The translations under genes were made by a program, and so were the position numbers. Positions 1 through 64,000 of a stretch of 64,000 nt of DNA are shown piece by piece (position 1 is the first letter of the stretch; each line of letters opens with the position of its first letter). This stretch comes from Artemia franciscana. Taxonomy: Eukaryota; Arthropoda; Branchiopoda; Anostraca; Artemiidae. The notes below the pieces were generated by a model. The model was not told where the DNA came from and searched no databases. It worked only from the letters and a program-made list of their open reading frames with translations. The stretch covers positions 30,028,716 through 30,092,715 of the forward strand of contig NC_088873.1 of the NCBI RefSeq assembly GCF_032884065.1, written 5' to 3'.

Positions 1-334
1 CCGTATTATATAGAACCCAAAACCTGTTACAACCAAAGATTTCCTGAAGTAACGAAGCCCCTGATCTTCACATGTTTTGTAAACGTTCAAAGAAAAACAC
101 TCTATTATGTAACAAGCAAAAGTAAACAAACCCTATTACGTAACATACAGGTTTAATATACTGTTAAAGGTGCACTATAGTCTTACGCAAGAACCAGGTG
201 TGCGTAATAACTTCTTGAGGATTTAGTAGCTCCAATTGTAAACCCCCTGTGGTTGCGTTTAAAATCCTTATGGGGGTATTTTTTCCCTACTTTTAGTTAA
301 AACAAACTTGTTTTTAATTTAATTTATATAAAGG

Positions 335-830
335 TATTTGGTTACATTGGTTATTGGGAAGTATGCAGACATTTTCAGTGCTATTTTTCCAGTGAAGGGG
401 GTTTAATTGGGAGGATATTCCCATGGAGAAGTTTTTCAAGGGAGAAGGTAATTCTCCATGAAGTGAGATCCAGATTTCCCTGCATTATTTAAAAAAACGA
501 TAAGAAATTGAATAAAAAAATTTTCAACTGAAAGTGAGAAGCAACTTTAAAAGTTAAAATGAATACAAATTATTACGTTTATGACTGGGTAACCCCCTCC
601 TCAGTACCTAGCTCTTTAAGCTAATTTTCTTGCACTTTTAAAAGAGATTTTAATTCTAATTAAACACCCTTTGAGATTCAGAAGTCATTCGTAAAGAATG
701 GGGACCAAATTCAAACTTCAGTGCAAAGAGCAAGGTATTGAGGAGTGGGTGACCCCCTTATATACCTAATAATTCCTCTTCGTTCTCCTTACTTTCAGCT
801 GAAAAAACTTGTTTTTTATTTAATTATGAA
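335..830 (+). repeat. Family A repeat, partial copy (middle and tail)
   Basis: Matches the middle of the family A unit (GGTTATTGGGAAGT, then a purine-rich GGGAGGAT block, then the TAGCTCTTTA/TGCAAAGAGC hairpin) and ends with the CTTACTTTCAGCTGAAAAAACTTG tail type. More diverged than the copies at 21.4 and 47.6 kb, so probably older. Confidence 0.8.
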
Positions 831-1870
831 TGAAGTCAACATCCACCTTCACAATTCTCTAGTTTTCAACACCACTGTTGATTATCTCATATTGCTTGGG
901 TGTTATCTGTATTGTCCTAATTTATTCTAAGGTATATAGTAAGAATACAAGAAACAGTAAATACCTGAAGTTGGGAGCATTCCACTTGTTCTCGTTGCAC
1001 CTTTTGGACTTTTTAATAAACTTTTCGGACCTTTTTGGACTTTTTCTTGAAACTTTCGCGACACAGTTGTTGTATCTTGAGGCTGAACGAGTCTATTTCG
1101 AACCTACAAATTTAGGTTCGTTAGATTGATGTGAAATTGGCCAAACCTTCTAATTTTAGGTGTATTTCAAGTGTGTCCTTAAGCTTATAATGGTAGTAGC
1201 CAGGCTTTTCTAAATCCCTGATCTATAGTAAACAGGTCTTAAGGTAACAGATAACAAGATTACAAGTTTCAAGATAAAAAGGTAAACAATGTCTCTGAGA
1301 CATTGTTGACCTCGATTGTTTCGAAACACAGTTTGCAGTTATCATACTAACATGTTGTGATGAGTAGATTTGGCTGTGGCAACTGAAAACACGCTTAAAT
1401 TTTACAGGAGACCGAAAAAAAATTGAAGCGAATTTTACGTACTGCTACATTTAATGATGAACCTAGATTTACACGACAAATGGTCCATAGTCATTCAAAC
1501 ATGAAAAAATTATGTTAAGATTAAAACTTTTATTTTCTAACTATTTCGACAAGTGAGAAAAAAAACAGTAAAGTAATTAGCAATAAAGATCAATTTCGGA
1601 ACAGGCGGACACATCAATTTATCTTGAGCGTAAAACTAAATAGTTTGGAAAAAGAATTCGACCAAGTGATTCAGTGAGCTCAATTTAGCAATTTCACATT
1701 TACCGAAAATGTCAAATAATACTGTTTTTTAACTACCTTACGTTCAATGGTCATAGCCACGATAGGTGGACGACTGAAAACTTTAATTCGTGCAAAATAT
1801 AAATATTATTAAAAATTACTAATTCAACAAACAGAATTATTTTTATTGGAACAAGAAGCGGGCCATTTAA
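831..1870. other. No gene seen
   Basis: AT-rich. An 83-codon frame at 878-1129 has a hydrophobic start but no splice context or family likeness. Confidence 0.5.
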
Positions 1871-1874
1871 GAGA

Positions 1875-3200
1875 GAAAGATGGGTTTATTAATATAAATA
1901 ACAAATCAAAACAAGCAAATGGCCCGAAGCAAAGCTTGTTATGGCTTATAACCCCAATACACATACAAATAAAAACAATACGAAAAATAAGAAGAAAATA
2001 AAAAGAAAAGAAAAGGAAAAGAAAAAAGAAAAGAAAAGAAGAAGAAGAAAAAATTCAATTACCCCGCATTTCAATCGGTACGGAATTACACTTCAAAAAA
2101 GACAAAACAAACAGAAACTAAAACCACTTGACCAGTATCGCCTAAAACAAAACCAACATCTTGGCTCCATTTGAGCTTCACTCAATTATCAAAACCATAA
2201 ATATTAAGGCAAAATGGCTTTAATTTCCGTCGAAATTCAGGAAAATTATCCATGTTTCTCAAAGTCGTAGGTAAACAATTCCATGCATGGGGTCCTAGAT
2301 GCCGAATAGAAAATTGAGATCTACGGATAATAGCAAGCGGACGACGAATTATATCGGACTGTCTTGTAGAATGTGTATGAATATCACTTCCTAATTCAAA
2401 CATACTTTTAAAACATATTGGTAAACAATTTTGAAAATATTTATATATAAACAGGCTTCGATAAAAAGTAATAAGTCATGCTAAAGGCAATATTTTGCAA
2501 TCTATATACCTCTTTTGTACCGAGTCTTTAAAACCTACCCCACATAACACTCGAAGCGCTTTATTCTGCAAAACTCGAATATGATAGAGATGAGAAGGAA
2601 ATGTACTACCCAAACATTACAACAACATAGCAGATAAGGATGAATTAAGGAATAATACAGTGTTCTTAAAATATCTCCTGGGAAAATATACTTCAATTTT
2701 CTTAAAATCCCAACATTCCTAGCGAGTTTAAGACTAATATAATCTATATGTTTCCTAAAACTGAGACATTCGTCAATCAAAACTCCTAGATATTTTGTAC
2801 AATTTATTCTTAAAATACTCATTTCAGCAATATTAAGTCTGTCTATCCAAGGGTAATAATTTGAGCACCTACCATGCAATAAAAAGCAAGATTTACTATA
2901 ATTCAAATTTAACTTATTAAGCTTCATCCACTTTTGTACAAACTCCAGACAAGAACTAATACGACTCAACAGCTGAATTCCTGTTTGTGCAGTCACAGTT
3001 ATATGAGTGTCATCCGCAAAGCTGGAAACAATTACTTTTTCCCCATCACATCCAATGTCAAGATCATACGAAATCATATTAAAAGCTCTACATATATCAT
3101 TTATAAAAATTAGAAATAACAAGGGACCAAGAACAGATCCTTGAGGTACTCCAAATTTAACACTACTGACTGAAGAAACATTATCTCCTAGTTGTACATA
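1875..3200 (-). pseudogene. LINE fragment: reverse transcriptase C-terminal half and 3' end
   Basis: Minus strand reads VPQGSVLGPLLFLIFINDIC (RT block 4) at about 3100-3160, then SSFADDTHITVTA (block 5, catalytic FADD; 3002-3040), KYLGVLIDECLSFRKHID and SLIHPYLLCCCNVW. After a break near 2535 it continues into FSIRHLGPHAWNCLPTTLRN and ends at a stop at 2182. An A/G-rich 3' UTR on the plus strand and AATAAA (minus, near 1885) follow. 5'-truncated; the clade resembles CR1/Jockey-type elements, not assigned further. Confidence 0.8.
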
Positions 3201-3446
3201 TTGAGTACAACTAGCATTAATGCATTAATTAGCTTTAATGCTAATTCGCGCATATTCCACGATCCATTGAATTGAAGTTCTATACATCCCTAAGCTATAC
3301 AGATGTTTTCGGCGGTTTTTAATTTATGTTTCCTGCATGTATACTGAAAATAAAGTAAATAAGAAAACATGTATTAAAAATACCAGAGCGAAATCTTTTA
3401 TGTTGTGTATATGGCCTTAACTAAATATACCACAGAATAAGTCATA

Positions 3447-3870
3447 TCAAACAGCCCACGGTAACGAACTGTAAGTAAGGAGCCGAAACTCTAAAAGACA
3501 GAATTTTAAGAATAAAATTAATCAAATAATTGAAAATTTTATATTGATTTATAATATATACTTTTTGTTAAGCTTAATGTTACCCATCAGAAGCTACGAG
3601 CCCAAAGAAATAGCCTCATACTCGAAAAAGGGGAGAAACACCCACAAAATTTGAAGCAATCTTAACGAAAATTACACCATGAGATTCAGCATATCAGAGA
3701 ACAATACTCTAGATTTTTCAAGCTCATATCTAAAAAAATGAAGAACTTTGCGTTGTATGTTTATTTATTTTTACCCAGAGGTGATCGTATCGAACCAATG
3801 GTCCTAAAATATCAGATGAGGGTTTATTCGGACTATGATCAATCTATATCGTCTTTTCTTCTTTTTTGAT
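3447..3870 (+). repeat. Family A repeat, head fragment
   Basis: Starts TCAAACAG, with a mutated form of the head hairpin (GCCCACGGTAACGAACTGT). It continues through TTACCCATCAGAAGCTACGAG and AGGTGATCGTATCGAACCA, as in the complete copies, then stops. Confidence 0.8.
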
Positions 3871-4574
3871 GGTTGAATTAGTCATATTTTTGTTTGTCAT
3901 CCAACAATATTTGCTTGAATCAATCCTAAGGATTATTGCCATATAAATTGAGTAAAGTATTCAGATGAGACTACTTGATAAAAATCAGTTAAAGACATCT
4001 CCGTCTGCATACACACACTATGGATACAATTTTTCAAGATTGCGGATTCGCAGCTAAAGTTGGTGCACTGACTAGTGGTCTAAAATAAGTTACAAATGTT
4101 TTTTATAAGGTATTTTTCTTCTTAATATTTCATATTTTTCTATTAATAATAGAACTTTTTGTGACTTAGATTTTGTAAGTGTTTTTCTATTAGTAATAAA
4201 CAATTTGATGATAAAAAGCCTTTTTTGTGACTTAAATTTTTTTCTTGGGACATAGAAATTTTAGAGGGTACTTAGATTTTTTTAGGACTATATACATGGT
4301 ACGCATGGTTAGTGTGGTTAGTGACACATGGAAAAAGACACAAGGACAGAGATACAAATTGGCTTGTTTCTAGGAAATATTTAATGTTACATGCTAGAAA
4401 GAAGCTTGAATCAAGGATTTTTTCCCGAGAATCCTTCTTTAATTTTGAAATTTGAACATGGTCTGTCGAGCCTCTCGTATTACGTTTTTTTGAAACTTGT
4501 CTTTTTTGAAATTTTGTCTTTTTTTGCAACTTAGAATTTTTCTAATTCTACTGAAGAAAAACAAATTTTAAACA

Positions 4575-4915
4575 AATTCTATTGAAGACAAAATTGAAGT
4601 TTGGTTCAATCCAACTTTCTAAGGCTATAATGAAAGAAAGGTTGAGATGGTATGGGCACGTTCTCCGGATCAAGGATGACAGATATCCAAAGATTGTCCT
4701 TTTTGGCCAACCGTCAAGGGCTAAATGGAAAGCAGGTCGTCCTCGTCTTGGCTGTGAGGATGTCATAAAGAAAGATTTAAAGGAAATAGAAACTACTTGG
4801 GAAGGTGTAAAGAGGGAGGCTCTGAATAGATTGGGATGAAGGAGGATCGTGCATAGCTGTATTGGCCTCGGGCGGTTTTCTGCTGCGATGAGTTGTTAGT
4901 AGTAGTAGTAGTAAA
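4575..4915 (+). pseudogene. 3' end fragment of the (TAG)n-tailed LINE
   Basis: An open stretch of about 85 codons reading RLRWYGHVLRIKDD, IVLFGQPSRAKWKAGRPRLG and WEGVKREALNRLG, then a stop and a (TAG)n tail at 4893-4912. This is the C-terminal tail of a LINE ORF2, 5'-truncated as usual for non-LTR retrotransposons. It is the same family as the minus-strand copy at 13.4-16.3 kb. Confidence 0.85.
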
Positions 4916-5400
4916 GGCATATTTATTGGATCTTTGAACAATGTTGAGCAAAATGATTATTGTAAAATTTTCATTAGACGATGTTGGGAAACAAAGGGAC
5001 ATGGGAGGGGGGCTAGTTGCCCTCCAATATTTTTGATCACTTAAAAAGGGCTCTAGAACTTTTGATTTCCACTCAGATACACCGTCTCTTGATCTTTTAG
5101 GACTATTAGGACCACGGATCTTTTTAGGACCACGCATCTTTTCGATCCGTGATCTTTCTTCTCGCAAAAAATGCAAAATTCCACATTTTTGTATACACGA
5201 GCTTGAAAAACCTACAGTAGGGTTTTCTGATACGTTAAATCAGATGGTATGATTTTCACTAAATTTCTTTGAATTTTAGGGGGTGTTTCTCCCTTTTTTA
5301 AAAATCACGCAAGTGCCATCAGGTGCATAACTTTTGATGGGTAATACTAAACCTGATGAATCTTAATTATTTAAAATCAACATAACAACATATCTATTAA
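4915..5400 (-). repeat. Family A repeat, head fragment, reversed
   Basis: Reverse complement of the family A head: CTAGTTGCCCTCC, GATTTCCACTCAGA, GATCCGTGATCTTTCTTC and CTTTTGATGGGTAATACTAA all match reversed blocks of the 21.4 and 47.6 kb copies. It directly follows the (TAG)n tail of a LINE fragment. Confidence 0.75.
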
Positions 5401-5424
5401 TATCAAAATTTCATTTTTTTACAG

Positions 5425-5520
5425 TTTCTGATGCGATCAGCTCGCCTCAGAAGTCGTTCAGCTATGTCTGTTCCCTTCTCAGCATTGATTCCAAACGTAG
5501 AACCATGTTGCCATAAACCG
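5425..5520 (+). CDS. Possible internal exon, strand uncertain
   Basis: Ninety-six bases between a good acceptor (TTTTTTTACAG) and a consensus donor (AAACCG|GTACGT), open in phase 0 (RSARLRSRSAMSVPFSALIP). The minus strand also has a good-looking frame here, including KGTDIAERLLRRADRIRNC. One of the two may be real, or this is an unrecognised repeat fragment. Confidence 0.22.
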
Positions 5521-5529
5521 GTACGTACA

Positions 5530-6419
5530 CGAAAAGAATGGAGGGGAAGTGACTAGGCCTTAGTCCTAGTTCCCATATCTAAGCGTTTTCACCGATTTGT
5601 CAGACACTTCACTTATTCCTTGTGACTTCCACATTCGGAATCCGAAGAAACCTCTCAACCTCCAACAGATAAAATCTTACGCATCTGTCTAATTGCACGA
5701 GTACTATTTATTAATTATAAATTTTGATTGTTTTAGATTGATGATCCCGCTTTTGAATACAGTGGATAGAGGTTAAAAAATGTCTGTGTATAATCAAAGT
5801 AGACACTAATCATTTGCCAATCAAAATACTTTTATCCATTTTTTTCTTTTTTTTTTTTGTTTTATGAAGGAAAAGTATCGAACAATCTAACTTTTAACGA
5901 ATTTCATTTCCCTTAGCTTAAATACTGTCTTGAAAACAATGAATAAAGTTTGCCTGGAAAGGGATTTATTTACCGCTTGGACCTATAAAGAGATCTATTT
6001 TGAACAAGTCATGTTTTTATTCACTTTATTGATTTTTTTATCAGACTTAACCGTTGGTGCTTGTGACTGAAATGACTGCTATATTTATATAATTTAAAGG
6101 CTTACGAAAGTGTGTTTATTTCTTAGCTATCTCTTCATGGACCTTCCATCTTATATTTTCCCCTGACTCATGTTTTTGATAGACAGGTATGTAAAAAAGT
6201 ACATGAAATAACACGAGTTTTGTCTCTTAAAATTCGGTGCCGTTTGAATGGGAAGGGGCCGGAGATATGTAGCCTACTTCAGAAGACTAAAGCACGGGCT
6301 GAGGAGCATTGCCTGAAACTCGAGTGGGAGGAAATTAACTATAAAAGCAAATTAAGACTTTTTAGGGTAGAAGAGGGATATTTTGGGGAAGATTTTAATT
6401 TCAGAAACAGCTTTTGAAC
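5530..6419. other. No gene supported
   Basis: AT-rich intergenic or intronic sequence. A 65-codon plus frame at 6220-6417 (KTKARAEEHCLKLEWEEIN) is charged and could be an exon, but lacks convincing splice sites. Confidence 0.4.
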
Positions 6420-6990
6420 AATTTTGATCAGTTCACCATCTCAGAATTGTAACTCACTGACATCTTGACCTTATTTTGCCAAAATTTCTTTTTGGTGGCT
6501 GAAAATGGCACTTTGGTAGAGCGCAATTTCTTTCGTGACTTAAAATAGTTACTGGAGCTTTTGATTTCCGATAAATGAGTCACTTAATGCTAATATACAC
6601 CATCTGTTTTGACAGATCACCCTTGTGTAAAAGAAAGACAATGACATAGTAAAAGCCATGCCACCCGGCCTAAAATGTGATATCCTCAATTTTCAGGATT
6701 GTGAAGTATAAACCTCCAGTTAATAGTTTTGGACCGTGAAAAATTGGTTGGCTAACTTAGAATCTAGATTTTCTGACATTTTGGCCCGTTTTGGGCCAAT
6801 GTTGATGCTTTACACCACCTAATGGCGAAAACGGCACTTTTCTGTGGCACAATCCATTGCGTCAATTGAAACAGGGCACTAGACATTTTCCTTTCCGCTC
6901 CAGTGTGTCCTCTCCCGATATTCTACGACAACTAATTCTATACGATCACCCCTAGGGAAAAAACCACGCACATAAAAAGGAGTCACATAA
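6420..6990. repeat. Degenerate tandem pair, ~310-bp period
   Basis: GGCACTTTGGTAGAGCGCAATT (6507) and GGCACTTTTCTGTGGCACAATC (6832) start similar stretches, both continuing to a TTTCCG...AGTGTGTCC / GATCACCC end. Old and weak; possibly a derivative of the family A head. Confidence 0.4.
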
Positions 6991-9100
6991 CTGATTCCGA
7001 TGTAAACATTTGATTTACTCTGTTGTTCAAGGTGGAGAACTCTCTCCATTTAAAGGTATTCGACATTGGACATTCCAACGGTGTATTTGTATTACCATTT
7101 GACATCATTTTTGATGCGTGTTAGTGTCATTTTATAAATACTGAAAATTCCTTCTCGTAACTACAAATCACAGGTTACTTTATGGTGAACAATTACTACT
7201 CCCTAAACAGTGCTACTTTAAGGCCTAGCGAAAGTCCAAGCATTTTATTCCCTTGTCAATTCTTTTTCAGAGGCGGCAACTCGGTCAAAGGCAAAGTTAT
7301 AAATTTTGTTAGTCGCTTAAAAAAAACATGAGAAGGTTGAGCTTAAGGTGTTTCTCACTCAAAATTAAGATTAGGCGCAGGCTATCCTTAGCAATTCTTC
7401 TTGTAATTATCCATACAACACAATTTTTTTTATATATTTAATAACCGACAGTTTGATGTCTGCACGCTACTTATTCTCCAAACTCTTGTTTAAACCGATT
7501 ACAACTAACTAAAACTTCACTTTTTCGCTCAAGAATAATCCGAGTGGTTAGTCCCTTGGTCAAATTTATGCATTCTCGAGCGCTCCAATTACAGCTGCAT
7601 CTAGTCTTTTGAGGGAAATTTTGGACTTCGGAATACAAATATGTAAATTATCTGAAGGGACTACAGCCAGCAAGTATATGTTATAGAAATAAGTTTCTGA
7701 TTCTTGATTGGAATATTTTTCACTCTATTTTCTGATACCCCACAACAACAGTGTCAAGTGCAGCAATCTAGAATGCAAACCCGAAACAGGTTTTATAGTT
7801 ATTTTGCAATTGCAAAAAAAAATAATTGTCGGCTTTAAGATTTGATTAGATCAAAATATTCACCAGATTTTTTTTATATCTCTTAAAATAAAAACTGCCA
7901 AAATCACTGATTCACGAACGTCAGGCAAACTCCAAATGTTTAACATGGGAGGTATAGGAAGATTCCTTGAGAGCCCGTCCTGACTTAAGAATATTTATCA
8001 AAAGACAATTTGCTAAAAATATACTGTTTTTGAATTTCAGACTATCACGGGTCGTAGGTCGTAGTTCCTTCTTTACTAGGTTAAACATACTGTTCTAACC
8101 ATGATTCAGAATAACATGAAGGCAGCGAATTCGAAAAAGATTTATATATAAACAGAACATTCCATATCCTTACCTGCACGAACGAAATAGGAACATTGTC
8201 TGCTGTCACACATTAATCAAAGAAAATTCATCGGTTCTTGTGTGGCTCACTTCGCCATTACAACATAAATAAAAAAAACTTTATTTAAAACAAATAAAAA
8301 AAGACTTTCACGTTCTCCTTAAAGACAGTTTTTTTATAGTCGAAAACTGAATATTTCAGCTACTTCAATAGTCAATGTAATTTCGAAGGGTTCTTTTTTT
8401 ATAGTTGTAGAGAGCCCAGCTATGTTTCCCTTATGTCTATGTAGTTTCACTTCTTTCTATGTAGTTTCCCTTTTGTCCTTATATAAAGAGACAAATAATA
8501 ATAATATGGGATATCCAGATTCAAACAGTCTAAACCCTTTCTTTTTGGTTGCTGAATGACAAAGAAAATAACTTCAGACAACAGGCGTATACCAATGACT
8601 GTGGACACAGGGGTGAATAATCTGACTCGGCACTATTTTACTACTTATGATTCGCTAGCCATACCTCAAAAACTTGAAAGCGTCTTAGTCCATGTTTGGT
8701 CTCAAGTGACATGAATTTAAAAAGTTAGAAATTAGCAGCATTAATGCTCGTATTTTACAGATTTCATGGCCATGGTCAACTTATTCTATTATTTCTGGCC
8801 TTAAAAGGTGGATTAAATGCCTGTTCTCCCGTTTCCAAGATGCCTATATTATTGCTTAGAATATATAGGAAGTTCTAAATTATATAGTAAATAATAGTTT
8901 TAAAGGACTCTGGCGTCAACATTATAAGAGTAAGGCTTTAACCCAGAAACTGTCCTTTGAAAAAACCTGATTTTGAATCGTAAGTGTAAGTGTAATCGTA
9001 AGTAAGACAAAGAAACCGCTGTTGATTGACAGTAGACCAAGCTAGTTGTACCATTTTGGGTTAAGACATTGAATAGAGCAATTAACATAAAATAGATTTT
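6991..9100. other. No gene seen
   Basis: AT-rich, no repeat recognised. A minus-strand consensus donor (GTGCAG|GTAAGG) near 8170 has no convincing exon attached. Confidence 0.45.
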
Positions 9101-9133
9101 TAAGCAGTTGAAAAACTTTTCTAAATAACTTAC

Positions 9134-9240
9134 GTCTCTTCCAAAGCCAGCAATATCTCTTTTCATGTCTTTCAAATCGCCTCCAAAACGTTTTGTCGCA
9201 TCCCGTACCATGTCCATTACAGCGAAACTAATGAAATTCA
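9134..9240 (-). CDS. Probable internal exon, unknown gene
   Basis: A 107-nt minus-strand segment between acceptor TTTTACTTAG and the consensus donor GAC|GTAAGT. The frame (35 codons, entering in phase 1 and leaving in phase 0) reads FAVMDMVRDATKRFGGDLKD, followed by a charged MKRDIAGFGRD. Composition is charged and helical, unlike the surrounding AT-rich DNA. I do not recognise the family. A possible next minus exon, ending at the strong donor GTGCAG|GTAAGG near 8170, is too short to judge. Confidence 0.4.
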
Positions 9241-9769
9241 CTAAGTAAAATTACCATTCACTCGTGTTGTTTCAAATATTAATCTTCGTCTCTATGTTCT
9301 TCGAATGCATGATCACGAGTAAAATGTAGGCAATAAAACTGGAAAGTTGACATTGAAGATGCGCAAATTAACTTCTTTCAAGATAGTTTCCTATCACTAG
9401 AGAAACAAGAGGAGGTTCTACAGGTAGTCACTAGATTTCTTTTCCGTATCTTAAAGTACCGAGAACAGTGAAAATAGAATCGGATTTTTTAATTGGTTAA
9501 GTGGAAACGTATACAAGCATAAAAAGTGAAAGTCAGGAAAAATCGGGAATTCAATATTAAGTGAAACAGACCTCCATAGACAGTATAAAAAATAAACAAT
9601 GATAAAAAATCCCCAAAATAAGCATAATATACCAAACAATTTGAGAAAGTGTAGCATCACTTTGAATTTGAGCGATTAAAACGAAATGAAAATAAATAGA
9701 AAAACTCTTATAAAATGTTTTTATGAGACAGTGGAAAAAATAAGACAATGGAATTTTTTCCATCAACTC

Positions 9770-10985
9770 GAGGGTACCTAGGTACCCATTAGCTATTTTG
9801 TTCCGCATAGTCAAAAACCATAATAACTATGTCCTTGGAAATGAATTAATCCCCTACAGTCCCTGGAGGAGGGGCTACAAGTTAAAAACTTCGACCAGTG
9901 TTTACATATAATAATGGTTATTGGGAAGTGTACAGTCGTTTTCAGGTTTTATTTTTGGTTTTTGGGGTGGGGCTGAGGGGAGGGGGCTATGTGGGAGGAT
10001 CTTTTCTTGGAGAAATATGTCATGGGGGAACAGAAATTCAATGAAAAGGGCGCAGGATTTTCTAAAATTACTATAAAAAAAAAAACAATGAAAAAATAAA
10101 CATGGAAAAGTTTTTTTCAATTGAAAGTAAAGAGTAGCATTGAAACTTAAAAAGAACAGAGATTATTATGCATATGAGTGGTTCTAAAAATACTTTAGCA
10201 TAAAGAGCGAGGTATTTAGGAGGAGATAAATACCTCACTCTTTATACTATAGTATTTTTAGCAATTTCAATTATTTATTCTACGGCCTTTCTGATTCAGG
10301 GGTCATTCTTAAAGAATTGGGACAAAACTTACGATTTAGTGTAAAGAACGAGGTATTAACGAGGATACAAACCCCCTCATATACATAATAAAAATTAAAG
10401 AATATAAAAGTTTGTTACGTAAGTTAATTCTTAAGTTACGTATATTTTTTACTAATAAAAAAAATCGTTAAAAATTAAAGTTTATAGTTTCCTTTATATG
10501 TAACCGAAAATTGCATGGCAACTAGGCCACCTTCCCTATCCCTTATTTCTCAAAATCGTCTGATCAAAACTAAGAGAAAGCCATTTAGCCAAAAAAGGAA
10601 TTAATATGCAAATTTCATTTTGATAATTTATGTGTGGAGAGCCAAAATCAAACATGCATTAATTCAAAAACGTTCAGAAATTACATAAAAAAACTAGTTT
10701 TTTTTAACTGAAAGTAAGGAGCGACATTAAAACTTAAAACGAACAGAAATTACTCAGTATATGAAATGGGTTGTCCCCTCCGCAATCCCTCGCTCTTTAC
10801 GCTAAAGTTTGACTCTTTGCCACAATTCTGCTTTTTAAAACAATTAAAAGCTTTAGCGTAAAGAGCGAGGGATTGCGGAGGGGACAACCCATTTCATATA
10901 CGGAGTAATTTCTGTTCGTTTTAAGTTTTAATGTCGCTCCTTACTTTCAGTTAAAAAAACTAGCTTTTTTATGTAATTTCATTCA
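9770..10985 (+). repeat. Family A repeat lacking its head, with an intact terminal foldback
   Basis: Runs from the CATAGTC block through the middle hairpin (CTCTTTATACTATAG and partners) to the tail. The last 300 bases form a near-perfect inverted repeat (10681-10815 against 10851-10978), so this copy is recent or has been homogenised. Confidence 0.85.
10681..10978. repeat. Long inverted repeat (foldback), ~130-bp arms, ~35-base loop
   Basis: Left arm includes AACTGAAAGTAAGGAGCGAC; the right arm carries its complement GTCGCTCCTTACTTTCAGTT. Only a few mismatches are visible (for example cagtatatg against ccgtatatg). If transcribed it would form a long hairpin RNA. Confidence 0.92.
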
Positions 10986-12174
10986 AAAAGCTAACTGAAA
11001 ATCATACTGATTATAGAAATAAGATTATTATTCGCATATTAGGAGGCTAAATAACATGTTATAGATGAAAAATAAAGTTTCTTTGGCAAACAATCTACAA
11101 ACCTGTAGCGTTTTGGAAACAGGTACAATGGCGAAAACACAAGAAAAATCAAGTTACGAACGATCAAAATAGGGACATTTGTACCGGACAGGTCGTCTAA
11201 TTTGTCTTCTTTATTTTTAATTATAACCTCACATTTCCCCCACTTCTTTTGGCTCAAAGACTAATGTTTGAAGCTTGAGCGTACTAGATTAAAAAGGTTT
11301 TATATGTGGGGGCTTAAGCTTCCAGAGTTCCATTGAAAAAGAACAATTTGTCACGATTTTTATTCTTTTTGTTTTTCTGTATAGTCAAAAAGAACCCCTT
11401 TTGGCACAGCTTTTTCGTTATTTGCAAGTGCTTCTGACCTGTTATCTAACATATATTGTATATCCAAATCCGTGTAAATAGATATAAAAACATATATGTA
11501 TATCCAAACTACTGTAGATAGATATAGTTAAATTTATTTTCAGTGATCCAAAAAAACAGCTGCTAAATAGCAGCCACAGTAACATCAGAGAATTTGATTT
11601 CACACTGAGCTTTCTCGAAGAGAACAGGGGCAAGTTATAAACTCAGAAGTTGTAAAATGGCTGTCACTGTCTAATCAAGACCATACGAAGTCCTCTCTTA
11701 TAACTCTTCTTCTCCCTCCTTTTACGAAAAAATGGATTTGTCCCATCTTTCGCGTTTAATCAGCACACAATTGCACAACCATGAACCCTCAATAGAACAC
11801 TAACAAATGGTAAAATGTACATTTTAAAAATAAGGTGTATAAATTTGCTCAGTAGGACAGGCATTTTGTAGTTGTGTACAATTAGAAATGGTATCTATAG
11901 AGTGGGATTACACTGTGCAGAAGCTCTGTACTAGCAAGACTGGACTAAATGAGCAGGATATATTTCCAATGTGATCTTGACTGAACAATTGTCTTGTCAA
12001 ATCTATTTTTGCAAGGATAAAAGAAATTATCAAAGGGGATTTATATCTATGTTGAAGATAATTGCTGTGAATTCTATTCAAAGATTAGATGCCAAACCTT
12101 CTAGAAACTTAAATATCTTTAGCCCTTGTCAACGGTATTTCGAAATGAAAAAAGTGTCATCTGCATTTAGTCAA

Positions 12175-12332
12175 TTAAACGAAACGAGATTTAGCATTAG
12201 AAATGTCAACAATACCAAATTTCCTCGTTTTCTTTGAGCAGATGTCCTCCTTTGAAATATTTTCAAATGGTAACCTTGTGCCTAATTCATTCTTTGACAA
12301 ATTAACTGAAATAAAACTAGGATATATCAAGC
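12175..12332 (-). CDS. Possible terminal exon, unknown gene
   Basis: After a strong minus-strand acceptor (TTTTATTTCAG) an open frame runs to a TAA at 12175, containing NELGTRLPFENISKED, then KKTRKFGIVDISNAKSRFV. It would enter in phase 1. The opposite strand is also open here, so coding strand is uncertain, and no product is recognised. Confidence 0.25.
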
Positions 12333-12869
12333 ACAAACAGCTTTGAGATCGTAAAATAACGTCAGAGCATAACAACAATAAAAGTTAATAAGGATTATAT
12401 ACCAAAAATTTTTTTTCCCTTTTTTCACTCGTACAAAAATAAATAGGAAATAGCAACCTTACTTTATGAAATCTCCTAATTTCGAAGTCAAGTTGTTTTA
12501 AACCGTCATATATTTACAAAAAAAAAATACTAGCTCTAATCTGCTTTGGATCGTGTTTGGAAATCTGAAAAGTTTATTCCTCATAATAAAATGCTGGTCA
12601 GTGGTTCTTTTCTTCTTTAGGTCCTAAATAATAAAAGATTAAAAAAAATTAGATTAGTTTGAAATAAAGCTAGTCTTGTTTTAAACAAAAAAATATTCTG
12701 CTTCGTCTTTCTCGTAATAAGACGTTACATTACACTTAAATGAGGTTGTCTACTCACAGTAATGACCTATGGCACGAACTCTATGTGTACTTTGTTATCT
12801 GTATCGAAAAACAAAAACACCAACAAATGTTTCAGTACGACAATTCTCCAACGTGACACTCTTTTGCAG

Positions 12870-13012
12870 AGAAGACAGACACCACGGCGTCCTACGTCAT
12901 TCCATACTTTGGTGTTTGATTTCTGGGTCACGCTGGAACTACCAACTTCAGCCCCGTTTAGCATCCACAATGTGCAGTCGGTTTTCCCACATTACAGGGA
13001 AATTCAGAGACG
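12870..13012 (+). CDS. Possible internal exon, strand uncertain
   Basis: A GC-richer island bounded on the plus strand by acceptor CTCTTTTGCAG and donor GAGACG|GTAAGA. The phase-0 frame is open (FDFWVTLELPTSAPFSIHN) and so is the phase-1 frame. A minus-strand frame is open through much of it too. The splice signals favour plus, but no family is recognised. Confidence 0.25.
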
Positions 13013-13377
13013 GTAAGATTACTGAGAATTAGATGAGCCTACTATTTTACAATAATAACAGCTAACGCTTCTTCCTTGTGGATGAGGTCTACCCTGCCCT
13101 AGTCCCAGTTATAACATAACTTTATCCATCTTCGAACTCCGGCAATGAGAAATAGTGTTTTCCATGTAACTTGAGAGTGCAAGATGAAATACGTCATTAG
13201 TACAAGACTGATTTATCCTTTGAACTACAAGGCTCTATGACAAGGAGTCCATTTTTATAGAAATATGTGAATAACAGGCAGTTGCAAAAAATTTATTTCG
13301 GGGAGAGGTTGAGTTCGCAAAACAGCAAAACTGGCAAAATTCAAGGTGTCAAAGAAAACGACGGAAACATTCAACGG

Positions 13378-16300
13378 GTCTACTACTACTACTACTACTA
13401 CTGCTACTAATACTAACTCACTTCAGAACCAAACCGCCTGAGACCAACAAAGCTACGCACGCTCTTCCCTCATCACAGTCTATTCAAAGCCTCCCTCTTT
13501 ACACCCTCTCAAGAAGTTCATTTCCCTAAAATCTTTCCTACGACATCTTCCCACACCATTTGGAGACGACCTGCTTTAGGTTTGGCCTTGGACGGTTGGT
13601 CAAAAAGGACAATCTTTGGCAATCTGTCATTCTTGATCAGCAGATCGTGGCTTAGCAATCTCTCTCTCACATTATAGTCCCATAAAGCGGAATTGAACCA
13701 CATTTTTGGTACCGCTTTCTGTTTGAGACGCGGTCAGACTTTCGGGTGCTCAAAACAATCCGTAGGCAACTTTTCTGGAAAACATCTAGAAAATCTTCCT
13801 GTTTTTTGGAGCACCTAAGCTTCAGAACCATACTTGACCACTGTCATCATTGTAGCTTCCAATATTTAAGTCTTGGTTTGCAGACTTATCTTCCTATTCT
13901 TAGAAAAATTTGTCAACTGTAAAAAAAACCGGGACCTCTGCTATTCTACTTTTAACATATTCACTGCACTCACTGTCTTTACTAATAATACTACATAAGT
14001 AACTGAAGCTGTCCTATTATTGAATCTGGATCTTTTCATTACCCAACATCACCTCTATCCCTTCACTTATTAATAGTTTTAGCAACTTAGCCTCCTCAAC
14101 ATTAATTTTCAAACCTGTTCTTACACCCTAAACTCGCAAAACCTCTAAAAGTTCATTCGTTTTGCTAATATTTTCATCTAAGATGCCTAAATCATCAATA
14201 TAATCTAAATCTAGGAGACTTTCAGTTACCCGCTTGATTCCGTGCTCTCCCATTGCCTTTGACTCAGTCCATCAAAATGGTCCAAATAAATGGGAATAGA
14301 ATGCAACCCTGCTTAGCTCCTGACTGAATACGAAACCAGCTACCAACATTTCCAGCTACCAACTCCTTTCCTGCCTTAACCACAGCAATATTATTCTCGT
14401 ACATAGCACTGATCACTTTAATGTATCTATCTGGTACACCATACAAGGATAGGAGCTTCCCTTAAGCTCTTCTCTCAGCTGACTCAAATGCTGGCTCATA
14501 ATATATAAAATTGAGGACTAAACGCGTTTGATGACTCAAGCACTTCTGAATTATTAATCTAAGAGTGAAAATTTGGTTGACGCTTCCTCTACCCTTTATA
14601 AAACCACACTGTTCTTTTCTTGAATATTTATCTACAGCATCTCTAAGTCTAAAAAGTATGACAATACTAAGTAATTTACTTCGTACAGAAACCAGGTAAA
14701 CCAATGCCTCTATAATTGTCACAGTCACTCTTATTACCTTTCTTATTAGGGGATTTAATTAGAGTTTTCCTAAAATCGCTAGGTACTTTCCCATTTTCAA
14801 AAATCATATTCATAATCTTCAGTGACTTATCTCTAACTTCACAACTACCATGTTAAAAAAAAAAACTCATTTACCACACAATCAGCATCTCAGACCTTAT
14901 AATTTTGAAACCCTTTTATTACTGTCACTAATTCTTCATCGAGAAATAACTTTTTCTTCGCATCCAAATTAATTTTTTCAATCTTTTATAGATCTTTTCC
15001 GGTAGCTCTATCACGATTTAGCACATTCTCAAAATGTTCTGCCCATCTATGTTTACTCTTTCTATCTCAATTGTGGCCCGCGCCTATCTTTAACTGGGAC
15101 AAGACCAGGACCAGATTAGGACAAATCAATTTTATCCATGGTCTCTTTTTCATACCTCCTTAATTTACACTTTAATGCCTTCTCCACTTTATTTACATTC
15201 CTCTGATGCTCATATGACCTATCACTCAAATAAATCGCTTACAGGCCCCTCCTCCTCTCTATTAAACACAAAGCATTTTCGCTAATTTTTTTAGTTGCGT
15301 TTCTGGCTATCTTCCCCAAGACACAATCAGCGACTTCACAAATTATTATCCCAAAGTTATTCTATTCATCTTCTACATTGTAAAATTTTGAACTCTCCAG
15401 TTTAGTACTGAACTCTTCCTAAAGAGTTTCTCTCAAATTCTCATCCTGGAGTCTATCAACGTCATAACTTCCCAAAAGGTAGATACCCTTCCTAAATTTC
15501 AGCTTTAAATTTACCATATAGACTACTAGATGGTGATCTTTATTTTTAAGACCAAAAACAGCACTCCTATATACCCAAGTATCTTGTATAGATTCTGCCA
15601 GTCTTCGGTTTACAATAATATCATCAATAAAGTTAGCTATCTTAAAATCACGTGAATACAGCGTTAACTCATGGGCTATTTTATGACCAAGCACTGTATT
15701 CGTTATAACTAGATTTTTAAACCCACAAAATTGCAGCAGTCTGAAACCATTACTGTTTTCTTTCCCTACATCAAATTTACTTAGGCTAGGTTACCATCTA
15801 TTTCAATTTCCACCTGCCTGAGCATTAAAACCTCCGAATAAAAATACAATATTTCTAACTATAACCCTGTCTATATGTTCCTGTAGCTGTGAGTAAAATT
15901 CGTCCTGAGTTACTACTTACTCTATCAGTTGGTTCTATATGGGGATATACTACTATGACTGATGTACTAAAATACATACTAAGTAGTAAATGAGGGCATA
16001 TACTAAAATGAGGGACAATCATTCAATAATCAATACCTTCCTAACGTAAATAAGACTTGGTAGCTTCCTTATTCATCATGACCCTAGTCCCTGCTTATGC
16101 ACCCCATCTTTCATGCCTGAGAAAATGTATTATAAATCACCTAACTTCATGTTTCCTACCCCTGGGACGAGTTTTGAAATTTCTAATAAGTCCAGTTCGA
16201 AGCATTTGAATTTGTCAGTCAAAATGTCGATACGATAGGTGTTTTTTAACGTCGTAACATTCCAAGCTGCAAATGTCATATTTTTTAAATCATTGGAATT
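13378..16300 (-). pseudogene. Nearly full-length, decayed (TAG)n-tailed LINE
   Basis: Read on minus: endonuclease start FAAWNVTTLKNTYRIDILTD (near 16280), endonuclease end NRRLAESIQDTWVYRSAVFG and DHHLVVYMVNLKLK (15500-15620), SYDVDRLQDENLRETL, RT fingers EEQCGF-like KEQCGFIKGRGSVNQIFTLR (14560-14640), SGAKQGCILFPFIW, catalytic box LDYIDDLGIL (near 14190), and a C-terminal segment ending at a (TAG)n tail (13381-13402). Order and spacing are those of one ORF2 of about 950 codons. It carries many stops and frameshifts and is dead. The catalytic YADD is YIDD here. Probably an RTE-like LINE; clade tentative. Confidence 0.88.
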
Positions 16301-16309
16301 ATTATGGCA

Positions 16310-17700
16310 TCAGGAAAAGCAATGGTCTTAGAACCAGCGCAGGACGGGGACTAACACATCTTCTCAAGTGAAATCTAAGCACTTAAGCCTGCTTAGAACC
16401 GGGCAGCAAGAAATCCCCGGCCTTATGCAATCCTGGACCTATCTTGGTCACAATATGGTTTTCCGCACTTGGCAATGCTCTTCTATCAATAAGAGTCGGA
16501 ATACTGCACAGACAATCTCAAGTCTGTTACCTCTGGCTCATTATATATTCATACCTAAAAACATCATGCTAGTAAGGGGGGGGGGGTAACCCATAATAGA
16601 TAACTTAGCTAGGGAGAGGTTTTTCATCCCAAAAAAGCCCACCAAAATAAACCAAACCCAGAAGGAAGAATTATCCGTTCATTAGAATCCAATGCAAATG
16701 ATGTGTCGTTTACTAGGCTATAACTTCCTCGGAGGGCACCATTCCACAAGGTCGCCCTTAAACTAGTCTACTCAGTTCGAATCTCTGCTTTAAGACTATA
16801 AACGGCAGAATACGTAAAGGACAGAGCCATGTCACAACGAGATTTCGTTTCAGCGTGTGCAATTCTAAATGGATTTTTAATATCTTTCTTTTTAAAAGAT
16901 TGTGTCCCTATTTCGCTATTTTGTATTTCGATCTGATTGTGCCATGTGATTAGTTTGCATTGAAATAAAAATTCTTAAACTCTTTGTCTTATCTAATTTG
17001 ATGGGTTGGATAGTTTTTGTGTTTCTGCCTTGGATTGGTTCTAGATAGAACTTAATAGTCCGCTTTTGACTCACCAAAGTAATAAGATCCTGCATCTAAG
17101 GTCTTACTCTTTTTTTTTACTCAGATTTCAGGTTTCTGCTTCATCAAAGTGCTAAGATCTTACAGCACACCTCCAAATAGAACATTGAAGAGAAACTTTG
17201 ACAACAATCTCGTCAAAGTCCTTAGACTACTGGTCGAAGTAAAATAAAGACAAAGGTTCACAAGAACAACGGCGAAAGAAGCAAGTCAGATTCCCCACAT
17301 TTCCGTTAAAAGTTTTTTCTATCAAAAGATATAACATCCTAGTATATTGATTTGGGAAAAAAAGGGCTATGGTATCTTAAATCCTATCAAGCTTGCACAT
17401 ATTGAAACGAGTGAGAGAGGAGAATTGTGACTATAACAAAATATGAGGAAAACATGCAAAATTAAGGCAGATGTTGTTTTTCCTTATAATGATGTTTTGC
17501 GTGATATATATGTCCTAAAGACCGATCACAATTAATATGACAAAAATTAACCTTTATTAAAGGGACCCTATCACGCGGTTAGCCCCCCCCCCCTAAGTGT
17601 AAATAAAATATTTTGATAACGGAGAACGCTCAATTTGGCTATAAATCAGACTAAGGCCTATCCAGTCGAATCAGAATATTGCAGATTTACTACCCTGTTT
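16310..17700. other. No gene seen
   Basis: AT-rich sequence upstream of the decayed LINE; poly-G (16576) and poly-C (17585) runs only. Confidence 0.45.
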
Positions 17701-17772
17701 TATCCCTCTTTTATCCCTGTCACAATGTTTGACGTGTTCCATTTATAGACTTTTCCCTTACAGCTGATTGCA

Positions 17773-17860
17773 CTTCTATATCAAAATCGGCTCTTAATAG
17801 CTGAAACTCGCATAAAATTTTGATGAAATACCGAAAAACTCGATAAGACCTAATGCAATA
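17773..17860 (-). CDS. Possible internal exon, unknown gene
   Basis: Minus-strand frame after the pyrimidine-rich acceptor TTTATTGCATTAG, containing FRYFIKILCEFQLLRADFD and IEVQSA, ending at the consensus donor GCT|GTAAGG. It enters in phase 2 and leaves in phase 0. No homology recognised. It does not splice in phase directly to the 18.8 kb candidate. Confidence 0.25.
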
Positions 17861-18731
17861 AAGATGCAGAAAACTCAAAAGGGAACATAGCATATGTAAT
17901 TCCAAAGCAAAACATCTATAGTGCTAATGTTACAGTCTTAAGGCAAAGACGCAAGTCACTTAAAAGGCGGTTTTATGACAAAGTCAAATATTTCCTGCCT
18001 AGTGTAGTAAATTATTTACCCGTTCTTTTTTTAAATCAACAGCTAAAGGAAAAAGGAAATCTATACAATTCTTTTGTAAAAAAAAAAAACACACACACAA
18101 GTGTAAGGTCTATTCAACTAAACTTATGATTTAGTTTAGCAAAAAGCTTTCTCAAGCGAGGCGCAATAGAAAAAAAAAAGAAAACGTTAATCGAAATTCT
18201 TAGAAACCGAACTTACCAGATCCAGAAAGAGTCTTTGTTTGATGTTAATAATCTTTTTTAGTCTTAAGCAAAAAAGGATTATAATTAATGACATAACCCC
18301 CTTGGGAGAACTAGAGTTTGGAAAACTCCTTTCTTGAAACTAGAAAAGACGAAAAAGAAAATTGAGTATCATTTTCTTGCTAAATTGGAACGAACAAATA
18401 TTTCTGGGCGTTTTACTAATGATCAACTTTCCGAAAAGAAAGCTGCTTAAAATATTTTCTGTTACATGTTCCCAGGCAAGTACACAAAATATTTAGGAAG
18501 GAGAGACAAGTCATGTTCAGTTCCTTATTTTACAACTATTTTCAAGATTCCACTTTGTTTAATTTGATAGGACATAAATACAGGCTTACCAAAAATGGTA
18601 CAAATATAATATATCGCGATACTATTGCATGTGTCAGGATAAGTTATTTTCCTTATGGTACCTTTTTCTATGGTTCGAGCGAAATGTGCAGTCGTAATTT
18701 TTAAAGACTCTGTTAAAATTGAAGCAAACCT

Positions 18732-18785
18732 GAGGATTGTACATTTCCAAGTCAATTTCACTTAAATTAGCCGCGTACATCTTGC
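18732..18785 (-). CDS. Possible exon, unknown gene
   Basis: Minus-strand stretch MYAANLSEIDLEMYNPQ between an acceptor-like TTTGGTATGCAAG and a donor CCTCAG|GTTTGC; the acidic, helical composition differs from flanking DNA. It could be a first coding exon (the Met follows directly) or an internal one. Unsupported otherwise. Confidence 0.22.
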
Positions 18786-19029
18786 ATACCAAACACAACA
18801 GAGTTTGATAGATCAACCGATAATAACTTATTTGCAAGAAAAAATTGTAAAGATTCCCCTAGGGAGGTTTCTTTGTTTCTACTGTGTAAATTCCTTATAC
18901 AGGGATTTGATTTTTCTAAGCAAATCCACTTTAAAAGTGGCTCCTGGTTGAGCCGGGAATAGGAATATGTTACTATTTTCTGACTTCCAATATTGATGTC
19001 GAGCACATCTGAGAATTTAGATTAAATCA

Positions 19030-19345
19030 AAAAAAAAATTTCCATTGAAAGTAAGGAGCAATGTTAAAACTTAAAACCAGTAGAAATTAATCTGTATATA
19101 AGAGAGGCTGCCCCCTCCCCAATACTCCTCTCTTCACACTAAAGTTTTTTTAAACTTTTGAAAAAAAGTTCTGATTCTAATTACATGGCCCGAATCGTTT
19201 TTGAAGAATTGAGACAAAAGGTCGAAATTTAGCGGAAAGAGCTGGTTATTGAGGAGGGGGATTCCCCTCATATACAGACTAATTTCTGTTTGTTTTAAGT
19301 TTGCTCCTTACTTTCAGTAGAATTTTTTTTTTAATTCAATTTCTG
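19030..19345 (+). repeat. Family A tail foldback, diverged solo copy
   Basis: Begins near CCATTGAAAGTAAGGAGCAA and ends AGTTTGCTCCTTACTTTCAG. The arms pair imperfectly (CCTCCCCAATACTCCTCTC against GAGCTGGTTATTGAGGAGG). The rest of the element is absent. Confidence 0.75.
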
Positions 19346-19364
19346 ATCGGTTTTCAAATAAACC

Positions 19365-20065
19365 AAGGAAATCTTCCCCCTCCGTGGAAAATCCCCTCCA
19401 TAGAAAGTTCCACCCAAGCAAAATTCTTCCGCCAGGAAATTACCCCCGGAAAATTCCATCCTCGCTGCGATTTCCTACCAGAAAATTTCTTGCTTACGAT
19501 TTTACCTGAAAATATTCCTTAGCATACTTTCAGTTGAAGAAAGACTTGCTTTTATTTAATTTCTGATCCTTTTTAAAGTTATAGGAGGGTCCCCATGTGT
19601 GGAAAATATTTCCCGGAAATCCCACCCCCAATGGAAAGTTCCTCCCGTAGAATATTTCCCCATGGAGAATTGCTCCTGTTTATAATTCCCCCATGGAGAT
19701 TTTCCCCAGCGGGAAATCCCCTGCCACGTAAAAATCCCCTAGAGAATTTCGACTCCGCTGAAAATTTCCCCCGAACAATTCCCCCAAAGCATCTCCATAT
19801 GCAAAATGGGGCTGTCAACAAGAAGGTAAGACAAAAAAAAAACGAATTATGTATACGAATTCTGACAAATTCCCCCCGTCTAAAATTTCCCATGGAAAGT
19901 TCACCCCCGTAAACTTCCATTCCAACGAAAAATTCTCTCCGTAGAAAATCCATCCCCAGAAAATTTCCCCCCTCTCATAAAAAATATGTCGGTATACTTC
20001 CCTAGATTTTTCTTCTAGAAAAATACTTTCCCTAGCAAAATTTATTTTTCTAGATTTCATTATCA
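19365..20065. repeat. Degenerate short-period repeat rich in GAAAATTCCCCC
   Basis: About 700 bases built from irregular 17-21 base units of the form (G)GAAAATTCCCCCCGTA. It resembles an expansion of the CCATGG/GGAAAATT segment found in the middle of family A. Both strands stay open for about 100 codons through this composition; I do not treat these frames as genes. Confidence 0.7.
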
Positions 20066-20229
20066 AACCAAAACCAGCTGTGTATCTGCTATTGCTTTTT
20101 TAATTGTGATATACCAGAGAATACTACTACTACTACTACTAACAACTCACCCCAACACCATACCAGAGACAATCTAATTTATACTAATTTTGTTGACCTG
20201 TTGCTATTACATGGTGAATATTATCATAC

Positions 20230-20400
20230 TGGACATTTTTAAGAAGCGAGTTTTTTTATCCTTTTTGCTTTTTCCGTTTATTTATACGTTTTTTTTCCGT
20301 AGATAAGGACTCCCGAACGTGAAGCCGAAATATTAGGACTAAAAAGACATATTTGTTAGTTAAAAAGACATTTTTGTTATTTTTCACTGTCTTATTTGAA
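20230..20400 (+). repeat. Family E repeat, second copy
   Basis: Shares CCGTAGATAAGGACTCCCGA, GTGAAGCCGAAATATT and the TTTTTCACTG end with 39085-39300; diverged. No coding potential. Confidence 0.5.
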
Positions 20401-21131
20401 ATCTTATAGGCTATCTGTTTTTCTATATTTTCATTTCGTTTTATTTGTAAATGGAAAGGCAGTGTCGTCTAAGAAATTATTAAAGAAAGATAGCATACCT
20501 TCAATCAGAGGCGTTTCGAAATTCCAAGCATTGGTCATATTTGCATGACCAAATGGAAATCTCTGATGTAATTTTCTTAAAAAAATAAATAAATAAAACT
20601 TACGGTGGAAATAATTTCGAGAATCTGGGAATTTTATCCGATTTTGATGCCGATTCTATAGAATTTCAAATTTTCATGATTCCGAGCATTCGTCCAACCA
20701 TTAGATCGACCCTATCATATTTGTATTACTTCTACAAATTGTGTAGCTTCACATGTTTCATTGAGTTTAGGTTATTTCGAATCATATAATGAAACAACTG
20801 GGGCTTATGGCCATTTCAGCAAAGGCCCCTTAAAGTGTACAGGAGTATATATAACAAGAACGCTAGGTTCGAGAACTATTTGCTTGGCTATCTCTTTCTC
20901 CACTAACCCGATATTGGTTGGTTCAACAATTCGGGATAGACGCAAAGTAGGATTACAGAAAACTGGATAGTCAAGATTGTGGCCGTTTTTGGGGAACAAT
21001 CCCCTTGTTCGTCAAACTTAAGCCCGTATGACTTTTTCTCTTTACACGGTTAAAAATTAACATCAAAATTCAACATTTTGGGATACAAAAAAAATCAAAT
21101 GTCTATGACTGGCCAACTAGAGGCCAGTCAT

Positions 21132-21216
21132 CCGTACAAGAAGCCGTTTTTCCGTTATGTCCGTTTTATTATCCATAAAATGAATTTAAACAAATAGACT
21201 ACGTGTATAATTGCAT
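21132..21216 (+). repeat. 85-bp direct repeat, left copy
   Basis: Begins CCGTACAAGAAGCCG and ends TATAATTGCAT. Matches 23097-23181 with four differences. The two copies bracket the complete family A element; about 228 bases of other sequence lie between this copy and the element head. Confidence 0.88.
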
Positions 21217-21444
21217 AGTCAAGCTGGAATTGCATAGAAAACTAAGATTGCGCCCGTTTTTGGGGGTATTTCCTACCTTTTTCCTAAATAATACGAGTTT
21301 TTTTTCCCGCCCATAACTTTACATAAATAGTTTAAACCTTGAAAAGTTCTACAGATCTAACTCACGATAAAATTAGTCTTGGAAACTACTGACGGGAATA
21401 CGGCTCCTGAAAAAAAAATGACTAGCCTAAGTGGGTTGATCATG

Positions 21445-23096
21445 TCAAACAGTTCGTGGTAACGAACTGTAGCCAGGAGTTTCCCAGCTCAATAGAAACC
21501 AAAACTCTAAAAAACGGAATTTCAATACCAATAGTTACATAAAAAGAATTGTGTTTTTACGCTGATTCTAAATATATAAGTTTCATCAAGTTTAGTTTTA
21601 CCCATCAAAAGTTACGAGCCTGAGAAAATTTGCCTTATTATAGAAAATAGGGGGAAACACCCCCGAATAGTCAAAGTATCAGAGAACCCCACTGTAGTAG
21701 TTTCAAGCTCCTATCTACAAAAATGTAGAATTTTGTGTTTTTTCCCAGAAGACAGATCACGGATGCGTGTTTATTTTGTTTTGTTTTTTTTTCCCAGGGG
21801 TGATCACATCGAATCAGTGGTCCTAGAATGTCACAAGATGGCTCATTCTAACGGAAATTAAAAGTTCTAGTGCCCTTTTTAATGACCAAAAAAATTGGAG
21901 GGCACCTAGGCCCCCTCCCACGCTCATTTTTCCCAAAGTCAACGGATCAAAATTTTGAGATAGCCATTTTGTTCAGCATAGTCGAAAAACCTAATAAATA
22001 TATCTTTAGGGATGACTTAGTCCCCCACAGTCCCCGGGGGAGGGGCTGCAAGCTAAAAATTTTGACCATTGTTTACATATAGTAATGGTTATCGGAACGC
22101 TTTCAGGGGGACTTTTTCACGTTAAAGGGGGGTCGGGGGAGGGGGTTACGTGGGAGGATCTTTCCATGGATAATTTTCTCCATGGAATTTCTATGAAATT
22201 TCTAGGGAAGAAAATTTCTATGAAGGGGCCGGACGATTTTCTAGCATTATTAAAAAAAACTATGAGAAAATAAATAAAAAGTTTTTTTCAGGTGGAAGTA
22301 AGGAGCAGCACTAGAACCTAAAACGAACAGAAATTATTACGTATATAAGGGCGTTTGTCTCCTCCACAATACGTCACTCTTTACGCTGAAGTATTTTTTA
22401 GTAATTTCAACTATTTATTCTACGACCTTTGTAATTCAGGGGTCATTCTTAAAGAATTGGGACCAAATTGAAGCTTTAGTGTAAAGAGCGAGGTATTGAC
22501 GAGGGGGAGAACCCCCTCATATACGTAATAAAAATATACAAATATAGAATTTCGTTACATAAGTTAATTCGTAAGTTACGTATATTTACTACTAATAAAA
22601 ACTTTCGTAAAAAATGTTCTAGTTGCCTTTTTAATTAAACAAAAATACGAGTGCAACTAGGCCTCCTCTCCCACTTCTTTTTCTTATCAAAATCGTCCGG
22701 TCAAAACTATGAGAAAGCCATTTAGCCAAAAAAAAAAAAAAAATAATGTGCAAATTTCATTTTAATTATTCATGTGAGGTGAGCCAAAATCAAAACATGC
22801 ATTAATTAAAAAACGTTCAGAAATTAAACAAAAAGGAGTGACATTAAAACTTATAACGAACAAAAATTATTCCGTATATGAAAGGGGTAGTACCCTCCTC
22901 AACGCCTCACTCTTTAGGCTAAAGTTTTTTATAATTTTAAAAAGTAGAGTAGTGAGAAAGAGTCAAACTTTAGCGTAAAGAGCGAGGCGTTGAGGAGAGG
23001 ACGACCCTTTCATATACGGAATAATTTCTGTTCGTTTTAAGTTTTAATGTCGCTCCTTACTTGCAGTTAAAAAACTTGTTTGTTTTTTTATTTAAT
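21445..23096 (+). repeat. Family A repeat, complete copy (~1.65 kb)
   Basis: Head: TCAAACAGTTCGTGG with a 9-bp stem hairpin (21449-21457 with 21462-21470, loop GGTA). Then a non-coding body with a pyrimidine/purine-rich middle, a central hairpin built on GCTCTTTACGCT-like arms (near 22375-22525), a TTACGTAAGTTAATTCG-type AT-rich segment, and a terminal foldback (about 22835-23060), ending TTTATTTAAT. I see no open frame that repeats between copies, so it is presumably mobilised by another element. Class uncertain: it lacks clear TIRs, and the 3' end does not show a constant Helitron CTRR. Confidence 0.85.
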
Positions 23097-23181
23097 CCGT
23101 ATAAGAAGCCGTTTTTCCGTTATGTCCGTTTTACTATCCATTAAATGAATTTAAACAAATAGATTACGTGTATAATTGCAT
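23097..23181 (+). repeat. 85-bp direct repeat, right copy
   Basis: Starts at the very base after the family A element ends, and matches 21132-21216 except at four positions. Confidence 0.88.
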
Positions 23182-23243
23182 TGTTGACGATTTTTGCCGT
23201 TCTAACCATTGGTCTTATCATGTCTTTCTAGTTTTTTTGGAGG

Positions 23244-23427
23244 CAGTGGTGTCAATTCACGGAAGTTGTGGTTCAGGAGGCAAAATTAATTTTTCAAGAC
23301 CCCGGAGGAGACATTTTTTTTTGTTAATGAAAAAAACCTATTTCAATGAATCAAAGAGCATGCAGGGGAGGCAGAAAAAATATATTGGATGAGGGGGAGC
23401 ACTTGCCCCCATCAACTGACGCCTCTG
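23244..23427. mobile_element. Small inverted-repeat element (MITE, hAT-like ends)
   Basis: Left end CAGTGGTGTCAATTCA, right end (reversed) CAGAGGCGTCAGTTGA: 16-base TIRs with four mismatches around a non-coding 150 bases. The CAGNGGYG start is typical of hAT-type non-autonomous elements. No clear 8-bp target duplication is visible. Confidence 0.55.
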
Positions 23428-23429
23428 TT

Positions 23430-25120
23430 TCAAGAGTTATTTTAACTCAGTATTGGGGACCTCAAACTAGCAATTGTTGTTTGACATTCAACATTTATGT
23501 CAAGGTCACTGCAGCAATGAACAAATTTTATTCTTTGGATCTGTAGCAATAACTTCTAACTCTTTTTCTTTAAAACATATTGCTGCTTTTGAAAATGGAC
23601 AGTTATCAATCTTCTTTTTTTACACTTGAGAAGTTTATATAACAAAAGCTTCAAACAAGCCGACAGAATATCCTACACAAGTTTCAGCTGAGTAGTGGTT
23701 CCCAAGTTTCTGTTTGTCAAAACTTGGAGTTAGATATCCGCCTACTCTTCATTCACAAGTAAATATACTTTCCCTGGGGGAGTTGAATGTTACCATAGAG
23801 ATATCCTTTCGGATCTCAGCATCTTAAATATTTAATGCCAAAAATGCTTACACTGAATCCAAGATGGGAAGAAAAGGAAATTATTTGAAGTAAGTTAGAG
23901 GCTCAAATAAAACAAGATTTCGAGATTAGGGCCAATGTCAAATACTTTGTTTATTTTTAATGATGGAAGGAATTCCACGTTGTATCAATAACTATGATTA
24001 GCGGTGCCTCAAATTTACGAAAATATTAATTGAAAGTGAACCAGTCTCACATAAATAATATTACAATGATAGAGCAACAATTTTATTAAACTATTCAAAA
24101 ATTTCAATAAAATCACAAATCAAAAAGTTTAGTATATTGTATACACAGATTTGTGTGGGAAATAAAAGCCTATCTGCATAACAAATCAACAAGGCCTTTC
24201 TTCCTAAGGAAATTAAGTTGACTAGATAGTCCAATGTCCAACCCAAATGAAAAGAACTAGCTTCTTATTACACTTTTCAAAATAAATATACTAGTACGAG
24301 TTGTACGTACCTCTAAACGCTACCCAAGTCTAAACTTGGGTAGACTCAGTTGAGTCAGTTCTTATTTATAGTAGAAAATAAGACTCAGTTCAAAACACTG
24401 CCTGGGTGTATATGGTTAGTAACATTCTATAATAAATTGACTAGCATATTGATCAGCTGAATAAGGTTTTGTACTAACATTCTTCCAACATTTTTAGTTG
24501 TTATTTCATACTTCATTGTACTGAATGGGTTTGCCCATTTTATTTCCGATGTATTTAGACAACTTTATTATCAACATGCCTGCACACATGGGGGAGCGAA
24601 TGATTTTTTGTTAGAAATGTTTTGGAGGGCCCTCTCCCAGTACCAAAAAAAAACATAACCAAAAAAGGTGGTTTCTTTATATAGGCTATTATATTCCTTT
24701 CAAGGGGAAATTCCGTCAAACTCACCTTCTCCGCAATAACCTACTTCAGCCTACTGTTCTGACACCATTAGTTAACATAATGACCAAAACAAATTGCAAG
24801 TAACAAGAGGAATCAAACACTAATCTAAAATAAAAATGGTTTGAAGCTAAAACACCAAATTGCTCATACGGTTTCTGTTACAATTGAACTGAGTGATCCA
24901 AACAAAAAATATTGCCCTACATTCCCATAATTCAACCCCAAAACAATAATTTTACATTGCGAAGTCGGTTGAATGTCCCAGTCAGTTAATAGTTTGTTGG
25001 GGGGGTTTTAAAGATACTTGGCATATAATCCCCCACTCTCATACTACGCCTTATATCATATCACGGAAATTGAAGTAATACACGGGTAAAAAATAAAGAA
25101 AACGAAATGTTATTTTTTCT
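23430..25120. other. No gene; downstream flank of METTL5
   Basis: AT-rich. Holds a perfect 10-bp hairpin (CTACCCAAGT-CTAA-ACTTGGGTAG, 24320-24343), followed at once by ACTCA-GT-TGAGT. No coding signal. Confidence 0.5.
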
Positions 25121-25125
25121 TTCAG

Positions 25126-25752
25126 TTATTTATTTATTTCAAAACGTATAAAATCAACACAAATATCCACTGAAGTTTTCTTATGAAATTTATACGTGGC
25201 AGGCAAGTCATATCTAAGCTGAGCCAACACAGAAGCATTGTATCCCCATTCTTTGGCCCTAGATACAACATGTTGCCTCGTGGATGTCTTGTGTAGGGAA
25301 TAAACAGCATTATTTGACAACTCAACTGCAACTTTAAGAAACTTCATGTCAATACCAGCATTATTTTTGGTGCCAAATGGTGGGTTCATAACTATGGTAT
25401 CGAACATCCCACGGTAACTATCACTCAATTTTGTCACATCACATTGAATAAAATCCAAATTACTTAATTCATAAGATTCAACGTTAACTGACGCAGTATT
25501 TAAAGCCTCAGAATCAATATCAAATCCAATGACAGCTTCAGCACCAACTAAACTACTACCTATAGAAAGTATACCACATCCACAACCAAAATCTCCAACA
25601 ATATTCCCACTTATGTCGCCAAAGTTATTTTCAATTGTAAATAGCATACAGGCAGCAATATGAGGAGATGTAACGTACTGTTCTAAACCTATTTTTGGAT
25701 TCTCGAATCCTTCCGCATCTTGAAGTGCTGATTCTAATTCTTTGCGCTTCAT
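25126..25752 (-). CDS. METTL5: METTL5, 18S rRNA N6-adenine methyltransferase
   Basis: Intronless 208-codon frame, close to the usual METTL5 length of about 209 aa. In the known family this enzyme, stabilised by TRMT112, methylates one adenosine of 18S rRNA. Visible in the sequence are an N-terminal RKELESALQ helix, the SAM-binding loop DFGCGCG (residues 54-60), acidic GFDID of motif II (76-80), the catalytic NPPFGTKNN (123-131), and the C-terminal block LRYDLPATYKFHKKTSVDI, which closely matches animal METTL5. The start is the first Met of the frame; its ATG overlaps the TGA of the INIP frame upstream (ATGA), with no splice site between them, so both frames lie on one exon. Two overlapping AATAAA hexamers (minus strand, 25129-25138) run through the last codons. 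No motif is missing; it looks functional. Confidence 0.96.
   Translation of the reverse strand: MKRKELESALQDAEGFENPKIGLEQYVTSPHIAACMLFTIENNFGDISGNIVGDFGCGCGILSIGSSLVGAEAVIGFDIDSEALNTASVNVESYELSNLDFIQCDVTKLSDSYRGMFDTIVMNPPFGTKNNAGIDMKFLKVAVELSNNAVYSLHKTSTRQHVVSRAKEWGYNASVLAQLRYDLPATYKFHKKTSVDICVDFIRFEINK
25129..25138 (-). promoter_or_regulatory. Overlapping AATAAA poly(A) signals at the METTL5 stop
   Basis: AATAAATAAATAA on the minus strand: two AATAAA hexamers lie within the final codons and touch the stop codon at 25126-25128. If used, the 3' UTR of the INIP-METTL5 transcript would be only a few tens of bases. No other close AATAAA is obvious downstream. Confidence 0.45.
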
Positions 25753-28279
25753 TTTCCCAAAGGAGCCTCAAATCGTGGCAATACAGGTAAAACTAAATTA
25801 CCAAAGTTAGAATCTTGGGGAACAAAATATCCTAATGATTGACTATTGGCGTGTTGAAGAGCTGATCTCTGAGCAGGAGAGAGTCCTGGTGGTAAATAAT
25901 CGATCCCTCCAGACACCTGCAAAAATAGGTCATAACACTCTATTTAAATATAAAACAAAAGCTCAATCTGCTCAAACACTTATCTCTACACAAATTTCAC
26001 AAAATTCAATCAAAATAAAGACTAATTAAAATACAGAAAAAAATATATAATTTGGAAATTTTAATATTTATATATTTAAATAATTAGACTTTTTTTTTAG
26101 AATTTCCTGAAAATTTAAAAAAAAAGATGCAGAAGTTCGATATCAGGTTAGCAAAGAGATAATTTCATATTCTAAGTGAGTCCAACATTAAATGCTCCTT
26201 GCAAGGTTAATTGTCAGTCCTAGGAAAGTTTTTTTAAGCTAGTTGAAGACTAAAGAGGCTAAAAAAATTTTATCTGAAATAATTAACCAGATTTTCTGCA
26301 AATAGTGATATCATTTCATCTACAGACATTTCATCTATCATTTCTTATCTACAGACCACTAATCATAAGACAGGCTAAAGAAAAAAAAAATCTACAAAAG
26401 CACTAGAATTGCCCTGCAATATAATTAAGTGGGGTGAGAGTAAATAACCTTGAAATCGAGGAGGGTCAAAAGTTTTCATTATGAATTTGCTGAAAAGATC
26501 AAAAAGAGGAAATCAAGACGTTAGATTCCCATTTATAAAGATCTACCCTTATACGAAAATTCAAAAACAGGGCTCGTAAAACCACAATTCATCTTGTATT
26601 CTTAATGTTTGTTTTTTTTTATAAATCATGGTTTTAGTAAACAAATAACAAGAATAAATTATATACTCGTCCTTTTCCAATTTGGAGAAATATTAGACTA
26701 GAAGTCAAATTCTTGCATAAGCAAGAAAGAAAAGCACACCAATCTAAAGTTAATATTTATTTACTTTTTCTACAACTAGAATACTTCAGCACAACACATA
26801 AAAGTACTAGCAAAAAAGTGGGGTAGCCTCGTATTTTACTAAGATTTTAAAATTTTATATAACAAAAAGGAATATTAATAAAAATCAGAGAAGACAAGAA
26901 AATGCAGCTAATCAGCATGAATTTCACCTGCCAAATTTTCAAACGTAAATGAAAGGTTTTTCTTTATTTATGTTTGTCTAAATTGGCAGGTTTACACATT
27001 ATATGTTATTAATCAAAGGGTTTCAACTGACTATAAATAAATATTAGGTCTTAGTTCATTCATTAGTAAATAATATTTTATGAGTAATATTTTCTAAGGA
27101 GAAGACATTCTAATTAAATATTCTAATAAATTTAACATTCCCAATCCGTACAAAACACTACCATGTTGATTTTCAGGAAGGGATGGCGGGGATGAGCCTC
27201 AGGCCAAGTTTCCAAATTAGATTGGAATCTTTAGGGCAGCCCGCATTTCTTGGATAGATCCATTGTCAGAAGCTCAATGGGATACCTGAGACACCAACTT
27301 ACAGCAAAAAGATTCTAAAGTTAGTTCCTTGTGGCACTAGCTTCGTAATTTTGTCACTGTTTTTATTTCTACCTTTGGTAATATTTTATGCTATGGATTA
27401 TTTTTAAGAAATTCTGCAACTGAAATGGAAACTACGCATCCGTACTAAAATTTTGCATTTAAAAATTTTAGTACTCATTTAAGGATAATAAATACTAAAC
27501 ACTTTTTATGCAAATACTAATAAATATTATTCAAAATTAATTTAAAAGAATATAGGTTTTGAATTTAACTGTTATTTTGTCAGTTGTTTTCTACAACACA
27601 GGATTTTATATATTGGGATAAAATAAAAAATAATGTTAATAATTGTTCATTTATCCTGACCCGAAAAATCAAAGGAGAAAAGCTCTATGATTACCTGCAG
27701 CTGAGTGTTTGACCCAATAGTAGGGGGTATAGCACTTGATATTGGTAACACACCTTGCTTCAGGAGTTTCTTCTGAGCCTTTAGCTCTTCAAGTACTTTG
27801 TGGGCAGGGGATTCTAGAAAGAAAAATAAATAAATAGTTCTTTGTACCATTAACCATGTGCTAAGTAGTTTGATATAATAAGAAAAAGTCCAGAAAGCTT
27901 TCATCCTTTAACAAAGCAAAAATGACAACCTTGCCCATAGGGGCAGCAATCGGACTTTTATTCCAGGTAGTTCTTCTTCTTTTTAAGTTTTGATTTATTT
28001 GTCAAAATAATTTCCTTTTGTTTCGTTTATCAGACCAGATTAATTTCTGTTTGTTTTCAGGGGTACCTGACTGTTCATTTTAGTTGCTGTTGGTTTTAGG
28101 TTTTTCAAGATACCAGTTTGCTTAAGCATCATAGCCATTGCGCAGACATCTAAGACGTTCAAAAAAAAAATTATGATTGGTTAAGGATAAGATAAAAATT
28201 TCTTCAGCCATAGGGCAACTTAATGCTACTTACTTGTGCTCACAATAGGACTGGACAATTCTGCCTCGTCTGGGTACAT
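25749..28279 (-). CDS. INIP: INIP / SOSS complex subunit C, three exons
   Basis: Coding exons are 28234-28279 (starting MYPDEAELSS), 27695-27813 and 25749-25916. SOSS-C is a small partner of the single-strand DNA-binding SOSS complex (with SOSS-B and INTS3) in double-strand break repair. The last exon carries the family signature QRSALQHANSQSLGYF, QDSNFGN and ILPVLPR-like VLPVLPR; the middle exon has the helical KVLEELKAQKKLLKQ that matches the N-terminal helix of animal INIP. Splice signals are strong: donors ACAA|GTAAGT and CTGCAG|GTAATC, acceptors TTTCTAG and TTTTTGCAG. Phases agree (1/1, then 0/0). Predicted length is 110 aa against about 104 in human. The start Met is the only one in exon 1. 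Its TGA (25749-25751) shares ATGA with the METTL5 start. An upstream 5'-UTR exon is possible but not seen. Confidence 0.93.
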
Positions 28280-28289
28280 CTGAACAAAT

Positions 28290-29460
28290 CCTTTAAGTGA
28301 GCTAGCTCCATCTACTAAAGTATCTCAAAGACTTAGACAAGGAATTGGAGGAATTATCATGTTGATTTAACTAGGATGTCTAATAAGTGCATCTCCTAAA
28401 TAATTACAGAACACTTTCCAGGATTTTTGTTTTGTTTTGTTCTATCGGACCCAACTATCCCTCACATACTATCCAAAGTTGTTGCTGTGTGTTGATAACT
28501 TCAAAAGCAACTAGAGAATGGTTTTTAACCATCCCTGCCTTGTGGTCACTATTACTGGGTGGTCTTAGATTGCATCTCTCCAGCACTCTAAGAAATTAGA
28601 ATGGTCCTGGGCCTATCTCTACTACTCACCTATTTGTAGGGATAAAAGACTGCTTAGAAGACATACATAGGCAACCTACACTGACTTTGGTAAAATAAGT
28701 CTTTCTCTTAATTTTGATTTGTATCTAGTTCGCTTTGATTAAAGATTTTGAAAACACAATTTTGATGATTCGAGTATGATTTTAGGCCATACTGAAATGT
28801 TTTCAAATTTAACATGTAACTCTAAAACCCTAGAAGTCATAATCTAGCAACAGGATAAAGCTCAGAACACTTCCCTTGGATATTGTTGTTTTTCGGGAAA
28901 TTTCACAATATATGACACAGTTAGTTACAATTTGTCAGATGCGATTGCCTTTTAGGGGGAGGGAAGAAGTGAACAGGCAATAAATACTCGCAGTACACCT
29001 TCCCAGGTCCTAATTTTGACTCTGGATCCGTTCCAAAAGCTGCAAACACCCAGCTTGTCATTTTCCTATGTTTGGGACTATGGACTTTCTAGTTTATACA
29101 ATTCTGCCCTCTTCTTATTTCCACTAGTCTTGTTTCAGTGAAGTACGGCTTGCTGTTTACCAACACCACAAGATAAGATAATATAGCAATTGTTGCTGGC
29201 ATGCTTACTTACCACTGGCAATACCCAACTGACATGATATATACTCCCAGAATACTTAGTATTTCTTAGCATTTCTTAGTGAACCACACGTTTTTCAGCT
29301 GGTTGAGCAGGATCCAATAAGTGGTTCACCAACGACATCTACTTAGAGTTTCAATTAAAATTAGATGATATTACTTCAACAGCAGTTGTAAAGTTTAAAG
29401 ATCTTTATTACAAGCATTTTGCGGCGATATATACTAATTGAATTTTAGGAGATTAAAATT
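28290..29460. other. Upstream flank of INIP, no gene seen
   Basis: Expected to contain the INIP promoter; no TATA box or initiator that I would defend. Confidence 0.4.
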
Positions 29461-29469
29461 AGGTGACTA

Positions 29470-29640
29470 GGAGACTTTATGGACTTCTTACAGAAACGCT
29501 TGCTATTCCAGGCGATGACATTTCCAACAAATTTCCAGTAGGACAGAATCCTTCTCTCCTTGATCTCGTTTTAATAAATGATCTCGAGTAACTCATTAAC
29601 ATAGAATCACAACCCTAATTTGGAGATAGTGACCAATGCA
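29470..29640 (+). pseudogene. LINE endonuclease fragment
   Basis: Reads LAIPGDDISNKFPVGQNPSL, then LDLVLINDLE, a stop, and FGDSDQC, the end of a LINE apurinic-type endonuclease domain (usual form: LLDLVLTN...SDHC). Broken by in-frame stops; the rest of the element is missing. Confidence 0.7.
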
Positions 29641-29644
29641 ATAA

Positions 29645-31290
29645 AATTGCCGATTTCACCTTTACCCACAGTAAAGTTAATGGGAAGTTTTTTCATTCTC
29701 CCATTAAGTTTCATCCCGATCTCTCCACTTTAAGCGTTTTCCAAGATTTCCGGTTTCCCCCTCCAACTCCCCCAATGTCACTGGATCTGGTCAAGATTTA
29801 AAATGAGAGTTCTAAAGCACAAGATCCTTCCAAATACCAAATTTCTTTAAAATCTGATCACCCGTTGGTAAGTTACAAATACCTCGTTTTTTATAATTTT
29901 TCCGAATTCCCCCCCCCAACTCCACCAAAGAGAGCATATACGGTCCGGTTATGTCAGTCACTTATTTTGGACTTGTGTTTATCCTTCCCACCAAGTTTCA
30001 TCCTGATCTCTCTGCTTTCAGCGTTTTCCAAGATTTCCAGTCCCTCCCCCCCCCAATGACACTGGATCCGGTGTCGGGATTCAAAATAAGAGATCTAAGT
30101 TACAAGGTCCTTCTAAATATGATATTTCATACAGATCCGATCATTTCTTCGTAAGTTAAAAATACCAAATTTTTTAATGTTTTAGAATTAATCCCCCCCC
30201 CAACTCCCTCAAAGACAGCAGATCCATTTCTCTTATGCCAATTACGTATCTAGGACTTGTGCTTATTTTGCCAACCTAGTTGCATCCAAATCCCTTCACT
30301 CTAAGCGTTTTCCATATTTTAGGTCCCCCCAACTCCCCCCAGGGTCACCAGATGAGGTCGGGATTTAAAATAAGAGCTCGAAGACATGATTTCCTTCGAA
30401 ACATCAAATTACATTAAGATCCAATTACTCCTTCGTAAGTTAAAAATACCCCATTTTTCTGATTTTTCAGAATTAACCCTCCCCCCTACTCCCCCAAAGA
30501 GAGCGGATCCGTTCCGGTTATGTCAATCATGTATCTAGGACTTGTGATTATTTTTCCCACCAAGTTTCATCCTGATCTCTCGGCTCTAAGCGTTTACCAA
30601 GATTTTAGGCTCCCCCCCCCCAACTCCCCCCGATGTCACCAGATACGGTCAGAATTTAAAATAAGAGCAGTGAGACACGATATCCTTCGAAACATTAAAT
30701 TTCAATAAGATCCAATGACTCCTTCATAAGTTAAAAATACCTCATGTTTTCTAATTTTTCAGAATTAACCCTCCCCCCAACTCCCCCTAAGAGAGCAGAT
30801 CCGTTCCGGTTGTGCCAACCATGTATCTAGGACTTGTTCTTGTTTTTCCCACCAAGTTTCATCCTGGTCCCTCCACTTTAAGCATTTTCCTAAAGTTTAG
30901 GTTTCCCCACCCCAACTCCCCCCTATGTCACCTGATCCGGTCGGGATTTAAAATAAGAGCTCTGAGATACAATAGCCTTCCCACGAATCAAATTTCATTA
31001 AGATCCAATCACCAGTTCGTAAGTTAAAAAAACCTCCTTTTTTCTAATTTTTCCGATTTACCCCCCCCCCCCAGTTCGTCAAATCGGAGAAACGACAATT
31101 TCTAATTTAATATGGTCTGGTTCCTGATACGCCCGCCAAATTTCATCGTCCTACCTTACCTGGAAGTGCCTAAAGTAGCAAAACCAGGACAGACAGACTG
31201 ACGGACCAACAGACAGACCAACAGACGGACAGAATTTGCAATTGCTATATGTCACTTGGTTAATACCAAGCACCATAAAAACGCATTTTG
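29645..31290 (+). repeat. Satellite-bearing element, five ~285-292 bp units plus terminal module
   Basis: Units repeat the blocks AAGTTTCATCCTGATCTC, a C-rich CCAACTCCCCC tract, GGATTTAAAATAAGAGC and AAGTTAAAAATACC. The array ends in a (GACA)n-like stretch (near 31187-31235), then a hairpin CACTTGGT-TAAT-ACCAAG. The same element in reverse lies at 53.6-55.4 kb. No coding frame is conserved. The central tandem array with a terminal hairpin recalls Helentron/DINE-type elements, but the ends do not prove it. Confidence 0.8.
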
Positions 31291-31299
31291 AAAAAAACG

Positions 31300-32735
31300 G
31301 CCTGGTGAAAAAATTAACCATCTGACACTGATTCAGGAATGGTAACTGTTATATTGGTTCATCTTAAAAATAAAAGCTTATTGCAAAAAGAAATTTATTG
31401 GATTTCAAAAAAAAAAGTCTATAGCCCCTATGGTGTCAGATCAAAATGAAAAGTGGACCGTTGGAGTCAGCATGGTCAACGAACTGGTACAGGGAAATTA
31501 CAGTCTCCTTTACACATACAAAAAGTACAAAGGCGGAGTATTAATAAAAAAACACAAGATAAAAGCATACAATCAATAAAATCAATGAGAAACTTGAACA
31601 AGATGATAGTGAGGAGGAAAATGCACATAAGCCAAACATAAGAGTTTCCCATGCCACATATCCAACTTCAAAACAAAATCTAAAACATCAAAATTATTTA
31701 ACAGAAACTGTTCTTTTTTCCTGAACAAAATCAGAAAAAAGATTATCCAAAACATTGAGAAATAAAATTCATACCCAACAGATGGCAGAAGACAACTACT
31801 GTTTATACTATCACAATTTTTTTATCATCAGTATTTACTTTTTACCAATCTTTCCTACATAGAGGAAAATCCATCCCTTACCAACATATCAATCTCAAGT
31901 AACAGTTATATTTGTGCTATGTTTTATGTTTAAGAATAGCCACACTACAAGAATTAGGTTAACCATATTCAGTTTATATTCTAAATTATGGTTTTACTTT
32001 TTTTTAATATTTTTTTTTCTATTAAAAAAAAAAAAAAAATAGGGGTACACAAACCAGATGGATTTTTTCAGTTTTTTCATGTATATGTCATGAAGGCAAG
32101 GAAGTATATTCTGCCTCTTTCAAACACATCACAAGTCTTTCACAATCTGGGTTGCAGCAGTAGATAGCAACCTAGTAAGAGATAATCATGTCCAATAGTA
32201 AAAAAAATAGCCCATACCTACTAGAACTAGAGTCATATCAACAATAGAAGTGCACTATTAGAACTACTTGTCCAATACCCCTATATAGGAAACTAACTGA
32301 CCCTTGGTTTGAATAACAAGGAAAATATATTGGCTTGAAATTCAAGAAAAGTGGCTGAAACCAAGATATACTGCATTGACGACATCTTTTTTATTTTTCG
32401 GGGTTTTTGTTGCTTCAGCTAGCTGGAACTGTAAAATCATAGAGAGCTCTTTAGTGGCACCTTTGAAAGAAAAGTGATATACTTAAAAACCTTTCATAAT
32501 TAACAAAAATAATTTCAAAACAAAATTATTTCTTTACAAAAAACTGCATTTTTTCTATAGCTTTGTAGTAGCAAATGTTATTCTGCTTGCCTCCTTCAAC
32601 CGAACTGTTTTTGGTTCGACTTGTAAAGTGCTTATTCTATAACGTTGTGCTTTATTTCTGTAGAAAAAAAAATCCTTTTTTTTTTTTTAGTCCACAGTTC
32701 AGGACTGCTAAAGTTATTGTGTGAACTGCAACATT
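31300..32735. other. No gene seen
   Basis: AT-rich with homopolymer runs (32020-32040). The 62-codon Lys/Gln-rich frame at 31453 is compositional. Confidence 0.45.
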
Positions 32736-32739
32736 TAGT

Positions 32740-33010
32740 TTTAAAGCATAATGGGCCAATTGCAAAATTGTGAGAGTTTGACATGCCTAATATCTCTAAA
32801 GACATAGTTGCTGGATCATTCTACTATGCTGAGCAGAACGGCTGTCTCAAAATTTTGACTGGATGTGTGGAAAATGAATGGGTTTGAGAGAAGGGCTGCT
32901 TGCCATCCAATCTCTTTTTACTATTGAAAGGAGCACCAGAACTTTAATTTTCGACATTAGCTCCTTTAAAAGTTCCAATGATACTTCTAGCTATTATAGA
33001 GTGGTGCCTA
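32740..33010 (+). repeat. Family B repeat, single unit
   Basis: Carries the recurrent blocks AAAGACATAGTTG, CTATGCTGAGCAGAACGGC and CTCAAAATTTTGACTGGATG, then a gap and GCACCAGAACTTTAATTTTC. The same order occurs at 36.0-36.9, 61.0 and 63.5-63.9 kb. Related to the middle of family A but without its hairpins. Confidence 0.65.
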
Positions 33011-33239
33011 TGATATTACTTATATGTCCATTTGAAAACCTGCATGCATATGTTTCTTTGTGTAATTGAAATTCCTAAACATTCTCTATATGTTTCATCT
33101 TAATACTCTTAGCATCAATATGTAAGTTACTCTTCAGATATTGCTTTGCTACCTTTTTGAAAGTAGACATGCTCATAGTTTTTTTTTATTTAGTTCATTA
33201 TCTACCTAAATATTCCTTAACAATTTTACCTTAATGCCC

Positions 33240-34440
33240 TTAGCTTGTGCAGTAGCAATAATTTTAGCAGCATTAGTAGCAATATCCACGAAGCACCTTT
33301 GGTTTCTTCAACATCCCCATCAACACAAGCTGAAAGTTTCAGCTTAATACATATCATTAACCATTCCAGAAGCATTTCTAATGCATCCACTTGACAACCT
33401 GTGTGGGCATAATGAGTTTTGAGTTAGTTACACACAGTTTCTATATATCCCACATTTTTCGCCTTAATATAGTGAGGCTACTTGTAAAAGCAGCAGTAGT
33501 AGTAGTAGTAGCAGTAAAATTAATTGTGGTATCCTAAGCTTTAGTGGCACTAGTTCAACATCCCTCACAACAAACCCTGTTATTTTCAACTTTACACACT
33601 AAACTGTTCCAATGGTATTGCTGTTACGCCCTTTTGACAACCTACACACAGAGGGTGTCTTTTGGTTCAGTTCATCTTCCACCTCAAAATTTCTTGAAAA
33701 TTCCTTCTTCATACCCTTAGTCATAATTTTAATAGTAGTCACAGTAGTAGTTGATATTACTAGTATAAGTATTAAGTAGTGGTAGCACTACTAGCAGCAG
33801 TAGTATAAACCTATTGCCTTTTGGTCAGTAGAGCATCTCTGTTGTCAAGTCCTGGAAGTTTCAACTTGATACAATTAGCCAGTGCTATGACATTGCTGAT
33901 ATATCCTTTTGATAACCTGTATGTTCATATACTTCTTGAAATTTTCATCTTAATGCTCTAAGCCCTACAGGCAGTTGTAATAAAAGTAGCAGTAGTAGTA
34001 AATGTAGAAGAAATAGTAGCATCAGCAGTATATTACCTTTTGGTGAGATGATCTTCCCCTTTAAATATTCTCTGAAAGTTTCAATTTAATACCCAAACCA
34101 AAACTTGAGATATGCTATTTTGACAATATGTATTCACATAGATTTTTTTGATTTAGTTCAAATTTCTCTTAATACTGTAAATGGAGTAGTGCAGTAGTAT
34201 TAGTGTTGGTATTGTAGTAGCATTGGTAGCATGCAAAAATATTGCCTTTTTGATCATCTCCCTTATAATTTCCTGAATTTTCTAAATTAATATACTCAGT
34301 TATTCCTGTGTTGCATCCTTCTGACAATCTGTCTACACATAATGTAATATGATTTAGTTCAACACTCCCCTCCACATTCTCTGAAAGTCTCAACTGAATA
34401 CCCTTTGTATTCTTGGAAAGCAAAGTTCAAACATACATGC
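33240..34440. repeat. Degenerate ~230-bp tandem array with internal (AGT)n runs
   Basis: Each unit has a (GTA)n/(AGT)n trinucleotide stretch (for example 33490-33512, 33735-33750, 33985-34000), then a moderately conserved block with TTTTGACAACCT and AAAGTTTCA-type pieces. About five units, strongly diverged. Confidence 0.55.
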
Positions 34441-34544
34441 CTCTCTGATAGTAGGTGTAAACAATGAACAAATTGCCTAACTTACAGCCCTTGCCCCAAG
34501 GACAGTGGGTAGGTTAACATCCCCAAAGACATAATTATTGGGGA

Positions 34545-34680
34545 AAAAACTATAAAAAAAACTGAAAAAAAACTAACCAAAAAAAAGAAAAAAAGAAAGA
34601 AAAATTAAAAAAAAGAAAAAATTAAAAACTAAAAAAAATTAAGAAAAAACAACAAAAAACTTGAAACTAAAAATCAGTGT
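34545..34680. repeat. A-rich low-complexity tract
   Basis: About 135 bases composed almost only of A with scattered C, G and T; no structure beyond composition. Confidence 0.9.
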
Positions 34681-34689
34681 GAAACTTCA

Positions 34690-35100
34690 AACTAAAAATC
34701 ACCCCTGAAGGACAAAAAATGTCCTTCAGGGATGTTTTGACCTGTGTTTTTCTGTGGGTATGGGTCATACCTTGCAAATCACCTGTTTAAAATAGTGGAT
34801 TCATAGGAAAGTAATATTTTAAGAAGGGAAAAAATTTAGCCTGATAAAGTCGGATAGAACCACACTTTTGCACAACTTTTTGTTTGACATACAGTCGTTC
34901 AAACGGGTTTCTAAAATTATTTGTACAGGAACTTCCTGACCATTTTAATCAAAACACTTGAGAGATGCAAAAAATGTCCTTCAGGGGTGTTTTGACCTGT
35001 GTTTTTCTGTGGGTATGGGTCATACCTTGCAAATAGCCTGTTTAAAATAGTGGCTTCATAGGAAAGTAATATTTTAAGAAGGGGGAAAATTCCAGAAGCA
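34690..35100 (+). repeat. Family C repeat, two tandem partial copies
   Basis: Block ATGTCCTTCAGG...GTTTTGACC...GTGTTTTTCTGTGGGTATG...TTTAAAATAGTG occurs at 34720-34830 and again at 34973-35085. A third copy, extended leftwards, is at 41.14-41.39 kb. A 12-bp hairpin sits at 34703-34731. Confidence 0.85.
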
Positions 35101-35219
35101 AAAAGAACTGAATGGTCAGAAAAAGTCAAGCAGAGCTTGGCCTCTGCAAGTTTATTATATTTACCTCTATTTGCAAAAATCGTAGCATATCCTAAAGGAT
35201 TTTTTTATTAATGTTGGAG

Positions 35220-35870
35220 ACTGTGTGCTGGCATAAGCTTGGATGAGTATTAGTAATAGAAATACCAATCCATCAAAGAGAATCTACATCAGGGATAGTG
35301 AAGCCACTACAAAAAAGAGGAGTACTTGAAGTTTTATTAAAAGAAAGAAATTTGCATTTATCAAGACTAAGAGAAATTCTTATATCCAAAAAAGAAGTAG
35401 CAACACAAGAAACCAAGTTAGATAGACAGGTTATAGTATGACTCATAAAAAGCAGGTCATCAACATAGGCAAAATATGAAACATCAGAAAAAGTAGAGAG
35501 GTAAGTAGCCAATATCTTTGTGGGAACTCCTGAAACACATAATTTGAATAGGGTCAGAGATAAAACTCCACCTTGCCTTATCTCTTTTCACTTTAATAAT
35601 AGTAGCTGGCACTGATTTCAGCTGAAGAAAAGAATTAGGGTACCAGTAACAAAGAAGCATTATAACCAATAGATTAACACCACAACCATGAAGACCAGAA
35701 AAAAGCTAACTATGACATACTCCATCAAAAGCTTTGGTTAGATCAAAATCACAAACATAGATACTCTTTCCCTTAGAATCATTTTCAAGGAACAAAGATA
35801 AATGATACACAATGCTCATGCTAACAACCTACTCTGGGCTGAAATTCAAATCACTCCAATCACTTTGAAT
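35220..35870 (-). pseudogene. LINE reverse transcriptase fragment
   Basis: Minus-strand reading gives DFDLTKAFDGVCHS (the RT block 3 aspartate region), then a second frame with SYFAYVDDLLFMSH, where YVDD is the catalytic box, followed by SLSLDKCKFLSFN. At least one in-frame stop and one frameshift separate the blocks. The clade is unclear, but it differs from the 13.4 kb LINE. Confidence 0.75.
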
Positions 35871-36990
35871 CTTAAAAAGGGTACTAGAACTTCTGATTAC
35901 CAATCTAATGAGCCTCCTTCAAAGTTTATATAGCCACCTTTCTATAAAAAACTTTATATGCCCCCAGGGCATAACTTACAACCCTTGCCCTGTGCATTGT
36001 AGCAGGTGAGAGGGGGGATGACATCTTTAAAGACATAATTTTTGGACCTTTTAACTATACTGAACAAAATAGATTTCCCAAAATTTTGATTGGAAGCATT
36101 CAGGGAAACAGCAGGCATGGGAGGGGGGTTAGTTGTCCCCTAGTCATTTTGGACTATTAAAAGAGGCACTAGCCCCTTCAATTTACAATTGAATGAGCCT
36201 TTTTGGAAGTTTCTACAACAACAAATGACCATCTCAAAATTTCTATCATATGTATTTCAGGAAAATACAAGGTGTGTGTCTGGGGGGAGGGTATCTACCC
36301 TCTAATCACTTTGAACCTTAAAAAGAGTAATCAAACCTTTAGTTACCTATCCAATGAGCCTCTTTTGAAGCTTATATAACCACCCTTGGGCATAAATTAC
36401 AACCCTTGCCCTGAGGGCTGTGGGGGGGGGGTGTTGTCCTCCTTAAAGACATAGTTTTTGGACCTTTTAACTATGCTGAACAACTGGATATCTATGGTGG
36501 GCATGGGAGGAGGGGGTTAGTTGCCCTCTAGTCACTCTTAACTATTAAAGCAATTTAATTTCCAATAAAATGAACCTTTTTCAAAGTTTCTATGACAACA
36601 AATGGCTATCTTAAAATTTTTAACAGATACATTTTTGGGCAAATATAAGGCAGGGGGTATCTACTCTTTGATCATCCTAAATCTTAGAGGGTACTACAAA
36701 TTCTGATTAACAATCCACTAAGCCCCCTCCAAAGTTTAAATGATTACCCTTTCTATTTAACCTTAAATGACTCCAGGGCAAAACTTACAACCCTTAGCTT
36801 GAAGGCTGTGGGGAGTTGTCATCCTCAAATACATAGTTTCTACACCGCAACTATGTTGAACAAAATGGCTATCTTAAAATTTTGATTGGATGTGTTTGAG
36901 GAAATGGTGGGCATGAGAGGTGAGTTAATTGCCCTTTATTTACTTTTGACAGTTGAAAAGAGGCACTAGCCCTTTTAGTTTCCAATTGAA
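35870..36990 (+). repeat. Family B repeat, about three tandem units of ~390-415 bp
   Basis: The block CAACCCTTGCCCT followed by a G-rich run, AAGACATAGTTTTTGGACC, TATGCTGAACAA and GCATGGGAGG recurs near 35,980, 36,400 and 36,790. Units are diverged; no frame is conserved. Confidence 0.7.
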
Positions 36991-36999
36991 TGAGTCTTT

Positions 37000-38620
37000 T
37001 TTAAGTTTCTACAACTCCTTTGATATAAAGTGCCCTGGTCTAATACCAAAAATAAATTATACATTGAGCTGCATCACTCTATACTTAGGCAGCACCCTAT
37101 GATTAAAAAAAAGTGTTTTGTTTCAACTAAAACTGGAAGTCTATTTAAGGATTTTTGACTAGGTAGGTTATCCAAAAAATATGTAACTTATATTGCATTA
37201 AGACTTCTTAGGCTAATCAGAACACATTAAAGTTTGATGTTATAAATGGTGCCTGATTTACATTGAAGCAAGAATTGAAGAAACCCTGAGGTTGTTGATA
37301 ACTAATCCAAGGCTATGATTATGCTTTTCTGAAATTAGTGATACAAAACTTCAATCTATGTGGCTTGAGAGCCAAAAGTAGTCTGGGTCTTGGGCTGGTG
37401 CCTTATTCAACCTTCCCCCTCCATAAAATAACCTTCTGAAGGTTAGAAAGGGGAAAACAAAGATTTACAAGATCTTTCCTTGGCATAGTTTGGGCTAGAT
37501 TAAATAAACATCCCTGAAATTTTTATTCACATAACTCAACTAATTTCTAAATCACAAAGTCCAAGGCTATGCAGTCCCCATCAGACAGGGCTGGGATGTA
37601 ATTAGACTATGACAATAGGCTAGCAACACTATAGAAGCAATCTATGCTACTTTGGCTATTACATTACTTAGTACAGAATGAGAATCTTGGTACAAAGTAA
37701 GCACATGTGATACTTTTTGGGGCAATATTTATTAATTTTGGTGGTATGCTTACCACTATATGACATCGAAAATGGAATCCAAACTTCTTTAGTTTAAATA
37801 TCTTACTTTTTTAAACGCCGCATTGCCAACTAAATAATATTATGCAATAGCAAAGCGGAGATTCATAAATTAGAATTTAATTGACTAAAATCAACATCAG
37901 GTGTTTTTACTCCCGTCGTAGCAGCTACATGACGGCTTAACCTCCAATCTTAAGTTGATATTTCGTAAGTCCTGATATAGTGGGCTCTTAAGGACTAATG
38001 AATGTTCAGAATTTTCCTTGTTTATCTTAGGATCCAACAAGTGGCAAAGATGTTTTTACTTATCATGGTATTTAACAAAAATTTCGTTTAACTTGGTCTG
38101 GAAATTTTGCTGACAATCTGAAAATTACTTCACTGATAAAGTAGCAATATATTTTTAGATCTTGTCGGTACCATAGTTGACTTGACTCTCGTCAAATAAA
38201 CTTTAACCAACTATCATTATTTAATGTCAAAACGCACTCAAGCTCAAAGCAAATTATCGGCAGGATAGGTATCATTTGACATTTGCCAAGCATTATTTGT
38301 TCGGTGCCTTATTGGATTCCTTCCACCTTGTGGCCATAACTAGTGTTTCATACTCTATGTTGGCCCTTCTCTTTGTATTCTATGCTAAAAATTTGCCGCA
38401 TAGTGATTCGGTCCGCCTCAATAATAGCAATCGAATCATTTTTATATTGCTGCCGTTCCGCATAGGATCTATAGCCTTTTCTCTATATTCTTGACCTGAC
38501 ACTATTTGCTCTACTATTTCTTTAGGAGGAAGAGGTGGGTGTCCACAATGCTTGGTATTCCATGACATTAAGATTTTCTTGATTTCTCTAAATTTCCAGG
38601 CTTACGTGATAATGCTGTAT
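37000..38620. other. No gene supported
   Basis: AT-rich. At 38380-38568 a minus frame reads PPLPPKEIVEQIVSGQEYRE and looks protein-like, but has no splice sites or known family. Confidence 0.4.
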
Positions 38621-38623
38621 CAC

Positions 38624-39080
38624 ACACCGATTGTTTCAGAGGAAAGAAGCCCATGGTTTCATTTCAAACGTTTGCTTCGATTTTTTCTTAAGTTGTTACC
38701 ATCAGTGCTGGGAGTTTTGTTTATAATATTCCCATTTGTACACCGATTGTAGCAGAGAAAAAGAACCCATGGTTTCATTTTAAACATTTGCTTTGTTTTT
38801 TTCTTAATTAAAAACCATCAGTGCTGGGAGTTTCGTTTATAATATTCCCATTAATACACCAATTGTTGCAGAAGAAAGGAACCCGCTATTTCATCACTAA
38901 CATTTGCTTTGGTTTTGTCTTTAATTATTACTATCAGTGCTGAGGGTTTTGTTTATAATATTCCCTTCCGTACACCGATTGTTGCAGAGAAAAGGAACCC
39001 ATGGTTTCATTATAAACATTTGCTTTGGTTTTGTCTTAAGTTATTACCATCAGTGCTGCGAATTTTTTGTTTATAATGTG
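38624..39080 (+). repeat. Four tandem 116-bp units
   Basis: Units start ACACCGATTGTTGCAGA at 38624, 38740, 38856 and 38972, exactly 116 bases apart each time, and include CCATGGTTTCAT and ATCAGTGCTGGGAGTTT. Divergence between units is roughly 10 per cent by eye. Confidence 0.93.
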
Positions 39081-39084
39081 AGCT

Positions 39085-39300
39085 GTTTTCTTATTTATTT
39101 ATTGTCTTTTTTTCGCGTGTTCAGTCGTCGTGGTTTTTTTTTGTGTTATGTTTCAAAACATTTTTTTCTTCTTTTTCGTCGTTTGTATTTTTTTTTCCGT
39201 CGAGAAAGGCTCCCAGACGTGGGGCTGAAATATTCGTAATATTTCATTTTTTTTAGTTAAAGTGTAGTTTTGTTTTTATATTTTATTTTTTGTTCACTGC
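39085..39300 (+). repeat. Family E repeat, T-rich
   Basis: Contains TTTTTTTTCCGTCGAGAAAGG, then CTCCCAGACGTGGGGCTGAA, then an ATATT/TTTTGT stretch. The same order is at 20230-20400 (CCGTAGATAAGGACTCCCGA). Follows the 116-bp array directly. Confidence 0.55.
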
Positions 39301-39564
39301 TATGTTCAAATTTAAACCCGTTTTCTCTTTGCTTAAATTTTTGTAAAAGGAAATCGAAAAGCTTAAATAATATTACATAAAGAAGTTTGTATAAAGTGAT
39401 GACTCTTATTAAATTACACACAACAGTACAAGGTCTTACTATATATACTCCACCAGGACTATCTCCCCCACAGAATGAACAAATACTATAATACCATTAC
39501 AAACTACAAGACATTAAGACACTTACGATATTCCAAGGAATTCCTAAAATAAACGGACCTGAGG

Positions 39565-39728
39565 TCAGTCCGCTGTTTCAGATAGAATAATCTGCTCGAT
39601 CCCATAAAATGTATCTTTTATATTATTGGTCAACCACGTCATTTCAGATTCTAGAGGTACATAAGAAAGGAAGCAGTTATTTCTCAATTTCCTTTCAAAG
39701 TCTACACATACAGGGATGTGCGCTTTTT
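39565..39728 (-). CDS. Possible terminal exon, unknown gene
   Basis: After acceptor CTTTTTCTTAAG on the minus strand, 53 codons are open to a TGA at 39565. The reading includes PVCVDFERKLRNNCFLSYVP and ends GIEQIILSETAD. Amino-acid composition is protein-like, not repeat-like. It would enter in phase 1. I found no convincing partner exon upstream. Confidence 0.3.
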
Positions 39729-40967
39729 CTTAAGAAAAAGTAGTATTTCAAAATTCAGCATTTTATATTTTGCGTCTCAATATTTTTACCAAAATGAAAC
39801 TCAGATTTAATTAGTCACTTTTAATATATCAGGACCAGCTTCGAGCAAGCTCAATTCTAATCATTTACTTCAAAGGTTAGTTTGTTTTTATGTGCCTTTT
39901 TTCGGTTTTTGCTTTCTTGTATATCAGTAATCCAAACAAGGTGGCATACCTATTTTTCCCCACAGTAAAGTACTAGGGATTAGGGTAGTATAAGGGCCAC
40001 AGGCCTATTTTGTCGTGTTTCCAATATTACTCTTTCAGAAGTTTTGCACAAATCCAATTCGAAAAAAATAATATATCTACCAATTTATCAAAAAGATGGT
40101 AGTTGGGATGGAAGGGATCCCAGAAAAGCCACGGATTCATTTTAACCCTGAAACCATACACATTGAAAATCTTTGCGTAATTACTGTTCAACAAAAGAGT
40201 AACATATTTTTTTTTTGTTAAAATGCTAGTGGCTGTGGCAACAAAAGAAGTGGAAAGGCTAATTGCCCATTCTGGTTCTTGAGTCTTACAGACTGAAGAT
40301 CCCTATGTGATTCTGATACAGGTATGTTCCAGGATGCCTAACTTTCAGGAAAAAGTTTTTAATGGGAGTGGGATCAGAGGGACTGTAGGCCCACTCTCTC
40401 TCACCAATTATGTAGGATGAAATATATTAAATAATTCTGTTTCGAATATGGTGCAACATGCTTCGTTTTCTGGCAGAATTTGGACACGAAAAAAAGAAAG
40501 GAAGGAGCCACGGTTCCATTTTTGTTTCTATTTTTATATGTCATCATCATTGGAAAGAAAGTCGTTCGATCAGAAATAAAAACTTTTAATGCAACATTTC
40601 AATACCCCCCAGTATCCCCAGAACACTTGTCCCCGAATGACTTGCAGATTAATTGTAATTAAAAGTGGTTATGGTTGGGCTGTAATTATGTTAAAGCTTA
40701 ATTGTATAGAGATGGTGTATAAAATATTTGAAAGCAGATCTGTGTTAGATATACTAAGCAAGCGCCCAATAGACTACAGCTAGCAAAATTCAGCAATCCA
40801 TGGATTCCCAAGACGCTTCCCTCATTGGATCTGAAACTTAAAAATGTTAGGATAGCTTTTATCACTTATCGGAAAAAATTCAACTATATTTTATATTTTT
40901 GGTGAAGGGGGACTTAAATCCACTGTTTTTTCACCAGTTTCATCGTGAAGAATGGATCTATTACTAA

Positions 40968-41139
40968 TACTACTGCCGCTAGTGTTCCTAAGTTCTACGG
41001 ATAAGTTCTGCTAATACTACTGCTACTTGTGCTCACCAGCCTTTCGTCTGGCCCTAGATGGATGGCAAATGAGAACAATCTTTGACAATATGTTATCTTT
41101 CTTCTATAAAACGTGTCCTAGTCGTCTCAACCTATCTAT
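40968..41139 (-). pseudogene. 3' end fragment of the (TAG)n-tailed LINE
   Basis: Minus strand reads RLRRLGHVL, a stop, then NILSKIVLICHPSRARRKAG, matching the C-terminal LRWYGHVLR...GQPSRAK region of the 4.6 kb fragment, followed by irregular (TAG)n. Decayed. Confidence 0.65.
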
Positions 41140-41390
41140 CTATATAGCCCGATAAAGTCGGATAGAACCACACTTTTGCACAGCTTTTTGTTTGACATAC
41201 AGTCGTTCAAACGGGCTTCTAAAATTATTCGTACAGGAACTTCCTGACCATTTTATTCAAAACACTTGAGAGATGCAAAAAAATGTCCTTCAGAGGTGTT
41301 TTGACCCGTGTTTTTCTGTGGGTATGGGTCATACCTTGCAAATAGCCTGTTTAAAATAGTGGATTCATAGGAAAGTTTAGAACAACTTTA
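41140..41390 (+). repeat. Family C repeat, third copy
   Basis: Begins CCCGATAAAGTCGGATAGAA and runs through GTTCAAACGGGCTTCTAAAA to the GTATGGGTCATACCTTGC block, nearly identical to 34840-35060. Confidence 0.88.
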
Positions 41391-41487
41391 AAAAGTAATT
41401 GAATATGCCAAATACTTCACTAAAATATCCTTAGAAATCATCAAACCTTTTTTTGTCAAATACTTGACATGGACAAATTCAACATTT

Positions 41488-41647
41488 AATTACTCTAAAA
41501 AAAGATTTTTCGTTGCTGAAACGCCCAAATATGTCGTTTCAATTGATTTCTGCTTTATTTCAAACAAACTTTGGGTAAAGCATACCCATTCATTATTGAC
41601 TCTCAAAACATAAAATATAAGGTCTAACCTGATTAACCAGAGTAATT
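41488..41647. mobile_element. 160-bp TIR element (MITE R), copy 1
   Basis: Ends AATTACTCT and AGAGTAATT, a perfect 9-bp inverted repeat. Interior non-coding. Same element at 42097-42257, about 88 per cent alike by eye. The two copies flank repeat X. Confidence 0.7.
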
Positions 41648-42096
41648 GTTAGGGAGAGAAGCAGGTAAGGAGACTTCATATTTTGTTCCTAAAAGGAATG
41701 ATTTTGAAGGCCCAAAACTGCATATCTACGATCTGCCTAAAATCTCGTCGCTACAATCAGCTTTACAGCAACATTCGTAAGTTCTCTTGGTCAGGTTGAT
41801 CCCTGTGCAGAAAGCAAATCTGAAGATAATTTTGACCGGATCAGTTTATGATGCCTGTACATAGGTCAGAACTTTTTTGGCGTCAGATAGGTTTTAACTT
41901 CAAGGGCATGCAGACAGGGCCTAGTAGACAATTTTTTTTCCGATTGGCTTAAACCTACAGGTTATGTAGATAGAGAAAAGAGGACCTTACAGAAAACAAA
42001 GGTTATAGAAAACTATTGATGTATGGATTTGCAATTCCTAAAATAGGCCTAAATTTGTTTTTTCTCTGATTGACTAACAACTGGATGCTAACATGT
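41648..42096 (+). repeat. Repeat X, copy 1 (~450 bp)
   Basis: Starts GTTAGGGAGAGAAGCAGG and ends CTAACAACTGGATGCTAAC. A second copy at 43517-43970 matches along its whole length at roughly 93-95 per cent. Includes ATATCTACGATCTGCCTAAA and GTTATGTAGA-type blocks. No conserved frame. Confidence 0.88.
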
Positions 42097-42257
42097 AATT
42101 ACTCTGAAAAAAAGATATTTCAGTGCTGAAACACCCAAATATGTCGTTACAATTGTTATCTGCTTTATTTCAAACCAACTTTGAGCAAAGCATACCCATT
42201 CATTATTGACTCTCAAAATTTAAAATATAAAGTCTAAAATGATTAACCAGAGTAATT
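42097..42257. mobile_element. 161-bp TIR element (MITE R), copy 2
   Basis: AATTACTCT...AGAGTAATT ends, as in copy 1 at 41488-41647, same orientation. Confidence 0.7.
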
Positions 42258-42280
42258 GTAGATTTGAATTCAATCGCTGG

Positions 42281-42455
42281 TAGATCCAGGGGGCCGGGGG
42301 GGTCTTGAACCCCTCCCAATATATTTCTGTTACCCTCTTAACCTCTTTTTTTCTTTTTTTTTACTCTTTTCTATAATAAATGTATCAATTATGTCAATTA
42401 TTGGCACCCTTGTAACATTTGACCTCCCGATGATGTTGTTCTAGATACGCCCCTG
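42281..42455. mobile_element. Small hAT-like inverted-repeat element
   Basis: Left GCTGGTAGATCCAGGGGG, right end reversed CTCAGGGGCGTATCTAG; the interior T-rich TTATTGGCACC block is shared with 55663-55880. CAGGGGCG-type ends are usual for hAT MITEs. Confidence 0.5.
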
Positions 42456-42464
42456 AGTCCACTT

Positions 42465-42662
42465 TTAGTAGCAGTTCACCATCTGAAATGCTACGTCACC
42501 CAAGAGCCTTCTTTTTGCAATGAAAATCCTCCGTCCCGTTGAGGAAAGTCTTTCTGCTGATATAGCATGTAAAACCATGTTGTGGACACAGGAAATCCTT
42601 TTCATTGTGAAATACAAGTTGAGGTGACTCAGTTCCTTGAATTTATCAGTAAAATACTTCAA
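42465..42662 (-). pseudogene. Possible hAT transposase C-terminal remnant
   Basis: Sixty-five codons ending at TAA. Reading FKELSHLNLYFTMKRISC, then AERLSSTGRRIFIAKRRLLG, recalls the hAT dimerisation motif (SERxFSxxGxIxxxKRxxL). No zinc finger or catalytic domain is present nearby, so at most a fragment. It could also be an isolated exon. Confidence 0.35.
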
Positions 42663-43516
42663 AAATAAACTTTAACAGTTGCAACACTGTCACGGGTTCT
42701 CTCGCGAAGTACAGGACAAGAGTCACCGCAGAGCTAAAAAAAAGACATATCTGACAGACCAGTTTGAGTAAGGAATATTTTCCATCAGTCACACCAATTC
42801 AATTCCAAAAAATTCCAAGGAGATTCAGCTTCTCTCACGAAGGAGACGCTGAAGTTAGATCAAAAGACACTTTGTGTATTCAGATTATTAAAATACCAAA
42901 TCTAAAATGCCTCGGGAATAGCTTGGATTATAAAGTCGAAGCTTTCAGTTAATGTATTAGAAGAAAGGGGGAAGGGCTGGGAGCATTAAAATTTTGTTGA
43001 GGATAGTACCTAAAAATGCTTTGTTTTAAAACCACAACAACATTTTTGAATTCTGAGCTCCTATGACAACTAGTAACAATTAATGTCTTGGTAGCGAGGT
43101 AAATTGAAAACACTCCTGCTTTACCAGGTTATCAAAATAGCGTTCTTGTAGTGTCTCTCGGTTGCTTTTGTCAATTAAATTGAAACTTCTAGGGAGCGTT
43201 AGGAGGAGGATTAAACTTGAGTTTTAACTTGGAGAGGGCCAAGGGAAAGGCCAAGATTATTTTTTCTTTGGATTTGCCTAATTTTTTTTTTCTCACGAAA
43301 AGCATCTATGGGACATAGAGTCTATTCATAACGCATGTGCATTATCTCAGGAACTATTTGAAAGACTAATTCGAAAGTTTCAAGAAATGTTACGGGCCCA
43401 ACTGTCTCTTTATTTTTGACTCAGGGGCGGGCAGTAAATTTACAGAAAATGTGTATCTAGGCTATCGTAATTATATATCTACAAAAACTCTGGGATTGAT
43501 CTGATGCCTTTGGAGT

Positions 43517-43970
43517 GTTAGGGGGAGAGGCAGGTAAGGGGACTTCATATTTTGCTCCTAAAAGGAAGGGCTTTGAGGGCCCAAAACTGTATATCTACGA
43601 TCTGCCTAAAATCTCGTCGCTACAAAAAGCTTTATAGGAACATTTGCAAGTTCTCTTGGCCAGGTGGATCCCTGTGCAGAAAGCAAATCTGAAGATAAAT
43701 TGACCGAATCAGTTTATGATGCCTGTACATAGGTCAGAACTTTTTCTTGGCGTCAGATAGGTTTTAACTTCAAGGGTATTGAGACACGGCCTGGTAGACA
43801 CATTTTTATTTTTTTCAGATTGGCTTAAACCTACAGGTTATGTAGAAAGAGAAAAGAGGACCTCACAGGAAACAAAGGTTATAGGAAACTATTGATGTAT
43901 GGATTTGTAATTCCTAAAATAGGCCTAAATTTGTTTTTTCTCTGATTGGCTAACAACTGGATGTTATCGG
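43517..43970 (+). repeat. Repeat X, copy 2
   Basis: Matches 41648-42096 from GTTAGGGGGAGAGGCAGG to CTAACAACTGGATGTTA, without flanking R elements. Confidence 0.88.
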
Positions 43971-43974
43971 CTAG

Positions 43975-46290
43975 GCCAAATGAACCTAAGACATTAGAAT
44001 ATTTTCAAGTAATTGGGCAACATAGATTGTTGAAAGACCAAAATGAACCTAACATTGTTTTTCTGCTGTCAGTGTGATTCTTTCAGTGTAAGTAGAATAG
44101 ACCAAGGGGACCTTAACAAGGACAATATTTTTTTTTAATATGACTAAATTGATGCTTATTAAAAAAAATTCATTTGTTTTACAATGACCTGCTTTAAAGT
44201 TTCAGTTGATTTAGACACCTTACTCAATTATGACCAAGGAAACTTCAATAAAGGCAAATAGGGCTTTTTTTTCTTTTTCTTTTTTTTGAGAAGCAAAACA
44301 GAACTCTTTTTATTAATCATCCTTGGCATGAACTTATTTAAATATGTATACAGTTATAAGAAAGTATAACGTAAAGGTTTTTTTTTTATTACAATAGTTG
44401 ATTAATATGGAACATGGAATTCAGAATGGCTTGAGACCTATAGAAGACAAAACATTATAAAAACTTCCAGTCCATTTGAACAGCAATCCCTCTCCCTATC
44501 CACCCAAAATTATACAGTAATACCATTAGAAATATTTATTGAACAGAACTACTATTATCCGAAAATTGCAACTGAATGTTTAAATTTCATCGAAAATCCC
44601 AATAGCAATCAAACTCTTAAATCTTAAGCAGAAAAAAGATCCTTTAGATTTTGATTCTTACGAGTTTTTCTATTACTAACCAATAAAAAATTTTGTCAAT
44701 AAACAACAAGCGACATTCAATTTAGAGAATATTTTTCAAAATAGAAGCTAATGAGCCATAGTAAATCAATGAGCCACTTGCATGGTCCTGTTAAAATTTG
44801 TAAATGAACAATTGTTTTAAAAGAGACAATTTGTACAATTTTGGGTCCTCATCTAAAGGGCTGCAAACAAGTATACGGCTCGAATTCTCATTTTGGATCC
44901 CTTTCACCAGAGAAATTTCTAACGACAATTGTTCAATAGTCTAGGGTTATTTTCTAGAAAGTTCCTGAAGGATTCTAAGTCAACAGAGGCAGAGTAACGG
45001 ATTGTTGCAAGTGTGGAAGATGGTTGAAGTGGGCACTGTTCCACAGACGACTTTCAGACCTTATGCCGTATAAATTGAGGATTTCATCCGTCCATAATAT
45101 CAACAAACTATAATATTAGCTTTAAATTTGTTATAAGACCAAAGAACTCCTTGAATTTCTACCTCGACGAGAATCAAAAACCATTTATGTCATAAAACCG
45201 CAATGTCTTTTGATAAAGAAATTTGTGTATCCCTGTCAATATTTCAACTATAAACTACTTATGGATGTTTAGTTCAACGATTTCCCTAATGCATTGTTTA
45301 AATAAATCGTGGCTTTCCCATGAACACCCAAAACAAAAAACAGTTTTAAATTCACGTGTCTTTTATAGGCTAAGAGTAGCCCAAACCGTCGGAAAACGCG
45401 GGTCTCGTTGCTGCTGGCAGTTTTATATACTACTAAGGAGAGGGAGAATATATATACCAAGGATAACAAACGTAGGTACAACCTCTCAAAAAGAATTCAG
45501 AACTCGCCTAAAACTTGCTTCCCCAACCTAACCCCCTTAGGGTATAACCAAAACCGGGCTTAAAAAATATAACCCAATTTTATTGGACAGAGTGTCAGAT
45601 GAACACAAACTTAAACGTGAACTTGGGATTTTAAGTAGCTCACTTGAAATTTGAATTGCATGAACTCAAACTTGGACTAACTAGCACTAACTATAAAACA
45701 TATAATCAAAAGTAAAGTCGCAGGCCAGTGAGGAGGCTAACCAATCAGAGGAAACATTTATCAAGGACCCTCTAAAACTAGATTTGACATTTTTTTTTTT
45801 GGGGGGGGGCATGTTTCATTTTTAAATAGAAAATGATTACTGAAAGGACACAATATTGGTGAATATCCTGAAAAAGGACCATAAACACTTATGCGAGTTG
45901 ATTTTGAGAAACATTACATAAGATAATTGAACACAAAAATGGCTTGTAACTCCGTATTTGAAAATTCCAGATTGAATAACGATGCACCATCACGATAACT
46001 CTCACAGCTTGAAAGAAAGTATTTTTACTGTAAACATGAAAGGTTTATAATAAAAACATTTCTTTCGCTTGGCTGTTTCTTCCTCAAAATTTAAGCTATT
46101 TTCTGGATAGCGTACGCAATACATGTACTTTTTTTTTTATCTACGAATATAAATTACACAGTCCACTAAAACAAATAGGAGGCAGAGAAGAAAAAAAATC
46201 TTACGAAATCTAGAGACAATATATTTTTCGCTCTTCGCGAAGAGAAAACTTACAATATAGTCCTTAAAACTGAGGTCTTACTGTTTGTAA
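43975..46290. other. No gene seen downstream of the membrane-protein gene
   Basis: AT-rich. A 102-codon plus frame at 45223-45531 resembles no family and lacks gene context. Confidence 0.4.
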
Positions 46291-46294
46291 TTAA

Positions 46295-46300
46295 TTTATT
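46295..46300 (-). promoter_or_regulatory. AATAAA poly(A) signal of the membrane-protein gene
   Basis: An AATAAA hexamer on the minus strand lies 70 bases past the stop codon at 46371, a normal position for a short 3' UTR. Confidence 0.5.
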
Positions 46301-46370
46301 GTTCCGAAATATTCATAAATATTGAAAGTGAGGAATTTAGAACACTAACACTGACTAGAAAACTGCAAAG

Positions 46371-49300
46371 TTAATCATCTATTGACACTATAGATTCTTG
46401 AGAAACGGGTCTAAATTGCTTGCTTCTAGGTCCTCCTAAGTAGCTGATAGGGTTAGTGAATGTGCGACAATCATCGCTGAGATAAATCGGATGCAGACCA
46501 ACACTAGTCAAAGGCATGGAATGCTGTCGTTTGAAAGGCTTTGGAATTATAATAGGTACATCAATATGTTTCTCATTATCTAAAGTTTTTTCTGCCCCTG
46601 AAAAACGAAATTCAATGAAATTATACCATTTACAATATACATCAATTTGTTAACATAATTACTTATCATTGTGTTAGCACTAATCAAATATTATAAATTT
46701 CAGAAATATCTCATTAAAAAAAGGGAGGACATTCTATTAAGAAGCATCTAGAAAATCGGTTTTTGAATCAAGAAGGCTAAAGCTAATTAGGGGATTTAGA
46801 TTTATCTCCTGTTTCGGTTTTCCCAGTGAATTTTTCGAATAGACTTTGCTTGACTTCTCAATTCTGGGTCTGGAGTCTCAAGTCAAAATCAACACCTTAT
46901 TTTTTTCTTTGTATGAGGTAATCAGGCTGCATCAATTGAAGCACCTTGAAATTTTGACATAAAGGTTTAAATGGTTCATTTAGTAAAAACTGTAACTTGG
47001 ACGGTTTTGCGTAAAGCTCTAAACTTTGTCTCATTTTTCAAGAAGATGAAACCCTTAGTTACAGTAAGATTTACAAGGTCATAGGCTACACCTTAACGAA
47101 AAGGAGCTGATAAATCTTGAGATCCTTAAGAAATTTTTTACTTAATTTAAAAAGATGAAATTAAAGTTTAAGGTACAAGTCAACTTACAAAAGATCGAAG
47201 TTCTTTTGTTCAGCTAAACTTTGAGTTTTCTCTTAGACTTTCAAAATTTAATTGCAACGCTTCTTCTCACCATAAATTAAAACTAAAAACGTTTTCAATT
47301 TCTTTAGTAAAAAAAAAAGTCTAACCTATGTGAAGTGCCCATCAGCATTATCTTATAAACCAAATGTCCCCACATTAATTCCTAGCTGTAGTTCTTATAA
47401 TTATTAACGGAACAACTGTAAAAAAAAGTTCAGACATTCTACCCTCAAAGAAGGTAAACGAAGAAGTGACGGGACCTATCGTCTTCCATGTTCAATACTT
47501 TCTTGTTTCTCCTTTAGAATTTAATTTTTTTTTATCATGTCCTTTTTCTAAGTTTAGACTTTTTTTATTTTGACTTAAAACCCAACCCTGGTTCGGTTGT
47601 AGCTTATGATAGCAGTTTTTGGTAAAGTACCCTCAATCAAACAGTTCGTGGTAACGAACTGTAGTAAGGAGCGACCCGGCTCAATAGTAACCAAAACTCT
47701 AAAAAATGGAATTTTGGTACCAATAGCTACATCAAAAGAATCGCATTTTAATGCTGATTTTAAGTATATAAGTTTCATCAAGTTTAGTCTTACCCATCAA
47801 AAGTTATGAGCCTGAGAAAATTTGCGCTATTTCAGAAAATAGGGGGCAACACCCTCTAAAAGTAATAGAATCTTAATGAAAATCACACCATCAGATTCAG
47901 CGTATCAGAAAACCCTACTGTAGAAGTTTCAAGCTCCTATCTACAAAAATGTGGAATTTTGTATTTTTTGCCAGAAGGCAGATCACGGATGCGTGTTTAT
48001 TTGTTTTTTGTTTTTTTTTTCCCCAGGGGGGATCGTATCAACCCAGTTGTCCTAGAATGTTGCGAGAGGGCTCATTCTAACGGAAATGAAAAGTTCTAGT
48101 GCCCTTTTTAAGTGACCAAAAAAATTGGAGGGCACCTAGGCCCCCTCCCACGCTAATTATTTTCCCGAAGTCAACGGATCAAAATTCTGAGATAGCCATT
48201 TTATTCAACGTAGTCAAAAAACCTTATAACTATGTCTTGGGGGACGACTTACTCCCCCACAGTCCCCGTGGGAGGGGTTACAATTTCAAAACTTTGACCA
48301 GTGCTTACATATAGTAATGGTTATTGGGAAGTGTACAGGCGTTTTCAGGAGGATTTTTTGGTTGGAGGCAGGGGTTGAGAAGAGGGGGATATGCTGGGGG
48401 AGCTTTCCATTGAAGAATTTGTCATGGGGGAAGAAAATTTCAATGAAGGGAGCGCAGGATTTACTAGCATTACTTAAAAAAAAAAATGAAAAAATAAATA
48501 TGAAAAAGTTTTTTTTCAGCTGGAAGTAAGCAGCAGCATTAAAACTTAAAACGAACAGAAATTATTACCCATATGAGGGGCTCACCTCCTCCTAATACCT
48601 CGCTCTTTACGCTAAAGTATTTTTAGTAATTTCAACTATTTATTCTGCGGCTTTTGTGATTCAGGGGTCATTCTTAATGAATTGGGACAAAATTTAAGCT
48701 TTAGTGTAAAGAGCGAGGTACTGACGAGGGGGCGAACCCCCTCATATATGTAATAAAAACATGAGAATATAAAAGTTCTTTACGAAGGCTAATTTATAAC
48801 TTACGTATATCTTTTACTTACAAAAAGATTCGTAGAAATTAAAAGTTCTAGTTGCCTTTTTAATTAACCGAAAATCGGAGGGCAACTAGGGTTCCTCCCC
48901 CGCTCTTTTTTTCTCAAAATCATTCGATCAAAGCTATGAGAAAGCCATTTAGCCAAAAGAAAATAAATAGACAAATTTAGTATTAATTATTCCTCTGCGG
49001 AGAGCCAAAACCAAAACATGCATTGATTCAAAAACGTTCAGAAATTAAATAAAAAAAACAAGTCCCTTTTATATACGGAGTAATTTCTGTTCGTTTTAAG
49101 TTTTAATGTCGCTCCTTACTTTCATTTAAAAAAACTTGTTTTTCTTTATTTAATCTAGTTACAGGGGAGCGATGTATAAAGGTGGCGAAAATCTAGGAAA
49201 TAAAATTTTGGGACAAAGACTACCTAATTAAGTTAAATGAATTCTTTCGTTTAATTAAGAGTGTGCAAGATCAGTAAACAATAGTACCTCCAATTTGCAA

Positions 49301-52300
49301 CAAGAATTATGATAGCTTGTCTATTGAGTAGCTATCATAATTGTGTGTGCACAACTATCAAAAACTGTGCAAAAATGAGCCACAACTAAATGATTGGGTT
49401 GTTAATTTAAATGGGCCGTAAGACCAGAATATTTGAATATATGATGGGATAACATACCCTAGGCAAACAGCCTCAATCTATTCTATGCTTTATATGAAAC
49501 CACAAGCTTAAAAGATGTTTTTATTTATCTATTTATCAAGATATTTTTATTTCAAGGTGTTTTTACTACTTTTTTCTGCCACTGAATAGATTAATGCAAA
49601 TCCAAGAGGATAAAAATGAGGAGTGCCCTCGAGAATATGTGTTCATGGCATCCAATTCATATGCTCAACAGACCTATTAAAAAAATTATATATGTGTTTA
49701 GAAATAACATCAACGAAGAAAAAAAGGGATCAAAACAAAAGATTAAAAGCAGGTTAAAGCAAAAGCACAAATTTCAGCATTCTGCACAAAATCAAATCTA
49801 CACAAACAAAAATACGATATAAGGGCCACTAACAAGACCATATTAAGTAATGAGCCAGTGTGAACCAGTGATGACTAATTCCCCTTACTTAGAGGCTTTA
49901 ACATACAGGACTTTTTTTCCTAAAGAGTCATATAGAAAAGCAAGAACTGGCTCTAGCTTGATTAGTGACTCATTATGGCTACACAAAAAGAAGATATTGT
50001 CTCTTTGGGGAAGATAAATATTTACCAAAGAACAAAGAATTTACAATAAAAGAAACTTGACTCTCTCACATAACATTTCCCAACTATACACAAAAGCATA
50101 ATAACCAACCCGGCAACAATTAATATTAGTAAAATATAGAAGACCTTTGTTCAACAGAGCTTCATATTCAAAGTGGCTTTTGGTTATGTCAGATTTGTCG
50201 TCCTCTTCTCCAAAAAATGGAAGGAGATCTAAACCAATCTCTTCACCAGCATTAAATTCTACCTATACATAATTTACGGAGCTTTAGACCAAAAAAATGA
50301 CCAAAAAAATGTGACCAAATCGCACTGTAAAAAATTCAAACGAATTTCAATTAATTCAAGAATCATGCAGTAATGCTTCCCAGAGGTAATTTGATACTGT
50401 AACAAGCTTTTACTTATTATGATTAATTACTGTGCAATATATACATCGTGCATCAACATGTAGTAGAGTACAGTGGCACCTTAGTTATCCTTTAGCTATA
50501 TTTCACTTATTCTTGCCAAAGGAGCACGTCGCAAGGAATGTTTCTTATCCAATGGTTTTATTGGCTGCAGCTCAGGGTACGGGTTTAGGTCGTAGTCAAT
50601 TACTTTCTGGTGCCAAAAGCTTGGTTCGATTGTCGACTCTTCGTCAATCAGATCAACAATTTTATCCTAGATAAAATTATACTTCCTTCATGAGATGTGC
50701 GCAAATTCATGGACTATTAAATTAAATATTCAACTCTTTGCATTTACATATGTCAGGAATTATATTTTTTTTTCAAAAATCCAATCTCTAAGTTCTAATA
50801 ACTAAAAAAAAGAACACTGTTTTATTTTTACATCTTATCTTAAACATCCAGTAAAGCAGTTAAAATAATCTTTAACATTTTGAATTTTCTACAGAATCTT
50901 TGTTTCGTACCCCAGTGAATTTTTGTAATGACAGTTAATGTGAAAAATCCATTTTAATTCTTGAGACATTATCCAAATTCTAAGGAATTCACTATTCTAT
51001 AGATTCATTGTTTCAAACAATTAACAAAGTTCTTAAGAATTTCCGATTGGAAGATAGTTAAGCTGTATGATTTTAATTTGATGACAAGTTTAACCAAAAT
51101 CAGTCTAATAGTAACCCATTACGGGCATCTCAGACTTTTAGTTTACAAAGGGATTTTTTTTAATACCCCTCGACACGTTTTACCTGCTGCTCAGGACATA
51201 CTCGGTACTCGGTAGGTAGCTAATCGGTACTAGGATCGGTACTAGGATCGTAGGGAAGGTACTAGCATTGGTAAGCTTGCACCTTCGGTACTCGTTGTCG
51301 TGACGTTAGCTACTCCATATTTTTTGCATGAATTTATATATGTCTGTACTTTTTACCTCTACACATTGTCATGGTTTCAAAATTGGTCTTCATAAAAGTA
51401 CACGTTTCTATCTTGATTGATCTAGCCTACTTTTCAGCGTAGCTATACACACACTTGATTATCTAGGCAGGCCTATAGAATACTTTTAATTGTGCATTTC
51501 AGTATGGACGACTCACTGAAACATATCCTGATATAGAATTTGTGAAATTGGAATTTAAGAGATTATTTATTTTTCAACAGTCAAAATAAATAATTCAACT
51601 TTTGGAATTAGAACTTATCTCTAGAAAATTATTCTATGCACGAACGAACCTGAGAGTCAATTGATTGCTTTCACTCAAAATATTAAAAATTTCAAAAGTG
51701 GACTTAAGTGTGTTTCATGTCAGAGAAGCTCTTGCAACCTACTGGCTACTGGATTTTTTACGATGAGAAAAAACATTACCTTTAAAAGTAAAAATTAAAC
51801 CCAATACTAAACCCACATAAGAGAAACAGACAGGTCAAATATTGCTAAGAAAAAAATACGTTTCTAAATAGTTACTGCAGCTCACTATTTCTAAAAAAGT
51901 GACAGTACAGTAGCAGTAATTTAAGATAGTGTGCGAAGCCACTCCAGTCGGTGCAAGTTTCATAGGCAGGATTGAAAACAAACCTCGACGGCGTGCTCCA
52001 TAAGGTCTTCAGCTATATTTTCATTTGATTCTGCATCCTTAAGAACATCTATATCGGCTGTGTCGTCAGTATATCCAGAGGAAAGATTATCTTTTGTTGA
52101 AGATAAAGATGCATCCTCTCCTTCAGGTTCTTGACGAGCTGAAATTGAATTTAAAAGAGCGGACCGAAATAAAGTGAAGAACAAATAAGGATGACAGTTC
52201 AAATATGGGATGCACACATTAACTTAACCCGAGAACTGATTTGCTTTAATTAATGCCTTTTCTGAAATACGGAAATCATTCCTCTAAAATTGGACGGATC

Positions 52301-55300
52301 AAGTTCAACACTAGTAAAGTAAGTTTCATCTCTCGACGAAAGCGATCTTCTTCAGATTTTTCTATCAATTTATTAGAGTGCAGAAGAGATTTCTAGTCTC
52401 CAGGATATTGCTTCTGGAAATAATTACACTTCTCTGTTAAATTGAAGCCTCTTTTATACAATTTTCCCGATTTGACTTGCTTTTTAGTTAGAATAAATAC
52501 CATCGAAATCAAATGCGTTATTAAAAAGCAAATTCAATAGTTCTTGTATATCTGGCCTTTAAAAAGCTACATCAAACAAAATAATTGCAAGCTTTTTAAA
52601 TAGGATGCTTTAATTTAATGTACAAGCAAAATGGCAACATGACAACATTAGTAAAGTATTATTATGTTAGCTACGCACAGATTAGCATCAAGACTCAGCA
52701 TCAAAAACTTACAAAATTACAGCAAGCGTTTGTAACACGATTCCCAAAATTTTCCCCTTTGTTTCTATTCTTTTCATCTTGGGTTAACTTATTCTCTTTG
52801 CTTCTGTTCTAATTTCTAGGATTAAATTTCTTGGATTAAATTGCTCAAAATATTTCGATAAATAAAAGTGAAATCTAGACATTTAAGGTTGTTCTAATCC
52901 AAGATATCAAGTTAAAACATCAAAATATAAGAATACCCTTACGCAGAATGTAGCTGACACTCCTAACAATGGATACAATTAGGCTCACTTCCACAGGATC
53001 TAACTCATATCCCAATAGGGAGGGAAGGAAGGGTTCTGTCGACCTGCTGGTGAAAAGATGATTTCTCAAATAACCAGCTTGATTTTAAAAATATTTAAAT
53101 TTAATAAGCTATTTTTGGTGGGAAAGGAGATATGAATACAAAAATTCCTGTCTGCTACGAAAAAACCTATAAATCCTTATTCTGGTGGCCTTTTGTTACG
53201 TACCTTGCTCCACGGCTTTAATTTCTGGGGTTCCTGTATGAGTTAAAGAAATAAACTCCTTTCCTGCAGTCCCATTTATTCTTGCCAAATTGGTATAGTC
53301 GACACTAGAGATATTTTTGTTAATATATTCATCGAAGGAATTTGTCCTGTTTTTCTCCAGCTCAAGCTTAGGATGGGTGGTAACACCGGCGTCCTAAATA
53401 AGAGGTATTAAAATAATAGAAGAGAAAATTTCGAAGGAAAGAGTTTTAATAATATACGGCAAAGCATGCTATAAAAGCAGGCATTAGTATTATCTGAAGT
53501 TTTGGGTTTTTGTAGACACAAATAATTTTGAAAATATATAGAAAATATTATTGGGAAGATTCGCGTGGACGTTGTTTAGTTAAAACGAATTGTTTTCATT
53601 TGTGGCTTGTTTATTCTAGTTTTTAACATAATCTCTCTTTTTATGGCACTTGGTATTAACCAAGTGACATATAGTAATCGCAAATTCTGTCTGTCTATCG
53701 GTCCCGGTTTTGCTACTTTAGGCACTTCCAGGTAAGCTAGGACAATGAAATTTGGCAGGCATATCAGGGACCCGACCAGACTAAATTAGAAATAGTCGTT
53801 TTCTCGATTTGACAGTCTAGGGGGGATTGGGGGGACCGTTAATTTGGAAAAAATAGAAAAAATGAAATATTTTTAACTTACGAACGGTTGATCAGATCTA
53901 AATGAAGTTTGATGTTTGGAAGGATATCGTGTCTCAGAGCTGTTATTTTAAATCCCGACCGGATCTGGTAACATTGGGTGGGGGGGGGGAGCTGGGAAAA
54001 CAAATCTTGGAAAACACTTAGAGTGGAGGGATCGGGATGAAACTTGGTGGGAAAAATAAGCAAAAGTCCAAGATACATGATTGACATAACCAGAACGGAT
54101 CTGCTCTCTTTGGGGTAGTTTGGGGTGGGGGGTTAATTCTGAAATATTAGAAAAAATGAGGCATTTTTAACTTACGAACGGGTGATCGTATCTCAATGAA
54201 ATTTGATATTTAGAAGGGTATCGTGTCTCTAAGCTCTTATTTTAAATCCCGACCGGATCCGGTAACATTGGGGGGATTTTTTTGGGGGGGACCTAAAATC
54301 GTGGAAAACGCTTAAATCGGAGGGATCGGGATGAAACTTGGTAGGAAAAATAAGCAGGAAGTCTTAGATACGTGATTTACACAATTGGAACGGATCCGCT
54401 CTATTGGGGGGGGGGGGTTAATTCTGAAAAATTAGAAAAAATGACGTATTTTTAACTTACGGAGGAGTGATTGGATCTTCATCAAACCTCATATTTAGAA
54501 GAACCTCGTAACTCAGATCTCTTATTTTGAATCTCAACCGGATCCAGCGTCATTGGGGAGGGGCAGTTGGGAGGGACCGGAAATCTTAGAAAATACTTAA
54601 AGCAGAGAGATCAGGATGAAACTGGATGGGAAGAACAAAAACCTATCTAAGATGCGTGACTGAAATAACCGGACCGGCTCTGCTCTTTTTGGTGGAGTTG
54701 GGGGGGGGGAGGATAATTTGGAAAAATGAGGTATTTATAGCTTACGAAAGGGTGACCAGATCTTAATGAAATTTGATATTTAGAAGGATCTTAAGGTTTA
54801 AAGCTCTAATTTTAAATTCCAACCAGATCCTGTGACATTGGGGGGAGTTGGAGGGGGAAACCGGAATTCTTGGAAAACGTGAAAATTGGGGTATTTTTAT
54901 CTTACGAATAGGTGATCGGATCTTAATAAAATTTTATATTTAGAAGGAATTCATGTCTCAGAGCTCTTATTTCAAATCTCGATCAGATCTTTTGACACTG
55001 GGGGGAGTTGGAGGGGGAAATCTTGGAAAACACTTGGAGTGGAGGAATTGGGATGAAGCTTGGTGGATAGAATAAGCAAATGTCCTTGATACGTGATTTA
55101 CGTAACAGTAACGGATTCGCTCTCTTTGGGGGAGTTGGGAGGAGGGGTTCAGTGATTTGGCGAGTTTGGTGCTTCTGGACGTGCTAGGACGATGAAAATT
55201 GGTAGGCGTGTCAGGGAGCTGCACAAATTGACTTGATAAAGTCGTTTTCCCAGATTCGACCATCTGGGGGGCTAAAGGGAGAGGAAAAATTAGAAAAAAT

Positions 55301-57128
55301 GAGGTATTTATAACTTACGAGTGGGTGATCGTATCTTAACGAATTTTGATGTTTAGAAGGACATCGTGACTCAGAGCTCTTATTTTAAATCCTGACCGGC
55401 AATAAGCCTCTGATTTTACTTTTAAATCGATCTATTGATTCCTAGAATTTTGTTAGAGCTCACACCATAAGAGCTCTTGGCTCTTAGCTCTTCTTGCCTC
55501 GTCACAAGTGCCATATGAGCTCTTAGCTCTTGTTTTAATTGTTGTTACATTCTATCCTACAGCAATACAAAGAATATAAATTCAGAAATCTATCCCAAGG
55601 AAAAGTTGAGACTTCTCCATTGTTTGAGAACATGCCAGATGTACAAATGACATTGGTCCCTCTCACTGGCGGATTCAAGGGGGGGGAGGATGCCCCCTTC
55701 CCAAGATTTTTTTGGTGTCCTCTTATCCGTTTTTTTCTTTTTACTCTTTTTCTTTAAAGAACTTGTGCATTTGGTCAATTATTGGCACCTTTGTCACATT
55801 GAGTTCCCCCTAAGATTTCACTCATTGGCGCTCTTGTGTTCTTGGGCCACCCCCAAGATTTTGCTCTAGATTCACCCCTGGTTTATCTTTTGTTATAAGG
55901 GATTGTGTCAAAACCAAGAGCATAACTTTGACCGAGCTTTCAGGTTTTTTTCTCTGTTTTTATAAATTTATTTATTATTTAAAAAAATTGGAAATAATTT
56001 CGTGGCACTGAAAATGACAAGCGAAAATCTTTCGCACAGTATCCTTACCTTCTCTAATTTGCTCAATGGTTGATTTTTTTTCCGTTTTTCCTCGTTTTCA
56101 TGTTTTTACTAAAAATATTATAAAGCCACGTTTTCGCCTTTTAAATAATCAATATATTTTTAGTGTATTTTTATCCTTGGTCCCAAACCTCTTTTGATCT
56201 CAGCTTACCTGTATTTGATTAAGGCAAACTCTATCCAAAAAATTCAAAGCATTTTGTGACAATCCACAACAATCTTACAACAAGCTTTTGGGATTGTCTT
56301 AGAAAAACGGGAGGGAAGGGAGGGGGAGTCTTAGAAAAACATATGGTAATTTCTGCCTTGTTTTTTTTTTTCTCCTGGTTTTTCCTGGCCATAGAGCCTT
56401 ACTTGGGAGACTATTCTGAAGTGCTTGTTGTTGCTTGTTTTTGTTGGGCTGTAATATGTAGCCTAGAAGAACATATGTATGAATATAATATGTACTAGAA
56501 CATATATGGTAAAAATGCAATATATTTATTGTTGATATTATTTTCTTGTTAGTAGCACACCGTCTTAACCAACGCTTTTGGTGTGCTCTCGATATTGTTT
56601 GTGCATTTGTTTGTTTAAACAATAAACTCAAAACTGTTTTGAAAATATTTAATGTATTTGTAACACGATTTTAATTTCTAAGCACTTGGGCTGGCTCAGT
56701 AGCATTGCCAATTGGGCAGCACGCTATATTTTCACCCCTTTGAACGAAACTGTTAGCATTTGTATATAAAAAAATAAAACACTAATAAAAAGGAAACACA
56801 TGGAGAAAGAGAGGAGATTATTAGGCTATAACAAATTTCCATCTTGATGTATAGGGACTTAACCAGTAATTGTGTTTTTACAGTTACAAAAATCGATATT
56901 ACCAAAGTGAACATAAAATAGAATATCAGGGTACACCTACTTTGGTTGCATAAGCAGGCTTAATGCTTGACTTGGTTGGCTGTCTCGTTGTCATCACTGG
57001 AGGATGAAATAATAAAGGCTCATCTTCTTCTTGTTTTCTTCTCTTATAAGTAAGATTTAGCCGCCACATATAGAGGGATACGAAGATAATGAGCACTAAA
57101 AATACAACACCAATTCCGACTAATAATC
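46371..57128 (-). CDS. Single-pass membrane protein with long cytoplasmic tail, six 3' exons (5' part not found)
   Basis: Exons inferred: 56941-57128, 53204-53393, 51984-52138, 50507-50666, 50145-50258, 46371-46597 (stop TAA at 46371). Every junction keeps frame (phases 1 in; 0, 1, 0, 1, 1), and most sites are strong (TTTTTTCTAG, GAGCAAG|GTACGT, TTTCAG). The first visible exon encodes a hydrophobic span LLVGIGVVFLVLIIFVSLYMW, then basic KRRKQ, then EDEPLL, an acidic dileucine motif ([DE]xxxL[LI]) known for endosomal/lysosomal sorting. About 315 tail residues follow, rich in acidic and Ser/Thr stretches, ending SQESIVSIDD. Known: the basic side of a membrane span usually faces the cytoplasm. 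Inferred: a type I receptor-like protein whose ectodomain exons lie above 57.4 kb or outside the window. I do not recognise the family. The fifth exon could also use the acceptor 4 nt earlier, but only the 50258 start keeps phase. Weakest sites: donors AAA|GTAGGT (56941) and AAAG|GTCTTC (50145). Confidence 0.75.
47637..49154 (+). repeat. Family A repeat, complete copy in an intron
   Basis: Same order as the 21.4 kb copy: head hairpin (47641-47649 with 47654-47662), TTACCCATCAAAAGTTATGAG, GGAGGGCACCTAGGCCCCCT, central hairpin (near 48560-48750), then the tail. The left foldback arm is nearly missing, leaving a solo right arm, so this copy is about 130 bases shorter. It lies antisense in the last intron of the membrane-protein gene. 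Confidence 0.88.
49305..49342. repeat. Perfect 13-bp stem hairpin
   Basis: AATTATGATAGCT, 12-base loop, AGCTATCATAATT; just outside the end of the family A copy, in an intron. Confidence 0.85.
51190..51300. repeat. Short irregular tandem of ATCGGTACTAGG
   Basis: Several near copies of GGTACT(A/C)GG within 110 bases, in the third intron of the membrane-protein gene (between the exons at 51984-52138 and 50507-50666). Confidence 0.6.
53644..55420 (-). repeat. Satellite-bearing element, reversed, inside an intron
   Basis: Reverse complement of the 29.6 kb element: terminal hairpin CACTTGGTATTAACCAAGTG (53647-53666), a short GTCT-rich stretch, the TAGGCACTTCC block, then units at about 54028, 54322, 54608 and 55043 (GGGATCGGGATGAAACTTGG). 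Spacing is 294, 287 and 435 bases, so one unit is irregular. Sits between exons at 53393 and 56941. Confidence 0.8.
55663..55880. mobile_element. Small hAT-like inverted-repeat element, second copy
   Basis: Left CACTGGCGGATTCAAGGGG, right end reversed CCAGGGGTGAATCTAGAG; shares GTCAATTATTGGCACCTTTG with 42281-42455. Lies in the first visible intron of the membrane-protein gene. Confidence 0.55.
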
Positions 57129-57350
57129 CTAGAAAAAAAAACATTAAATGAGTGTCTTTTACACCCATTACTAATCAACGTGGACAACACTAAAATATAA
57201 CACCAATTAATCCTGTAATAATCTGGAAAAAATTGTTGTCTTTTACACCCGTTATTAATCAACACGGACAGCACTAAAAATATAATACCAATCAATACCG
57301 TAATACAGAAGAAAATTTAATTAATTGTCTTTGACACACATTACCATGAA
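57088..57350. repeat. Three degenerate copies of an ~84-94 bp unit spanning an exon-intron boundary
   Basis: Copies begin near 57088, 57184 and 57268. The first includes the 5' end of the transmembrane exon and its acceptor; the others lie in the upstream intron and keep recognisable versions of the sequence coding GVVFLVL plus the acceptor tract. Copy 2 still has CAG acceptor-like sites, but its exon-like frame soon meets a stop. Confidence 0.8.
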
Positions 57351-59244
57351 GCTTATGACATAATAAAGATCAATCAGAATTGTGCGTCAAAAGTAAAACC
57401 ATTTCCCAACTAAAAATATTCGGTAGTGACAGATTCAAGTTAGAAATTTGGTTTTTCAACTGTTCTGGCAGAAGGGAGCTTGGGGGAGAACACTCATAAA
57501 AAGTACGCTTTAAAATATGGATGAACCTTGTATCCCAGTAGCGTAGCTGGCGGACAAGATGATAATCTTGTCCCCCTGCAGAGAATCTGTTTTAACTCTA
57601 TTTAGACAACATAAATACTGTCTACCATACACTCGCTAAAATAGGCCCACTTCCATCATTAAGGAAAGGGGAGGGGGCACAAAAGGTAAAATTACCCTGG
57701 ACAACTCGACAACATACGTCCACTTCTTGTGTCCATCAGTTTGAAGTGAGAGAGTCTCATGTGAGTACTATTGAGTACTGCTGAGTCATATTCTCAGTTG
57801 GGGCTTCCCCCAGACCACTCAACACGCCCCAGGTGGCGGATATTGGGAAGTCTTCCAGATATGCAGGGTACCTCTATGTAGGGATGTGTGGACCAAGGGG
57901 AGACCCCGCCTCTGGATATCTATAAATGAATCTCCAGAACACACGTCCGGGTGTCATAAACTAAGATGGAGGAGGTGGAAGGTCCCTCTAACGTTAACTG
58001 GGCATGCCTGATTGGCCTTTGGATATGTCCCGCCGGTGACTCACCTTCTCCAAGCAATGGAATGAATTGTTGGTGGTGCAGGACACCAGAATATTAGATA
58101 TTATCGGTATTAAATATGGCTGACCCCCGCCAAGGATGGAAAGGAGGGGCTTACCGCTGTCCTGATATTACCCTTAAAATAAAATTTCTTCTTAAAATAA
58201 AAAAATACAAACAACCAAGAATGAAAACCAGTGCTACCATGACCCGGGTTATCGACGAAAGCCCTGAGATGACAACTATCACATCCAGGGTAACAGACGA
58301 AGACCACGGGATAATAGCTACCGCGTCCAGGGCGACTGACGATTCGACGACCGAGAGTCTCATAAATAGAGTTCTTTTAATAACGTTGACAGCTCTGACC
58401 CTGGAGGCTGTTAGCCTCCACTCAGCTCTGACCCTGTTATCTACAAAATCAATTTTATCAGAGACCCTGAAGGTTACGATGCTTGCAAAACAAGGAAAAA
58501 TAGATCTCATTTTCAATGAACTAAACCGATATAAATGAGATATCGTGAGATTCTCAGAAACACACCTACCTACCACCGGGAAAGAAAGAATCACCAATGC
58601 CAGTCTGAAAGCGTCTGGAATAACCGATGGCGTCCATCACCAAGGGGCTGGCTTTTTGATGTCTAGTAGAGCATAAAGACCCCTGATTTCTGAAATATCG
58701 ATGAAATTTCACTGTCCCTCCTCCTCTTGCCTTTCTTGGGGCTCCCTTTGAGTCTGATAGAGATCTTAAAAGGCCATTTTATTCGACATAGTCACAACGT
58801 CTAATAGCTATGAACCTGGGGATGTCATGCCCCTACAGCCCCTGAGACAGGGAATGTAAATAATGCAATTTAATTTGTCCATTTACACACTGGGTTCATC
58901 ATTAGGAAATGAAGAAATTTTTTATCCTTGGTGTGTCTGAAAAGGCTAAGGGTATTGAGGTAAAATTTCAGAAAATGTTGAGGGGTATGTTGAGCTAAAT
59001 GAAAAGAAACTGTCTGTATCCAAGTTATCAAAAAGACGTATCTGTAATACTTTCGGAACGGGTAAGGGAATTAACTTGAAACTTTTAGAGCCACTACTAC
59101 TGCTACTTCTATTGTAGCTGCAAATACCACTGGTTACTACAGCAACTTTGACTGCTTCCAACTGTGACAACTTAAAACTGTGACTGCGACTGTTTTGCAA
59201 CTGCTACTACATCTATTTGTGACTATTTTCAGGGAATGCTGCGA

Positions 59245-60432
59245 GGGATGTTGAACGTTAGCTTAAAGAGCGGGGCATTGAGGAGAAAATTGCTCCTTTC
59301 ATACATGGAGTAAATTCTGTTCGTTTTAATTTTCAATGTCGCTCCTTACTTTCAGGTAAAAACAACTTATTTTTCAGTTAATTTCTGAACGTTTTTGAAT
59401 TAATGCATGTTTTGATTTTGGCTCTCCACACATGAATAATTAAAATGAAATTTGCATACTAAGTTTTTTTTGGCTAAATGGCTTTCTCAAAGTTTGGTCG
59501 GACGATTTTGAGAAAAAAGAAGCAGAGGAAGAGGCATAGTTACCCTACATTTTTTTTTGTTACTTAAAAAGGCAACTATAATTTTTAATTTTTAACGAAC
59601 ATTTTTATTAGTAAAAAATATACGTAACTTAAGAATTAACTTACATAACGAACTTCTACATTCTTATATTTTTATTATGTATATGAGGGGGTTCGCCTCC
59701 TCGTCAATACCTCGCTCTTTACACTAAAGCTTTAATTTTGTCGCAATTCTTTTAGAATGACCCCTGAATCACAAAGACTGTAGAATAAATAGTTAAAATT
59801 ACTAAAAATACTTTAGCGGAAAGAGCGAGGTATTTATGAGGAGATGAGCCCCCATATGCGTAATAATTTCTGTTCGTTTTAAGTTTTAGTACTGGTCCTT
59901 ACCTTCAGTTGAAAAAACTTGTTCTTATTTATTTCTTCGTTGTTTTAAATAATGCAAGGAAATCCTGCTCCCCCTTCACTGAAATTCTCTTCTCCCATGA
60001 CAAATTCCTCCAAGGGAAGATCTTTCCACATAACCCCTTTCCCTGAATCTCCCCCAACCAAAAATAACCCTGAAAAGGTCTATATACTTCCCAATAACCA
60101 TTACTAAGTGTAAACACTGGTCAAAGTTTGTAACTTGCAGCCCCTCTCCCCAGGGACTGTGAGAGAGTAAGTCAGCCCCAAAGACATAGTCATTATTTTT
60201 TTTTACTATTCTAAACAGAATGACTATCTAAAAATATTGATCCGTTAACTTTGGGAAAAAACGAGCGTGGGAGGGGGCCTAGGTACCCTGCTATTTTTTT
60301 GTTCACTTAAAAAGGGTAATAGAACTTTTATTTCCGCTAGAATGAGACTTCTTGAGAAATTCTAAGACTACGTGGTCTATACGATCACTCCCAAAAATTT
60401 CGTTACCACGTTCGTTACCACGAACTGTTTGA
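59245..60432 (-). repeat. Family A repeat, reversed, nested in the LINE
   Basis: Head at 60432 reading inwards TCAAACAGTTCGTGGTAACG, where GTGGTAACGAA is duplicated. Tail side at 59245-59400 carries only the left foldback arm (GTCGCTCCTTACTTTCAGG on plus). Central hairpin near 59690-59850. Confidence 0.82.
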
Positions 60433-60699
60433 TAACATGCCCCTCAAAAATCTAAAAAGTTTCGCATTAGTGTTCCTAGCCTTTTCAAAACCATCCAGAG
60501 TCATATACTTCCCCTTTTCCTAATAATAAAAACCGCATAAAAACAATGGACAAATTGCATAATTTACAATCCTTGCCTCAGGGCTATGGGGACATGGCAT
60601 CCTTCGAAGTATATCTACTAGATCGTATGACTAGTTTGAGCAAAAATGACGATCCAAAAATTTTGATCAGTGTTGAATAGAGGGGGGAACTGTTGAATA

Positions 60700-60955
60700 G
60701 AGGGGGGAACGAACAGAAATTACTCTATATATGAAAAAAGGCTATTCCCTCCTAAACGCCCCACTCTTTACGCTAAAGTTTTTTATTATTTTAAATAGTA
60801 GAGGTGTGAGAAAGGGTCAACCTTTAGCGTAAAGAACGGGACGCTTAGGAGGGAAGAGCCCCTTTCGTATATGGAGTAATTTCTGTTCGTTTTAAGTTTT
60901 AATGTCGCTCCTTACTTTCATTTGGAAAAGCTTGTTTTTTTTATTTAATCCAATA
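60700..60955 (+). repeat. Family A terminal foldback, solo
   Basis: Arms GGCTATTCCCTCCTAAACGC and GCTTAGGAGGGAAGAGCCCC type, loop near 60780-60820, ending TTTATTTAATCC. Preceded by a perfect 20-base tandem duplication, TGTTGAATAGAGGGGGGAAC, at 60670-60709. Confidence 0.85.
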
Positions 60956-61140
60956 AGAAACCTTATATGTTAACAATGGACAGATTGCATAACTTATAGC
61001 CCTTGCCCCAGAGACTGAAGGGTGTCAATCCTGGAGACATAGTTATTTTGCCTTAAACTATGTTCAAAAAACGATTACCTCAAAATTTTGATCTGATACA
61101 TTTGGAAAAAAGGCCGTCGGAGGAAGGGTGCCCTATGGTA
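60956..61140 (+). repeat. Family B repeat fragment
   Basis: TAACTTATAGCCCTTGCCCC, GAGACATAGTTATTTTGCC and CCTCAAAATTTTGATCTGAT in family B order, filling the gap up to where the LINE endonuclease resumes. Confidence 0.65.
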
Positions 61141-63399
61141 ACTTTATACTCTTATATAGGGTACTCAGCTTCTTAACGGCATCTTTGATGACAAACTTAT
61201 CATCCTCCCAAAAGACAGTGATTACTCCTTCGTTCATAATTCTTGGTCCGTTTCAAACATTGACCACATGGCCTGCTCTAAGAATATTAACGGAAGTGTA
61301 ACTGTTCTAAAAGACGGTGTTTTCGCTGATCACTTACCCCTGCTAGCATCTCTAAGCATAAAACCAGCTCTGCGTCAACCCAAGAACGACAAGTGGAAAG
61401 TAGTAAGTGAATGGGATAAAATTAATACTACTTTGTATCATCAGGTGCTGAACTCACTTCACATCCCGTGGATGCAAGAGTACTCATCAATATATTTTGT
61501 GCCGAGATTACTCACTCGCTTCTCGTAGCTGAAAAAAAGCAGTTCCTACCAGAAAGGTTAAAATGAAAACAGAAATTCACAAATTCTCGCAAAATCCGGC
61601 CCTAGTTAAGTGTTGCAACGATGCTAAGTTTTGGTTTAGAATCTGACAAGATTGTGATAGGCCCAAATCCGGTCCTGTTAACTCTATCCGTTTATGGACT
61701 AAACGAAAATTTGACAAGCAACTGAAAGCTCATCGTACCAAATTAAAAGAAGAGTACTCCTCCAGAATAGGGTCCGTAAGTGACCCAAAACTAATCTGGA
61801 AAGCCCGGTTGAGCGAGCGAACCGGTCATCGGAAAACCCCATGATTCGATTAGCGAAAAAGATTGGGAATCGTACTTTTCCAACGAATTCAGTGCCCCCG
61901 ACCCAAATACGTCTAATCCCTTCGTAGACCGGCTAGAATCGGTACTATCCAGCCAGTGTGTCCCTGATTTTGTCGTTATTTACGGAAACGTACAAAAGCT
62001 ATTTTAAAGCTGAAGAAGCTTTAAAATAGCTGAAGAAGCTATTTAAAATATTCCAGATTATTTTCACCACTGGTATAGTGCCTGACTCTTTTTGTGTCGG
62101 TTTGCTCTCGCTCATCCTTAAAAAAGGGAAATCAACAGACCAATGCTCTTTGTACAGGCCAATCACTGTTGCTCCAGTGCTCTGTAAAGATCTAGAGATC
62201 TTAGTCTCAAAAGAAATTCAATATTCGCGCCGAATGCCTGACCACCAGTTCGGTTTCCGACCGTGTCTGGGTTGTGCTTACGCTCTCTTCAGTCTTGCCG
62301 CTATTCTTGCAGATTCTCACGAATCTGGTGACCCTATAGTGATTGGTGCTTTTGATGTGAGTAGAGCGCTTGATTCGTCGATTCACGCTCAGGCCCTTTT
62401 AGCCGCTTACCAGCAAGGTGTAAACCTCTGTGTCACTAGCGTACTGTACGATATGTATTGCCGTTTAAAAGCGCGTATAAAAATAGGTAACCGCATCACA
62501 TCAGTGGTTGTTCCAGTAAAGAAAGGTGTCCGCCAGGGTTCATTATTATCAACAAGTTTGTATAATAACAGTGTTTTAAATGCCCAGGCATTCGTAAATG
62601 TTTCATGTATCTCCAAGAATATAAATGTGTCGCTGCTTACATACGCGGACGATCTATTAAATCTAAGTCGGTCTATTAGGGGTCTGCAATCGAATTTCTC
62701 GATTCTGCGTGATGAATACCGAAAAATCTGCCTGGCTTTCAATACTTCTAAATCTGCAGTTCTTTTTTTCAACGATAGTCCTTCTCAGCCTGAACACCTC
62801 CTACTGGGTAGCGAGTCAATTACCGTTTCATCTCACGTCGTGTATCTGGGTTTACCCATAGGCCGTAACCTTAATGAAACTCGTCTACTGCTCGTCAAAC
62901 ACGTCGAGAAAAAACTCCGCACCGCGTATGGGTCTATCGTCGCCAGCAGACTCCTCTTATGCCGAAAGTATCTCGCGAATATGTATAACGCTGTCGCACT
63001 GCCGCATATTCTATATATCGTGCCATTTTGGAATTTATTAACTGACACCCAAAAACGCAAGCTCCGGTCCCTTTATTTTAGGTTCCCGAAGTTCCTGCTG
63101 CGATGCCCCTTGTGGACGAGAAATACTTATATGATTGACAAACACAGGATTGCAGACCCCAGTATCGCGGTAAACCGGTTGATTTCTAAATTCCAGGCAA
63201 AATGGAACCACCCCTGGCTTAAACATTTCTACAGTACTTGATTATATATTTTTCCATGTTGTGTTTTAAATTTCTCTCCGTTTTTCTTGTCTTTTTTTTT
63301 CTTTTATTTTTTTTCATTGTACTCCATTTTGTTCCATGTGAAAAATACGGGTAATAAATATTTTACTTACTTACTTACTAAATCTTTCGATTTCCAATC

Positions 63400-64000
63400 G
63401 ATTGAGCCTCCTCCTAAGTTTACACAACCATACCTTTCATAAAAATCTTATATGTTATTAATAAGCGTTTTGCGTCAGCGACACCCTTTGGTCCGACGAA
63501 TGAGGGAAGGGGTTCAAACCTGGAAGCAGAGTCATTTGACCGTCAGGTCTATTTTGAACAAAATCACTGTCTCAAAATTTTGATTAGATGCATTTGGTGA
63601 AAAAGGGCTTAGGGGGGCTGGTTTCCCTTTGATCATTTTGGACTCTTAAAACGGAACCAGAACTTCCGACTTCCAGTTGAAAAAGCCCCTTGGAAAGTTT
63701 ACACGATCACCCCTTCTACATAAACCTTATATGTTAAAAATAAACAAACTTCAATAACTTACAATCATGGCCCAGTGAAACCTGAGGGGCTTTGTCACAG
63801 GAGGCGTAGTTGTTTTCCCTTTGGACTATTTGAACAAAATTTCTATCTCAAAATTTTGATCGGGAGCATTTTCAATCGAACGAAACCCTCCAAAGTCTAT
63901 ATGGCCACCCCTTCCATGAAAACTTATATGTTATTCTAAACTAAAAGTTACCACTAAAAGTTATATATTATTTGGACCCCCACGTCCCAAAGACTGTGGG
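63400..64000 (+). repeat. Family B repeat, about two units, running off the window
   Basis: CTCAAAATTTTGATTAGATG at 63570 and CTCAAAATTTTGATCGGGAG at 63849, each with AACTTATATG-type and GTTTACACGATCACCCCTTC blocks. Begins after the LINE (TTAC)n tail. Confidence 0.65.

Follow-up and report, generated by a model that had tools for sequence, protein, structure and literature searches.

A candidate bicistronic INIP–METTL5 gene pair joined by an ATGA stop/start overlap in Artemia franciscana

The INIP and METTL5 genes and their surroundings

Within the window, that is, the whole 64,000-nucleotide stretch of Artemia franciscana DNA analyzed here (contig NC_088873.1), the genes INIP and METTL5 were found to abut on the minus strand (Table 1). 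The TGA of INIP and the ATG of METTL5 have two bases in common, and the two genes are read in different frames. The first-pass annotation had delimited the last INIP exon and the two-base overlap, and its coordinates were exact to the base. It had also stated that no splice site lies between the two genes, and neither an intron nor a spacer was found to separate the ORFs.

Table 1. Coordinates of the features of the INIP–METTL5 locus (positions within the window)
Feature	Position	Strand	Basis
INIP exon 1 (ATG to donor; 15 codons + 1 base)	28234-28279	-	predicted from ATG, donor GTAAGT and phase
INIP intron 1, 420 nt	27814-28233	-	GTAAGT...TTTCTAG
INIP exon 2	27695-27813	-	splice sites and phase; the Pfam match of the spliced protein begins in this exon
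INIP intron 2, 1778 nt	25917-27694	-	GTAATC...TTTTTGCAG
INIP exon 3, coding part, with TGA (25749-25751) at its end	25749-25916	-	
ATGA overlap: METTL5 ATG (25750-25752) and INIP TGA (25749-25751)	25749-25752	-	
METTL5 ORF, 208 aa + stop, single exon, intronless	25126-25752	-	ORF; match to 6h2u_A
Two overlapping poly(A) signals (AATAAATAAA) in the last METTL5 codons	25129-25138	-	first AATAAA/ATTAAA past the exon-3 acceptor

The spliced INIP frame encodes 110 amino acids (333 nt with the stop codon), and both of its introns are of the GT...AG type, with donors CAA/GTAAGT and CAG/GTAATC and acceptors TTTCTTTCTAG/AA and CCTATTTTTGCAG/GT. The spliced protein was identified as SOSS-C, subunit C of the SOSS complex, by its match to the Pfam family SOSSC (E = 7.3e-18; 66.3 bits against a cut-off of 27), in which residues 23–104 align with positions 2–101 of the 101-position profile. 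Most of this score comes from exon 3, which on its own gave 60.7 of the 66.3 bits (E = 3.9e-16). Exon 2 on its own had no Pfam match at E <= 10 and adds approximately 5.6 bits, and exon 1 lies outside both the Pfam match and the match to the human SOSS-C chain 4owt_C, the latter covering residues 67–105 only (E = 1.2e-10). Homology makes the identity of the C-terminal half of INIP certain; since exon 2 adds so little to the score and exon 1 is unmatched, these two exons are drawn mainly from the ATG, the splice sites and the phase, and coding is predicted to begin in exon 1. Neither a TATA nor an initiator pattern of simple form was seen in the 120 nt upstream of the INIP ATG, which says little.

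METTL5, together with TRMT112, methylates 18S rRNA (m6A). Residues 2–206 of the protein encoded here align with residues 5–209 of human METTL5 (6h2u_A; E = 6.2e-83), and the aligned segment NPPFGTKNN contains the NPPF motif, which we take to be the catalytic motif of METTL5. By homology the identity of the protein is certain, and its enzyme activity is predicted. The first-pass annotation had noted that both proteins look complete and conserved; METTL5 matches 6h2u over its full length, and INIP matches nearly the whole SOSSC profile. In the METTL5 frame, TGA is the sixth codon 5' of the ATG, and the ATG of the overlap is therefore the only possible AUG start of METTL5 within exon 3.

Two simple accounts of the overlap were considered and rejected. 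A fused INIP–METTL5 protein produced by read-through is ruled out, as the INIP frame continues for only four codons past its TGA before a further stop and, in addition, by the TGA that precedes the METTL5 ATG in the METTL5 frame. A plain pseudogene was likewise rejected, given that both frames are intact and conserved.

Relatives of the two genes were also looked for in collections of genome and viral contigs. For METTL5, 52 pattern matches were obtained in the genome contigs, none of which was confirmed, and three in the viral contigs, where two distant loci were confirmed over residues 96–133 only. For INIP, none of 35 pattern matches in the viral contigs was confirmed, and a degenerate INIP pattern gave no matches in the viral or the genome contigs (one in the window, as a control). 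As the collections searched are viral or prokaryotic, the missing relatives of METTL5 and INIP say nothing about animals. A literature search of open-licence papers for INIP together with METTL5 returned no title or abstract start about this pair, and the analysis yielded no evidence that would speak for or against a functional tie between the two proteins.

The surroundings of the pair were scanned against Pfam in all six frames over 10.0–25.0 kb and 28.3–43.3 kb and in the three minus-strand frames over 43.3–58.3 kb, using unspliced frames, from which genes with small exons can escape. At E <= 0.001, two reverse-transcriptase pieces and no other family were found. These are RVT_1 matches near 35.3–35.6 kb (E = 3.3e-9) and at 14.3–14.7 kb (E = 7.3e-6, below Pfam's cut-off). 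Gene crowding is not obviously the cause of the abutment of INIP and METTL5, with only these reverse-transcriptase pieces named nearby. Judged by eye, reverse-transcriptase-like ORFs of LINE type are present at 62030–63241 on the plus strand and at 2535–3224, 14255–14758 and 35273–35593 on the minus strand. Tandem arrays occur at 29699–31071, 53838–54623 and 54721–55020, with units of 292, 294 and 160 bases, respectively; by eye, a sequence similar to AGCTCTTATTTTAAATCCC recurs among these units in one orientation or the other, pointing to dispersed repeats that are related. Two minus-strand ORFs (46371–46649 and 51960–52223) look by eye like real coding exons, possibly of an upstream gene, and gave no Pfam family at E <= 1. 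Searches for tRNAs and against Rfam gave no matches.

A probable shared transcript for INIP and METTL5

The first-pass annotation had placed INIP and METTL5 on one transcript, and this claim is strengthened by the anatomy of the locus, both by the direct abutment of the ORFs and by the distribution of poly(A) signals. The only AATAAA signals of exon 3 begin at 25138 and 25134, close ahead of the METTL5 stop codon, and ATTAAA is absent; neither signal occurs between the acceptor and the last codons of METTL5. A message which contains the end of INIP would therefore probably include METTL5 as well. With only 0.56 AATAAA and 0.65 ATTAAA expected by chance in exon 3, the lack of signals before the end of METTL5 is statistically weak. 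A variant signal, TATAAA, is present at 25194 within METTL5, and intron 2 of INIP holds three AATAAA and one ATTAAA, which could terminate a message inside INIP. It is likely that INIP and METTL5 are co-transcribed, and the anatomy points to a single mature mRNA that would carry both frames.

Start codons and the route to METTL5 translation

No ATG in any frame was observed in the 326 nt between the INIP and METTL5 starts, against 4.8 expected from dinucleotide frequencies, an outcome reached in 0.15% of 20,000 dinucleotide shuffles (P = 0.0015). Of all 326-nt stretches, 0.3% on the minus strand and 1.3% on the plus strand are likewise ATG-free, which lessens the weight of this depletion. The depletion is independent of the call of exon 1, as exons 2 and 3 alone have no ATG in 285 nt, where approximately four would be expected. 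METTL5 itself contains 15 internal ATGs against 13.95 expected, with a longest ATG gap of 107 nt. When the INIP protein was held fixed, three schemes of synonymous re-coding left 13, 25, and 33% of the sequences without an out-of-frame ATG (P 0.13–0.33); the depletion thus stems largely from INIP being short and Met-free and need not be selected. Given the INIP protein, the ATG-free reading is only mildly unusual.

The start context of INIP (TTCAG-ATG-T) is weak and that of METTL5 (GGGAAA-ATG-A) is strong, as graded by eye against the Drosophila contexts given in PMC9681215, from which the consensus of this animal may differ. Upstream of the INIP start, genomic ATGs occur at -32, -81, -113 and further away, and these could disturb scanning if transcribed. 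The nearest of them, at 28311, opens a short minus-strand frame (28240–28311) with its TGA at 28240–28242 within INIP exon 1; were this frame transcribed, ribosomes terminating there would meet the ATG of METTL5 next.

The first-pass annotation had left the choice between reinitiation, leaky scanning and a promoter in the intron undecided. The weak and strong start contexts, together with the ATG-free INIP frame, favor leaky scanning rather than reinitiation behind an ORF of 110 codons. Of the routes by which METTL5 could be started, leaky scanning has the most support. One capped mRNA of three exons, ending just past METTL5, would carry both frames. Scanning ribosomes that accept the weakly placed AUG of INIP would produce INIP, and those which pass it would find no further AUG before the strongly placed AUG of METTL5 and would then produce METTL5. 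We hold with modest confidence that INIP–METTL5 is one bicistronic unit of this kind.

It is also possible, though in our judgment distinctly less probable, that METTL5 is made from a message of its own. Such a message could arise from a promoter in intron 2 whose first exon is joined to the exon-3 acceptor by splicing, or from a spliced leader joined to this acceptor or to a site inside exon 3, so that the INIP coding sequence of exon 3 would serve as the leader of METTL5. In no frame of exon 3 does an ATG precede that of METTL5, and any message with a leader or first exon joined to exon 3 would therefore translate METTL5 normally. Acceptor-like AGs are present inside exon 3, the best of which follows 12 pyrimidines in 15 positions and would begin a new exon near 25869. 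Trans-splicing of spliced leaders has been reported for copepods in the accessible part of PMC4664967. In Drosophila, according to the text available from PMC4528330, only 45 of 159 dicistronic pairs appear to be exclusively dicistronic and many dicistronic loci also give a monocistronic message; most dicistronic pairs are held there not to satisfy the needs of a scanning mechanism. The same source gives a stop-to-start distance of -34 to 319 nt for loci with polycistronic transcripts only, a range into which the two-base overlap of INIP–METTL5 fits. Against a separate METTL5 message stands the expectation that INIP messages would still tend to continue through METTL5, with no AATAAA or ATTAAA to end them earlier.

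Coupled termination-reinitiation, in which ribosomes ending INIP at the ATGA would stay on the message and restart at the overlapping AUG, ranks third, after leaky scanning and a separate METTL5 message, and we consider it quite unlikely. An upstream ORF of 110 codons is long for reinitiation in animals. The length of INIP, an argument which comes in part from the available portion of PMC11892635, counts against a restart, although the ATGA has the geometry of termination-reinitiation systems. Caliciviruses and influenza B use reinitiation at overlapping stop and start codons, and human overlapping ORFs have been tested for it, as described in the part of PMC3923131 that was accessible. In that text, coupling in CASQ2 was driven by multiple Asp residues, whereas INIP ends in RFEAPLGK, which is not Asp-rich and, unlike NT5C2 and TMEM97, not rich in Glu and Lys either. 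A depletion of AUGs close to the stop would suit reinitiation too (PMC11892635, in the text available), but reinitiation has no need of the depletion found far upstream.

That the two genes are not a working pair at all, METTL5 being here a retrocopy or silent while another METTL5 gene serves the cell, is very improbable: METTL5 is intronless with AATAAA at its end and is followed directly by an A-rich stretch (12 of 15 A, which is not rare, being reached in 5.3% of 5000 random 71-nt stretches), but its frame is intact across 208 codons and strongly conserved, and no flanking direct repeats of at least 8 bases were found between 25745–25850 and 24980–25131, where the longest was 7.

Comparison with known bicistronic loci

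The leaky scanning proposed for INIP–METTL5 has a close likeness in sloth1/sloth2 of Drosophila, as described in the available text of PMC9681215. There, two conserved ORFs in different frames almost touch, the first with a non-optimal start (ACACATG) and the second with an optimal one (CAAAATG, compared with GAAAATG for METTL5), and leaky scanning is backed by reporters. The sloth ORFs are separated by 5 nt and are likely paralogs, whereas INIP and METTL5 have 2 nt in common and their proteins are unrelated; the sloth1/sloth2 transcript has been seen, whereas that of INIP–METTL5 is predicted. Like INIP, the first ORFs of stoned and Snapin in Drosophila are poor in internal AUGs and have a diverged start context, and their downstream ORFs reportedly depend on leaky scanning (PMC11892635 and PMC3372440, in the parts accessible). 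These are other genes, in which the mechanism was tested, whereas for INIP–METTL5 it is deduced.

The bicistrons of green algae described in the available text of PMC11892635 have first ORFs with median lengths of 357 and 291 nt, a weak start context and a depletion of AUGs before the second ORF; in reporters, output of the second ORF changed inversely with alterations to the context of the first. INIP resembles them as a short, weakly started first ORF depleted of AUGs. The algal loci belong to an unrelated lineage and have median inter-ORF gaps of 183 and 40 nt, in contrast to the overlap seen here. In lemming (lmgA/lmgB), a dicistronic locus of Drosophila, the first ORF encodes a small subunit of a conserved complex, as does INIP. 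According to the accessible part of PMC3372440, lmgA has three further in-frame AUGs, whereas INIP has no internal AUG, and the LmgB protein was undetected in S2 cells. Set beside lemming, sloth1/sloth2 and the green algal loci, INIP–METTL5 falls on the permissive side.

INIP–METTL5 would add a member to the known but rare class of animal bicistronic messages. Every further pair of well-conserved, unrelated proteins is a test of how animals read a second frame. The layout is a clean one, and the lack of an internal AUG and the opposite start contexts would allow the mechanism to be decided by a single dual reporter. A more far-reaching version is in our view unlikely, namely that the pair forms an obligate bicistron specific to the lineage and that METTL5, perhaps an intronless retrocopy, has lost its promoter and depends wholly on leakage past INIP. 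If true, the level of an rRNA methyltransferase would be set by the stringency of start-codon selection and by the expression of a DNA-repair subunit, and if the two frames are carried exclusively as a pair, the dose of the rRNA methyltransferase would be tied to start-codon stringency.
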